Shown here piece by piece: positions 1 through 40,928 of a stretch of DNA of 40,928 nt; positions within the stretch are counted from its first letter, which is position 1, and the number at the start of each line of letters is the position of its first letter. The notes below the pieces were generated by a model. The model was not told the origin of the DNA and did no database searches. It saw only the letters and a program-made list of their open reading frames with translations. Source of the DNA: a virus; the IMG/VR virus record IMGVR_UViG_3300025122_000045, positions 1 to 40,928 of that record. One strand, given 5' to 3'. The translations under genes were made by a program, and so were the position numbers.

Positions 1-37
1 GGGTTTGGTCTGGAAAAAAAAAAAATGAACATTTTGG

Positions 38-66
38 TTGCATATGGGGTTGTAATCGAGTATAAC
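38..66 (+). promoter_or_regulatory. Candidate promoter for the 185-733 gene
   Basis: TTGCAT (38-43), a 17-base spacer and TATAAC (61-66) resemble a weak -35/-10 pair. It lies about 120 bases before the first rightward gene and inside the terminal repeat. The -35 match is poor, so this is tentative. Confidence 0.35.
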
Positions 67-73
67 ACATATA

Positions 74-92
74 CGCCCCGATTGACGGGGCG
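74..92. other. GC-rich hairpin in leader of first rightward gene
   Basis: Perfect 7-base arms CGCCCCG (74-80) and CGGGGCG (86-92) surround the loop ATTGA. There is no T-tract, so it is not an intrinsic terminator. It would sit just downstream of the -10 at 61-66, in the 5' leader of the following gene. Confidence 0.5.
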
Positions 93-184
93 GGAAATTC
101 CCCCAAGCGGGAATCGATACCGAGACGAAAAAAATGCCGGGCCGGTCAAAATCGATTGCTCTCCCGCTTACAAAAAAGGAAAAA

Positions 185-733
185 ATGAAAATGGCCAAGA
201 AAAACGAAATTGCGAAAAAATCGTATGTGGACAATGCCGGAGATGAAAAGCGGTCGGCGAATGTCGAAGCGGTTTCAGTCCGGTTCAAATTTTCGGACGG
301 CTCGGTAAGTGATATCGTCCCCGCCGATTTACCCGATAACATCATATCGTGCGCCACGCTTCACGGGTTGTCCCAGAAATTGGGCGACTCTTACGCTGGC
401 GCGGATAATGTGTCCGATGCCAGAGAGTCATTCGACACCATGCTCGAACGGCTGACGGGCGGCGAATGGATAACGGAGAAAAAGGCGGGCGGGCCGAGAA
501 CGTCCATCTTGGTAGATGCGATTGCCGAGTTGCTCTTGGAATCCGGCAAATCGGTGGACGATGAGAAGCGCAAGGCGATTGCCGACAAGGTCAAAACCAA
601 AGAGGGCCGTGAATCCGCAATGGCGAACCCGGCTATCGCCGCCCGTTACGAAAAGAAGCGTGCCGACCGCGCCGCCGAAAAAGCCGCCGATGCCGCCGCC
701 AAGGCGGAAGGCGTAACGCTTGACGAATTTTAA
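185..733 (+). CDS. Conserved phage protein of unknown function, acidic-aromatic tail
   Basis: The product has 182 residues. The start at 185 is preferred over an upstream in-frame ATG at 134 because an AAAGGA-type ribosome site lies 4 bases before it; ATG at 191 is also possible. The N-terminal half (about residues 25-100) has a beta-strand pattern followed by a helical stretch containing HGLSQKLGDSYAG. The C-terminal third is Lys/Ala/Glu-rich and probably a long helix, ending in LDEF, which resembles the tails of three early leftward proteins. It is a single-gene unit closed by a strong terminator and is richer in G+C than most of the genome, suggesting high expression. I recognise the general type from other phages but know no function. 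Confidence 0.8.
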   Translation: MKMAKKNEIAKKSYVDNAGDEKRSANVEAVSVRFKFSDGSVSDIVPADLPDNIISCATLHGLSQKLGDSYAGADNVSDARESFDTMLERLTGGEWITEKKAGGPRTSILVDAIAELLLESGKSVDDEKRKAIADKVKTKEGRESAMANPAIAARYEKKRADRAAEKAADAAAKAEGVTLDEF

Positions 734-753
734 ACGATAACCCCGTATCACTT

Positions 754-793
754 TCCCCTCTCATTTTCCCGGTAGGTGAGAGGGGATTTTTTT
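754..793 (+). terminator. Intrinsic terminator after the 185-733 gene
   Basis: Perfect 10-base arms TCCCCTCTCA (754-763) and TGAGAGGGGA (777-786) are followed directly by seven T (787-793). It isolates the first short unit from the packaging operon. Confidence 0.92.
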
Positions 794-963
794 GGCCCGG
801 CTTGGATAGCGGAGTTTCGGGTCGGGTTCTCCTTAAATTTTCAAAACCTAAAGGAGGTGAATCTCCTCTTGTCCCCATCCCGCCGCCGCCGAATCCCCCG
901 TCTCCCCCCTAAAACGAAATTTTTCACTTAAATAAACATTTTACAATTCACCGAATTTTAAGC
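794..963 (+). other. Intergenic segment with an orphan perfect ribosome site
   Basis: There is no convincing gene. At 848-859 the sequence TAAAGGAGGTGA is a perfect complement of the 16S rRNA 3' end, inside a small GGAG/CTCC hairpin. The only reading frames it could serve are about 20 codons and arginine/proline-rich. A TTTTACAAT half-site of the 33-bp palindrome family lies at 939-947, just upstream of the -35 at 964. Confidence 0.5.
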
Positions 964-992
964 TTGACAAATTTTTAAAATTGTTATATATT
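964..992 (+). promoter_or_regulatory. Main rightward (late) promoter, sigma70 type
   Basis: TTGACA (964-969) is a perfect -35, followed by 17 bases and TATATT (987-992), a 5/6 match to the -10. It lies 60 bases before terS, after a terminator, so it is the obvious start of the packaging and structural block. Confidence 0.85.
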
Positions 993-1052
993 ATGATAGA
1001 GAAGGATTTTAAGGGAAATTGAGAAAAGATAGCGATAAGGAACTTATCGAAA

Positions 1053-1619
1053 ATGGCTCAGTTGCAAGTTAGAAAAGTGTCCTGGTGGCATGAGAATCTG
1101 ATTGAATGGATGATTATGTTTCCAGAGAAAAAATTAGGGGATGCTGCGAGGTTCTTTAATGTTAGTCAAAGTTGGCTGAGTGTTGTTAAAAATAGCGACG
1201 CTTTTAAAGAGTTATATGAGAGTCGGAGGAATGAGCACTTCGATAATATCAGCGTATCAACGACGGAGAAATTGGAAGCGTTGGCTGATATCAGTATCGA
1301 TGAAATGACTACGCGGATTGAAAAGAAACCTGAAGAGATATCATTAGGAGGGCTGCATGACACGACAAACTTAGCGCTAAAAGCGTTGGGATTTGGTGGA
1401 CATAAGAATAATGGGAATGGAGATGGAAATGGGAACGGCGTCCATGCTCACTTTCATTTCGGAAGCCAGGAAGATAAATTGGCATTACAAGAAGCTAGAG
1501 GAAAAATGATTCAGGCAAATAGTAATGAGATTGATGTAACTCCAATAAAGGAGGCTGAAACTAATGGGTACAACAATGGCGAAGCCAATATCATTGAAGG
1601 GGATATCGAAACACAGTAA
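1053..1619 (+). CDS. terS: Probable terminase small subunit
   Basis: 188 residues, first gene behind the promoter at 964-992 and two genes before terL. Residues about 26-53 form a helix-turn-helix-like segment (AARFFNVSQSWLSVVKNS), the expected DNA-recognition part of a small terminase. A central helical stretch could mediate oligomerisation. Residues about 128-142 are a Gly/Asn/Asp-rich linker followed by HAHFHFG, and the C-terminal tail is acidic. The small subunit recognises phage DNA and feeds it to the large subunit. The call rests on position and the HTH; sequence alone is not diagnostic. Its 3' end overlaps the next gene by 56 bases. Confidence 0.75.
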   Translation: MAQLQVRKVSWWHENLIEWMIMFPEKKLGDAARFFNVSQSWLSVVKNSDAFKELYESRRNEHFDNISVSTTEKLEALADISIDEMTTRIEKKPEEISLGGLHDTTNLALKALGFGGHKNNGNGDGNGNGVHAHFHFGSQEDKLALQEARGKMIQANSNEIDVTPIKEAETNGYNNGEANIIEGDIETQ

Positions 1620-2190
1620 TGCACCGAGATTTCGACCTGTCCATAAAAAGGAAGTGAGATATGCTTTCGTTTCAATGGTTAAGCCGGGGTTTCTCAAAGG
1701 AACAAAGAAACAAGTTGGACGAAGAGCCGCTGGGCTTCGATATGAAAAAAGAGTTCAAAAGGTATTGGAAGAGATATCGGAGCTATATGTTCCTGGTCCG
1801 TGGATTCGATATGGGCTACGAGGGGAAGGGCGGGGGAGGTGGTGTCAGCCTGATGGGTTTATTCTCGATTTGAGAAAAGGGTTGATAACGATTATTGAAG
1901 TTAAATATAAACATACTATTGATGCTTGGTGGCAAATAAGAAAACTGTACGAACCGATATTGAAGAAAATATTTCCACCGAGTCATTTTCAATATGCTTG
2001 CATTGAGATTGTCAGTTGGTATGAAAGCGGAATAAAATTTCCGGAGACTTTTTATTTTGCTGAAGACCCGTTGGAAGCAAAAGCTGGAAGGTTCGGTGTT
2101 CATGTACTAGCGCATAACACAAGGTTCTCTAAGGCAACAAGTAAGAGGCTTAAAGATGCCAATGGAAGTGGAAACGCTGCAAGACAATAA
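1564..2190 (+). CDS. Putative PD-(D/E)XK nuclease between terS and terL
   Basis: 208 residues. AAAGGAGG lies 9 bases before the ATG. The region 57-114 fits a PD-(D/E)XK nuclease core: an early glutamate (E61), then QPDGFI with D97, then IIEVK with E112 and K114. The remainder is mostly helical and basic. It overlaps terS by 56 bases and terL by 35 bases, so the three are probably translationally coupled. Roles that fit are a packaging-associated endonuclease or a Holliday-junction-type resolvase clearing branches during packaging. The fold call is from motif spacing; the role is inferred from position. Confidence 0.65.
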   Translation: MGTTMAKPISLKGISKHSNAPRFRPVHKKEVRYAFVSMVKPGFLKGTKKQVGRRAAGLRYEKRVQKVLEEISELYVPGPWIRYGLRGEGRGRWCQPDGFILDLRKGLITIIEVKYKHTIDAWWQIRKLYEPILKKIFPPSHFQYACIEIVSWYESGIKFPETFYFAEDPLEAKAGRFGVHVLAHNTRFSKATSKRLKDANGSGNAARQ

Positions 2191-3691
2191 GGTTGAAATA
2201 GTATCTACGTCGGAGATAATTCGACTAGGTGCCGCTGACGGTAATTTCTTCAACAAGACATTCTTTCCTAAGACAGTTCGCCAAGATAGTCCAAACTTCC
2301 ATAATGAGATACAGCAAGACCTGGATAGTCATGCGAGATTTATCAATATCCAAGTATTTCGTGATGGAGCTAAAACTTCATTACTCAGAATGTATACAGC
2401 AAAGAGGATAGCTTATGGTATCTCCAGAACGATTCTCTATATCGGAAAGTCAGAAGGCCACGCTGTGCGAAGTGTTCGTTGGCTCCGCAGACAAATTGAG
2501 TTCAATGCTAGATTCACGCAGACATTTCAATTGTCTCCTGGAAAGAAATGGCAAGACACCGAGTGCGAAATTGTTCACGGATTGGCAAGTGAAGGAGAAC
2601 CAAGAGTCTCCTGGATTCTCGGAGCAGGAATCACCGGTAGTATTCGCGGAATCAATTTCGACGATTATCGTCCTGACTTAATTATCGTCGATGATGTAGT
2701 TGATGAAGAGAATGCTGCAACACCTGAACAACGAAATAAAATCAACAATCTTATGTATGGCGCTGTTAAGCAGTCTTTAGCCCCTGCTAGTGAATCCCCG
2801 TTAGCTAAACTCGTTGCTCTTCAAACTCCACTGAACAAAGAAGACTATTCCACGATGGCGCTTAACGACCCTGAGTGGATGAGTAAGAAATATGGGTGCT
2901 GGACGCCGGAAACGAAGAATCTTCCCTTGGAACAACAGGAATCTAGCTGGCCACAACGATATCCTTCCGAGGTCGTACGAAATGAAAAGAGAGCAGCGAT
3001 AAAAAGGAACCAACTGTCAATCTTCTTACGGGAAAAAGAATGTAAGCTAGTCTCCCCCGAGACTGCTACCTTTAAAGAAAATTGGCTCAAATATTACGAT
3101 GTGCTTCCAGATAATATGACAGTTATTATTGCTATTGACCCTGTCCCTCCTCCCAGCCCCCAACAAGTTGCTAGTGGTATGGCGAACAAGGACTATGAGG
3201 TTTTACTAGCTATGGGAGCGAAGGGACCTGATTTATATCTACTTGAGTATGTAGCGCATAGAGGCCACGTTCCTTCTTGGACTATTGCTGAATTTTTTCA
3301 AATGGCAATGCGCTGGAGGCCTAGTAAAGTAAGAGTAGAAGGGACACAATATCAGCGAACATTGTCATGGCTGTTGAAAAATGCGATGGAAGAGCAGAGG
3401 CAGTATTATGTTATCGACGATGCTGCAGACAACCGAAATAAAGTTACTCGGATTACTGATAGTTATTCTGGGCCAGCTTCTAATGGGCATTTATATGTTA
3501 AAAAGGAACATACGGATTTCGTCGCTCAGTTTACTGAGTATCCTGATGTTTCTCACGACGATATTCTTGATGCAGGTGCTATGGCTATCGCTGCCTTGAC
3601 CGGGCCGGGAATGGTTGTTAGTGACTTCAATTCCATTATGCAAGAAGAGGAAGACATTGAAGAACTTAACTACGTGCGAGGCGCTCCCTGA
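2156..3691 (+). CDS. terL: Terminase large subunit (ATPase and nuclease)
   Basis: 511 residues. The N-terminal motor domain has an unusual Walker A-like loop FRDGAKTS (68-75), Walker B LIIVDD (175-180) followed by acidic residues, and a coupling motif LQTPL (222-226). The C-terminal RNase H-like nuclease has three acidic sites: D328 in IAIDP, E395 in RVEGT, and the SHDDILDAG cluster (D468/D469/D472). It packages DNA into the prohead and cuts it. AAGAGG lies 8 bases before the start. Its stop overlaps the portal start (TGATG). Length and motif order fit a complete enzyme. Confidence 0.95.
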   Translation: MPMEVETLQDNKVEIVSTSEIIRLGAADGNFFNKTFFPKTVRQDSPNFHNEIQQDLDSHARFINIQVFRDGAKTSLLRMYTAKRIAYGISRTILYIGKSEGHAVRSVRWLRRQIEFNARFTQTFQLSPGKKWQDTECEIVHGLASEGEPRVSWILGAGITGSIRGINFDDYRPDLIIVDDVVDEENAATPEQRNKINNLMYGAVKQSLAPASESPLAKLVALQTPLNKEDYSTMALNDPEWMSKKYGCWTPETKNLPLEQQESSWPQRYPSEVVRNEKRAAIKRNQLSIFLREKECKLVSPETATFKENWLKYYDVLPDNMTVIIAIDPVPPPSPQQVASGMANKDYEVLLAMGAKGPDLYLLEYVAHRGHVPSWTIAEFFQMAMRWRPSKVRVEGTQYQRTLSWLLKNAMEEQRQYYVIDDAADNRNKVTRITDSYSGPASNGHLYVKKEHTDFVAQFTEYPDVSHDDILDAGAMAIAALTGPGMVVSDFNSIMQEEEDIEELNYVRGAP

Positions 3692-5616
3692 TGCCGATTA
3701 CCTTTGACGTTAAGTTTGGTGGGGAGACTCACAAAAGAATTATTGCTGGGATAAGGGACCGAGTTAAGTTATCTCGGGATTATTTATTAAATACTCGTCA
3801 TACTGCCTGGGCTAAAGCTGAAGATAAAAATCTGGCTTATCTTCCTGAACGAGCAGTAGACGCTACGAGAAGAGTCGACGAGCGAGAAGCTGGAAAGCCA
3901 ACATATACGACCATTGAAGTTCCTTACAGCTATGCCGTTTTAATGGCAGCTCATACATACTGGACTACTGTGTTTATGTCCAGAACTCCGGTCTTTCAAT
4001 TTACTGGACGGCACGGAGAATCTCAGCAAAAAGTCCAGGCGATGGAAGCCTATATGGACTATCAAATTCAAGTTGGAGAACAGCTTGTTCCTTACTATAT
4101 TTGGCTCCATGATGTTGGTAAGTATGGCGTTGGAATTCTAGGGAATTATTGGGACGAGCAAACTGAGAGAGTTGCTGAGATTATTGAAGTTGAAGAAACC
4201 ATGCTCGGCGGTATGTTTAAAACTGGACGGAAAAAGAAGAAGAAGATTGTAAGATCGATTCCAGGATACCAGGGAAATAAAAATTTCAATGTTCGACCTT
4301 TCGATTTTTTACCGGACCCAAGAGTTCCCTTAAAACGTTTTCAAGAAGGGGAGTTCTGTGGACGGTATGTAGAAATTAGCTGGAATGTTTTATGGGAGAG
4401 AGAAACCAAAGGCGAGTATATGAATGTTGATAAAATTAAACATTCTGGAAATTCACACGCAGGTGGTTTCGCTGATGATGCTAGTGCCAGTTCTCTAGAA
4501 ATTCCCGATGCTTCGAAAATGTTTAGCATCGGAGAGGGAAAAGACAAAAAGACTGGTGTTGTGCCTGCCTATGAAATGGTGGTTAAACTTATTCCAGAGA
4601 AGTGGCGGTTAGGGCGCGGAAAAATGCCGGAAGCTTGGGTATTTACGGTTACCAAGGATTTAACTACGGTACTTGGCGCAAGGCCGCAAGGCGCAAATCA
4701 TAACAAATTCCCTTACGCTGTTATTGAATTGGAACCGGAAGGTTATGCAGTATCAACGCGGGGAATGCATGAGATACTGGAACCCGTCAATAACACTATT
4801 AATTGGTTGGTTAACAGTCACTTTTATAATGTTCGAAAGACTCTGAACAACCAATTTTTAGTTGACCCATCTAGACTGGTGTTAAAAGACTTACTCGACC
4901 CGCTTCCTGGTGGATTGATTCGAATGAAGCCAGCTGCGTATGGAACTGATGTTCGACAGTATTTCCATCAAGTGCAGACTGTTGATATCACACGCGGGCA
5001 TATGAATGATACTAAACAAATGCTTGAAGTGGGGAGTCGGGTTATCGGTGTAAATGACCAGATTATGGGCATGATGTCTGGGACAGGAAGAAAGACTGCG
5101 GCAGAGGTTAGAACGGGGACTGGATTTAGTATCAACCGATTGAAAACTCAAAGCGAGTTCTTTTCTGCGATGGGCTGGGGCCCGCTTAGTCAAATGATGG
5201 TTCAGAATACACAACAATATTCGAACATGGATAGAGCCTTAAGAGTTGTCGGGGACTTGGCTTTGGAAGCTCCGCAATTTGTTAATGCTACTCCTGAAGA
5301 AATTTCGGGATTTTATGATTATATTCCAGTCGATGGGACTCTCCCTGTTGATAGATTCGCTCAAGCTAATCTGTGGCGAACGCTGTTAACAGAGTTGAGA
5401 AACTATCCTGAAATGGCTCAGCAATTTGATGTTGGAAGAATCTTTCAATGGGTGGCTCAAATTGCTGGCTTAAAGAATATCTCACAATTTAAGATAAATA
5501 TACAACAGGATGGTCAACTGGAAGAGTCGGCAAGAAAAGGCGATGTTGTTCCTATTAATGAATTGAGAAATCTGAATGAGCCTGGGCAAGTGGCTGGATT
5601 GGGACCGACAGGATGA
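3691..5616 (+). CDS. Portal protein
   Basis: 641 residues, directly coupled to terL. The sequence has the mixed alpha/beta look of podovirus portals, with a conserved-looking core (VPYSYAVLMAAHTYWTTV around residues 78-95; MHEILEPVNNTINWLVNS in the middle) and a long helical C-terminal half. The portal forms the dodecameric DNA channel at one capsid vertex and docks terminase and the tail adaptor. A basic loop KTGRKKKKKIVRS near residue 180 is unusual and could contact DNA. The call rests on position (between terL and scaffold), size and general similarity to such portals. Confidence 0.88.
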   Translation: MPITFDVKFGGETHKRIIAGIRDRVKLSRDYLLNTRHTAWAKAEDKNLAYLPERAVDATRRVDEREAGKPTYTTIEVPYSYAVLMAAHTYWTTVFMSRTPVFQFTGRHGESQQKVQAMEAYMDYQIQVGEQLVPYYIWLHDVGKYGVGILGNYWDEQTERVAEIIEVEETMLGGMFKTGRKKKKKIVRSIPGYQGNKNFNVRPFDFLPDPRVPLKRFQEGEFCGRYVEISWNVLWERETKGEYMNVDKIKHSGNSHAGGFADDASASSLEIPDASKMFSIGEGKDKKTGVVPAYEMVVKLIPEKWRLGRGKMPEAWVFTVTKDLTTVLGARPQGANHNKFPYAVIELEPEGYAVSTRGMHEILEPVNNTINWLVNSHFYNVRKTLNNQFLVDPSRLVLKDLLDPLPGGLIRMKPAAYGTDVRQYFHQVQTVDITRGHMNDTKQMLEVGSRVIGVNDQIMGMMSGTGRKTAAEVRTGTGFSINRLKTQSEFFSAMGWGPLSQMMVQNTQQYSNMDRALRVVGDLALEAPQFVNATPEEISGFYDYIPVDGTLPVDRFAQANLWRTLLTELRNYPEMAQQFDVGRIFQWVAQIAGLKNISQFKINIQQDGQLEESARKGDVVPINELRNLNEPGQVAGLGPTG

Positions 5617-5990
5617 CCGAAGAAGATAAACTTCGAGAGATTATTGAAGACCTTCCCGAAGAAGATAAGGGAATGACGCTGAGCGAAGCTCTCCAGCAGA
5701 AGCGAGAGCTTCAGACTCTGCTTGACTCTCCGGGTTGGGAACTTTTCAAAATCGAGATATTACGGCTTCGAGATGAAATGTTAATTAATCTCTATCAGCC
5801 AAAAGAAAAACTCGAGGTTAATAAAGAACATATGAGCGGGGTTATTTACGGGCTCAGTACTTATTTAGATTTACCCGAGCAAATGATTAATGCCGCGCAA
5901 GGTACTATCGATATTGAAAAACAACAAGAAGAGGAAAAAAAGGAACAGGAAGATGCTCTTCAATCTGATAACGAGGGGGATGGAGAATGA
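5613..5990 (+). CDS. Small coiled-coil protein between portal and scaffold
   Basis: 125 residues, overlapping both neighbours by four bases (ATGA at each junction), so tightly coupled. It is highly charged with an N-terminal acidic segment, a central helical part and a Glu/Lys/Gln-rich C-terminal coiled coil. Genes in this position often encode assembly helpers; no specific family is recognised. Confidence 0.75.
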   Translation: MTEEDKLREIIEDLPEEDKGMTLSEALQQKRELQTLLDSPGWELFKIEILRLRDEMLINLYQPKEKLEVNKEHMSGVIYGLSTYLDLPEQMINAAQGTIDIEKQQEEEKKEQEDALQSDNEGDGE

Positions 5991-6973
5991 CTGATACAAT
6001 TAGTGGAAACGCAGAAAATCTTGAGGTCGTTAAAGCTCCGGAAGAAGATGCACAAGAGCATGATGAATTTAAGGCTGCGAACGACGAAGAAGAAGCGGAT
6101 GCGGCTGTTATCGATGAAGTAATGGCTGAAGAAGAAAAGATATTTGATGATGCTGCGCCGGTAGTAGAAACAACTGAAACGGAAATTGAAAAACCGAAAC
6201 AGGAAGGTAAAGCAACGCCGGAGGAGAAAACTTCCGAAGAACTCCAGGCGGAAGGTGAAGAGGGCAAACCGAAAGAAGATGAGGAAAAAAAGCCTGATGA
6301 GCCTGCCGCGGAAGAAGAACCCAAAGATGTTGTTGAGCCTTCTTCAGAGATTCCCCCTAAACCGGAACCGTCTGAAGGGGATTCCCCAGAACTGACGTTG
6401 GAAGATGTGCGAGAGCGTTGGGGCGAAATCAGAGAAAATGCTGAGGTCAACCTGGCTGAAACACATTACGCATTCAGTGATGAGGAAGTTGCAGAGTTGT
6501 CGACTAACGCTGAAGTAGCGATACCGAAGATGATGGCCAAGGTCTACATGGACTCGGTTCAAGCTTCGATAACGCACATCGTTACTGAATTACCTCGACT
6601 TCTGCAACAGACACAGGAAGCGCAAACACAAGCTAGTAGCAACGAGAATGCGTTTTTTGAAGCTTGGCCGCAGTTAATGGAACACAGAGATAGGGTGTTC
6701 AACCTAGCTTCGACTTACCGTCAGGTAAATCCAAACGCTTCCCTCGAACAGACTATTAGTGATGTGGGCGCGCAAGCAATTATTGCGTTGCGACTTCCCG
6801 TAGACGGGCTTATAGATGCTGGAAACGACGAGCACGAGGAAAGTCTGCCACCGCACAAGCCACCTGGTGGTGGAAGTCCTCCTGCCGGAGTTCCGCAAAG
6901 AAAGTCAACGAATCCCTTCGAGCAAATGGCAGAGGATATGCTCAACGAAGGAGAAGAATTGGACCTGGATTAG
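5987..6973 (+). CDS. Capsid scaffolding protein
   Basis: 328 residues. The first about 130 residues are extremely rich in Glu, Asp, Lys, Ala and Pro and look disordered. Residues about 140-250 are helical, then comes a Pro/Gly-rich linker (PPHKPPGGGSPPAG) and a short C-terminal helix ending in acidic residues. This low-complexity, acidic, helical make-up between portal and major capsid genes is typical of scaffolds that template procapsid assembly and are then removed. No protease motif is visible. Confidence 0.82.
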   Translation: MTDTISGNAENLEVVKAPEEDAQEHDEFKAANDEEEADAAVIDEVMAEEEKIFDDAAPVVETTETEIEKPKQEGKATPEEKTSEELQAEGEEGKPKEDEEKKPDEPAAEEEPKDVVEPSSEIPPKPEPSEGDSPELTLEDVRERWGEIRENAEVNLAETHYAFSDEEVAELSTNAEVAIPKMMAKVYMDSVQASITHIVTELPRLLQQTQEAQTQASSNENAFFEAWPQLMEHRDRVFNLASTYRQVNPNASLEQTISDVGAQAIIALRLPVDGLIDAGNDEHEESLPPHKPPGGGSPPAGVPQRKSTNPFEQMAEDMLNEGEELDLD

Positions 6974-6989
6974 TTATCGAGCTAGGTCC
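6961..6989 (+). other. Hairpin upstream of the capsid ribosome site
   Basis: GGACCT (6961-6966) and AGGTCC (6984-6989) can pair across the scaffold stop codon, ending two bases before GAGGAG of the capsid gene. It might protect a processed capsid mRNA end. The stem is short, so significance is uncertain. Confidence 0.35.
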
Positions 6990-7005
6990 AGAGGAGAAAC
7001 ATTAA

Positions 7006-8253
7006 ATGGCGAATGCGATTGCTGGTCTTCGTGGCACAGGTGATTGGGCCACGGATGAAAGGCCTAAGAATTTTCGTGAAATGATTCTGTGGAGGAATCC
7101 GAACGGTTCCGCTCCTCTTTTCGCTCTCATGGGTAAAGTCTCGAAAGAAAGCACGGACGACCCTGAGTTCAGTTGGTGGGATGAGCCGAACGACCTCGTG
7201 CGCCTGACGGTTAACGGCGCTTTAGGTTCGGGCGATACTACCGTTATCGTCGATTCAGCGGACCCAAGCACTGCGGCGCCTGGGAATGTTTACGGAGTGG
7301 CAAAGCATCTGAAAGCAGGTGATATGCTGCTCGTCGAGCCCGCCGCGGACAACGCTACCTACGATCATGAAATCCTTGAGGTTGTAAGCGTTGTGAGTGA
7401 TACCGAGTTCACTGTTTCACGCGGGGCGCAGGGAACGACCGCTGCGGCTATTGCCAACGACCTCAGTTTGCTGCACATGGGTAACGCTTATTCGGAAGGT
7501 TCGGGTGCGCCGTCTTCGGTCTCTCGCAATCCGATTAAGTATTTCAACTACACCCAAATTTTCAAAGACACCTACGAGATTTCCGGAACGGCGGAACAGA
7601 CCCGGACTCGGACAGGTGACCCGGTGAAGAACGACAAGCGCCGGAAGATGTTCGCGCACTCACGGGCGATTGAGCTGGCTCTGCTGTTCGGCCAGAGAAG
7701 TGAAGCCACGGGGAGTAACGGAAAGCCGAAACGGACTATGAACGGTATTCGCGCCTTCATGCCTTCGGCAACAACGAATGTTTGGAGCGGGGCGTGGACC
7801 GTGAACGATTTCCTGGACCAGGTCTCTCCGGTCTTCGACTTCGATACCCAGGCCGGCGATGAGCGAATCGCCTTTTGTGGTAATGCTGCGCTGAACTATC
7901 TCAACAAGAAAATCGCGGCGGCGAGTGGTATGACCGCGATTAGCTTGAACGTGGACAAAGAAGTAAGCAGCTTCGGAGTTCGCTTCGTTGAGTTTGTTCT
8001 TCCCCAGGGCAAGTTGTATCTGAAGACGCATCCCCTGATGAATCGCCACGCGCTGTACAAGAACTCCATGTTCATTGTGGATATGTCGGCGCTGAAGTGG
8101 CGGCCGATGAAGGGACGGGATACAAAGTTCAAAGACAACGTCCAGGCGAAAGATGAGGATGTTCGGCGCGGCTATTGGCAGACCGAAGGTGGTCTGGAGA
8201 TGGCTTATGGCGGACTGACCTGCGGCTACCTCGGCGGCTTTGACGCTAGCTAA
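7006..8253 (+). CDS. Major capsid protein, SU10/DUF5309 type
   Basis: 415 residues. The segment around 180-235 (TQIFKDTYEISGTAEQTRT, then GDPVKNDKRRKMFAHSRAIE and LALLFGQRSE) matches my recollection of the SU10-type major capsid family, an HK97-fold shell protein. Residues about 60-140 form an inserted beta domain (AGDMLLVEPAADN and TVSRGAQGTTAAA) common in this family. GAGGAG lies about 10 bases before the ATG. Third codon positions are much richer in G/C than in portal or scaffold, consistent with strong expression. A 33-bp palindrome follows. Confidence 0.92.
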   Translation: MANAIAGLRGTGDWATDERPKNFREMILWRNPNGSAPLFALMGKVSKESTDDPEFSWWDEPNDLVRLTVNGALGSGDTTVIVDSADPSTAAPGNVYGVAKHLKAGDMLLVEPAADNATYDHEILEVVSVVSDTEFTVSRGAQGTTAAAIANDLSLLHMGNAYSEGSGAPSSVSRNPIKYFNYTQIFKDTYEISGTAEQTRTRTGDPVKNDKRRKMFAHSRAIELALLFGQRSEATGSNGKPKRTMNGIRAFMPSATTNVWSGAWTVNDFLDQVSPVFDFDTQAGDERIAFCGNAALNYLNKKIAAASGMTAISLNVDKEVSSFGVRFVEFVLPQGKLYLKTHPLMNRHALYKNSMFIVDMSALKWRPMKGRDTKFKDNVQAKDEDVRRGYWQTEGGLEMAYGGLTCGYLGGFDAS

Positions 8254-8264
8254 AAGGATTTGAG

Positions 8265-8297
8265 ATTGTAAAATTGGAAATAATGCCTTTTTACAAT
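8265..8297. promoter_or_regulatory. 33-bp palindrome, copy 1
   Basis: ATTGTAAAA (8265-8273) and TTTTACAAT (8289-8297) are perfect 9-base arms separated by 15 bases. It lies between the capsid gene and the next structural gene, 23 bases before its GTG start. A further TTTTGTAAAG half-site (8301-8310) runs into the ribosome site. There is no T-tract after the stem. Copies with identical 33-base length lie at 24275, 32432 and 40604. Confidence 0.8.
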
Positions 8298-8320
8298 TTC
8301 TTTTGTAAAGGAGAAGTCCA

Positions 8321-9070
8321 GTGGGACGAGAAAACATTGACGATACAAATGCTCAAAATGTTGTGTTCAAGCAGCAGTTCAGGCTGGAGCCGTTGACGAG
8401 GACTCTTACGGGGGCTCTTACCCTGGTGCAGGAACATCCTCCGTTGATGTATCTGGACCCAGGGGGTGCGGCCAGGGCCGTTACGTTGCCGGCTGAAGCA
8501 AACGGACGTGGATTGTTGTTTATTATCCACAACACTGCAGATGCCGACGAAGACCTGACGGTAAGCGACGATGGTGGAACGGTTATTGCCATCATCGAGC
8601 AGGGGAAATCAGCTTTGCTGACGTGCGACGGAACCACCTGGCTGGCGCAAAATCCGACAGGTGGAAAGGGAATCGTAGCGATTGGCGATGTTGCGGCGTA
8701 CACGCTGCTGCCTGGGAATAGTGGGAAAGTTCACTATATCCCGGACTTGACCGCCGACTTAACGATTACCCTGCCGGCAGAAGACGAAGGACTCGAATAT
8801 GAGTTCATCTATTCGGGAGTTGCTGCGGATGCTCAGGATTGGATTCTCGACAGTGGAAGTAATACCAATTACTTCATTGGTGGAGTGGTCCATCTCGACA
8901 CTGACGGCGATTTGAATGTGTTGGCGGCTCCCGACGGAAACAGCAATTCGAAAGTGACGATTCTCGTGCCGCAGCCGGGTACCTCCGTCAAGATATATTG
9001 CGACGGAACGCTGTGGATTCTCGACGGGCGCGTAACCAGTACGACGATTCCGACGTTCGCTGACCAGTAG
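8321..9070 (+). CDS. Putative capsid decoration or head fibre protein with two beta repeats
   Basis: 249 residues, GTG start with AAAGGAG 7 bases upstream. It contains two related beta-rich units: about 44-108 (ending LTCDGTTWLA) and about 128-240 (ending IYCDGTLWILDG), each with a TLPAE segment near its start (VTLPAEANG and ITLPAEDEG). Its location directly after the capsid gene and G+C-rich codons suggest an abundant virion protein. Similar beta modules occur in fibre proteins, and the protein at 10372-11586 has a comparable unit, so a short head fibre is an alternative. Function is inferred from context. Confidence 0.6.
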   Translation: MGRENIDDTNAQNVVFKQQFRLEPLTRTLTGALTLVQEHPPLMYLDPGGAARAVTLPAEANGRGLLFIIHNTADADEDLTVSDDGGTVIAIIEQGKSALLTCDGTTWLAQNPTGGKGIVAIGDVAAYTLLPGNSGKVHYIPDLTADLTITLPAEDEGLEYEFIYSGVAADAQDWILDSGSNTNYFIGGVVHLDTDGDLNVLAAPDGNSNSKVTILVPQPGTSVKIYCDGTLWILDGRVTSTTIPTFADQ

Positions 9071-9090
9071 GATTGAGCGAAGGATTAATT

Positions 9091-9169
9091 CAGAGAAAAG
9101 GGAGAAGGAAAGCAATGTTCAACTCCCTCGTGTTGACTGTGTGGAACTTTTCCCTTTTCTCTGTTTTTT
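9091..9169 (+). terminator. Intrinsic terminator or attenuator after the head genes
   Basis: Perfect 13-base arms CAGAGAAAAGGGA (9091-9103) and TCCCTTTTCTCTG (9151-9163) are followed by six T (9164-9169). The loop holds a smaller TCAAC/GTTGA hairpin. The T-tract abuts the ribosome site of the next gene, so some read-through must occur. It would make capsid and decoration mRNA more abundant than connector and tail mRNA. Confidence 0.8.
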
Positions 9170-9181
9170 AGGAGAGAAATC

Positions 9182-9439
9182 GTGGCTGAGGCAATTGTAA
9201 AGGCGTTTACGCCAACGGGAACTACGACACTTGAAGCTGTCAGCACTACGTCAGCTTCAGAAGCTATTACTGGTTTCGATGATACCAGTGTGGTTTTGGA
9301 CCGACAAGTGCGAATTATGAACATCGGTCCAAATCGTGCTTTTGTAGCAAAGGGGGACTCTAGTGTTGCGGCGGCTATTCCCACTGATGCAAAATTCGAC
9401 GTAGACATTGCGAAGGGAAGGGTCTACTGGCACGAATAA
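9182..9439 (+). CDS. Small structural protein, unknown
   Basis: 85 residues from a GTG start; AGGAG lies 8 bases upstream directly after the terminator T-tract. The composition (Ala/Thr/Val-rich, alternating hydrophobic residues, with VRIMNIGPNRAFVAKGDS in the middle) predicts a small all-beta protein. Proteins of this sort lie beside capsid genes in many phages and may be minor head or decoration proteins. No family is named with confidence. Confidence 0.7.
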   Translation: MAEAIVKAFTPTGTTTLEAVSTTSASEAITGFDDTSVVLDRQVRIMNIGPNRAFVAKGDSSVAAAIPTDAKFDVDIAKGRVYWHE

Positions 9440-9451
9440 GGAGTATGTATT

Positions 9452-9730
9452 ATGAAAATGAAAAAGATGTCACTTCAGGAACTTGACGCTGATGATGTTC
9501 CTGAAACCATGACAGTCGATATCGACGAAGATGAAGTAAAGCGTTTGAAGGTCGGGCAAAAACTTGAGTTGCTGGTTAAAGGCACAGTAGGAATGCTTCA
9601 AGTGCCTCCCGACGGGGTTTCTGGCGGTAATCCTGCTATGATGGGGATAAGAGTTAGTAGCAAGAAACTGCGAGGGTTGAGCCAGGTTGATGAAATGCTC
9701 AACGAAGATGAGGACGAAGAAGATGGATAG
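9452..9730 (+). CDS. Small acidic protein in head-tail region, unknown
   Basis: 92 residues, AAGGAG 8 bases before the ATG. A central beta-like segment (RLKVGQKLELLVKGTVGML, about 30-48) is followed by a Gly/Pro loop and an acidic tail (NEDEDEEDG). Its end overlaps the adaptor gene by 8 bases. It is likely a minor capsid or connector accessory; no function recognised. Confidence 0.7.
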   Translation: MKMKKMSLQELDADDVPETMTVDIDEDEVKRLKVGQKLELLVKGTVGMLQVPPDGVSGGNPAMMGIRVSSKKLRGLSQVDEMLNEDEDEEDG

Positions 9731-10361
9731 AAGCGCAGCTGTTTCTCGCATCCAACAAAGGCTGGGATTCAGGTCGGATTTGTCGACAGAGATTATTGCT
9801 GCGTTGCAAGATGCACAGCAAGAAGTCGAGCACGACCCAGTACTTCCTTGGTTTTTGAAGTTCGACGACCAGAGTAATATTGCTACCGTCGCGGATACGG
9901 AAACGGTAACTTTACCAACTGGGTTTCTTCGGGAGACGGAAGACGATGATTTACATTGGTATGATAGTACCGCTGCCGCGGCGGACCAATGGACCGAAAT
10001 GGCTAAGCACAATTTAACATATTTGCGAAAGAATCTTCCTGGCGAGGGAAGTCCGCAAGCTTATTATTTAGGCTTGGCGAAGTTTTTTATCTTTCCCACG
10101 CCCGATGCTGTTTATAATCTGCGGTTAATTTACTATAAAGCAGACACGACTTTAGCTACTGACGTTGAAAATCAGTGGCTATTATATGCTGCCGATTATC
10201 TTATCGGGAAAGCAGGAAGAAAAATTGCTGGGGCGTTAAGGGATGCGCTAGCTTTGTCGGAATTTGAAAAACTTGAAGCTGCGGGAAAGCTTCGAATGTT
10301 TGCTGATAGTGAAGCGAGAGAACACGAAAGTAAACGTCCTGTAATGGGCGGAGCTGATTAG
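9723..10361 (+). CDS. Head-tail adaptor (connector) protein
   Basis: 212 residues from ATG 9723; an in-frame ATG at 9687 is less likely because AGGA precedes 9723 at a good distance and the longer form adds only a basic stub. The start (AVSRIQQRLGFRSDLSTEII) and the following LPWFL and TVTLPTGFLRE segments are typical of short-tailed phage adaptors that extend the portal ring. The fold is probably a helical bundle with a beta insertion around 60-130. Position between head and fibre genes supports this. Confidence 0.68.
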   Translation: MDRSAAVSRIQQRLGFRSDLSTEIIAALQDAQQEVEHDPVLPWFLKFDDQSNIATVADTETVTLPTGFLRETEDDDLHWYDSTAAAADQWTEMAKHNLTYLRKNLPGEGSPQAYYLGLAKFFIFPTPDAVYNLRLIYYKADTTLATDVENQWLLYAADYLIGKAGRKIAGALRDALALSEFEKLEAAGKLRMFADSEAREHESKRPVMGGAD

Positions 10362-10371
10362 GAGCAATATT

Positions 10372-11586
10372 ATGGGACTCGAAACTGGTACATATATCAG
10401 TGATTTAACCATCACAAATCCTGTGGGTGCTTCGGACCCTAAATCTCAGGGCGACGACCACCTACGATTAATCAAAAAAGTAATTAAAAATACCTTTCCA
10501 AACGGCGATAAGCCTATCAGTCAAAAAGGAAGTGACGTTGCTTCTGCGTCGGCGCTGGTCCCCCCCAGTGACGGTGATTATTTTGACGTTACGGGGACGA
10601 CAGCTATTACGAGTATTAATACCCAAGGTATCGGGTCGATTATTCGAGTTCACTTTGATGGTATTTTAACTCTTACACATCACGCCACGGATTTAGTATT
10701 ACCTGGCGCAGCGAATATTACAACAGCTGCCGGGGATGAGTGTCTTTTCATCGAGTACGCTACCGGCGATTGGCGCTGTCTTAGTTATACCAAAGCTTCG
10801 GGTTTTCCTATTATCACTGCTACCAACGCTGTCGAATCGTTTGTTCCTAGAGGCTTAAAGCTATCAAACGATACCGACGCTGACAACGATGTTAATGTAA
10901 CAGCGGGCGGCGTGATGGACGCTACCAACGCTTTGGCATTGACTCTGGCTAGTGAAATAACGAAACAAATCGATGCTGCTTGGGCTGTGGGTGACAATGC
11001 AGGGGGGATTGACACTGGGTCTGTAGCAAATGATACTGTTTATGCTGTTTGGTTAATTGCTCGTAGTGACACTAGTGTTGTTGATGTACTGTTTTCGACT
11101 TCGTTTACATCTCCGACTATGCCGACGAACTATGATTATAAGCGGCTTATCGGGTTTGTAGAAACCGGAGGCGCACTTAATATTCGTGCGTTCACGCACA
11201 CAGGCGGAGATTACTTCCGGTACACGACGCCAGTAAACGATATAAATGACAGCTCTATAACGGACGATACGTTTGAAACAGGAACCCTTAGTGTTCCTCC
11301 CAATTCGATGGCTCATATCTATGGTGTTGCTGCGAATGCAACAGCTAACACTGCTACCGCCCGGGTACATATAAAGACAAAAGGAGCTGGTGAGACTGCA
11401 GCTACTGCCAATTCTTGGGGGTATGACATATCCGTTGGAAATGCAGCGGGAGGGGTTGGTGGCATTGGTACTGTATTAGTCGATGTTAACAAGCAAGTTG
11501 AATACGCAGCTGAGGAAGCTTCAGGTACTGTAACCGTTACGATTAGTACTATCGGCTGTTGGATGTTCAGTAGAAATAATCCGTAG
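10372..11586 (+). CDS. Tail fibre or receptor-binding protein
   Basis: 404 residues, AGGAG 7 bases upstream. Residues 4-43 (GTYISDLTITNPVG, then DPKSQGDDHLRLIKKVIKNT) are the well-known N-terminal attachment module of many podovirus fibres. Residues about 60-147 form a beta unit ending in WRCLSY, then a long beta-rich region rich in Asp, Asn, Thr and Ala, and a C-terminal module (about 315-404) ending CWMFSRNNP. It should bind host receptor as a trimer. The C-terminal part is expected to vary between relatives. No chaperone or depolymerase motif is visible. Confidence 0.8.
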   Translation: MGLETGTYISDLTITNPVGASDPKSQGDDHLRLIKKVIKNTFPNGDKPISQKGSDVASASALVPPSDGDYFDVTGTTAITSINTQGIGSIIRVHFDGILTLTHHATDLVLPGAANITTAAGDECLFIEYATGDWRCLSYTKASGFPIITATNAVESFVPRGLKLSNDTDADNDVNVTAGGVMDATNALALTLASEITKQIDAAWAVGDNAGGIDTGSVANDTVYAVWLIARSDTSVVDVLFSTSFTSPTMPTNYDYKRLIGFVETGGALNIRAFTHTGGDYFRYTTPVNDINDSSITDDTFETGTLSVPPNSMAHIYGVAANATANTATARVHIKTKGAGETAATANSWGYDISVGNAAGGVGGIGTVLVDVNKQVEYAAEEASGTVTVTISTIGCWMFSRNNP

Positions 11587-11599
11587 AAAAGGAAATAAA

Positions 11600-11986
11600 A
11601 TGGCTATCAAGAAAACAGATGCTGGAGGATACGCGGTAGATTGGCCGCAGGTTATGGGCATGCTCGGCACCGTAGCGGTTTTGATAGGCGTTATTTTTTG
11701 GGTTGGAGACCGCCAGTGGTTTACTCAAGTTCAAGCCAAGCCCATCAAAGAACATTTGATTACTTCTGCGGCCACGCAGCGATTGATGGACGCCAAGCTG
11801 GAACAGATTGCTGCCAACGCAAAGAATGACGTGCAAGAAGTTCGCAAGCGACAGAGCCGGTCATGGAGTCGGATACGGCAGTTAAATGACTCGGTGCAAA
11901 GTATCAAAAATGAACAGATTAAACAAGGAGCAAAACAGGATGCCATGCTTGGTATCCTAAAAGATTTGAAAAGTCGAGCAAAATAA
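11600..11986 (+). CDS. Membrane-anchored coiled-coil protein, lysis cassette
   Basis: 128 residues, AAGGA 6 bases upstream. One membrane segment lies at about 17-38 (VMGMLGTVAVLIGVIFWVGD), followed by a charged helical domain likely to be a coiled coil (about 60-128). It opens a run of membrane and signal-peptide proteins between fibre and tail genes, so a holin-like or accessory lysis role is plausible. A minor tail membrane protein is the alternative. Confidence 0.6.
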   Translation: MAIKKTDAGGYAVDWPQVMGMLGTVAVLIGVIFWVGDRQWFTQVQAKPIKEHLITSAATQRLMDAKLEQIAANAKNDVQEVRKRQSRSWSRIRQLNDSVQSIKNEQIKQGAKQDAMLGILKDLKSRAK

Positions 11987-11987
11987 A

Positions 11988-12266
11988 ATGAGAATTTTTC
12001 GGATAGCGCTTGTGGCTATATTGTTGGCGGGCTTGTTGATGCCGACGTATATTACAGCGGCTTCGTTGCCGCCTCGTTATTCATTAGAAAGGCGGGAGTC
12101 TCCGTGTCCTGTTTTTATGTTGACATGGCAAATTGCAAAGCCAAACGGTATTGTACTTCTTATAGGCATGATGTGTCTCTCACCTAGGCAATTGGAGGAT
12201 ATGAAAGATGGCAAAGTACCGCAAACTGATAGTGGCCACAATCGGCCTCGCTCTTATGGCACTTGA
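11988..12266 (+). CDS. Small exported protein in lysis cassette, unknown
   Basis: 92 residues. The N-terminus is a clear signal peptide (MRIFRIALVAILLAGLLM, cleavage possible after ITA near residue 24). A second hydrophobic stretch (GIVLLIGMMCL) is short. No good ribosome site precedes the ATG, which starts one base after the previous stop. The last 59 bases overlap the next gene in another frame, so the C-terminal tail may be unconstrained. No family recognised. Confidence 0.5.
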   Translation: MRIFRIALVAILLAGLLMPTYITAASLPPRYSLERRESPCPVFMLTWQIAKPNGIVLLIGMMCLSPRQLEDMKDGKVPQTDSGHNRPRSYGT

Positions 12267-12369
12267 CCAGTTTTTCAACTTCAGCGTAGCGTTCAACGCT
12301 GAGCAGGTGGTCAACGTGATGATTCCCATTCTTACCGCCTTCGGTGTTTGGGGAGCTTCGAACGAATAG
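12208..12369 (+). CDS. Small holin-like membrane protein (53 aa)
   Basis: GGAGG at 12194-12198 is 9 bases before ATG 12208. The 53-residue product starts MAKYRKLIVATIGLALMALD, then has FNAEQVVNVMIPILTAFGVW: a basic N-terminus and two short hydrophobic segments (7-19 and 36-48). This pattern, ending near TAFGVW, is recurrent among small phage membrane proteins next to spanin genes and is often called putative holin. It overlaps the preceding gene in another frame and ends two bases before the next start. Confidence 0.65.
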   Translation: MAKYRKLIVATIGLALMALDQFFNFSVAFNAEQVVNVMIPILTAFGVWGASNE

Positions 12370-12371
12370 CC

Positions 12372-12638
12372 ATGCGTTCTATCTTCTCTCTGCTCGCGGG
12401 CGCTGCAACTGGAGGCTGGGTGTCGCTGGTTAGTAGCGTAGTGCGGTTGTTTCGGAAGGGGCTTGACCTGTATGGGCAGAATCAACTCCTTCAGCTGGGG
12501 GAGGATAGGACTTTGGCTAAGCAGGTAAGAGCATCAAGGGAGAAACAGCAGGATGCTAAAAAAGCTGGTGATGCTGTCGATGATATGTCTGATGCTGACG
12601 TTGAGCGGGTGTTGGGCGACGAAGGCTATCGTGATTGA
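12372..12638 (+). CDS. Probable inner-membrane spanin (Rz-like)
   Basis: 88 residues from ATG 12372; an in-frame upstream start at 12348 would overlap the holin-like gene. A hydrophobic segment at about 3-32 could anchor it in the inner membrane, followed by a basic charged helical region (about 45-70) and an acidic end with MSDADVERVL. The next gene, a lipoprotein, begins inside it in the +1 frame, the nested arrangement typical of Rz/Rz1 spanin pairs, which fuse inner and outer membranes during lysis. The call depends on that pairing. Confidence 0.65.
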   Translation: MRSIFSLLAGAATGGWVSLVSSVVRLFRKGLDLYGQNQLLQLGEDRTLAKQVRASREKQQDAKKAGDAVDDMSDADVERVLGDEGYRD

Positions 12639-12792
12639 CAGTTATTGTTTTACAACGGCTGTTCATCCCCATTCAGTGTCGAGAAAAGATACGCTAGCTA
12701 CTCGTAGATTGAATGTCAAGCAAAGATGTGCTTACTACCGCCTTTGTCGCGAAGATAAATATCGCAAGGTGTGTTTAGCTAAGGAGAAATAA
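12553..12792 (+). CDS. Outer-membrane lipoprotein spanin (Rz1-like)
   Basis: 79 residues. The N-terminus MLKKLVMLSMICLMLTLSGC is a lipoprotein signal with lipobox LSGC, so Cys20 would be lipidated. The mature part has AIVIDSYC, then a His/Ser-rich stretch and a basic helical C-terminus, resembling outer spanins of many phages. Its first 86 bases overlap the inner spanin gene. It indicates a host with an outer membrane. GGGAG about 10 bases upstream could serve as ribosome site. Confidence 0.75.
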   Translation: MLKKLVMLSMICLMLTLSGCWATKAIVIDSYCFTTAVHPHSVSRKDTLATRRLNVKQRCAYYRLCREDKYRKVCLAKEK

Positions 12793-12793
12793 A

Positions 12794-13264
12794 TTGCATT
12801 TATCTGTCGAGCGTTTTGTTTCTGACGCGGATACTACTGTCAGTTTAATTTTCTTGGGCGGTCTTTTTGAATGTTTTGGGCTGGAAGATGAATTTCGAGA
12901 AGAGAAACTAATGCATGAAACTCGAATTCCAGCTGGGACGTATGTTGTTGTGTTAAGACAGCAGGGCGGCTTTCATGTCCGATATTTGGCAGATACCCGA
13001 TTTTCGTCGTTTCATCAAGGAATGTTAGAAATTGAAGATGTTCCTGGCTTTACTGATATTTTAATTCATGTAGGAAATACTGACGACGATACTTCAGGGT
13101 GTTTGTTAATAGGAGAAAGTGCAATATGTCCTCCGTATGCTGAAAAGTCCGTAGTGGCTAGTGCGAGGGCTTACGAAAGATTGTACAAGAAAGTAGTGGC
13201 TGCAGCAAAAAAGCGGGACTTGACAATTACTTTCATCGACAGGGATTTAGCTCAAAATGCCTAA
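12794..13264 (+). CDS. DUF5675-like protein, possible cell-wall enzyme
   Basis: 156 residues from a TTG start with AAGGAG 8 bases upstream. The whole protein matches the DUF5675 pattern: FGLEDEFRE, ETRIPAGTYVV, GGFHVRY, HQGMLEIEDVPGF, then ILIHVGNTDDDTSGCLLIG. The last motif, with H92, S101 and C103, recalls the His...Ser-x-Gly-Cys signature of L,D-transpeptidase (YkuD) folds. It follows the spanins and no standard endolysin (lysozyme, amidase, transglycosylase) was found elsewhere, so a murein role is attractive. Family match is firm; function is inferred. Confidence 0.75.
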   Translation: MHLSVERFVSDADTTVSLIFLGGLFECFGLEDEFREEKLMHETRIPAGTYVVVLRQQGGFHVRYLADTRFSSFHQGMLEIEDVPGFTDILIHVGNTDDDTSGCLLIGESAICPPYAEKSVVASARAYERLYKKVVAAAKKRDLTITFIDRDLAQNA

Positions 13265-14840
13265 GGTACTGATACATGATACGGGTATGATTGGTATTAA
13301 CAAAGATTTGCCTGAAGTTAATTTACCACCTGCCGAGTGGACGGATGGACAAAATATCAGGTTCCGTAACGGAAAGGTAGAGCGGAGCTTAGGGCATTCT
13401 CAGGTTTTTGGTACGCCTACCGCTGCTCCGATTTGGGCTATGGCTGTGCCGACAAGTGTTGAATTTTATTGGGCGTATGCAAGTGGCACCAAGCTATACG
13501 GAACTGACGGTGATGCACACGCTGATATTAGTAAAGCCGGAGACTATACGACAGTTAATGTAGCTGAGTTGTGGTCCGGCGGTATTATGGGCGGGCTTCC
13601 TTTTATTACAAACAATATCGAACTCCCGCAGTTCTGGGCGCCGAGTTTATCTAATAACTTCGGTGATTTAACTAATTGGCCCGCCAGTACAACGTGCCGG
13701 GATATAAAACCGTTCAAGAATTTTTTGATAGCTTTGAATGTAACTAAATCTGGCGTGGTCTACCCTCATATGGTTAAGTGGTCTCATCCAGCCGACCCTG
13801 GTTCGGTTCCTTCTTCGTGGGACGAAACGGATGCAACAAAGGACGCAGGAGAAAAAGAACTTGAAGACATTGATGCTGGCTTCTTGGTAGAGGGATGGCA
13901 GTTAAGAGATAGTTTTATCATGTATAAAGAAAACTCTACCTGGGAAATGCAATTTGTTGGTGGTAATAGTATCTTTAGATTCTTCCCGATATTTTTAACA
14001 ACTGGGATTTTGACTAAACATTGTTCTGCAGTTATTAAAAACGGAGAATTGCATTGCGTAGCAACTGGTGATGATATTATAATGCACGACAGTAGAAATA
14101 TCGTTAATTCACTGGATAAGCGCTGGCGCAAGTTTATAAACGACAATATTAACTTAACCAACTATGAACGAGCTTTCTTAGTTCCGGACCATGCAAATCA
14201 AGAAGTTTGGTTTTGTTTCCCGACTGGTAGTAATACATGGGCGGACTTAGCGGTGATTTGGAATTGGAAAGACAATACTGTAGGAGTTCGTGATTTACCT
14301 GCAGATATTTCATTTATCGCTTCCGGGATTGTACCTACCGACGCTTCAAACTTAACTTGGGACAGCGACTCAGAGTCTTGGGATGATGATAATAGTATCT
14401 GGGACAAAAGACCTTTTGGTAATTTAACTTTAAGTCTCTTGTTGGTTGATACAACGAATACCAAAATGTATCTAGGTGAGGATACCAACGCTTTTGATGG
14501 CACGGCCTTCGCAAGTTACATTGAACGAAAAGGATTGGCAGTAGCTGGAGTTGATAGAGCAGGTAAGCCAAAAGCTGACCCCGGTTCGATGAAACTTGTT
14601 CATAGGTTGTTTTTCCGCGGAGCTGTGGGGACGTTCAATGTTAAAGTAGGGTATCAACAAAAAGAAGGTGAAGCGGTTACTTTAAGCTCAGCTCAAACAT
14701 TTGTTGCAGGTACGACGGAGTATTTAGACTTTACCGTTTCTGGGCGTTTAATTACGGTAAGAGTCGAAGACCCCGCAAGTCCTTCATTATGGTCTTTTGC
14801 GGGGTATGATATGGAGGTTGAAGTCCTTGGCGCGCTATGA
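13257..14840 (+). CDS. Tail nozzle-like (beta-propeller type) structural protein
   Basis: 527 residues, overlapping the previous gene by 8 bases. It is rich in Trp, Asp, Gly and Ser with repeated beta strands; WQLRDSFIMYKENSTWEM (about 217-234) and FPIFLTTGILTKHCSAVI are typical of a podovirus tail protein family thought to form the nozzle or hub below the adaptor ring. A C-terminal unit (about 440-527) is a separate beta domain. An Asp/Trp-rich repeat (LTWDSDSESWDDDNSIWD) lies near 370. Assignment rests on composition, size and position. Confidence 0.65.
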   Translation: MPKVLIHDTGMIGINKDLPEVNLPPAEWTDGQNIRFRNGKVERSLGHSQVFGTPTAAPIWAMAVPTSVEFYWAYASGTKLYGTDGDAHADISKAGDYTTVNVAELWSGGIMGGLPFITNNIELPQFWAPSLSNNFGDLTNWPASTTCRDIKPFKNFLIALNVTKSGVVYPHMVKWSHPADPGSVPSSWDETDATKDAGEKELEDIDAGFLVEGWQLRDSFIMYKENSTWEMQFVGGNSIFRFFPIFLTTGILTKHCSAVIKNGELHCVATGDDIIMHDSRNIVNSLDKRWRKFINDNINLTNYERAFLVPDHANQEVWFCFPTGSNTWADLAVIWNWKDNTVGVRDLPADISFIASGIVPTDASNLTWDSDSESWDDDNSIWDKRPFGNLTLSLLLVDTTNTKMYLGEDTNAFDGTAFASYIERKGLAVAGVDRAGKPKADPGSMKLVHRLFFRGAVGTFNVKVGYQQKEGEAVTLSSAQTFVAGTTEYLDFTVSGRLITVRVEDPASPSLWSFAGYDMEVEVLGAL

Positions 14841-15075
14841 GCCTGGAACACTTCCAGTTGATGACACGCAGTTTAAATCATGGGTACTGGAAGAACTTCG
14901 ACGGATTGCTAGTGCTATTGGTGAAGTAGAAGGAATTACTTTACCGACGTTGAACGTTGTTCCAGCTAGGCCGAGAGCAGGAATGGTTGTTTTGGCTGAT
15001 GGAACGAATTGGGACCCTGGGTCGGGAGCAGGATTTTATGGATACTACGGCGGAAGTTGGGTTAAGCTTGGTTGA
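14827..15075 (+). CDS. Small tail-associated protein
   Basis: 82 residues. The start is TTG 14827, 9 bases after GGAGG (14813-14817), giving MARYEPGTLPVDDTQFKSWV; longer frames begin inside the upstream gene. A short helix (LEELRRIASAIGE) precedes a Pro-rich linker and a glycine-rich end (GMVVLADGTNWDPGSGAGFY, then GYYGGSWVKLG). This two-part pattern recurs near tail genes of short-tailed phages. It is probably a minor virion component; function unknown. Confidence 0.65.
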   Translation: MARYEPGTLPVDDTQFKSWVLEELRRIASAIGEVEGITLPTLNVVPARPRAGMVVLADGTNWDPGSGAGFYGYYGGSWVKLG

Positions 15076-15082
15076 TAAAGAA

Positions 15083-15508
15083 ATGGTTATGTTAATCGAC
15101 CCCAAGGAATGTAAACTGATTTGGAATCAGCTTGTACACTTATTTCTTAAAGGTAAACAATCCTGGGAACCGTTTATGGATTTAGATTATATTTATGCTA
15201 GTATCATATCGGGAAATTTTCAACTGTGGGTTTTAATACGGCAAGGAAATTATCGAGCTGTACTTTTAACGGAAATTGTTGAATATCCTAAAACTAAGAT
15301 TCTTCGCTTTATTCATGTTAGCGGCGAAGGTATCTTTCAAGGAATACAGAAAAAGTTTCGAGTTTGCTTAGAGTGGGCAAAGAGTAATGGAATTGCAGCC
15401 TATCAAATTTACGGAACTCGAGCTTGGGGCCGTGCGTTAGGTGTGTCAAATAAGTCAGAATATAAAATTGTTTTCTATCGGGATATAGGAGAGCGGTCAT
15501 GGGTCTAG
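15083..15508 (+). CDS. Possible GNAT-fold protein
   Basis: 141 residues from ATG 15083 (ATG 15089 also possible; no strong ribosome site). Strand-helix order with RAVLLTEIVEYPKTKILRFI, then a long helix (FRVCLEWAKSNGI) and YQIYGTRAWGRAL suggests an acetyltransferase-like fold seen in small phage proteins near internal virion genes. No acetyl-CoA loop (Q/R-x-x-G-x-G/A) is obvious, so enzyme activity is doubtful. Its end overlaps the next gene by 10 bases. Confidence 0.5.
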   Translation: MVMLIDPKECKLIWNQLVHLFLKGKQSWEPFMDLDYIYASIISGNFQLWVLIRQGNYRAVLLTEIVEYPKTKILRFIHVSGEGIFQGIQKKFRVCLEWAKSNGIAAYQIYGTRAWGRALGVSNKSEYKIVFYRDIGERSWV

Positions 15509-16434
15509 GCGGAGGCAGTTCACAGCCTACACATACTACAAGTACTTCCGTGCAGGAAATGTCAGATGAGCAAAAACAATTGATGGCTCTAGTGCTTCCT
15601 GAAGCGCAAAAGTTTGTTGGAAGGCCGCCCACAGCGTTTCCCGGGCAGACTCTTGCGCCTATTACGGAGTTAGAGCAGCAAGCACAGAACGAAGCTCTAA
15701 CGGCTGCTGGAAGTGTCGGGCGCATAGCTGAGGCTACCGGTGCTACACAGCAAGCATTGGCTTCCGATACTGGAACGGTTAATCAACGATTGTTGGCGGG
15801 TATTGGCTTGAACCCACATCTTGCTGCAGCTACAGAAGCTGCAACGCGTCCGATTATTCAAGCTCATGAAAGAAACGTTCTTCCAGGTATTCGTGGAGAG
15901 GCAATACTTACAAATAACTTTGGAAGTACCAGACAGGGGATTGCCGAAGGTATTGCTTCCGAGGCTTTGATGAGAAGTGTTGGCGATACTAGTGCAACTT
16001 TTGCAAATCAAGCTTTTCGTGATGTACTGGGAGCGGAAACAGAGCGTTTAGCTATGGCAGGTAAATTACAGACCGGTGCTGTCGGTATGGCTCCTCAAAC
16101 TGCTGCTCTGATGTTAGAGCCGTCGAGAATTAAAAGTGCTGTAGGTGGCGCGCAAAGAGCCGACGCGCAAGCTATAATTAACGCACGAATAAGTAAATTT
16201 ATGCAGGACCAAATGTTACCTTTTGCTGCGGCGCAGGAAGTAGCCGGATTAGCTTTTGGTATGCCAGCTGGTTCTGTTTCAGCTACAGCAATGGGACCTG
16301 GGGCTACTCAACCAAGTCAAGCAAGGAGTGCTTTAGGAATGGCGTCGATGGGAGCAGGAATAGGTGGGATGATAGGCGGCCCAGCAGGTGCAGGTATTGG
16401 AGCCGGCCTGGGTGCTTTAGCGTCGTTTCTATAA
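15499..16434 (+). CDS. Internal virion (ejection) protein with glycine-zipper end
   Basis: 311 residues, AGGAG 7 bases upstream. The N-terminus is Gly/Ser/Thr-rich, the body (about 20-250) is Ala/Gln/Glu-rich and helical, and the C-terminus (from MGAGIGGMIG to GLGALASFL) is a glycine-zipper membrane-like helix. This is the usual look of podovirus proteins stored in the capsid and ejected to form a channel through the cell envelope. Three related-context genes follow. Confidence 0.65.
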   Translation: MGLGGGSSQPTHTTSTSVQEMSDEQKQLMALVLPEAQKFVGRPPTAFPGQTLAPITELEQQAQNEALTAAGSVGRIAEATGATQQALASDTGTVNQRLLAGIGLNPHLAAATEAATRPIIQAHERNVLPGIRGEAILTNNFGSTRQGIAEGIASEALMRSVGDTSATFANQAFRDVLGAETERLAMAGKLQTGAVGMAPQTAALMLEPSRIKSAVGGAQRADAQAIINARISKFMQDQMLPFAAAQEVAGLAFGMPAGSVSATAMGPGATQPSQARSALGMASMGAGIGGMIGGPAGAGIGAGLGALASFL

Positions 16435-16446
16435 GGAGATAAAAAC

Positions 16447-16920
16447 ATGGTATTTCCAGCATCAGCTATATCAATGCAAGAAGGTGATTTAATGTCGATG
16501 GGTGTCTTAGCTCAATTAGGTTTAAAACACCCAGAACAACTTGCTGACCTGATGGCAAGGAACGGGGTTATGCCAGGGATGGCTGATGGTGTAGACACAG
16601 TACCTCCTGTCAGTGGTATGCCTGTTCCGGCAGCTGAAGGCGGGTTTCTCCCTGACCAACCGCTAGTACGTCCAGACGCGGGAATGGGTACAGGAACGGG
16701 AAGCGGGGATTTGGGAAAACAACTTGGAATGATAGGTAAGGGGCTGGATATGACTGCGCCGACCGCTGCGCCGGTTCCAAAAATGGCCAACGCTTCTATC
16801 CGAGCTGGGGGAAACCTAGATTCGGCATCAACTATGGCGATTTTGAAAGCGCTTATTAGCGGAGCTATTCCTAGACCTGTCGCTCCTGTTCCCTCGTTTG
16901 GGTCAATTCTTGGAGGATAA
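16447..16920 (+). CDS. Virion-associated protein, Met/Gly/Pro-rich, unknown
   Basis: 157 residues, AAGGAG 9 bases upstream. A short helical N-terminus (GVLAQLGLKHPEQLADLMAR) is followed by a low-complexity Gly/Pro/Met region (GMGTGTGSGDLGKQLGMIGK) and a small hydrophobic helix near the C-terminus. It sits inside the internal-protein block and is probably a minor internal or tail component. No family recognised. Confidence 0.65.
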   Translation: MVFPASAISMQEGDLMSMGVLAQLGLKHPEQLADLMARNGVMPGMADGVDTVPPVSGMPVPAAEGGFLPDQPLVRPDAGMGTGTGSGDLGKQLGMIGKGLDMTAPTAAPVPKMANASIRAGGNLDSASTMAILKALISGAIPRPVAPVPSFGSILGG

Positions 16921-16924
16921 GACG

Positions 16925-19156
16925 ATGGTAGAGCCAGCCAGTTTAGGACAAAAACTACAAGGAGCGCCTGAAGGTATGCAGTTAGTTGGCCCTCCTACAG
17001 ATGAAGCAGATTTTCAACAGAAAAAAGCCGGAATCTTTTCGTTTTTAACAAAGCCTGAGGTGCAAGCAGCTTTAATGCAATTTGCTATAAATTTGACACA
17101 ATCCAGGCCGCAGGGACAATCTTCGCTTGGTCATACGACACAAGCTGTCGGGGCAGGATTAAGAGCTGCTGGACGCGTAACAACTGCGCGAGAGAAAAAA
17201 GAAGGACTGGACGAAGATAGAGATTTAAAGCGACGAGATGTTGTAACAAGGGAAGGTCAGCTTGGATTAAATAAAAAAGCTCAAAGTGATAAAGATAAGC
17301 TGGCACAAGCGCGTTTACTTATCGAAGAGCGTGACAGTGACTTGCGAGCTGAGGGATTGGGATTAAAGGAACGCGCACTTGAATTGGATAGAGAGATGCG
17401 TGAAGCGGGTGTTAGTCTTGCTGACCGAAAACTAATTTTAGCTGAACGGGGGCTGGAATTGGACGAAAACAAGTTTGAGCAAGCAACAAGTATGAGCGAG
17501 GCAAGACTTGTTCTTGACCAAGAATTGCTTAAATTAAAAGAAACTGGAATGGAAGACCAGCAGTTAAGAACCATACTTAAAGAAAAAATGATTGATGCGG
17601 GAATCGAAAGTGCTGACGCCGACCGCCTCTTGAGAAGTCGAGGACTTGATTTAAAAGAAAGTGCCCAGGAGCATCAAGTATCAATGGACGAAGCTCGACT
17701 TCTTATTAAGGAAGAAGAACTAAAACTACAAAGTCGCAAATTGACTGATGTGGAATATCGAACTGAACTTATCGAGATAATGAATAACGCAAATATTGAA
17801 GACGCCACCCAAAACAGGATACTACAAGAAAGGGGTTTAACATTAAAAGAAAAGGCCCAAGAACACAAAGAGGGAATTGACGAGGCTAGGCTGGCTCTCG
17901 AAGACGCAGGCTTAGATATTCGTGAGCGTAATATGACTGACCAAGAATATCGGACCGAGCTTATTGCAGCAATGAATGAGTCTCAAATTTCTATAGCCGA
18001 CCAAAATATTATATTGAAAGAAAAAGGCTTAGAACTGCAAATACAAAAATTTGAGCATCAGGAAGATATGGATAAGGTCCTGATGAAACTTCGTGAGGCT
18101 GACCACGAACTCAAAGTGGCAGGTTCATCTGTCGAAGAACGGCGGCAAGCCTTTACTGAAGAACTTGCAGAATTGAAACTTGATTTTGCTGAAAGAAAGT
18201 TGGTGCAACAAGCGTTTGAAGCGGAATTAAACGCTCCCGTTAAAGAGATAATTGATGAAGATGGAGTGCGTCGTTTCGCTCTTCAAAAAGATTCTGTCGG
18301 GGAAGAAGTAGCTCCTACGGGACGGAAACTATCCAGAATTGAGGAAAAAACTACCAATATTTATAATAACATGATTCAAAATGGTTATTCTGAAAAGGAA
18401 GCTAATGACACTGCTACTAAAATTGCCAATGGAGTATATGCTGTTCACAGAAATCCTGTCAATAACCGAGTGTCTATCATTGACCAAGCTACTAAGCAAG
18501 AACTTTATGTTGTTCAAGCTGGTGAAGCTCCTGCTGCTACACCAAACGAAGTTCCCGCTTCTCCTCCTTCTCCTTCATCAGGAGAAAGTTCTTCGGGGCC
18601 AGATATTGGTGCAGCGACCGGACTTCGTGGTTATATAACTGGAAAACTTAATGCTGTTGTCGATGCGCTAGAGCGCGGCTTGGTTAACCCAAATAATACA
18701 GAAGCGGCTATTACTGTAGAAAATCTCACTAACAGAACCGTAACGCTTTTGTCAGCAGCGATGGAAGGGCGTCAGACGAATATGTTAAGAGAGGACCTTA
18801 AAAAACTTGTGCCACAGGCTAACGCTATTTTCACAGGGCGAGAAACCGCCAAGATTTATTTTGAAAAAATGCGGGAACGCATTTCCAGAGAACTGCAACG
18901 TATAGACACAGATATTTTAGATAACGCGCATGCTTTTCAGCCGCCTATTATTCAAAAAAACAAATTACACGCATCAAATTTAGCTGATTTATTACAAGAA
19001 TATGATGAAATTATCGCAAGTTTCGGATTTACACCCGAGATTCTCCAGCAGATGTCTTGTCAGGAACTAGCTCAGGTTAGTCCTCGTACATTAGGTGAAA
19101 ATGCAAGGAACATAGCTAAAGCCCAATGGAGTATCTTAGGCTGTAAATTGAACTAA
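16925..19156 (+). CDS. Large internal virion protein with 64-residue coiled-coil repeats
   Basis: 743 residues from ATG 16925, 8 bases after GGAGG; an upstream in-frame start at 16898 is inside the previous gene. Residues about 1-125 are mixed and Gln/Gly-rich. Residues 129-384 are four tandem 64-residue helical repeats, each beginning ARL. A partial fifth unit follows, then a mixed domain (NGVYAVHRNPVNNRVSI), a Pro/Ser-rich linker, and a helical C-terminal domain (about 570-743). Likely an ejected structural protein that spans or lines the envelope channel. No transglycosylase motif was found. Confidence 0.7.
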   Translation: MVEPASLGQKLQGAPEGMQLVGPPTDEADFQQKKAGIFSFLTKPEVQAALMQFAINLTQSRPQGQSSLGHTTQAVGAGLRAAGRVTTAREKKEGLDEDRDLKRRDVVTREGQLGLNKKAQSDKDKLAQARLLIEERDSDLRAEGLGLKERALELDREMREAGVSLADRKLILAERGLELDENKFEQATSMSEARLVLDQELLKLKETGMEDQQLRTILKEKMIDAGIESADADRLLRSRGLDLKESAQEHQVSMDEARLLIKEEELKLQSRKLTDVEYRTELIEIMNNANIEDATQNRILQERGLTLKEKAQEHKEGIDEARLALEDAGLDIRERNMTDQEYRTELIAAMNESQISIADQNIILKEKGLELQIQKFEHQEDMDKVLMKLREADHELKVAGSSVEERRQAFTEELAELKLDFAERKLVQQAFEAELNAPVKEIIDEDGVRRFALQKDSVGEEVAPTGRKLSRIEEKTTNIYNNMIQNGYSEKEANDTATKIANGVYAVHRNPVNNRVSIIDQATKQELYVVQAGEAPAATPNEVPASPPSPSSGESSSGPDIGAATGLRGYITGKLNAVVDALERGLVNPNNTEAAITVENLTNRTVTLLSAAMEGRQTNMLREDLKKLVPQANAIFTGRETAKIYFEKMRERISRELQRIDTDILDNAHAFQPPIIQKNKLHASNLADLLQEYDEIIASFGFTPEILQQMSCQELAQVSPRTLGENARNIAKAQWSILGCKLN
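17309..18076 (+). repeat. Four tandem 192-base protein-coding repeats
   Basis: Units at 17309-17500, 17501-17692, 17693-17884 and 17885-18076 are each exactly 64 codons and begin Ala-Arg-Leu. Landmarks recur at fixed positions: GL(E/D/T)L near positions 48-51 (LAERGLELDE, LRSRGLDLKE, LQERGLTLKE, LKEKGLELQI) and a closing S/G/D-M/I-D/S-E/K. Units 2-4 are most alike. At the DNA level they are diverged, so they are old duplications and not an assembly artefact. Confidence 0.85.
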
Positions 19157-19168
19157 AGGAGTAAAATC

Positions 19169-22100
19169 GTGGTTACTCTTGGTGTCGGTAAAAATCCAAA
19201 TCTTTCACGTTTTCGATTAGCTGATGAAATTCCTGAAACTTTACGGCGGTCTGTTATAAAAAATATTGAAAAAGGAAAGGTACCAAATCTTCCTCCCGGC
19301 GTTTCAACTTCAGAATATTTAGGTTTTCCTGTTACTGAAATATCTCCTGAAGCACGAAATGCAGTTATTCTTAGAGCAGAACCAGAGGACCCAAATCTGA
19401 AGACCGAAGAAGAAAAAACCTTGCAACGTTCTGTAGACCAACGGCTTGGTCGCGTCCCTGAAGAAGTAGACAAAGCTGCGGCAATAGATAACCCTTTTCG
19501 TATTGAACACTTTGAACACATGCAAGCAAACAATCCTTTTGCCCGGGACCCAAACAATCCTTTTGATATTGAACCGCAAGGTGCAGGGACTGAAGCAGAT
19601 TTTTTCCAAATGATGGCAACAGGTGCACTTAAAACAACAGGACTCCCCTTGGACTTAATGGTCAATTTGACAAATATGATTAATGGGACAAATTTTGCTC
19701 CTTTTACTGCTGTAGCTCAACAAGATTTATCTAAGTCTAATATCACCGTTCCATATGGAATGGAACGACAAACTTTTATGGGTCGAGTAGGACGAACAGT
19801 TGGAGAAGCTGTAGCCGCTACAGCTATGATGGGTTTTGGCGCTGCTGGAGTAGCAGCAAAGGGCGCCCGGTTAGGAACTTTAGGATTAGGTTCTATGGGA
19901 AAGCGCCTCTTTGAGAGGATGGGAAGTGAAATAATCCAACGTCCTGGAAGATTTGTTGCATTAGAAATAGGTGCAGGTACTGGGGCGGGGGGTGGAGAAT
20001 ATTTTGCTTCTAAACTTTTTCCGGACAGTCTTGCAGCTACCGTTGTAGGTCAGTTGCTTGGAGGCGTTGTAACGTTAGTTCCTTTACAAATTTCAAGCGC
20101 AGCAAAAGGAGCTGCCATACGTGGGGCTGTAAATTTAACCAAAAGAACTAAAAAACGAGTGCTTATGCCTTTTACTAAAAAAGGTGGGCGGATATTAGGA
20201 GGACAAAGACTGGCGGGGGTGTCGGGACTGCCGCGGGAGGTTGCCGTCTCGCGGTTAAATGAAGAAGATGTTATTGAAGGTATTCTATCTCCGGCACAAA
20301 GACTAGGGGAACGAAGAGCGCTAGCTTTAGAAAGAGAAGTGCTCGACAGTGCCCCTGAACTAGAACGCTATGGCATTGACCAAGTAATAGACGCAAACCG
20401 GCTTATCCACGAACAGATTGTTCATTTTGCAGGTAGTAAAGGTCCGCTAAGTCCAGAAGACTTAGTTAGCTACCTTGCCGATACTCGGATTTATCTTAAA
20501 AATTTAATTCAAATGCGCATGGCCAAAGCCGCGGCGAGAGCTGATGTAAAAATTGGTAGGGCGGGACCTAAGCTACAAACTGCAGAAGAAGCTTCCAAAA
20601 TTGTTCGAGAAGAGCTTGATACGGCGTTGTTACAAATGCGAGCTACTGAAACTGAACTACATATGGCAGTTCCGAAAGGGGAAGTTGTCGAAGCTACAAC
20701 TTTAATAAATAACTTCAATGAATTATTAGCCAACACTGCTATGGCTCAACATAAACGAATCCCCGCAGAAGCTCGAAGACTTCTTATTCGAAATACAAAT
20801 GTATCTACTGGAAAAACAATGCCAGCTAAAATCGGCGAATTTACTACTTCAAACGAACTTATTGGCCTTCGAACTGAGATGTTAGACGAAGCTCGCGACG
20901 CTGCGAAAAAAGGAGATTATACTAGAGCGCGGTTTGCCGGTCAAATTGCAGGGTGGGCTTTGGACGAACTCAATGCGAGTAAGTCCGTAAGTGTTCCCTT
21001 TCAAAAAGCTAGAGAGTTTTCCAACTTACTAAACGACCAATTTACGCAGGGGCCTGTGGGAAAACTATTAGGTTATGGCCGAACTACTACATCGACAGGA
21101 TTAACTCTAGAAAACATGATTAATCGCGGCGGACAGCGTGCAAAAGAAAACTTCGAAGCGGTTATTGAAGCTGTCGATGTTAGTGGACCTAAAGTTCGTG
21201 AGGCTGTAACAGAATTTTTGCGTAATGCTGTAGTTGACGCGGATGGAGTTGTTAATGTTAAGAAAGTAAGTAGGATATTGGAAAAACAGGCTCCTTTGTT
21301 AAATAGATTTCCGCGTCTTCGAAACGAATTTCGAGAAGTAGTTAAAGATGTTTTAAGAGCCGAAAATATTGCAAAACAAGGGCAGAAGCGTATCAAAGAC
21401 CTCGACGATAAAAGACTTAGTGCTGTGGGTTCTATTCTCGGCGCTGACCCAGGAAAAGAACTAAATACTATTATGAATCAACGCGATAGAGTTAAACTTA
21501 TGCGTAACTTGAATCGTCGAACAAAAGGCGTTCCTAATGCTCGAAAAGGTTTGAAATTGACGCTAGTTGAACATTTGGTAGCCCAGTCGAAATCAAGTTT
21601 TAAAGATGAGCTTGGTGAAACATTACTTGATGGAGCTGGTTTAAATCTCAAAATCAACAAGGAAATTAAAGTTCTTCGAGAAGTTCTTACTGACAACGAA
21701 ATTACAAGATTGAAAAAAATCGCCACAACTGCGGAAAGATTATTAAAAGCAGTTGATGTTAAAAATCTTCCTGAAGTTGGAGGAATATCTACAGATATCC
21801 CGGCTAAGTTAATCGATGGACTAATTCGCACCGCGGGCGCTCGTATAGGTGCTTGGGCTGGAGCTGGAACTACAGGGGCTTCGCTTTTAACTGCACATTT
21901 TGGAGCACAACGAGCTCGGGAAATGTTACGCACAATTACAAAGACAGAAGCTGAAAAAGTAATAATAGAATCTATTTTCGACGGGGAGTTATATAAAGCT
22001 TTGTTTATGGAAGCTACGGAGCCAAAAGCCGCAGACGTTGCGGTGGGTATTATACAAAAGAAACTTAAACAATATTTTGATGCGCCAGCTGCAACAGTTA

Positions 22101-22225
22101 AACAAACAGTAAAAGGAGGTATCGAAGCTGTTGGAGCAAGAATATTACCTGTTACTGCAGGAGTTCCTTTGCAGACTGGTCTTCGTGAGGGGATGGCGCG
22201 TACGTCAGAGAACCCTCTTCCGTAG
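19169..22225 (+). CDS. Large internal virion (ejection) protein
   Basis: 1018 residues from a GTG start with AAAGGA 8 bases upstream. The N-terminal about 200 residues are Pro/Asn-rich; about 205-320 hold several Gly/Ala-rich hydrophobic stretches (AVAATAMMGFGAAGVAAKGA and VVGQLLGGVVTLVPLQI) that could insert in a membrane. About 360-880 is long, charged and helical, and another Gly/Ala segment (GARIGAWAGAGTTGASLL) lies near 900. It ends the rightward block and overlaps the convergent helicase gene by 74 bases. Size and layout fit the largest ejection protein of a short-tailed phage. Confidence 0.68.
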   Translation: MVTLGVGKNPNLSRFRLADEIPETLRRSVIKNIEKGKVPNLPPGVSTSEYLGFPVTEISPEARNAVILRAEPEDPNLKTEEEKTLQRSVDQRLGRVPEEVDKAAAIDNPFRIEHFEHMQANNPFARDPNNPFDIEPQGAGTEADFFQMMATGALKTTGLPLDLMVNLTNMINGTNFAPFTAVAQQDLSKSNITVPYGMERQTFMGRVGRTVGEAVAATAMMGFGAAGVAAKGARLGTLGLGSMGKRLFERMGSEIIQRPGRFVALEIGAGTGAGGGEYFASKLFPDSLAATVVGQLLGGVVTLVPLQISSAAKGAAIRGAVNLTKRTKKRVLMPFTKKGGRILGGQRLAGVSGLPREVAVSRLNEEDVIEGILSPAQRLGERRALALEREVLDSAPELERYGIDQVIDANRLIHEQIVHFAGSKGPLSPEDLVSYLADTRIYLKNLIQMRMAKAAARADVKIGRAGPKLQTAEEASKIVREELDTALLQMRATETELHMAVPKGEVVEATTLINNFNELLANTAMAQHKRIPAEARRLLIRNTNVSTGKTMPAKIGEFTTSNELIGLRTEMLDEARDAAKKGDYTRARFAGQIAGWALDELNASKSVSVPFQKAREFSNLLNDQFTQGPVGKLLGYGRTTTSTGLTLENMINRGGQRAKENFEAVIEAVDVSGPKVREAVTEFLRNAVVDADGVVNVKKVSRILEKQAPLLNRFPRLRNEFREVVKDVLRAENIAKQGQKRIKDLDDKRLSAVGSILGADPGKELNTIMNQRDRVKLMRNLNRRTKGVPNARKGLKLTLVEHLVAQSKSSFKDELGETLLDGAGLNLKINKEIKVLREVLTDNEITRLKKIATTAERLLKAVDVKNLPEVGGISTDIPAKLIDGLIRTAGARIGAWAGAGTTGASLLTAHFGAQRAREMLRTITKTEAEKVIIESIFDGELYKALFMEATEPKAADVAVGIIQKKLKQYFDAPAATVKQTVKGGIEAVGARILPVTAGVPLQTGLREGMARTSENPLP

Positions 22226-23411
22226 TATGATAGTTAATATCCGTTCCGTTTTGAATAATTCTAATATATCCTGCCTTTACCCCGGCGTCAGAGGCTTCGG
22301 CAAACTCCTTTGGCATCATATTACGAAGACAAAACTGCCAGAGTTTTCGTTGATTAAGCTTTCCACCTTCTTTGTTAATATGAGCAATCATTTCTGTAAG
22401 ATGGCGACTCGTAGGAGCTGCACCGATAGTCGCAAGAACGATTTGCATATCTTTTTCTAGTCCTGTTACAAATTGATTGGCTAACATTAAATCTTCCTTA
22501 GTTATTATTAATTCATCCCGTTGTGCAGCAGCTAATATAATGGCTAATTTATGAATATGTGTTTGCTTGGTAGCTACATATCCGCCGAGTCGTTCATCTG
22601 CTAAATGCGGCGGCCGCTTGTTCCATAAATCAGCATACCATTGATTGCCCCACGCTAGAGCTTCATCATTCAAATAATATTCCCCAAATAACTGAGAAAT
22701 CCAAATAAGGTCCTGAGCCAAACATTCTTCAATTTGTTTAAAATCATCTCGAATAACAACTTGTGCGGGATAAGGCGTTAGTTGCCTTTTTTCACTGCCA
22801 AAGACAAATAATACCCTTCGCAGTAACCCGCCTTCAATAGCTATTGCACTGAGATTATCGCGTAACCAAGCGGGGGTAGTACATCCAGCGATGTTAAGCC
22901 AAGGGTTCTCAATTAAAATATCTTCACTTGTTCTGACTTTATGCCGCCAAGTAACTTGTTGCCCGTCCCAAAGGTCTGTTAGAACGTCAATCATTCTTTT
23001 ATCTTCTGGACGGAGAAAGGTTCCCAATTCACTGACACTACAAGTAACGCAGGACATAGCTAAATATTCACCCTCTTCGCCTGGCAATGGAACGAGAGTT
23101 TTAGCCTCAGCCATAGCTTGTGACAATCCTTGCCAAGTCATGCTATCGGGACCGAAGTGGATATTATCGACATAATTGAGAAGTAAATGACCTAAGCGTA
23201 ATGTTGTAGATTTACCGACAATTCCTGGAGGGCCAACTAAGATTATATAAAAGTTAGGAGTCCATTGGAAAAACCTTTGGTCAATCCATACCCGTCGTTG
23301 CAGTGCTCCCGCTAATACACTAACCCCGGTCCAAAAATGCATTTGGGTAGGGGCTTCGCTTGCTGAGGTATATTGAGCGTAAGTTCTAAGCCAGTTTTCG
23401 CATTTTCTCAT
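22152..23411 (-). CDS. DUF3987-type helicase
   Basis: 419 residues. The N-terminus (PTQMHFWTGVSVLAGALQRR, then PNFYIILVGPPG) and the P-loop GPPGIVGKST (60-69) match DUF3987-type proteins, RecA-fold ATPases thought to act as replicative helicases or primase-helicase components in phages. CSVSELGTFL (about 123-132) fits the Walker B/sensor region and GLLRRVLFVFG an arginine finger. The C-terminal part (about 330-419) looks like a winged-helix domain. It is the last gene of the leftward block, 5 bases after the polymerase piece and without its own clear ribosome site. No primase domain is fused or found elsewhere. Confidence 0.8.
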   Translation of the reverse strand: MRKCENWLRTYAQYTSASEAPTQMHFWTGVSVLAGALQRRVWIDQRFFQWTPNFYIILVGPPGIVGKSTTLRLGHLLLNYVDNIHFGPDSMTWQGLSQAMAEAKTLVPLPGEEGEYLAMSCVTCSVSELGTFLRPEDKRMIDVLTDLWDGQQVTWRHKVRTSEDILIENPWLNIAGCTTPAWLRDNLSAIAIEGGLLRRVLFVFGSEKRQLTPYPAQVVIRDDFKQIEECLAQDLIWISQLFGEYYLNDEALAWGNQWYADLWNKRPPHLADERLGGYVATKQTHIHKLAIILAAAQRDELIITKEDLMLANQFVTGLEKDMQIVLATIGAAPTSRHLTEMIAHINKEGGKLNQRKLWQFCLRNMMPKEFAEASDAGVKAGYIRIIQNGTDINYHTTEEGSLTYAPSPHEDQSAKELLQ

Positions 23412-23416
23412 GGTTA

Positions 23417-24262
23417 TTAGTGCACATCACCCCAAGATGTTTCACTGACTTCAACGCCCCAACCGATATGTAAGGGGTCTTTATAAGGTAAAGCCACTGT
23501 CTTTAGTGTTTTGGCTATCAGGGGTATTTGGGATTTTTGTTCTAGTGGCATCTGGAATAAAATAGAATCGTGTCCGTGGGCTAGTAGTTCTATCCAATCA
23601 AAAGTGTCTTCAATTAAAACTCCTCCTTTTGAGCAAGTAAGCGCGACTGATGATTGTGGAATCCAAGCTAATGCTTGTGGTAAAATACCTTCAACATAGC
23701 CAAAATAAATTATTCGATAGTCGAACATATTTTTTACGGTGCGTCCGACGTGCTTGTTGCAAATGGGACAATTTCCATATTGTTCTTCGAACATAAGCCA
23801 GCAATTCCAACACTGCATGCCAAACAACATTCTTTCAACTCTTTGCTGCCACTCCAATATTCCAGGATGAACTTCGAACCAACGCTCTTTAAATTCTTCT
23901 TCTTCGTATATCGTTGACCGTAAAGTCATTGACATAGTTTTTGTACTGGCGCCGTAGTTATATCCGTGAACTCGACGCTTGCAATTATGATACATTCCCT
24001 TTGGTTTGTTAGTAGCTCGAATATCGTCGTCGGACATATTTTTGGATTTGTCTGGATATACGTCCCTGACGTTCTTGATATGTAAAGGGAGATTGTTGCG
24101 GAAAGCGTGTTTTAATCCTTCGTCGTCGGCTTCCCAAGCTACGACCTGTGCGTCGGCTCCTTCAAGGTCAGCTTCGACAATCATGTAGCCATCATCAGGA
24201 ACGAAGAATTTCCTTACGTTTGGTAAAGTAGCGTCGGATAAAACTATCTGAGTATCAGACAT
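23417..24262 (-). CDS. Family A DNA polymerase, C-terminal piece (fingers and palm)
   Basis: 281 residues. It begins just before the segment LPNVRKFFVPDDG and has motif A (VEADLEGADAQ, D32 as the metal ligand, D37 where Pol I has E710), motif B (CKRRVHGYNYG: K95 matches Pol I K758, His99 falls at the F762 position, Y103-G104 conserved) and motif C (HDS at 231-233, D232 as second metal ligand). An insertion carries CWNC (151-154) and CPIC (165-168), a likely zinc site. It lacks thumb and exonuclease, which are in the gene at 24681. GGAG 8 bases before the ATG gives it its own start, and a 33-bp palindrome lies just upstream. Confidence 0.88.
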   Translation of the reverse strand: MSDTQIVLSDATLPNVRKFFVPDDGYMIVEADLEGADAQVVAWEADDEGLKHAFRNNLPLHIKNVRDVYPDKSKNMSDDDIRATNKPKGMYHNCKRRVHGYNYGASTKTMSMTLRSTIYEEEEFKERWFEVHPGILEWQQRVERMLFGMQCWNCWLMFEEQYGNCPICNKHVGRTVKNMFDYRIIYFGYVEGILPQALAWIPQSSVALTCSKGGVLIEDTFDWIELLAHGHDSILFQMPLEQKSQIPLIAKTLKTVALPYKDPLHIGWGVEVSETSWGDVH

Positions 24263-24274
24263 TAAAGTCTCCAG

Positions 24275-24307
24275 ATTGTAAAATGGTGAAAATAGACTTT
24301 TTACAAT
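24275..24307. promoter_or_regulatory. 33-bp palindrome, copy 2
   Basis: Arms ATTGTAAAA (24275-24283) and TTTTACAAT (24299-24307), spacer 15. On the coding (minus) strand it ends 12 bases before the start of the polymerase C-terminal gene. It shares the first 14 bases of its left arm region with copy 4. No T-tract follows it in the direction of transcription. Confidence 0.8.
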
Positions 24308-24688
24308 TTATATTCCTCGTTTATTCCAAGGCTGAAAATTTTCTACATCTTTCATTGAAGGCCACGAGTCTGGTCCGTTAAAAGTTAAAACTCTATCATC
24401 AATGCCAAGAAATGCTGGAGGCTTATGGTTGGGGAAATCAATCTGTGCAAGAAGGTCTGTGTCTAAACCCTGAGTTTTAAACCAACGTATCATAGCTTCT
24501 ATTCCTCCCTTTTGATGTGAGCGCGAAGAATAAACGGCTACGGCAAAACCGGTAAAAATACATTCTTCGATAAATTCCAAAGCTCCTGGTACCGGAGCAT
24601 CAGGAATAATATCAGCACCTTTCCAACCCGAAGAATAAGAATGAAGTACTCCATCAAAATCCAGGCAAATTATTTTTCTCTCAGTCAT
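24308..24688 (-). CDS. HAD-superfamily hydrolase-like protein inside the split polymerase
   Basis: 126 residues from ATG 24688, with AAAGGAG 9 bases upstream and an 8-base overlap with the polymerase N-terminal gene. HAD motif I is LDFDGVLHS (D10, D12), motif II YSSRS (about 53-57), a candidate motif III lysine is K89, and motif IV is GIDDR (D97, D98). This fits a small phosphatase without a large cap, such as a nucleotidase or polynucleotide phosphatase, and such proteins are common in phages. Its position between the two polymerase genes is odd. No homing-endonuclease motif is present. Confidence 0.8.
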   Translation of the reverse strand: MTERKIICLDFDGVLHSYSSGWKGADIIPDAPVPGALEFIEECIFTGFAVAVYSSRSHQKGGIEAMIRWFKTQGLDTDLLAQIDFPNHKPPAFLGIDDRVLTFNGPDSWPSMKDVENFQPWNKRGI

Positions 24689-26432
24689 CCTCCTCTTCTC
24701 CTTTAGGAATGTTCTGAATATTCCCGCCACGACCGAAGGGATTTTCTCGACTATTCCAGCGGAAACTTTCTGTGCCGCCGGGGTTGAATCCTGTTCTCAT
24801 ACGTTCATCCGGGTCCAGCTCAGACTCTGTAAAGGTCGATTTGAAAACCCCTAACGAACGATAGCGTTCGATATGTTCTAGTATCGGAGCGACGATAGGC
24901 TCTCGATTCTTAACTGTGGTATATGCTTGCGCACTTAACGTAGGTCTTTTTGTCTTCCGATTTATGACTGGCTTTATTCCCAGAGTGTCATACATAATCG
25001 CCATTATTTGTTGGGCCGAACGATACCAGGGCTTAGCTGGTTTTGGTTTTCTAGGATAAACATCTTCGGGAATGAGAGAATCAATAGTTTTAGCATAGGC
25101 GTCGATATATTCTTGAAGTTCTTTTGCTACATCTTTACGTCGTTGTACGTCTATTTTAATTCCTCGAAGCATCATGGTTAAGGCCATTTTAGCTTGCCGC
25201 ATTTGAAATTGAAACTGTTCTTCTAAATCAGCTTTTTTAATAAGAGACAATAAAACTTCGGCAATTTCATATGTTCTTACAACATCCTCGCAATTATAAG
25301 TCCATAACTTTACTGGGGTAAAGTTTTTCTCGTCCCAGTCTTTTCCATCTTCTTTCCAATAAGTATGGTGAGCACAATACAGGCGAGAGAGATTTCCTAA
25401 TCGTTTTTGAGTAACGCCCATGACTGGGTTATCGTCGCCTCCGCCAGGGAATAGAACATGGTGAGTTAGCATAGTATCAATATAAGCGTCGATTCGTACA
25501 AAAAAATCTGAGGCAATATATTGGGCGTCGAAAAGGAAGTTTTGCCCGATAACGCGAGAATTTGATAAGGTTTTACTTAAAGCTTGTACGATTGCATATT
25601 CCTCTTCCTCGGTCCAATATTGTTTTCCACCAGCAAAAAAAGGAATACAGATAGCGTGAGTAGTATCTGTAGCTAAAGCGATACAAGTTATATGCCCCCG
25701 CCATGTTTCAATATCAACTGATAATAATGAATCAAGTTTAACAGCTAACAAAAAATTTATAACGTCAGCATAACTAGGCTGAACGATAAAATTCTTTTCA
25801 GGAGCGTCCCACTTATCTTCGAGTGCAAGCGGAACCCGTGCTTGTAAATCGTGTTTAATCATATAAAGCCAGGGACGGGTTTCAAAAGTTGAGGCCGGGT
25901 GGAACGTCGGTAACAAAGGTATATTATGAACAAATGGGGTTCTTAGTTGTGAACCGCCCCAGTTTGCTATTCCTTCGGGAACTTTATATCCCTCTTTATT
26001 TCCTATACGAAAGCTATCATCAGTTAAAGCCCAAAGAGCGTAGTTGCCGAGAGCGATAATTATCTTAGGATTGACTTTTCGTAATTGAGAATAAAGCCGA
26101 TTTAAATGGTCGTGGATAAAAGCATGGGGGTATAGTCCTCGCAGTGAATTATCTTTATTTTCTCTTGCTTCTTTTGTAGAAAAAAAGAAACGCTTCATAT
26201 CATTTTTATAGGGATGTTCGGATACTACATTGGTATGAAAAATCTTATCGCGTGGGATTTTTAATATCTCTGCTAATATTCCATCCCACAGCGTTCCGGT
26301 ATTTCCCGTAAAAGGAAGTTTCTTAGCTTTTTCATTGGTTCCCCAAGATTCACCGACTACGGCAATTTCGGCATCTTGAGAGCCGCTGGTTCCCCAAAAT
26401 AAGGATTTGTCTTTGACATCTTCAGTCGACAT
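24681..26432 (-). CDS. UDG domain fused to 3'-5' exonuclease and polymerase thumb (N-terminal polymerase piece)
   Basis: 583 residues; GGAAAGG lies 9 bases upstream. Residues about 20-200 are a uracil-DNA-glycosylase-like domain: GESWGTNE (27-34), PFTGNTGTLWD (40-50), TNVVSEHP (67-74) and LPTFHPAS (174-181); the iron-sulfur cysteines of family 4 UDG are absent. Residues about 225-400 are a DnaQ-like proofreading exonuclease with all three motifs: D240/E242, N298/D302 and Y379/D383. Residues about 410-576 are the thumb up to the conserved NIQNIP. The protein stops seven residues later, exactly where motif A should follow; that part is encoded at 23417-24262. The two products probably assemble. 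Confidence 0.88.
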   Translation of the reverse strand: MSTEDVKDKSLFWGTSGSQDAEIAVVGESWGTNEKAKKLPFTGNTGTLWDGILAEILKIPRDKIFHTNVVSEHPYKNDMKRFFFSTKEARENKDNSLRGLYPHAFIHDHLNRLYSQLRKVNPKIIIALGNYALWALTDDSFRIGNKEGYKVPEGIANWGGSQLRTPFVHNIPLLPTFHPASTFETRPWLYMIKHDLQARVPLALEDKWDAPEKNFIVQPSYADVINFLLAVKLDSLLSVDIETWRGHITCIALATDTTHAICIPFFAGGKQYWTEEEEYAIVQALSKTLSNSRVIGQNFLFDAQYIASDFFVRIDAYIDTMLTHHVLFPGGGDDNPVMGVTQKRLGNLSRLYCAHHTYWKEDGKDWDEKNFTPVKLWTYNCEDVVRTYEIAEVLLSLIKKADLEEQFQFQMRQAKMALTMMLRGIKIDVQRRKDVAKELQEYIDAYAKTIDSLIPEDVYPRKPKPAKPWYRSAQQIMAIMYDTLGIKPVINRKTKRPTLSAQAYTTVKNREPIVAPILEHIERYRSLGVFKSTFTESELDPDERMRTGFNPGGTESFRWNSRENPFGRGGNIQNIPKGEEEDD

Positions 26433-27696
26433 CTTTTATAGCCTTTCCAATTCGTGCGGCTTCGGCTAATTTTGCCGTCTCCAGGTTCTTTTCTATACCT
26501 GTTGCGATTACTCCGGTACTAGCAGCTGCCCGGAATATTGTACCGGAACCGCAGCAGAGGTCAACTACGGTATCTCCTGGAACACAAGAAAGTTTAATAA
26601 GTTTTGAATATAATAGTACTGGTTTTTGTGCCCCGACGATTCTATCTCTATCGGGGGCGACACGAAGAATATCACCTTCATTGAAAGCTAAACCCTTATT
26701 ACCTCTGTATGCAAATAACACACACTCATAAGTCCGGCGGAACCATTTCAATCCTGGAATATGCCCGTGATGCTTGTCCCAAATAAGCGGTGTCCGCCAC
26801 GGCGTCCATCCATATTCTATTCGAGCGCAAAAATCTCTTAATTCCTTAAACAATTCTATATCACAAAACAGATACAAGTGTGCGGCCTCTTTACAAATAA
26901 TAGAAGCTTTGACAATAGCCGCTAGATTAATTATTCTAGCTGTTTCATAATCATCTTTGTATTGGTGACTCATACTAGCAGCATCGCCAAACTCATCCGC
27001 TCCCACGCCATAAGGCAGGTCAGTAATGCAACAATCATAAAAATCTAGTGGCAGGTCTTCTTTTTCAAAATCTCCGACAATTAACTGATGAGGAGAATTA
27101 AAAGTCCTTCCCTCTAAAAACTCAGCTTCCAGCTTTCTTGACACGACATTAAATGCCTTTGCTAGCGAACCAGCTTGGGCTATATCAGGGTCATCAAGAA
27201 ATTCGTTTACGATAACTGACCTGGCGACTTCTTCTCTCGTTTTTCTTGTAGGCTCGGCATCGACAACGGCATCTAATTCCTTTGCTGTATCCGTTACCGT
27301 TTGTTTTGGAAATTGAGCTTGGCGTATTCGATGCAACTCCTCAACAGCGATGCAGCGGTCTTGCCAAGAGAGTTCTTCACGGAGAATATTTTCCTCCAAT
27401 TCTGCTTCACGAAGACCGACTGCATCGCTGTTGTGGCGAAGAAACGGAATCATTCCTTTGGGGATAAGATGTTCGTTGCAATAGAACTGACCATTCGCTT
27501 CAGATATTTGTTTAAGCGCAGTCAGTCTACGCGCCCCAGCTACAAGATTGTTGTCGTCGGTGAGAATGATAGGATGCAATAGGCCGCGCTGGATAATACT
27601 CGATTTCAGCTCGGCCAGCTTCTTTTCATTCATTTTTGTTCTCTGTCGTTTTTCCGAAACGACAATCTTATCGGCTTGAACAAGGAAGACTTCCAT
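26422..27696 (-). CDS. ParB-like domain fused to DNA methyltransferase
   Basis: 424 residues from ATG 27696, which follows the previous stop by one base with GGAG 9 bases upstream; ATG 27711 is the longer option. Residues about 5-125 are ParB/Sulfiredoxin-like (GLLHPIILTDDNNLVAGARR). A spacer follows, then a methyltransferase of the beta order: catalytic motif IV as DLPYG (226-230; the usual form is DPPY), then the AdoMet loop DLCCGSGT (about 379-386) near the C-terminus. It should methylate adenine N6 or cytosine N4. No partner restriction enzyme is seen, so self-protection or gene control are more likely than restriction-modification. Such fusions are known in phages. Confidence 0.85.
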   Translation of the reverse strand: MEVFLVQADKIVVSEKRQRTKMNEKKLAELKSSIIQRGLLHPIILTDDNNLVAGARRLTALKQISEANGQFYCNEHLIPKGMIPFLRHNSDAVGLREAELEENILREELSWQDRCIAVEELHRIRQAQFPKQTVTDTAKELDAVVDAEPTRKTREEVARSVIVNEFLDDPDIAQAGSLAKAFNVVSRKLEAEFLEGRTFNSPHQLIVGDFEKEDLPLDFYDCCITDLPYGVGADEFGDAASMSHQYKDDYETARIINLAAIVKASIICKEAAHLYLFCDIELFKELRDFCARIEYGWTPWRTPLIWDKHHGHIPGLKWFRRTYECVLFAYRGNKGLAFNEGDILRVAPDRDRIVGAQKPVLLYSKLIKLSCVPGDTVVDLCCGSGTIFRAAASTGVIATGIEKNLETAKLAEAARIGKAIKDVD

Positions 27697-27697
27697 T

Positions 27698-28027
27698 TTA
27701 ACTGGCTCCATTCTCTACTGTATCATAGGTAGCTTCGAAAATATCAGATTTACAAGGATACACTTCTCCTTTTATCCCTGTAATAATCCAATCTCCAGGA
27801 CATACAATATGGCCGCCCTCAAGTGTATCTATCCAACCATGATGGTGCATAGTGTGGCCGCAGTGCTTACAAATAGTTGCACCTGCAATATCAGGGTGTC
27901 TGAAGTATCGAACGACGGCCCCTTCCCATACAGTTCCGTTTCTGTGCGAATTGTCTTTAGGATGGTCACCGTTCTTAAACCACTGAGTAACATCAATAAT
28001 TACTGGTTTTTTTCGAAACTTACCCAT
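27698..28027 (-). CDS. Small conserved phage protein with zinc-finger insertion
   Basis: 109 residues, AAGGA 7 bases upstream. The ends match a very common phage protein: KFRKKPVIIDVTQW at the start and LEGGHIVCPGDWIITGIKGE, then YPCKSDIFEATYD at the end. A middle insertion CKHCGHTMHHHG (about 53-64) could bind zinc. Function is unknown throughout the family. It sits between helicase and methyltransferase genes in the replication block. Confidence 0.8.
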   Translation of the reverse strand: MGKFRKKPVIIDVTQWFKNGDHPKDNSHRNGTVWEGAVVRYFRHPDIAGATICKHCGHTMHHHGWIDTLEGGHIVCPGDWIITGIKGEVYPCKSDIFEATYDTVENGAS

Positions 28028-28028
28028 T

Positions 28029-29375
28029 TTACTTTCCTTTTGAAATGAGTGTCAGATTTTCAGCTGCGCGAGTGATAGCCGTATACAACCAACGCTTTCT
28101 CATAGGTTTATCCCAAACAAAGAAATTGTCATCCATGAGCAGGACATTTTCCCACTGAGACCCCTGAGATTTATGAACGGTGATAGCATAACCAAAATCG
28201 AATTCTTGAGTATCAGTACGCTGCCACCATTTTACCTCTTCAAGAGCTTTGGGACGGGCATAAGCTTCGAAGTGTGCGCTGAGTGCTCTGACCGTTTGGG
28301 GCGCGGCTCCATCCAATTCAGTTTGAATCTGCAATTCTATAGAAGAATCGAAAACGTCTCCGACTGCTAATACCTCAGCAAACATTCCGTTGAAGAGTTC
28401 CTGGCCGGAGTCATTCCGCAGACAAATCAATCGTTCACCGACTTTCGGAAACACACCCTTGCCCGGACGGAGAAATTGATTTAGTTTTCTTCGAGTAGCA
28501 TTCTTGCCACATAACACTTGCGGCTCAAATTTTTGAATAGCTGGAACTAAATCTTGTAACGTAGCTCCCTCATAACATTGAGCCGCGCCATCAAGGGTTC
28601 TGGGAATTGTAATCCCGTTTCTCGCTCTTGTTGCAAAATTGATAATTGGGGAATCTCCTGCCTGACGATGAATCTCGGTCAAAATAATATCAGGCTCATC
28701 TCGAATCAAGGCACCCGTTCCTTCAATAGGAGGAAGCTGGCCTGGGTCGCCCAAAACCATGATGGGAACTCTGAATCGAAGGAGGTCATTCAGCATCGCA
28801 TCGTTGACCATTGAACACTCATCGAGAACGAGTAAATCCATGTCTCTTACTTCACTTTCGCGATTGAACGTAAAGCCGACTTGTTGTGCTTTTTCCAATT
28901 CAGATTTTAAATCACTTCGACCTTCTTTGTGTACTTTGTGATAGAGTTCTTGGCAGAGTTTTCTGTTCGGCTCAATGACTTTGTATATCAAAGAGTGAAT
29001 AGTCCTTGCCGGGAGGCCTTGTTTTTTCATAACCAAGGCAGCTTTTCCGGTAAAAGCAGCAAAGCCAACGCCACCGGCAATATCTAACTCTTTGATAATC
29101 GACCGAATTGTAGTTGTTTTGCCTGTACCGGCGTATCCAAATAACCTGAAGATTTGATGGTCGAGGGGTTTAACTGCAGCTGCTTTTCCGGTATCTTTGC
29201 TTAGGTCAAATTCCCCTTCGTCCATGTCAGGAGTTCCGTATTGGTCGCGGAACGCTTCATACCATTTGCAGGATAAGTCTTGCGCCCTTACTTGGTCGCC
29301 GGAAAGGTCAAATTTAGCTTCTGTCTTGGTTTCTTCTTGAGAGTCTGCAAGGTTAAACTTAGTTTCGGCGTTCAT
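28029..29375 (-). CDS. RecD/Dda-like SF1B helicase
   Basis: 448 residues from ATG 29375 with GGAG 7-8 bases upstream; longer forms start in the leader hairpin. Motifs: GYAGTGKT (80-87), Walker B VLDECSM (183-189), motif III GDPGQLPP (209-216), VHKSQG and YTAITRA near the C-terminus (motifs V/VI). This is a 5'-3' helicase of the RecD/Dda group, used in phage replication and recombination. The first about 65 residues are low-complexity and contain three short related motifs, KFNLADS (6-12), KFDLSGD (21-27) and EFDLSKD (55-61), possibly docking sites for a partner. Confidence 0.9.
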   Translation of the reverse strand: MNAETKFNLADSQEETKTEAKFDLSGDQVRAQDLSCKWYEAFRDQYGTPDMDEGEFDLSKDTGKAAAVKPLDHQIFRLFGYAGTGKTTTIRSIIKELDIAGGVGFAAFTGKAALVMKKQGLPARTIHSLIYKVIEPNRKLCQELYHKVHKEGRSDLKSELEKAQQVGFTFNRESEVRDMDLLVLDECSMVNDAMLNDLLRFRVPIMVLGDPGQLPPIEGTGALIRDEPDIILTEIHRQAGDSPIINFATRARNGITIPRTLDGAAQCYEGATLQDLVPAIQKFEPQVLCGKNATRRKLNQFLRPGKGVFPKVGERLICLRNDSGQELFNGMFAEVLAVGDVFDSSIELQIQTELDGAAPQTVRALSAHFEAYARPKALEEVKWWQRTDTQEFDFGYAITVHKSQGSQWENVLLMDDNFFVWDKPMRKRWLYTAITRAAENLTLISKGK

Positions 29376-29388
29376 ATTATTCTCCAGA

Positions 29389-29460
29389 GGAGAGGGGGAA
29401 TACAGGGAGGTACGTAGTTGCGAAATTAATCGCGGCTTCCCTATCCTGCTCCCCCTCTCC
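29389..29460 (-). other. Long leader hairpin before the helicase gene
   Basis: GGAGAGGGGGA (29389-29399) pairs perfectly with TCCCCCTCTCC (29450-29460). Inside it AGGGA/TCCCT and a small GCGA/TCGC stem can also form. It fills the gap between the ssDNA-binding-like gene and the helicase gene, ends 13 bases before the helicase ATG and lacks a T-tract. A processing site or translational control structure is more likely than a terminator. Confidence 0.55.
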
Positions 29461-29479
29461 AAATTATCCTTGCGTGAAG

Positions 29480-29923
29480 TTACGCCGTTGTCTGGTATTT
29501 ATCGACGCGGGCAAAGGGACCTTCTCCGGTCTTGCTGAACTGATGAGACACAATCAGTTTCACAGGACCAGCGCCGCGAAGCTGGTTAAAGCCCCACGTT
29601 TCCCCCGGTTTGTTCTGCCCGAGAGCATCACGCAGCCGACCCAACTTGATATTTCTGTTGGGACCGAACTGCAGTCGGCCATCTTCCTCAACGTCGAGAA
29701 AAAGGTCGTCTTGAACCTGGACGTCTTCAACGCCAAGCTCTTCGGCCAGGGCATCATCCGGAATTTTCCACGTCACGCGAAGGACTGGAGACTCGTTTAC
29801 TTCCCGCATAGTGATTTCGTTGATGAACGCACTGTGTTCACCTGCCGGAACGGGCGTAAACTTTGTTTCAAGAGCACCTTCAATTTCCGTGTTCAAGAAA
29901 ATATCTGGGTCAAAACTGGTCAT
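29480..29923 (-). CDS. Probable ssDNA-binding protein, partner of the ATPase upstream
   Basis: 147 residues from ATG 29923 (GGAG 10 bases upstream); the frame extends further but without a ribosome site. The sequence (FTPVPAGEHSAFINEITMRE, then ESPVLRVTWKIPDDA, then RLRDALGQNKPGETW and GPVKLIVSHQFSK) resembles DUF669-like phage proteins, beta-rich and encoded beside Sak4-type ATPases, widely thought to bind single-stranded DNA. Codons are G+C-rich, suggesting abundant expression as expected for such a protein. The role is inferred from context. Confidence 0.6.
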   Translation of the reverse strand: MTSFDPDIFLNTEIEGALETKFTPVPAGEHSAFINEITMREVNESPVLRVTWKIPDDALAEELGVEDVQVQDDLFLDVEEDGRLQFGPNRNIKLGRLRDALGQNKPGETWGFNQLRGAGPVKLIVSHQFSKTGEGPFARVDKYQTTA

Positions 29924-29952
29924 TGGTAGTTTCTCCGTCAATGGGTAATGGG

Positions 29953-30843
29953 TTACTTCTTGAGCGGGATTACAGTTCCGGGTGCAGCTTGTGTTGAAAT
30001 GTTTACATCGTTTGGGCCCTCCTCTATTTGTCGTTTTTTCCAAGTAGTATAGATAGGTTTAAAGGTTGGGGGTAGTTTTCCACTTGGCTGTAAGTTACGA
30101 TGTTTGAGAGCTACGGTGTTAGAAGTCGTAGCCCAATAATATTTTCCGTCTTCTTGAATAGCTTGTACTACGTCGGAGAAAAGTCTGGGAATTTTCGGGG
30201 CCAATTTCGAGCCAAGAAAAGCCGGCATCAATTCTTTCTTTCCCTGAGATTCATCGAAAAATGGTTCCAGATGGGCTATCCCGACAAAGAAACATTTAGT
30301 ATCGGAACAGAGTTTATCAATCAATTTCTCTTCCATATTCATAGCCACGCCCCACTCACCCATATGCGGAGCAGGCTTACCGCCGACCATAAGCGAGAGA
30401 GCCATTTTGTTAATTCCTGTAAAACCGTCGATTGCAATACACTTATCTGGTCCCCATTCATCAACAGGTCCTAGCTCTCTTCCGGTTAAATCATCTTTGA
30501 AATTAGCAAGAGTTTTTAATACCTCTAAAAATTGTTGATGCTTCTGAGTTTCGATTCCATACTTTTGGTCGCCAAGGTCTTTGTAGCTTTGAACATTTAC
30601 CTGCTGACCTATTTTTATCATAGTCTCCCAGGAAATGCCAGCGATGGGAATATACTTGATAAAGAGTTTATCCATTGAAAGGCCTTTTTTCTGCATAGCC
30701 TCAATTAGTGTTTCCTCCCCACCTGGGTCGGTAATAATAACAGCAAGGTCTAACCCCGCTTCGATTATAGTCGAAAGAGAATATGTTTTTCCCGAACCGA
30801 CCAAACCTGTTATTAAAGTGTTAGTCCCCCGTTGCTGTGGCAT
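29953..30843 (-). CDS. Sak4-like RecA-fold ATPase
   Basis: 296 residues from ATG 30843, 7 bases after AGGAG; ATG 30849 has no room for a ribosome site. The P-loop is GLVGSGKT (13-20); Walker B is IAIDGFTG near 137-144, and a sensor-like segment is CFFVGIAHLEP. This matches AAA_24/Sak4 proteins, single-domain RecA relatives that promote annealing or recombination together with an ssDNA-binding protein encoded next door, as here. No other annealing recombinase is present. Confidence 0.78.
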   Translation of the reverse strand: MPQQRGTNTLITGLVGSGKTYSLSTIIEAGLDLAVIITDPGGEETLIEAMQKKGLSMDKLFIKYIPIAGISWETMIKIGQQVNVQSYKDLGDQKYGIETQKHQQFLEVLKTLANFKDDLTGRELGPVDEWGPDKCIAIDGFTGINKMALSLMVGGKPAPHMGEWGVAMNMEEKLIDKLCSDTKCFFVGIAHLEPFFDESQGKKELMPAFLGSKLAPKIPRLFSDVVQAIQEDGKYYWATTSNTVALKHRNLQPSGKLPPTFKPIYTTWKKRQIEEGPNDVNISTQAAPGTVIPLKK

Positions 30844-31207
30844 TTTCATTCTCCTCTTGTTTTATCATGTCGTTAAAAATTAACTCTAACTCTCTCCGAA
30901 GAAGGTCGATGGGCAATTCCTCTACCCAATCATATTTTACTTCGTCAGGAAGCAATAAAGAACCATTACCATGCTTTTCGCATAGTCGGACAACAAAACT
31001 CCAAACCGGAGCAGAGGCTTCATAGGAAGCGTCAATATTATGTCTCGCTCCCCACGTTTGGTGGCATTCCGGGCAGTAAAAAACATCGCTGGAATTTGGC
31101 CCGCAAGACATAAATTCGAGTGCGCCTAAATATCTTCGCCCTACATAAAAATGGGTTCTGAAATCTTTTGACGTAAACGAGTACTTGTCGTGGCTAGAAT
31201 GTGTCAA
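30821..31207 (-). CDS. Hypothetical zinc-binding-like protein
   Basis: 128 residues from a TTG start, overlapping both neighbours. A zinc-ribbon-like segment YCPECHQTWG with an earlier CGPN and a later CEKHG lies within residues 34-80. The C-terminal half is helical and acidic. Placement between the Cas4-like nuclease and Sak4-like ATPase suggests a recombination accessory. The start is uncertain because no strong ribosome site precedes it. Confidence 0.6.
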   Translation of the reverse strand: MTHSSHDKYSFTSKDFRTHFYVGRRYLGALEFMSCGPNSSDVFYCPECHQTWGARHNIDASYEASAPVWSFVVRLCEKHGNGSLLLPDEVKYDWVEELPIDLLRRELELIFNDMIKQEENENATATGD

Positions 31208-32156
31208 GTCGAGTCTCGCTCAGGTTAGCCCCTGGAGCTTCGTTAGAATGCAAAGGGTCTTTTTCCAAGGGGTCCCAAATTCTTTCGGGATAGGAACTAT
31301 ACCAATCTTCAGGCTTTTCTCTTTCACAAATCGACGTAGCCCAGCAACCGCCATAGCTAGCGCAGGCGTCGCCAAAGGAATATTCAAATTTCATTTTTTG
31401 AAAACAATCTACTAGGCTTTGAATTTTATTCACCATTTTGTCAGCCCAGCGGTCGATAATAAATTGAGGATAGGTAACTAATTCAAAGATATGTTGATAT
31501 TGAGATACTTGAATAGCTATTCCCCGTACCAACATGGAATTAAGGTTATATCCATATTGTTGCGCTGCCCAGACATAACCCAAGAATTGCCCTCTCATAT
31601 TCCACTGCCCTCCCCATCGCCTTCCAATTGAGGCTGTAGTTTTTTCGTCGGCGGCACATGGTATGCCTGCATACGACCCAATAGCATCACAGCGCCCAGC
31701 ATATAATACTGGGTCGCCGGTAACTGGATGGGCGATGGGGAGAGGAACAGCGAAGGTAAACTCTAAAGAAGGCTCGCCTTTGTCATTTATGTCAATTTCA
31801 AAAGGGTCTTTATCTAGTGGATATTCAAGAAAATAACTATCTAATGCCCCAACGGTATTAACAAAGGTCTTGACATGAGGACGATTATATTTATCGGGAG
31901 GTTCGTAGCCCCCCCAATAGTCCATTAAAGTTCTTACTCCATCAAACAACGATTCTTCTTTTGATTTTTTATGAAACCAGTATGCTCTTCTGGTCGTTTC
32001 GATAGCAGAAGCAAAAGCCCCGCCTGCATGTAAATCAGGCGATTTCGTTGTTGGCCCGCGCCGTAGACAATATTCAATAAAGAATTTCATTTCACAGCCT
32101 GAACAAGCCAACATCGTTGAATCGATTGCTCTAGGAAAAACAGGTTGAATATCCAT
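31194..32156 (-). CDS. Cas4/RecB-type PD-(D/E)XK exonuclease
   Basis: 320 residues. Nuclease motifs are in the usual order: H43 (HAGGAF), D157 (YAGRCDAIG), D170-E171-K172 (ADEKTT) and Q190...Y194 (QFLGY). Cysteines C18/C21/C30 at the N-terminus and C265/C271/C277 at the C-terminus could hold an iron-sulfur cluster as in Cas4 and AddB, though the spacing C-x5-C-x5-C is not the classic one. It probably resects DNA ends for the Sak4-like system. Its last four residues, LDTF, resemble the shared tail on other proteins here. Confidence 0.82.
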   Translation of the reverse strand: MDIQPVFPRAIDSTMLACSGCEMKFFIEYCLRRGPTTKSPDLHAGGAFASAIETTRRAYWFHKKSKEESLFDGVRTLMDYWGGYEPPDKYNRPHVKTFVNTVGALDSYFLEYPLDKDPFEIDINDKGEPSLEFTFAVPLPIAHPVTGDPVLYAGRCDAIGSYAGIPCAADEKTTASIGRRWGGQWNMRGQFLGYVWAAQQYGYNLNSMLVRGIAIQVSQYQHIFELVTYPQFIIDRWADKMVNKIQSLVDCFQKMKFEYSFGDACASYGGCWATSICEREKPEDWYSSYPERIWDPLEKDPLHSNEAPGANLSETRLDTF

Positions 32157-32431
32157 TAGCTCCTCATCCAGGGGGTATGCTTGACTGTTAAAATATTGTC
32201 AGAAACAACAAAAGACATTTCTGCAGCTAAATCAGCTAAAGGATGGTTATGAGCAAACAAAGCGTCTCGAAATGAATATAAATGGTTTCGCAATGCTAGA
32301 GCTTCTTTATTACTATCCAAGGGAATCGGGGTATTTGCCTTTACAGATTGTTTAAACAAATTAAAGTAAGTGTGTGAATAATCGTTTAAATTCTTCCGTT
32401 GTGTAGGCACGACTCTGACACACTTTCTCAA
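32156..32431 (-). CDS. Hypothetical protein, paralog of the 33339 gene
   Basis: Up to 91 residues. The start is unclear: TTG 32431 abuts a 33-bp palindrome with no ribosome site, and GTG 32410 is an alternative giving 84 residues. The sequence aligns along its length with the protein at 32959-33339: EALALR...HP...SFVVSDNILT here against EAVRLR...HP...SLHVKENVLT there, without gaps over about 70 residues. Function of both is unknown. It is basic with a beta hairpin-like end. Confidence 0.65.
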   Translation of the reverse strand: MRKCVRVVPTQRKNLNDYSHTYFNLFKQSVKANTPIPLDSNKEALALRNHLYSFRDALFAHNHPLADLAAEMSFVVSDNILTVKHTPWMRS

Positions 32432-32464
32432 ATTGTAAAAAGGAAAAGTTGACCTTTTTACAAT
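32432..32464. promoter_or_regulatory. 33-bp palindrome, copy 3
   Basis: This copy has the longest perfect arms: ATTGTAAAAAGG (32432-32443) and CCTTTTTACAAT (32453-32464), loop of 9. It fills the gap between the 32471 gene stop and the next gene start. Overall length is 33 as in the other copies. Confidence 0.82.
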
Positions 32465-32470
32465 GTTGGA

Positions 32471-32686
32471 TTAAAAATCTTCAAGAGAAAAAGCTTCGGC
32501 AGCTACTTTAGCTTTTTTCTTATTAACACCTTCAGCTTGTGAAACCCGCTCAGCTCGAATCAACCGAACGCCTGTTTTGACTTCGTCGTCGGTTAAATCA
32601 GCTCCGCCCATCTTCTTTTGGCGAATCTTCATTATTATTGCTACCCGAGTCTCGCTGTCCAGCTGTTGAATTTCCTCCGGGGCCAT
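32471..32686 (-). CDS. Small helical protein with EAFSLEDF tail
   Basis: 71 residues from ATG 32686, with GGGGAG 6 bases upstream; the open frame extends to 32896 but overlaps the neighbour without a start site. It is helical (DSETRVAIIMKIRQKKMGG, then DDEVKTGVRLIRAER) with a Lys/Ala-rich linker and ends in EAFSLEDF. The same final eight residues end the unrelated protein at 37989-38330. The tail may dock a shared partner. Overlaps the next gene upstream by 89 bases. Confidence 0.7.
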   Translation of the reverse strand: MAPEEIQQLDSETRVAIIMKIRQKKMGGADLTDDEVKTGVRLIRAERVSQAEGVNKKKAKVAAEAFSLEDF

Positions 32687-32966
32687 CACTATCTCCCCGT
32701 CCGTCGTCAGAGCTGCTGGGAGCGAGGGTAGGGTTGGTGTTGAGGGTGTCGAAGAAGTCTTTTCCTCTGATAAGTTCTGGTTGTTCTGTTCCACCTGTTC
32801 TCTCCTTTGTATAGTTCCGCAAGAGCATTTCGATAATTTTCGACTTCTCGCCGTACTTTGTTCTCTTGCGGGTAGGGTCCCAAATAAGTAACTCAAACTC
32901 TTCCCAAACTCTTTTACTTATGTAAAACTGTACAAGAATCTTTTCCACTTTAGATTTTTCAGGCAT
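32598..32966 (-). CDS. Putative DNA-binding protein with disordered acidic tail
   Basis: 122 residues from ATG 32966 (GGAG 9 bases upstream; ATG 32981 lacks a site). Residues about 1-60 (VQFYISKRVWEEFELLIWDP, then YGEKSKIIEMLLRNY) have the strand-helix-helix pattern of ribbon-helix-helix-like proteins. The rest is Ser/Asp/Gly/Asn-rich and probably disordered. It might be an early regulator or an accessory replication protein. Family unproven. Confidence 0.6.
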   Translation of the reverse strand: MPEKSKVEKILVQFYISKRVWEEFELLIWDPTRKRTKYGEKSKIIEMLLRNYTKERTGGTEQPELIRGKDFFDTLNTNPTLAPSSSDDGRGDSDGPGGNSTAGQRDSGSNNNEDSPKEDGRS

Positions 32967-33339
32967 GAGAAGTGTCTCCATGCAAAAATCTGTTAATTTC
33001 GGCTAGCTCTTCTTCCTCGGTTTTCTTCGGCATTCTATCTCTTGGAGCGTCGAGTACAGGTTGTTCGGGGAGTTCTTCAGCGGTTATTCCAGCTGCAACC
33101 AGTGCTTCTATAAACCGTTGGTCTTTTGGCTGTGCTGTTAGTACATTTTCTTTAACGTGAAGTGATACGTTTTCAATCTCTTCGCTTTGAGGATGCTGTT
33201 GTTTTCGCATACTTCGGCGCATATTGTGAAGGCGAAAACGTAATCGGACAGCTTCGTTTTCAGTACCCAAAGTAATAGATACCGGATTCTTCGCCCCCCG
33301 AAGCATAAAAGCTAAAAACTCTGGAGCGAATGTTCCCAC
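32959..33339 (-). CDS. Hypothetical protein, paralog of the 32431 gene
   Basis: 126 residues from a GTG start, GGAGG 7-8 bases upstream, first gene behind the promoter at 33373-33401. The first about 75 residues align without gaps with the protein at 32156-32431 (shared AxxLR, R at the third turn, HP and NxLT). The C-terminal extension is Pro- and Glu-rich. No known family. The pair flank two other small genes, suggesting local duplication followed by insertion. Confidence 0.7.
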   Translation of the reverse strand: MGTFAPEFLAFMLRGAKNPVSITLGTENEAVRLRFRLHNMRRSMRKQQHPQSEEIENVSLHVKENVLTAQPKDQRFIEALVAAGITAEELPEQPVLDAPRDRMPKKTEEEELAEINRFLHGDTSHA

Positions 33340-33372
33340 TTAATTACCCTCCACTAGTTCATCAGAAAGACG

Positions 33373-33401
33373 AGCATAGCATACATTCCCCGAATTGTCA
33401 A
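33373..33401 (-). promoter_or_regulatory. Internal leftward promoter
   Basis: On the minus strand TTGACA (33401-33396), 17 bases, TATGCT (33378-33373). The spacer carries GGGGAAT six bases before the -10, also present at the same place in the promoter at 40146-40174. It lies in the only sizeable gap (33340-33415) in this part, before the recombination and replication genes. Confidence 0.82.
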
Positions 33402-33415
33402 CAGGGAAGTTACAG

Positions 33416-34117
33416 TTATTGACTGTTTTTCCACGCATTTAAAGCTACCGGAACGATTGGTTCGATTAACTCCAGCATAGCATTAGCATAGACACGAATT
33501 TCGTACTGAGCGTGACTATCACAGCGAAGAGTTAAGAACCGAAACAAGTTGAGAAGGTTCATAGTACAAAACATCTTTGAGTAAGTGTTGAAAGGCAAGA
33601 CCATTCTCGCTAATTCGCGCGGCCACTCATCGTCAAGTAAAGCCTTGTACAGTTCAAAAGCTTCTTGGCAGTGTTCTTCCAACATATTTATTTGAACCAC
33701 GCGCTTTTCGAAAAATGCGTTCAGGTCGTCGATGTTATCTATATCTCTTCCTTGTTTGTTTATCTTAGACTGGGCGCCCACAGTTTCAATGTAAGGAATA
33801 TAAAACTCTTCAGGAAGTTCAGTATATCTCGCTGACATCTCGTTATAGCTTTGAGTGCGATGACGATGCCACTGACGGAAAACAAAGATAGGAGCCTTGA
33901 CTTCAAATGTAAAAGTTACTGACTCGAAGGGAGTAGTGTGGTGATTGTGCCAAAGATAATTGATTAATCGTTGGTCTGACCCTTCATCCTTTCCAGCCCG
34001 CCAAGCAGTATCAAATGACACCCGCGCAGACCTGACAATCGACAAGTCGTCACCCATATGGTCTACGATTCGAACATACCCTTGGTCAAGTACTCCGATA
34101 CTATCAGGTTGGTACAT
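33416..34117 (-). CDS. thyX: Flavin-dependent thymidylate synthase
   Basis: 233 residues with AGGAGG 8 bases upstream. The ThyX signature RHRxxSxNExSxRY is intact as RHRTQSYNEMSARY (85-98). It makes dTMP from dUMP using FAD, NADPH and methylene-tetrahydrofolate. Length fits a full enzyme. It neighbours a MazG-like gene and an NrdJ-like fragment, forming a small nucleotide-supply group that would favour thymine synthesis during infection. Confidence 0.95.
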   Translation of the reverse strand: MYQPDSIGVLDQGYVRIVDHMGDDLSIVRSARVSFDTAWRAGKDEGSDQRLINYLWHNHHTTPFESVTFTFEVKAPIFVFRQWHRHRTQSYNEMSARYTELPEEFYIPYIETVGAQSKINKQGRDIDNIDDLNAFFEKRVVQINMLEEHCQEAFELYKALLDDEWPRELARMVLPFNTYSKMFCTMNLLNLFRFLTLRCDSHAQYEIRVYANAMLELIEPIVPVALNAWKNSQ

Positions 34118-34559
34118 AGCTCAAGCCTCCTTCTTCCTTAATAATACAAAGCAGCAGAATCGCATAGACAATTTTGTCTTCGATGTGTTCCAGTAAAGTA
34201 TCCATATGGGCTGCGTCACCTTCCCAAACACAACGGTCGATGTTCTCTTCTTGTTTAGCAACGAGAGTGGTTAGATATTGTTGCGGGGTTAATCTCCCCT
34301 GCTGTACTGGACCAGCGTTATAGAAATTGGAGAGATATTCTTTGGTAGTGGTTTTTTCCTTTCCTCCTGCATAATTCTTGTTTTTCTTTTCATGCAAGGC
34401 TGCAACCGCATCAAGAACTTTGAAAAACTCTGGGTGTCCGTGTCGTTGTTCAGTCATTGCTATATCACTCCCTTCTGAAATAAGTTTTGGATATTCCGGT
34501 GCTCTGAACTCAGTATTTGGGTTGTGGGTATGTGTTATTTGCAACAGTGGTTCAGTCAT
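34104..34559 (-). CDS. Small helical phage protein, possibly nucleotide-related
   Basis: 151 residues from ATG 34559 (AGAGGA 9 bases upstream). ATG 34457 also has GGGAG 10 bases upstream and would give a 117-residue protein. The core (FFKVLDAVAALHEKKNKNYA, then LVAKQEENIDRCVWE and HIEDKIVYAILLLCI) is an all-helical pattern common in phages near MazG and thymidylate genes, similar in style to nucleotide-associated helical families. No catalytic motif can be named. It overlaps thyX by 14 bases. Confidence 0.65.
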   Translation of the reverse strand: MTEPLLQITHTHNPNTEFRAPEYPKLISEGSDIAMTEQRHGHPEFFKVLDAVAALHEKKNKNYAGGKEKTTTKEYLSNFYNAGPVQQGRLTPQQYLTTLVAKQEENIDRCVWEGDAAHMDTLLEHIEDKIVYAILLLCIIKEEGGLSYVPT

Positions 34560-35112
34560 GCCCGATTATCCTCTTGATATTAGGTCTCTGCCAACCTTCC
34601 GGTTTAAGAATCTTTCCACCTTCGTCTTTGATAGGCTCCCCCGCGACATCAAGTTTAGCCATATTTGCATTATGAACTTCTTTAAAAAGCTTGGGTTGGG
34701 GTAGACCATATTCAAGGTGCGTGCCGAGAGTGACATACTCCAAGTCGATAAGCGCATCGGCTATTTCGACAAGGTTTCCTGAATGTTCCGCTTCGAGGTA
34801 TTCAGTGAACTCTTCTACCATAATACGAATACGACGAAGCCGTGAGTTTTTTGACCGATTACTTTGCTTTAAGCTCGTGGTAAGAAAATGCAGTCTTTCA
34901 ATTGTACGCACTAGCTCATTCTTGATAGTAATTCGAGCCGTACCAAGTATTACAGGCAGCTTCGGCCTACTGTTAATCGGCAATTTGAAAGCTTGATGGA
35001 AATCTTGTACCTTTTCGTAATCGGACTTGATGATTTCCGGCGGCGCATGTTCTACTTTTTCAGGCAAGATTCCAATTTCTTTTCTCTTCCACAAATTGCT
35101 TAATTTAAACAT
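34552..35112 (-). CDS. MazG-like nucleotide pyrophosphohydrolase
   Basis: 186 residues from ATG 35112 with AGGAG about 10 bases upstream. The C-terminal two thirds fit the all-alpha NTP pyrophosphohydrolase pattern: EEFTEYLEAE (E-x-x-E) then EIADALIDLEYV with the metal-binding D, and VHNANMAKLD near the end. The N-terminal about 50 residues include VQDFHQAF, seen in phage members of this family. It probably hydrolyses a nucleotide triphosphate (for example dUTP or a signalling nucleotide). Substrate unknown. Confidence 0.8.
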   Translation of the reverse strand: MFKLSNLWKRKEIGILPEKVEHAPPEIIKSDYEKVQDFHQAFKLPINSRPKLPVILGTARITIKNELVRTIERLHFLTTSLKQSNRSKNSRLRRIRIMVEEFTEYLEAEHSGNLVEIADALIDLEYVTLGTHLEYGLPQPKLFKEVHNANMAKLDVAGEPIKDEGGKILKPEGWQRPNIKRIIGHD

Positions 35113-35129
35113 TGTTATCTTTCTCCTCT

Positions 35130-35909
35130 CTAGGTTAAACACAAATTACAAGGACCACAGCGACGCTTTTCATCTTGCCCAAAAAAGTCAGCAGGACACA
35201 CCATCTTTCGTTGATTCAATTCCAAACCCTGCCACCATAATTTAGAAGTAGGGTCAATTAAATCTCTCCCTCTTAATATATAATCAGGAAAGATAACAGC
35301 ACCTTCTTCAGGTAAACCTGTCGGCAGGTCTACTTCATGAGCGAGATAGGTAAGCCTAGCCCCCGTTCGCCGGGCCATGGTTTTAGCCTGTTCCCAGTTA
35401 GCTGTATCTCCTGAAAGATTTACAGCGAGATTCGGAGCTTCCATCAAAGGAGTTAAGAAAGGAAAAGACCTGGTGAAGATAACATGAGGGATGTCAGAAC
35501 TGGCAACACACACATCTCGAATAAACTCAGCGTAAGTTCGAGAGAAAACATCGCCAGAGTTATGCCAACGAAAGCCGCCGGGACTGTTTTTAATTATCCA
35601 GTTGGCGATAGATTTAACCCCAGCAATGCTTCCTTGGGCATATTTGGGGAGTAGTTCTTGTCGAATTGTGTAATAATTGTCAGCAAAGATTTTGTGTAAT
35701 TCGGGCTGTTCGTCTTGCGATTCATTGACATAACACAAGTCCATACAAATCGTAGTAGCATATGGACAACTGTCGATTTGAGTAAAGGATAAGGAATTCG
35801 GCTGCGGTTCTTCATGCGTTCCGTTATGCCAAGTTGATTTGCTGTTTCCATCAAAATGTATTACTGAAGTTTCAACAACATGGCGTTCAAAAGCATACTT
35901 GGTTTCCAT
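35130..35909 (-). CDS. Gp88-like cysteine-rich protein
   Basis: 259 residues from ATG 35909 (AAGGA 7 bases upstream). It resembles the phage Gp88 family: SFTQIDSCPYATTICMDLCY near the start with C-x6-C-x3-C, RWHNSGDVFSRTYAEFI in the middle, and a C-terminal cluster CGPCNLC with a further Cys 13 residues before. These cysteines suggest an iron-sulfur or zinc centre. A radical-SAM-like fold has been my impression for this family but the canonical CxxxCxxC is not present. Biochemical role unknown. Confidence 0.7.
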   Translation of the reverse strand: METKYAFERHVVETSVIHFDGNSKSTWHNGTHEEPQPNSLSFTQIDSCPYATTICMDLCYVNESQDEQPELHKIFADNYYTIRQELLPKYAQGSIAGVKSIANWIIKNSPGGFRWHNSGDVFSRTYAEFIRDVCVASSDIPHVIFTRSFPFLTPLMEAPNLAVNLSGDTANWEQAKTMARRTGARLTYLAHEVDLPTGLPEEGAVIFPDYILRGRDLIDPTSKLWWQGLELNQRKMVCPADFFGQDEKRRCGPCNLCLT

Positions 35910-35923
35910 TCTTTTTTCCTTTC

Positions 35924-36226
35924 TCACTTTGCATAGGGAACGTCGTCAAATCCAGGAAAAATTGCTCGGGCTACAGATTCAGAAAGTTTACCGCCTTGGT
36001 TAGCAACAGCTTCCCACTCGTTGTCATGGTTCAACCCAGGAACTGCACTGATGTACGCACCCCAAGTACCTTCCGCTCTGGTTCTAGCTACGCATAAAAC
36101 GTTGAAGTGAAGAGCGTGAAAGGTAATACTTGCTGTCCAGGTTTGCATCTCCTCACCTGTAGTCGGAAAGCGAGTGTTCCAAGGTTCTGGAAGATTAGCG
36201 TTACGTTCGAAGATAGCTTGGTTCAT
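35924..36226 (-). CDS. Hypothetical early protein
   Basis: 100 residues; AAGGAAGG 6 bases upstream. It contains TWTASITFHALHFNVLCVAR (beta strands) and an acidic, Gly-rich second half ending GFDDVPYAK. It sits between two small genes in the leftward block. No family recognised. Confidence 0.7.
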   Translation of the reverse strand: MNQAIFERNANLPEPWNTRFPTTGEEMQTWTASITFHALHFNVLCVARTRAEGTWGAYISAVPGLNHDNEWEAVANQGGKLSESVARAIFPGFDDVPYAK

Positions 36227-36229
36227 TTC

Positions 36230-36394
36230 TTAACCTTCCTTAGTTGATGTTGGACCGCTCCTTCCTTCTCGAAGCCAATCCACGGGGCCGAAGTCGGTCA
36301 TTCCATTTCCTCCAAGGTTTCCTGTGCGAGCTTGCATCGCCAATTCTCTTGACATCTTTGCAACTTCTTGCGGGTCAGCTTTAATAAGACCCAT
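36230..36394 (-). CDS. Small hypothetical protein (54 aa)
   Basis: ATG 36394 overlaps the stop of the preceding gene by one base (TGATG), and the stop at 36230 lies just before the next gene's ribosome site. The product starts MGLIKADPQEVAKMSRELAM and ends in a Gly/Arg/Ser-rich stretch with FGPVDWLREG. It fills an otherwise empty gap exactly and is in the operon direction, so it is probably real. Confidence 0.65.
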   Translation of the reverse strand: MGLIKADPQEVAKMSRELAMQARTGNLGGNGMTDFGPVDWLREGRSGPTSTKEG

Positions 36395-36645
36395 CATTCA
36401 TTCCCCATCGCTTCGCGTTTCGCTAGATGCTTCCCCTCCCGACACCATACCCAATACCTCCACTCCATCGGAACAGGCCATACCCGATACCCAAGGTATC
36501 CGCCAGTGTAAAGCATGTCCGATTTAACGCTCTTGGTTAAGTATCGTTTATGCTCTCGGCTAAAAAGCCATATCCTAAGTCTATGCTCCAAGCGCAGAAG
36601 TAAAGGAATATTTTCTTTTGGGTGTTCATTACTCAAGCGTTCCAT
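36394..36645 (-). CDS. Hypothetical Trp/Arg-rich early protein
   Basis: 83 residues with AGGAGG 6 bases before the ATG. It is basic and aromatic (LRLEHRLRIWLF, GYLGYRVWPVPMEWRYWVW). It could be a small nucleic-acid or membrane-peripheral protein. The structured RNA at 36671-36737 lies in its leader, so it is the gene most likely to be controlled by that element. Confidence 0.65.
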   Translation of the reverse strand: MERLSNEHPKENIPLLLRLEHRLRIWLFSREHKRYLTKSVKSDMLYTGGYLGYRVWPVPMEWRYWVWCREGKHLAKREAMGNE

Positions 36646-36670
36646 TTAAAGCCTCCTGGCTGTAATCTCT

Positions 36671-36737
36671 TTCCCAGCCTGGGACCCTCGCGGGTAGGAT
36701 TCCAGTTTCTCTCTGGACAAGCGCCCCAAGCTGGGAA
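36671..36737 (-). ncRNA. Candidate structured RNA: three-way junction with GNRA loop
   Basis: Read on the minus strand, positions 36737-36725 (UUCCCAGCUUGGG) pair with 36683-36671 (CCCAGGCUGGGAA) over 13 pairs including one G-U. Inside are two hairpins: UCCAG/CUGGA with a 7-base AGAGAAA loop (36717-36701) and ACCC/GGGU closed by the GNRA loop GCGA (36695-36684). On the plus strand the G-U becomes a C-A mismatch, so the structure favours the transcribed strand. It ends 25 bases before the ATG of the 36645 gene. It does not match a riboswitch class I know; cis-regulatory leader or small RNA are both possible. Confidence 0.6.
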
Positions 36738-36745
36738 GAATTATG

Positions 36746-36928
36746 TTATTCCTTGAACAACGCAGCGATGAGTTTTGTATCTTGGCACTCTTCGCAAATA
36801 TCCAAAGGTATGACTCGATGTTGTTTTTTAATTGTTACGTTTTGCCATCCCTTAGGTCGCGCTGCCGAACCTTCGGTAACGATAGAACAGATACTACATA
36901 CCCACTGATAAATGTCTTGCCTTGGCAT
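36746..36928 (-). CDS. Small zinc-finger protein (60 aa)
   Basis: The ATG overlaps the preceding stop (TAATG). The product has CSIC (11-14) and CEEC (45-48), a two-knuckle zinc ribbon, with a basic middle. Such small proteins are common in phage early regions and may bind nucleic acid or host factors. Its stop precedes the structured RNA by about 9 bases. Confidence 0.7.
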   Translation of the reverse strand: MPRQDIYQWVCSICSIVTEGSAARPKGWQNVTIKKQHRVIPLDICEECQDTKLIAALFKE

Positions 36929-37125
36929 TAGCTGTCAAGCTCCTCTACATCGTACTCGCGCTGATTCTCCTTCGTTTCGAAGAACACATGATTGTCAGCG
37001 GAGTTGGCTTCGTTGCTGACGATGACATCGGCCTCGGCTTTGGTGTAAGCCTCAAAGACGATGCTAAGCTCCTGCGTCACCACCCTCGTTATCCTTCCCC
37101 GGTATCTTTTCTTCATTCTCAGCAT
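36928..37125 (-). CDS. Small hypothetical protein (65 aa)
   Basis: The start at ATG 37125 has AGGAGG 9 bases upstream; ATG 37134 would be too close. The N-terminus is basic ([14 protein letters not shown]) with a possible beta strand, and the C-terminus is acidic ([10 protein letters not shown]). It overlaps the NrdJ-like gene by 62 bases. Function unknown. Confidence 0.65.
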
Positions 37126-37528
37126 TTGTTTCATCCTCCTGGTGCGTGTGAGACAGGTCTAGCCTGCCAAGGTAAGTGATAGCCAAATCTCGAAAGATAA
37201 GGTCTATCATCGAAGTACACATCTTAATATGTTCGTGACCTTGCACAGGCCCGTCCGGTTCAAAGCGAGTAAATGTAAAAGCGCCCACAAATTTTTCCAA
37301 GGGCACACCATGCTGTAAACCCAATGATACTGCTATAGCAAAACAGTTTAACAGGGAGCGAAGGGCGGCTCCCTGTTTGTGCATATCAATAAAGACTTCA
37401 CCTAAATCCCCGTTTTCATATTCTCCTGTTCTGATATAGAGGGACTGCTGACCGCCAATTTTTACCTTTTGAGTATAGCCGCTGCGTTTGTTTGGAAGCG
37501 TTGCGCGTTCACTATTTTGTGGTGTCAT
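37064..37528 (-). CDS. Stand-alone NrdJ C-terminal (TSCPD-like) domain
   Basis: 154 residues. Residues about 15-125 match the C-terminal domain of class II (B12-dependent) ribonucleotide reductase: [30 protein letters not shown], then [38 protein letters not shown] and YLGRLDL. No catalytic RNR barrel is encoded in the window. Phages often carry this fragment alone; it may modulate host NrdJ or act on its own. The C-terminal 30 residues are charged and specific to this protein. Overlaps both neighbours. Confidence 0.8.
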
Positions 37529-37862
37529 CTTGAAATAAATCCTCTTTAGTGCAAAGTTCTGTTAAGGCTATGTTTATAACCTGGTTAAGCAACTTAGCTT
37601 TATCAGCTAAAACTTGGGTAGCGAGATTACTTCCAATTAAGTCGATATATAGTCGATATCGGTCTTCGAGTGGAAGTTTTTCATCTGGGTGCTTTATCAA
37701 TGTCTTAGATACGACGGTTGGAACTAAAACAAAGTTTTCGATGTTTTGCAGCAACTCTTGTGAATATTGATGGACGGTTAATAGTACTTGGTCTCGTGGT
37801 ACTTCAAATTTCTGCGCGAGCATGGATATTACGTTGTCCAGGCTTTTATCTTCTAGGGCCAT
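37512..37862 (-). CDS. Hypothetical helical protein
   Basis: 116 residues, GGAGGG 8 bases upstream. All-helical prediction with [20 protein letters not shown] and [20 protein letters not shown]. It precedes the NrdJ-like gene with a 17-base overlap. No motif recognised. Confidence 0.7.
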
Positions 37863-37989
37863 GAGGCAGTCCCTCCAGATAATCCTTCTCTACTTTTTTG
37901 AAGAAGAAGTTCGACCAGATTTCGAGAACCAGGATACTTAGTATCAGCAATCCAAAACTTCCAATGAGAATACTTTCGATAAAACCCAT
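37846..37989 (-). CDS. Small single-pass membrane protein (47 aa)
   Basis: GGAGG lies 7 bases before ATG 37989, which overlaps the upstream stop (TGATG). The product starts MGFIESILIGSFGLLILSIL and continues VLEIWSNFFFKKVEKDYLE: one clear transmembrane helix (about 5-25) with a charged C-terminal tail. It overlaps the next gene by 17 bases. It is outside the lysis cassette, so an early membrane role such as exclusion or takeover is possible. A longer frame at 37853-38059 over the same bases lacks a start site and is rejected. Confidence 0.7.
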   Translation of the reverse strand: MGFIESILIGSFGLLILSILVLEIWSNFFFKKVEKDYLEGLPHGPRR

Positions 37990-38330
37990 CAAAAATCCTC
38001 CAAGGAGAAAGCTTCAACTTTAGGTTTTTCGTCGATTTTAATAACGGGGGGCGGCTCAAGTTCTTCTGGAAAGAGAAACAACTGAGTATCGTCTGCGGTG
38101 GGGACGAAACATTTATGACAGGCCTGTGTTGGCTCCCGGTTTACATAAACAATTTCTCTTGGGTATCTTGGTAAGAACTCTGTTTCAAGCAAAACCTTTC
38201 CCTGGTCGATGGTAGCGATTCCAAATAACCCCTGCGGTGCTTCGTGAATCTCGCCACAGTTGCGACAACCCACCCGAGTAATCACAAGTGCTAAACCTGA
38301 TGAATGTTGAATTGTTTCTGGGACAGGCAT
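37989..38330 (-). CDS. Zinc-knuckle protein with EAFSLEDF tail
   Basis: 113 residues, GAGGAG 6 bases upstream. CRNCGEIH (22-29) and CHKC (about 71-74) form a likely zinc ribbon. The second half is Pro/Glu-rich and ends with EAFSLEDF, identical to the last eight residues of the 32471 gene product and similar to the tails of the 185 and 31194 gene products. The tail is probably a docking peptide. Confidence 0.7.
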   Translation of the reverse strand: MPVPETIQHSSGLALVITRVGCRNCGEIHEAPQGLFGIATIDQGKVLLETEFLPRYPREIVYVNREPTQACHKCFVPTADDTQLFLFPEELEPPPVIKIDEKPKVEAFSLEDF

Positions 38331-38333
38331 GAT

Positions 38334-38483
38334 TTACTCCTCTGTTTTAACAGGCTGGACGGTGACCTTCAAAGGCCCATCAACTCTGGAATGGAAACGA
38401 GGATGACCAGCTAAGCGTAACATCATGCTGGCTTGTTTGTGGGTTAAATCAGCTTCGACGGTTACGAGATAGGTTCTCTTCAT
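38334..38483 (-). CDS. Small hypothetical protein (49 aa)
   Basis: GGGAG lies 9 bases before ATG 38483. The product begins MKRTYLVTVEADLTHKQASM, then MLRLAGHPRFHSRVDGPLKV and a short end. A strand-helix-strand pattern is likely. The stop lies just before the next start with its ribosome site inside. Longer frames here in other phases lack sites. Confidence 0.68.
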   Translation of the reverse strand: MKRTYLVTVEADLTHKQASMMLRLAGHPRFHSRVDGPLKVTVQPVKTEE

Positions 38484-38773
38484 GGTTATTTCTCCCTAAA
38501 AAAGTTAACAACTTAACTTCTTCCTTTCTTCCATCCCACGAAAGGCCACAGGAGCGGCCCTTTTCGTCCCGGTTAGGACTCTTCAGGTGGGCTCTACGGT
38601 GCTGCTGGTGGGTGCGCGTATCCAGTTCATATATAGGCATCAGCCTTATAGTTTCGAGTGTTGGCATATACCGTGAGCGGGTTCCTTTAGCGAGTAGTCC
38701 CGTGTTTCGCTTACTCTGGCCTTTTCAAAGTGCGAACAAGGAACTCGTAGCCTCATTCTTATCACCTCCCTTC
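38484..38773 (-). other. Mostly non-coding stretch in the early leftward block
   Basis: About 290 bases without a firm gene. It holds a hairpin at 38539-38566 (CGAAA-GGCC pairing with GGCC-TTTCG across a bulge), nested pairs GTTCCTT/AAGGAAC (about 38685-38745, read on the minus strand) and a possible 36-codon frame at 38646-38756. A 63-codon frame ending at 38449 has a composition unlike a gene. A structured leader or small RNA is possible. Confidence 0.4.
38646..38756 (-). CDS. Possible micro-protein (36 aa)
   Basis: GGGAGG lies 8 bases before ATG 38756, one of the best ribosome sites in the area, just after the stop of the previous gene. The product starts MRLRVPCSHFEKARVSETRD and is basic with two His and two Cys. 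There is no other support, and the same bases can fold into stems. Low confidence. Confidence 0.3.
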   Translation of the reverse strand: MRLRVPCSHFEKARVSETRDYSLKEPAHGICQHSKL

Positions 38774-38923
38774 TTAACGATTCTTTTTCCTGCTGGCTTT
38801 CTGCATTTTATTCCGGCTCTTCCGAGCCTTTTTCATTTTTGCGGTGAAGGGTTTGTTGTTGCCCCTCTTGGTTTCGACCGGCTCTGTAGCGAGAATCTGG
38901 GCAATCACGCTGGATATACTCAT
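38774..38923 (-). CDS. Small very basic protein (49 aa)
   Basis: ATG 38923 has GGGAG 9 bases upstream; longer in-frame starts overlap the upstream gene. The N-terminal half (SISSVIAQILATEPVETKRG) is neutral, and the C-terminal 25 residues are dominated by Lys and Arg (KMKKARKSRNKMQKASRKKN). Likely binds nucleic acid or an acidic host target. Confidence 0.6.
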   Translation of the reverse strand: MSISSVIAQILATEPVETKRGNNKPFTAKMKKARKSRNKMQKASRKKNR

Positions 38924-38939
38924 TTCAGGTATCTCCCTT

Positions 38940-39407
38940 TTATATGAAACTCTCCAAGACTTCTTGGTTTTTCTCTTTATAGTCAAATATCTTTTCGACT
39001 TCAAAATATCCGACTAGTCGATACGTTCCGCCTTTTCGATTTCTACCGACTTCCCAGACTTCTCCATCTGCATCGCTGTACATCATATGCGTATTTCGAT
39101 GTTGTCTTGGCGCATAGGCAACAACCAAGCTCAACGCTGGAACTTCACTCCACATAATCGCCAATCCGAATTCATCCTTATCCACCCAGGTAAGCCTGAA
39201 TCCAAAATGATTACCGCAAGCTATCTCTTGCTCCTTTAAAGTCCCTCGACTATCCGTCCTCCCTTCGAATATCAATATCGCTCTGACTTCTTCGTATGAA
39301 GCCCCAAAGATTGTTGCCATCGCCGCTACCGCACAATCGGGGCCGTTTCGTTGATAGACTGGATTCAATCCAGCCGGTCCGCGCTTGCTTGCGCTGGGTT
39401 CGCTCAT
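38940..39407 (-). CDS. C39-like/papain-fold cysteine peptidase-like protein
   Basis: 155 residues from ATG 39407 (ATGA overlap with the previous gene). NGPDCAVAAMATIFGASYEE (21-40) with Cys25 matches the start of C39/papain-like domains, and NTHMMYSDADGEVWEV (about 105-120) supplies a His (H107) and an acidic residue in the expected place. Such small proteins are common in phages; some may be inactive. A role in cleaving or binding a host protein early in infection is possible but unproven. Confidence 0.65.
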   Translation of the reverse strand: MSEPSASKRGPAGLNPVYQRNGPDCAVAAMATIFGASYEEVRAILIFEGRTDSRGTLKEQEIACGNHFGFRLTWVDKDEFGLAIMWSEVPALSLVVAYAPRQHRNTHMMYSDADGEVWEVGRNRKGGTYRLVGYFEVEKIFDYKEKNQEVLESFI

Positions 39408-39616
39408 TTGACATACCAGCCGAATGATGCCCATCTCGCTGCCGTCGGCGTCCGGTTGCCGATGAGGTCGATTTGAACCGCTTCGTCTTTGGTATGGTGT
39501 AAGTGTGTGCTGATTTTGAACACGCTGTCGGGAGAGTCCGGCCAACAGGCATCATATCTCAGCATATCCAATGGAAAGCTGGTATGGCCGATAACACTAA
39601 AAGCTACGGTGGGCAT
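39404..39616 (-). CDS. Hypothetical early protein (70 aa)
   Basis: GAGGAG lies 8 bases before ATG 39616. The product starts MPTVAFSVIGHTSFPLDMLR, has a WPDS turn, a central His/Thr-rich beta stretch and ends with ASFGWYVK. Mixed beta protein; no family recognised. It overlaps the next gene by four bases. Confidence 0.7.
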   Translation of the reverse strand: MPTVAFSVIGHTSFPLDMLRYDACWPDSPDSVFKISTHLHHTKDEAVQIDLIGNRTPTAARWASFGWYVK

Positions 39617-39618
39617 GA

Positions 39619-39885
39619 TTATTTCTCCTCTGGTTTAATAGCAAAATCTCTGCGAAAACTTCCGGCGGTGATGATAGTCAAGTCATCTAATTCTTGTTTC
39701 AGTCTGTCATATCTATTTCTTAAAAACGACAACTTTGCTCTTGTATGTAGAGTATCTTCAACAACATTTGCTGCGTTGTAGAGCTGGTCGTTGACCTTGA
39801 TGTATATTTCATCGACAATCTCTCCAATCGATTCACCTTCTGCGATGATTTCAAAATCCTGAAAAACGATGGCTCTCGTTGTCAT
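39619..39885 (-). CDS. Hypothetical early protein (88 aa)
   Basis: GAGGAG lies 9 bases before ATG 39885, which overlaps the preceding stop by four bases. A short beta segment (RAIVFQDFEIIAEGESI) is followed by helices with coiled-coil character (RAKLSFLRNRYDRLKQELDD). Function unknown. Confidence 0.7.
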   Translation of the reverse strand: MTTRAIVFQDFEIIAEGESIGEIVDEIYIKVNDQLYNAANVVEDTLHTRAKLSFLRNRYDRLKQELDDLTIITAGSFRRDFAIKPEEK

Positions 39886-40088
39886 CTATTATATCTCCTC
39901 TGATAATCCCGAGCGTCTCTGAGTCCGTCATAAGCTCTGATTGCATCCCGGTGTTCGGTAGAGCCTTCTCCAAATTTTTTACCCTTGATTTTTATTTCAG
40001 TGTACATGAAAAAGAGAACTGTTCTGATTGCCTCGTTCGCTTCGTTTACTGACATTGGGATTGTTTCCATTTCCATTTCCGGTGTCAT
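39882..40088 (-). CDS. First gene of the leftward early block (68 aa)
   Basis: AGGAGG lies 8 bases before ATG 40088, about 60 bases after the promoter. It is helical (VNEANEAIRTVLFFMYTEIK) with a charged C-terminus (RDARDYQRRYNR). As the first early gene it could be a host-takeover protein, but nothing in the sequence names its function. Confidence 0.7.
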   Translation of the reverse strand: MTPEMEMETIPMSVNEANEAIRTVLFFMYTEIKIKGKKFGEGSTEHRDAIRAYDGLRDARDYQRRYNR

Positions 40089-40145
40089 TATCCTTTCCTC
40101 CTGTGTGTTATTTACTCAATCCTTAAATATCTCCATTGACACCCC

Positions 40146-40174
40146 ACAATAACACATATTCCCCCGTTTGTCAA
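40146..40174 (-). promoter_or_regulatory. Main leftward early promoter
   Basis: On the minus strand TTGACA (40174-40169), 17 bases, TATTGT (40151-40146). Its spacer has GGGGAAT in the same place as the promoter at 33373-33401. It lies at the edge of the origin-like region and drives the early genes. Confidence 0.85.
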
Positions 40175-40220
40175 TAAAAATCGTCATCCTTACCGTTATT
40201 AACACCAAGTTTTTATATTA

Positions 40221-40610
40221 TACAATTCCCCGGATATTATCTGATAGTCATTTTTATTGCCCTGATAATCTCAAATATTGCCCTGATGATTTTATTATTA
40301 TCCCTGGTATTCCCTGATATCCTCTGGTTGTTCACCATTATGCCTCCGGTATCTCTAGATTTTACAATGTATGATATAATCCTTAGAGGGGTAGTTGTTC
40401 TTAGAAAAAAAAAAAAAAAAAAAAAATACTACTAACTACTACTCCTGCGCCTTAACAAAACAACCACTACATTCCCCAAAATATATCCCATATCACCGAA
40501 CAACCAGGTAACATCAGATAACACCAGGGCAATAATAATGACTATCAGGGCAATTTTAAAGACTCTTAGGGAACATCAGACAATATAATGAATATCATGG
40601 TGAATTGTAA
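40221..40610. other. Candidate replication origin: inverted arms with iteron-like repeats and A-tract
   Basis: The segment is very AT-rich and non-coding. Four CCCTGAT-like repeats run forward (starting near 40256, 40277, 40299 and 40309) and four run reversed (near 40501-40515, 40521-40537, 40540-40557 and 40561-40577). Both arms end inward with CTGGTTGTTC. Between them lies a run of 22 A (40405-40426) beside ACTACT repeats. This symmetry resembles an iteron origin or a large control region; no DnaA box or initiator gene was recognised. Confidence 0.55.
40241..40548. repeat. 24-base inverted repeat flanking the A-tract
   Basis: The left arm is 40241-40264 and the right arm 40525-40548. The right arm reverse-complemented matches the left at 23 of 24 bases (one T/A difference at the twelfth base); each reads CTGATAGTCATT, then ATTGCCCTG. 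They are 260 bases apart and form the core of a longer, imperfect inverted duplication. Confidence 0.85.
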
Positions 40611-40636
40611 AATGGTGGGATTTTCAAATTTACAAT
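40604..40636. promoter_or_regulatory. 33-bp palindrome, copy 4
   Basis: ATTGTAAAA (40604-40612) and ATTTACAAT (40628-40636): arms with one mismatch, spacer 15, total 33. It shares ATTGTAAAATGGTG with copy 2. It abuts a possible rightward -35 at 40637 and lies at the outer edge of the origin-like region. Single TTTTACAAT half-sites lie at 40360-40368 and 939-947. Confidence 0.75.
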
Positions 40637-40665
40637 TTGCCACTTTCGATACCATGAAATAATCT
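40637..40665 (+). promoter_or_regulatory. Possible rightward promoter beside palindrome copy 4
   Basis: TTGCCA (40637-40642), 17 bases, TAATCT (40660-40665). The -35 is good (5/6), the -10 weak. If used, it would read across the terminal junction to the 185 gene, and palindrome copy 4 would overlap its upstream edge. Confidence 0.35.
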
Positions 40666-40745
40666 CTATAAGGAAAATTCCCGATAACAGAAAATAATCC
40701 TCTATAGTGATTTTAAGGAGAAAGGAAAGCGAAAACCGGGGCTGA

Positions 40746-40788
40746 GAAAATCGGTGGTATGCAATCGGTGTGCCGATTAGCGATTTTC
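40746..40788. other. Nested hairpin immediately before the right terminal repeat
   Basis: GAAAATCG (40746-40753) pairs with CGATTTTC (40781-40788), and inside AATCGG/CCGATT closes a TGTG loop. The structure ends exactly at the base before the right repeat copy. There is no T-tract after it. It could explain an assembly break or mark a processing site. Confidence 0.5.
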
Positions 40789-40928
40789 GGGTTTGGTCTG
40801 GAAAAAAAAAAAAATGAACATTTTGGTTGCATATGGGGTTGTAATCGAGTATAACACATATACGCCCCGATTGACGGGGCGGGAAATTCCCCCAAGCGGG
40901 AATCGATACCGAGACGAAAAAAATGCCG
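40789..40928. repeat. Terminal direct repeat, right copy
   Basis: This repeats bases 1-139 with one extra A in the A-tract (13 instead of 12). With the overlap removed the genome unit is about 40,788 bases. The first rightward gene starts only after the repeat. Confidence 0.9.

Follow-up and report, generated by a model that had tools for sequence, protein, structure and literature searches.

The window, by which we mean the whole 40,928-nt stretch of DNA that was analysed, is a 40.9-kb virus contig that carries a structural operon on its plus strand; the replication and early genes form a module on its minus strand. Microcystis phage Mel-JY34 and Vibrio phage VS-ABTNL-3 encode homologues of the window's core replication genes, similarly ordered and with ~30-40% identity, and most of the early genes between 33 and 40 kb have no relatives in Mel-JY34, in VS-ABTNL-3 or in 37 further related-phage loci. 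Among these early genes, a 100-nt gap (36646-36745) separates two minus-strand ORFs of 60 and 83 amino acids, for which searches of viral contigs and phages found no convincing relatives; two archaeal matches returned by a protein search with the flanking ORFs covered 19 residues and were taken as chance. An in-frame stop codon immediately precedes the downstream ATG, which means that the leader does not encode extra N-terminal residues of the 83-aa ORF. The gap is occupied by a stem-loop that begins 6 nt past the upstream stop codon, finishes 22 nt before the next start, and thus sits between the ribosome sites of the two ORFs, with the AGGAGG of the second just downstream (Table 1). The minus strand at 37064-37528 encodes a TSCPD domain as a protein of its own; among its viral relatives, at least L002 and L003 have TSCPD as the C-terminus of a large ribonucleotide reductase, and no synteny with the window was found for the TSCPD relatives. 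Relatives of the GP88 protein were absent from the viral contigs searched.

Table 1 Features of the early-gene gap and its flanking ORFs.
Feature	Position	Strand	Basis or remark
Upstream ORF, 60 aa, two CxxC motifs	36746-36928	-	Relatives not found
Whole intergenic stem-loop, 72 nt including outer UCU/AGA pairs	36668-36739	-	Full-gap fold, -45.6 kcal/mol
67-nt element, with 14-bp basal stem UCCCAGCUUGGGGC / GUCCCAGGCUGGGA and one flanking U-A pair at the end	36671-36737	-	Basal-stem pairs predicted with P 0.95-1.0
Upper rod: CUUGU/GCGAG helix, asymmetric 10-nt bulge AAUCCUACCC, apical CCAG-AGAGAAA-CUGG hairpin	36687-36721	-	Base-pair probabilities
Small hairpin AGCC-AGGA-GGCU enclosing the Shine-Dalgarno AGGAGG	36650-36661	-	Full-gap fold
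Downstream ORF, 83 aa	36394-36645	-	No relatives among phages and viral contigs

A preliminary description of this DNA had proposed that the leader of the downstream ORF folds into a compact three-way-junction RNA, and the sequence features on which that proposal was built are present. There is a 13-pair closing stem (UUCCCAGCUUGGG / CCCAGGCUGGGAA) in which all pairs but one are Watson-Crick, the exception reading U-G in the transcribed strand and A-C in the opposite one; the two hairpins can be drawn as claimed (UCCAG-AGAGAAA-CUGGA and ACCC-GCGA-GGGU); 25 bases lie between the element and the ATG at 36645; and both GGCUG and CAGCC occur in the sequence. The RNA of the transcribed strand is also structured, as had been claimed: the minus-strand 67-mer (36737-36671) folds at -39.2 kcal/mol with z = -4.6, compared with -30.4 kcal/mol and z = -2.5 for the plus-strand fold of the same 67-mer. 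When both strands of the 41-kb window were scanned for the stability of 68-nt segments, the element ranked first, at -39.0 kcal/mol versus -32.1 kcal/mol for the next. Both the sequence features and a strong stem-loop between two small ORFs are therefore real.

How much weight this stability can bear was gauged with 16 dinucleotide-shuffled copies of the whole window, in which the minimum was -39.6 kcal/mol and 5 of 162,688 windows reached -36 kcal/mol. By stability alone the element is a roughly one-in-sixteen event somewhere in 41 kb, that is, only moderately rare. This frequency of comparable folds, together with the absence of evolutionary evidence in the comparison sequence searched, is what speaks for a chance or neutral stem without function. 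The position of the stem, in a single 100-nt gap that leads straight into a Shine-Dalgarno site, makes chance less likely, and the over-representation of strong stems in comparable gaps of related phages (described below) argues in the same direction, leaving a functionless stem, in our estimate, rather improbable. The element could alternatively be a palindrome that acts at the level of DNA, such as an origin, a recombination or packaging site, or a captured host repeat of the REP or miniature-element kind, in which case the RNA fold would be incidental. A GC content of 61% in the element versus 44% in the window would suit such a DNA-level role, as would its form as an imperfect palindrome whose other strand also folds, less well. 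Set against this, the element is present in a single copy in the window, BLASTN searches of phages and plasmids with either the gap and its flanking genes or the element alone returned nothing meaningful, and, owing to its wobble pairs, the element is 8.8 kcal/mol more stable on the transcribed strand, a bias that is not diagnostic by itself. We consider a DNA-level role unlikely.

The predicted fold differs from the one first drawn. The minimum free energy fold and the centroid fold agree on a single rod: the basal stem is followed by a 1x1 G/G mismatch, the CUUGU/GCGAG helix, the 10-nt bulge and the apical hairpin, so that a near-continuous helix of ~19 bp (14 bp, the 1x1 mismatch and 5 bp) leads into an asymmetric bulge. 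The pair probabilities are 0.99 for the first four CUUGU/GCGAG pairs and 0.91 for the apical ones. In ViennaRNA the three-way junction comes to -34.1 kcal/mol versus -39.2 kcal/mol for the rod, a comparison in which coaxial stacking could recover a few kcal/mol for the junction, and the GCGA loop that had been described as a GNRA tetraloop belongs to a hairpin with P = 0.0005, its GCGAG being paired with CUUGU in the rod. Since ViennaRNA does not count coaxial stacking of flush helices, we grade the junction as disfavoured rather than impossible; on these models it is probably not the actual fold of the element. The suggested switch between GGCUG and CAGCC fares worse: its pairing has P ~1e-10 and would cost 13.5 kcal/mol within the full leader, in which CAGCC instead finds its partner in a local GGCU and closes a 4-bp mini-hairpin around AGGAGG.

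Searches for relatives of the element bore out the earlier statement that it matches no nameable class, in that Rfam gave no match at gathering threshold across the window. Under permissive settings the best Rfam matches to the element were chance hits to microRNA and sRNA models (E 3.7-8.8), and identities as a hairpin, hammerhead, twister or HDV ribozyme were set aside as being without Rfam support; across 15 related-phage loci Rfam reported one tRNA and nothing else. Copies of the element were not found by pattern scans of viral contigs, the 11 contigs returned by one DNA pattern scan being either the antisense of a repeated tail-fibre-like coding region or without the fold, and another scan yielding no hits at all. 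A covariance model built from the element (R1) and run over 668 kb, including the 37 related loci, matched nothing but the element itself and its reverse strand. On this evidence the element does not define a new RNA class; it is a strong orphan intergenic stem-loop, most likely ordinary in kind.

These results bear on whether the stem-loop is a cis-regulatory leader that regulates how the 83-aa ORF is translated by binding a ligand or a protein, adopting the junction when bound and the rod when free. In favour of such a leader, rod and junction are mutually exclusive and lie ~5 kcal/mol apart, and the element is just upstream of AGGAGG. The very low predicted probabilities of the junction hairpin and of the anti-Shine-Dalgarno pairing count against it, as do the failure to find conservation or an Rfam match and the location of the Shine-Dalgarno site, which lies outside the large stem in rod and junction alike. 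Regulation of this kind is thus not a likely explanation, and its most specific version, in which a structured leader RNA, new and restricted to this isolated phage lineage, switches between rod and GNRA three-way junction and so controls the downstream early gene, strikes us as very unlikely indeed.

Termination or attenuation of transcription between early genes would likewise be served by a stable, GC-rich stem between ORFs, and stems followed by a U-run do occur in other gaps of this phage (9091-9163) and of several relatives. The T7 terminators TE and Tphi have a strong intergenic stem like that of the element, which unlike them is without a U-tract: none follows the stem on either the minus strand (GGGAAAGAGAUUACAGCC) or the plus strand (GGGAAGAAUUAUGUUAUU). 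The element is also absent from the list produced by a terminator scan, and we regard termination here as distinctly doubtful.

Two further intergenic stems of ~72 nt occur in the window, at 29389-29460 on the minus strand and at 9091-9163 on the plus strand, and no common sequence core was found among these two and the element. The first (72 nt, 29460-29389) immediately precedes the Shine-Dalgarno site of the helicase gene, whose ATG is at ~29375, and the non-transcribed strand of the stem folds more stably. The second (73 nt) follows the gene at 8321-9070 and has 17-bp arms with one DNA-level mismatch and a 39-nt insert; at its 3′ side stands UUUUUU, then AGGAG. It is likely a terminator or a processing stem, and with its six U residues it indicates that the stems of the window need not all be of one kind. 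Inverted repeats rich in A/T also recur in gaps, with (A)TTGTAAA / TTTACAA(T) as their arms, at 8262-8300, 32432-32464 and 40598-40642, of which that at 32432-32464 resembles a bidirectional terminator.

Strong stem-loops are found in excess in the gaps of related phages, an excess that is modest but significant. In the relatives, segments with z < -3 make up 1.4% of intergenic versus 0.18% of coding segments, and a mean z < -3 was found for 10/139 same-strand gaps (this window's element included) compared with 3/278 coding controls (Fisher p = 0.0014). The latter test was length-matched, selected strand-symmetrically by strand-averaged z, and run after removal of near-duplicate contigs; genes were called with a simple home-made ORF caller that misses some small genes, which would blur rather than create the contrast. 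The sense strand is the more stable in 15/19 strong gaps and also in 8/10 coding controls; as the coding control is biased likewise, we rejected the sense-strand bias as proof of RNA function, and one earlier apparent sense bias arose partly from sense-strand selection.

The sequences of these strong gap stems are unrelated to one another, except for a 73-nt leader common to a cluster of near-identical contigs (L042:4869-4941, L043:6321-6393, L045:3783-3855, L046:1075-1147, L050:2999-3071 and L051:6460-6532), which reaches z -5.2 and combines a long stem with an inner hairpin and a 7-nt bulge. This leader and the gap stems of L052, L033 and L055 are similar to the element in size and stability and, as the element is, are located in same-strand gaps of the module upstream of the homologue of 31194-32156. 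Both the 73-nt leader and the element end in UUGGGGC/GUCCCA; a link between them was not supported, since neither of the covariance models R1 and R2 recovers the other. Elsewhere among the relatives, L034:7113-7192 and L026:33-112 apparently share with each other a structured element of their own (CCCG[CT]AGCATCCA, a stem, then TGTGTG) with differing stem sequences, a possible case of covariation, and the 132-nt gap L029:703-834 has the most extreme fold among the gaps tested, with a sense-strand z of -6.9 to -8.0.

The setting of the element is reminiscent of the RNase III signals of phage T7 (R0.3 to R1.3), which are likewise located between co-directional early genes just upstream of the next ribosome site, and which share with the element a length of ~60-72 nt and a long helix broken by an asymmetric internal loop. 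The R1.1 substrate of T7, for example, derives from the gap between genes 1.0 and 1.1 and is 60 nt long, with an asymmetric internal loop (PMC6121014). Judged by the features of the T7 type, the predicted fold of the element is an irregular duplex, about two helical turns long, that contains an internal loop. The same folding procedure applied to the T7 gaps gives short stems upstream of the next gene, at -17 to -43 kcal/mol for comparable gaps versus -45.6 kcal/mol for the gap of the element, whose basal stem is longer and more stable. The T7 sites also have in common a core, AAGGTC...GGCCTT, whereas the element shares none with T7 or with the other stems of the window.

By analogy with T7, we tentatively favour the interpretation that the element is an intergenic mRNA stem-loop with a processing or stabilising role, because its position, its long interrupted helix and its lack of a U-tract all fit. 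In support of this interpretation, the strongest local fold in the window falls in a 100-nt gap, two more stems of ~72 nt are found in other gaps of this phage, and the gaps of related phages show an excess of strong stems. Counting against it, the stems of the window lack a common core, unlike the T7 sites, neither a homologue nor covariation was found, and the bias in sense-strand stability is not specific to gaps; the U-run behind the stem at 9091-9163, a possible terminator, likewise suggests that the stems may differ in kind. The rod-like stem-loop would be transcribed through as part of a polycistronic early mRNA and would fold in vivo between the two translated ORFs, where it may be recognised as double-stranded RNA, and presumably cut, by RNase III or a similar nuclease; alternatively, the stem may simply shield the 5′ or 3′ end of the neighbouring message. 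Either way, the two ORFs would be processed or stabilised separately, the same job as is done by the intergenic hairpins of T7.

If this role is correct, the stem-loop would be one more example of intergenic mRNA stem-loops that organise early expression, here in a poorly studied phage group whose relatives include Microcystis phage Mel-JY34 and Vibrio phage VS-ABTNL-3. For transcript mapping, the frequency of gap stems across the group offers a mild lead.
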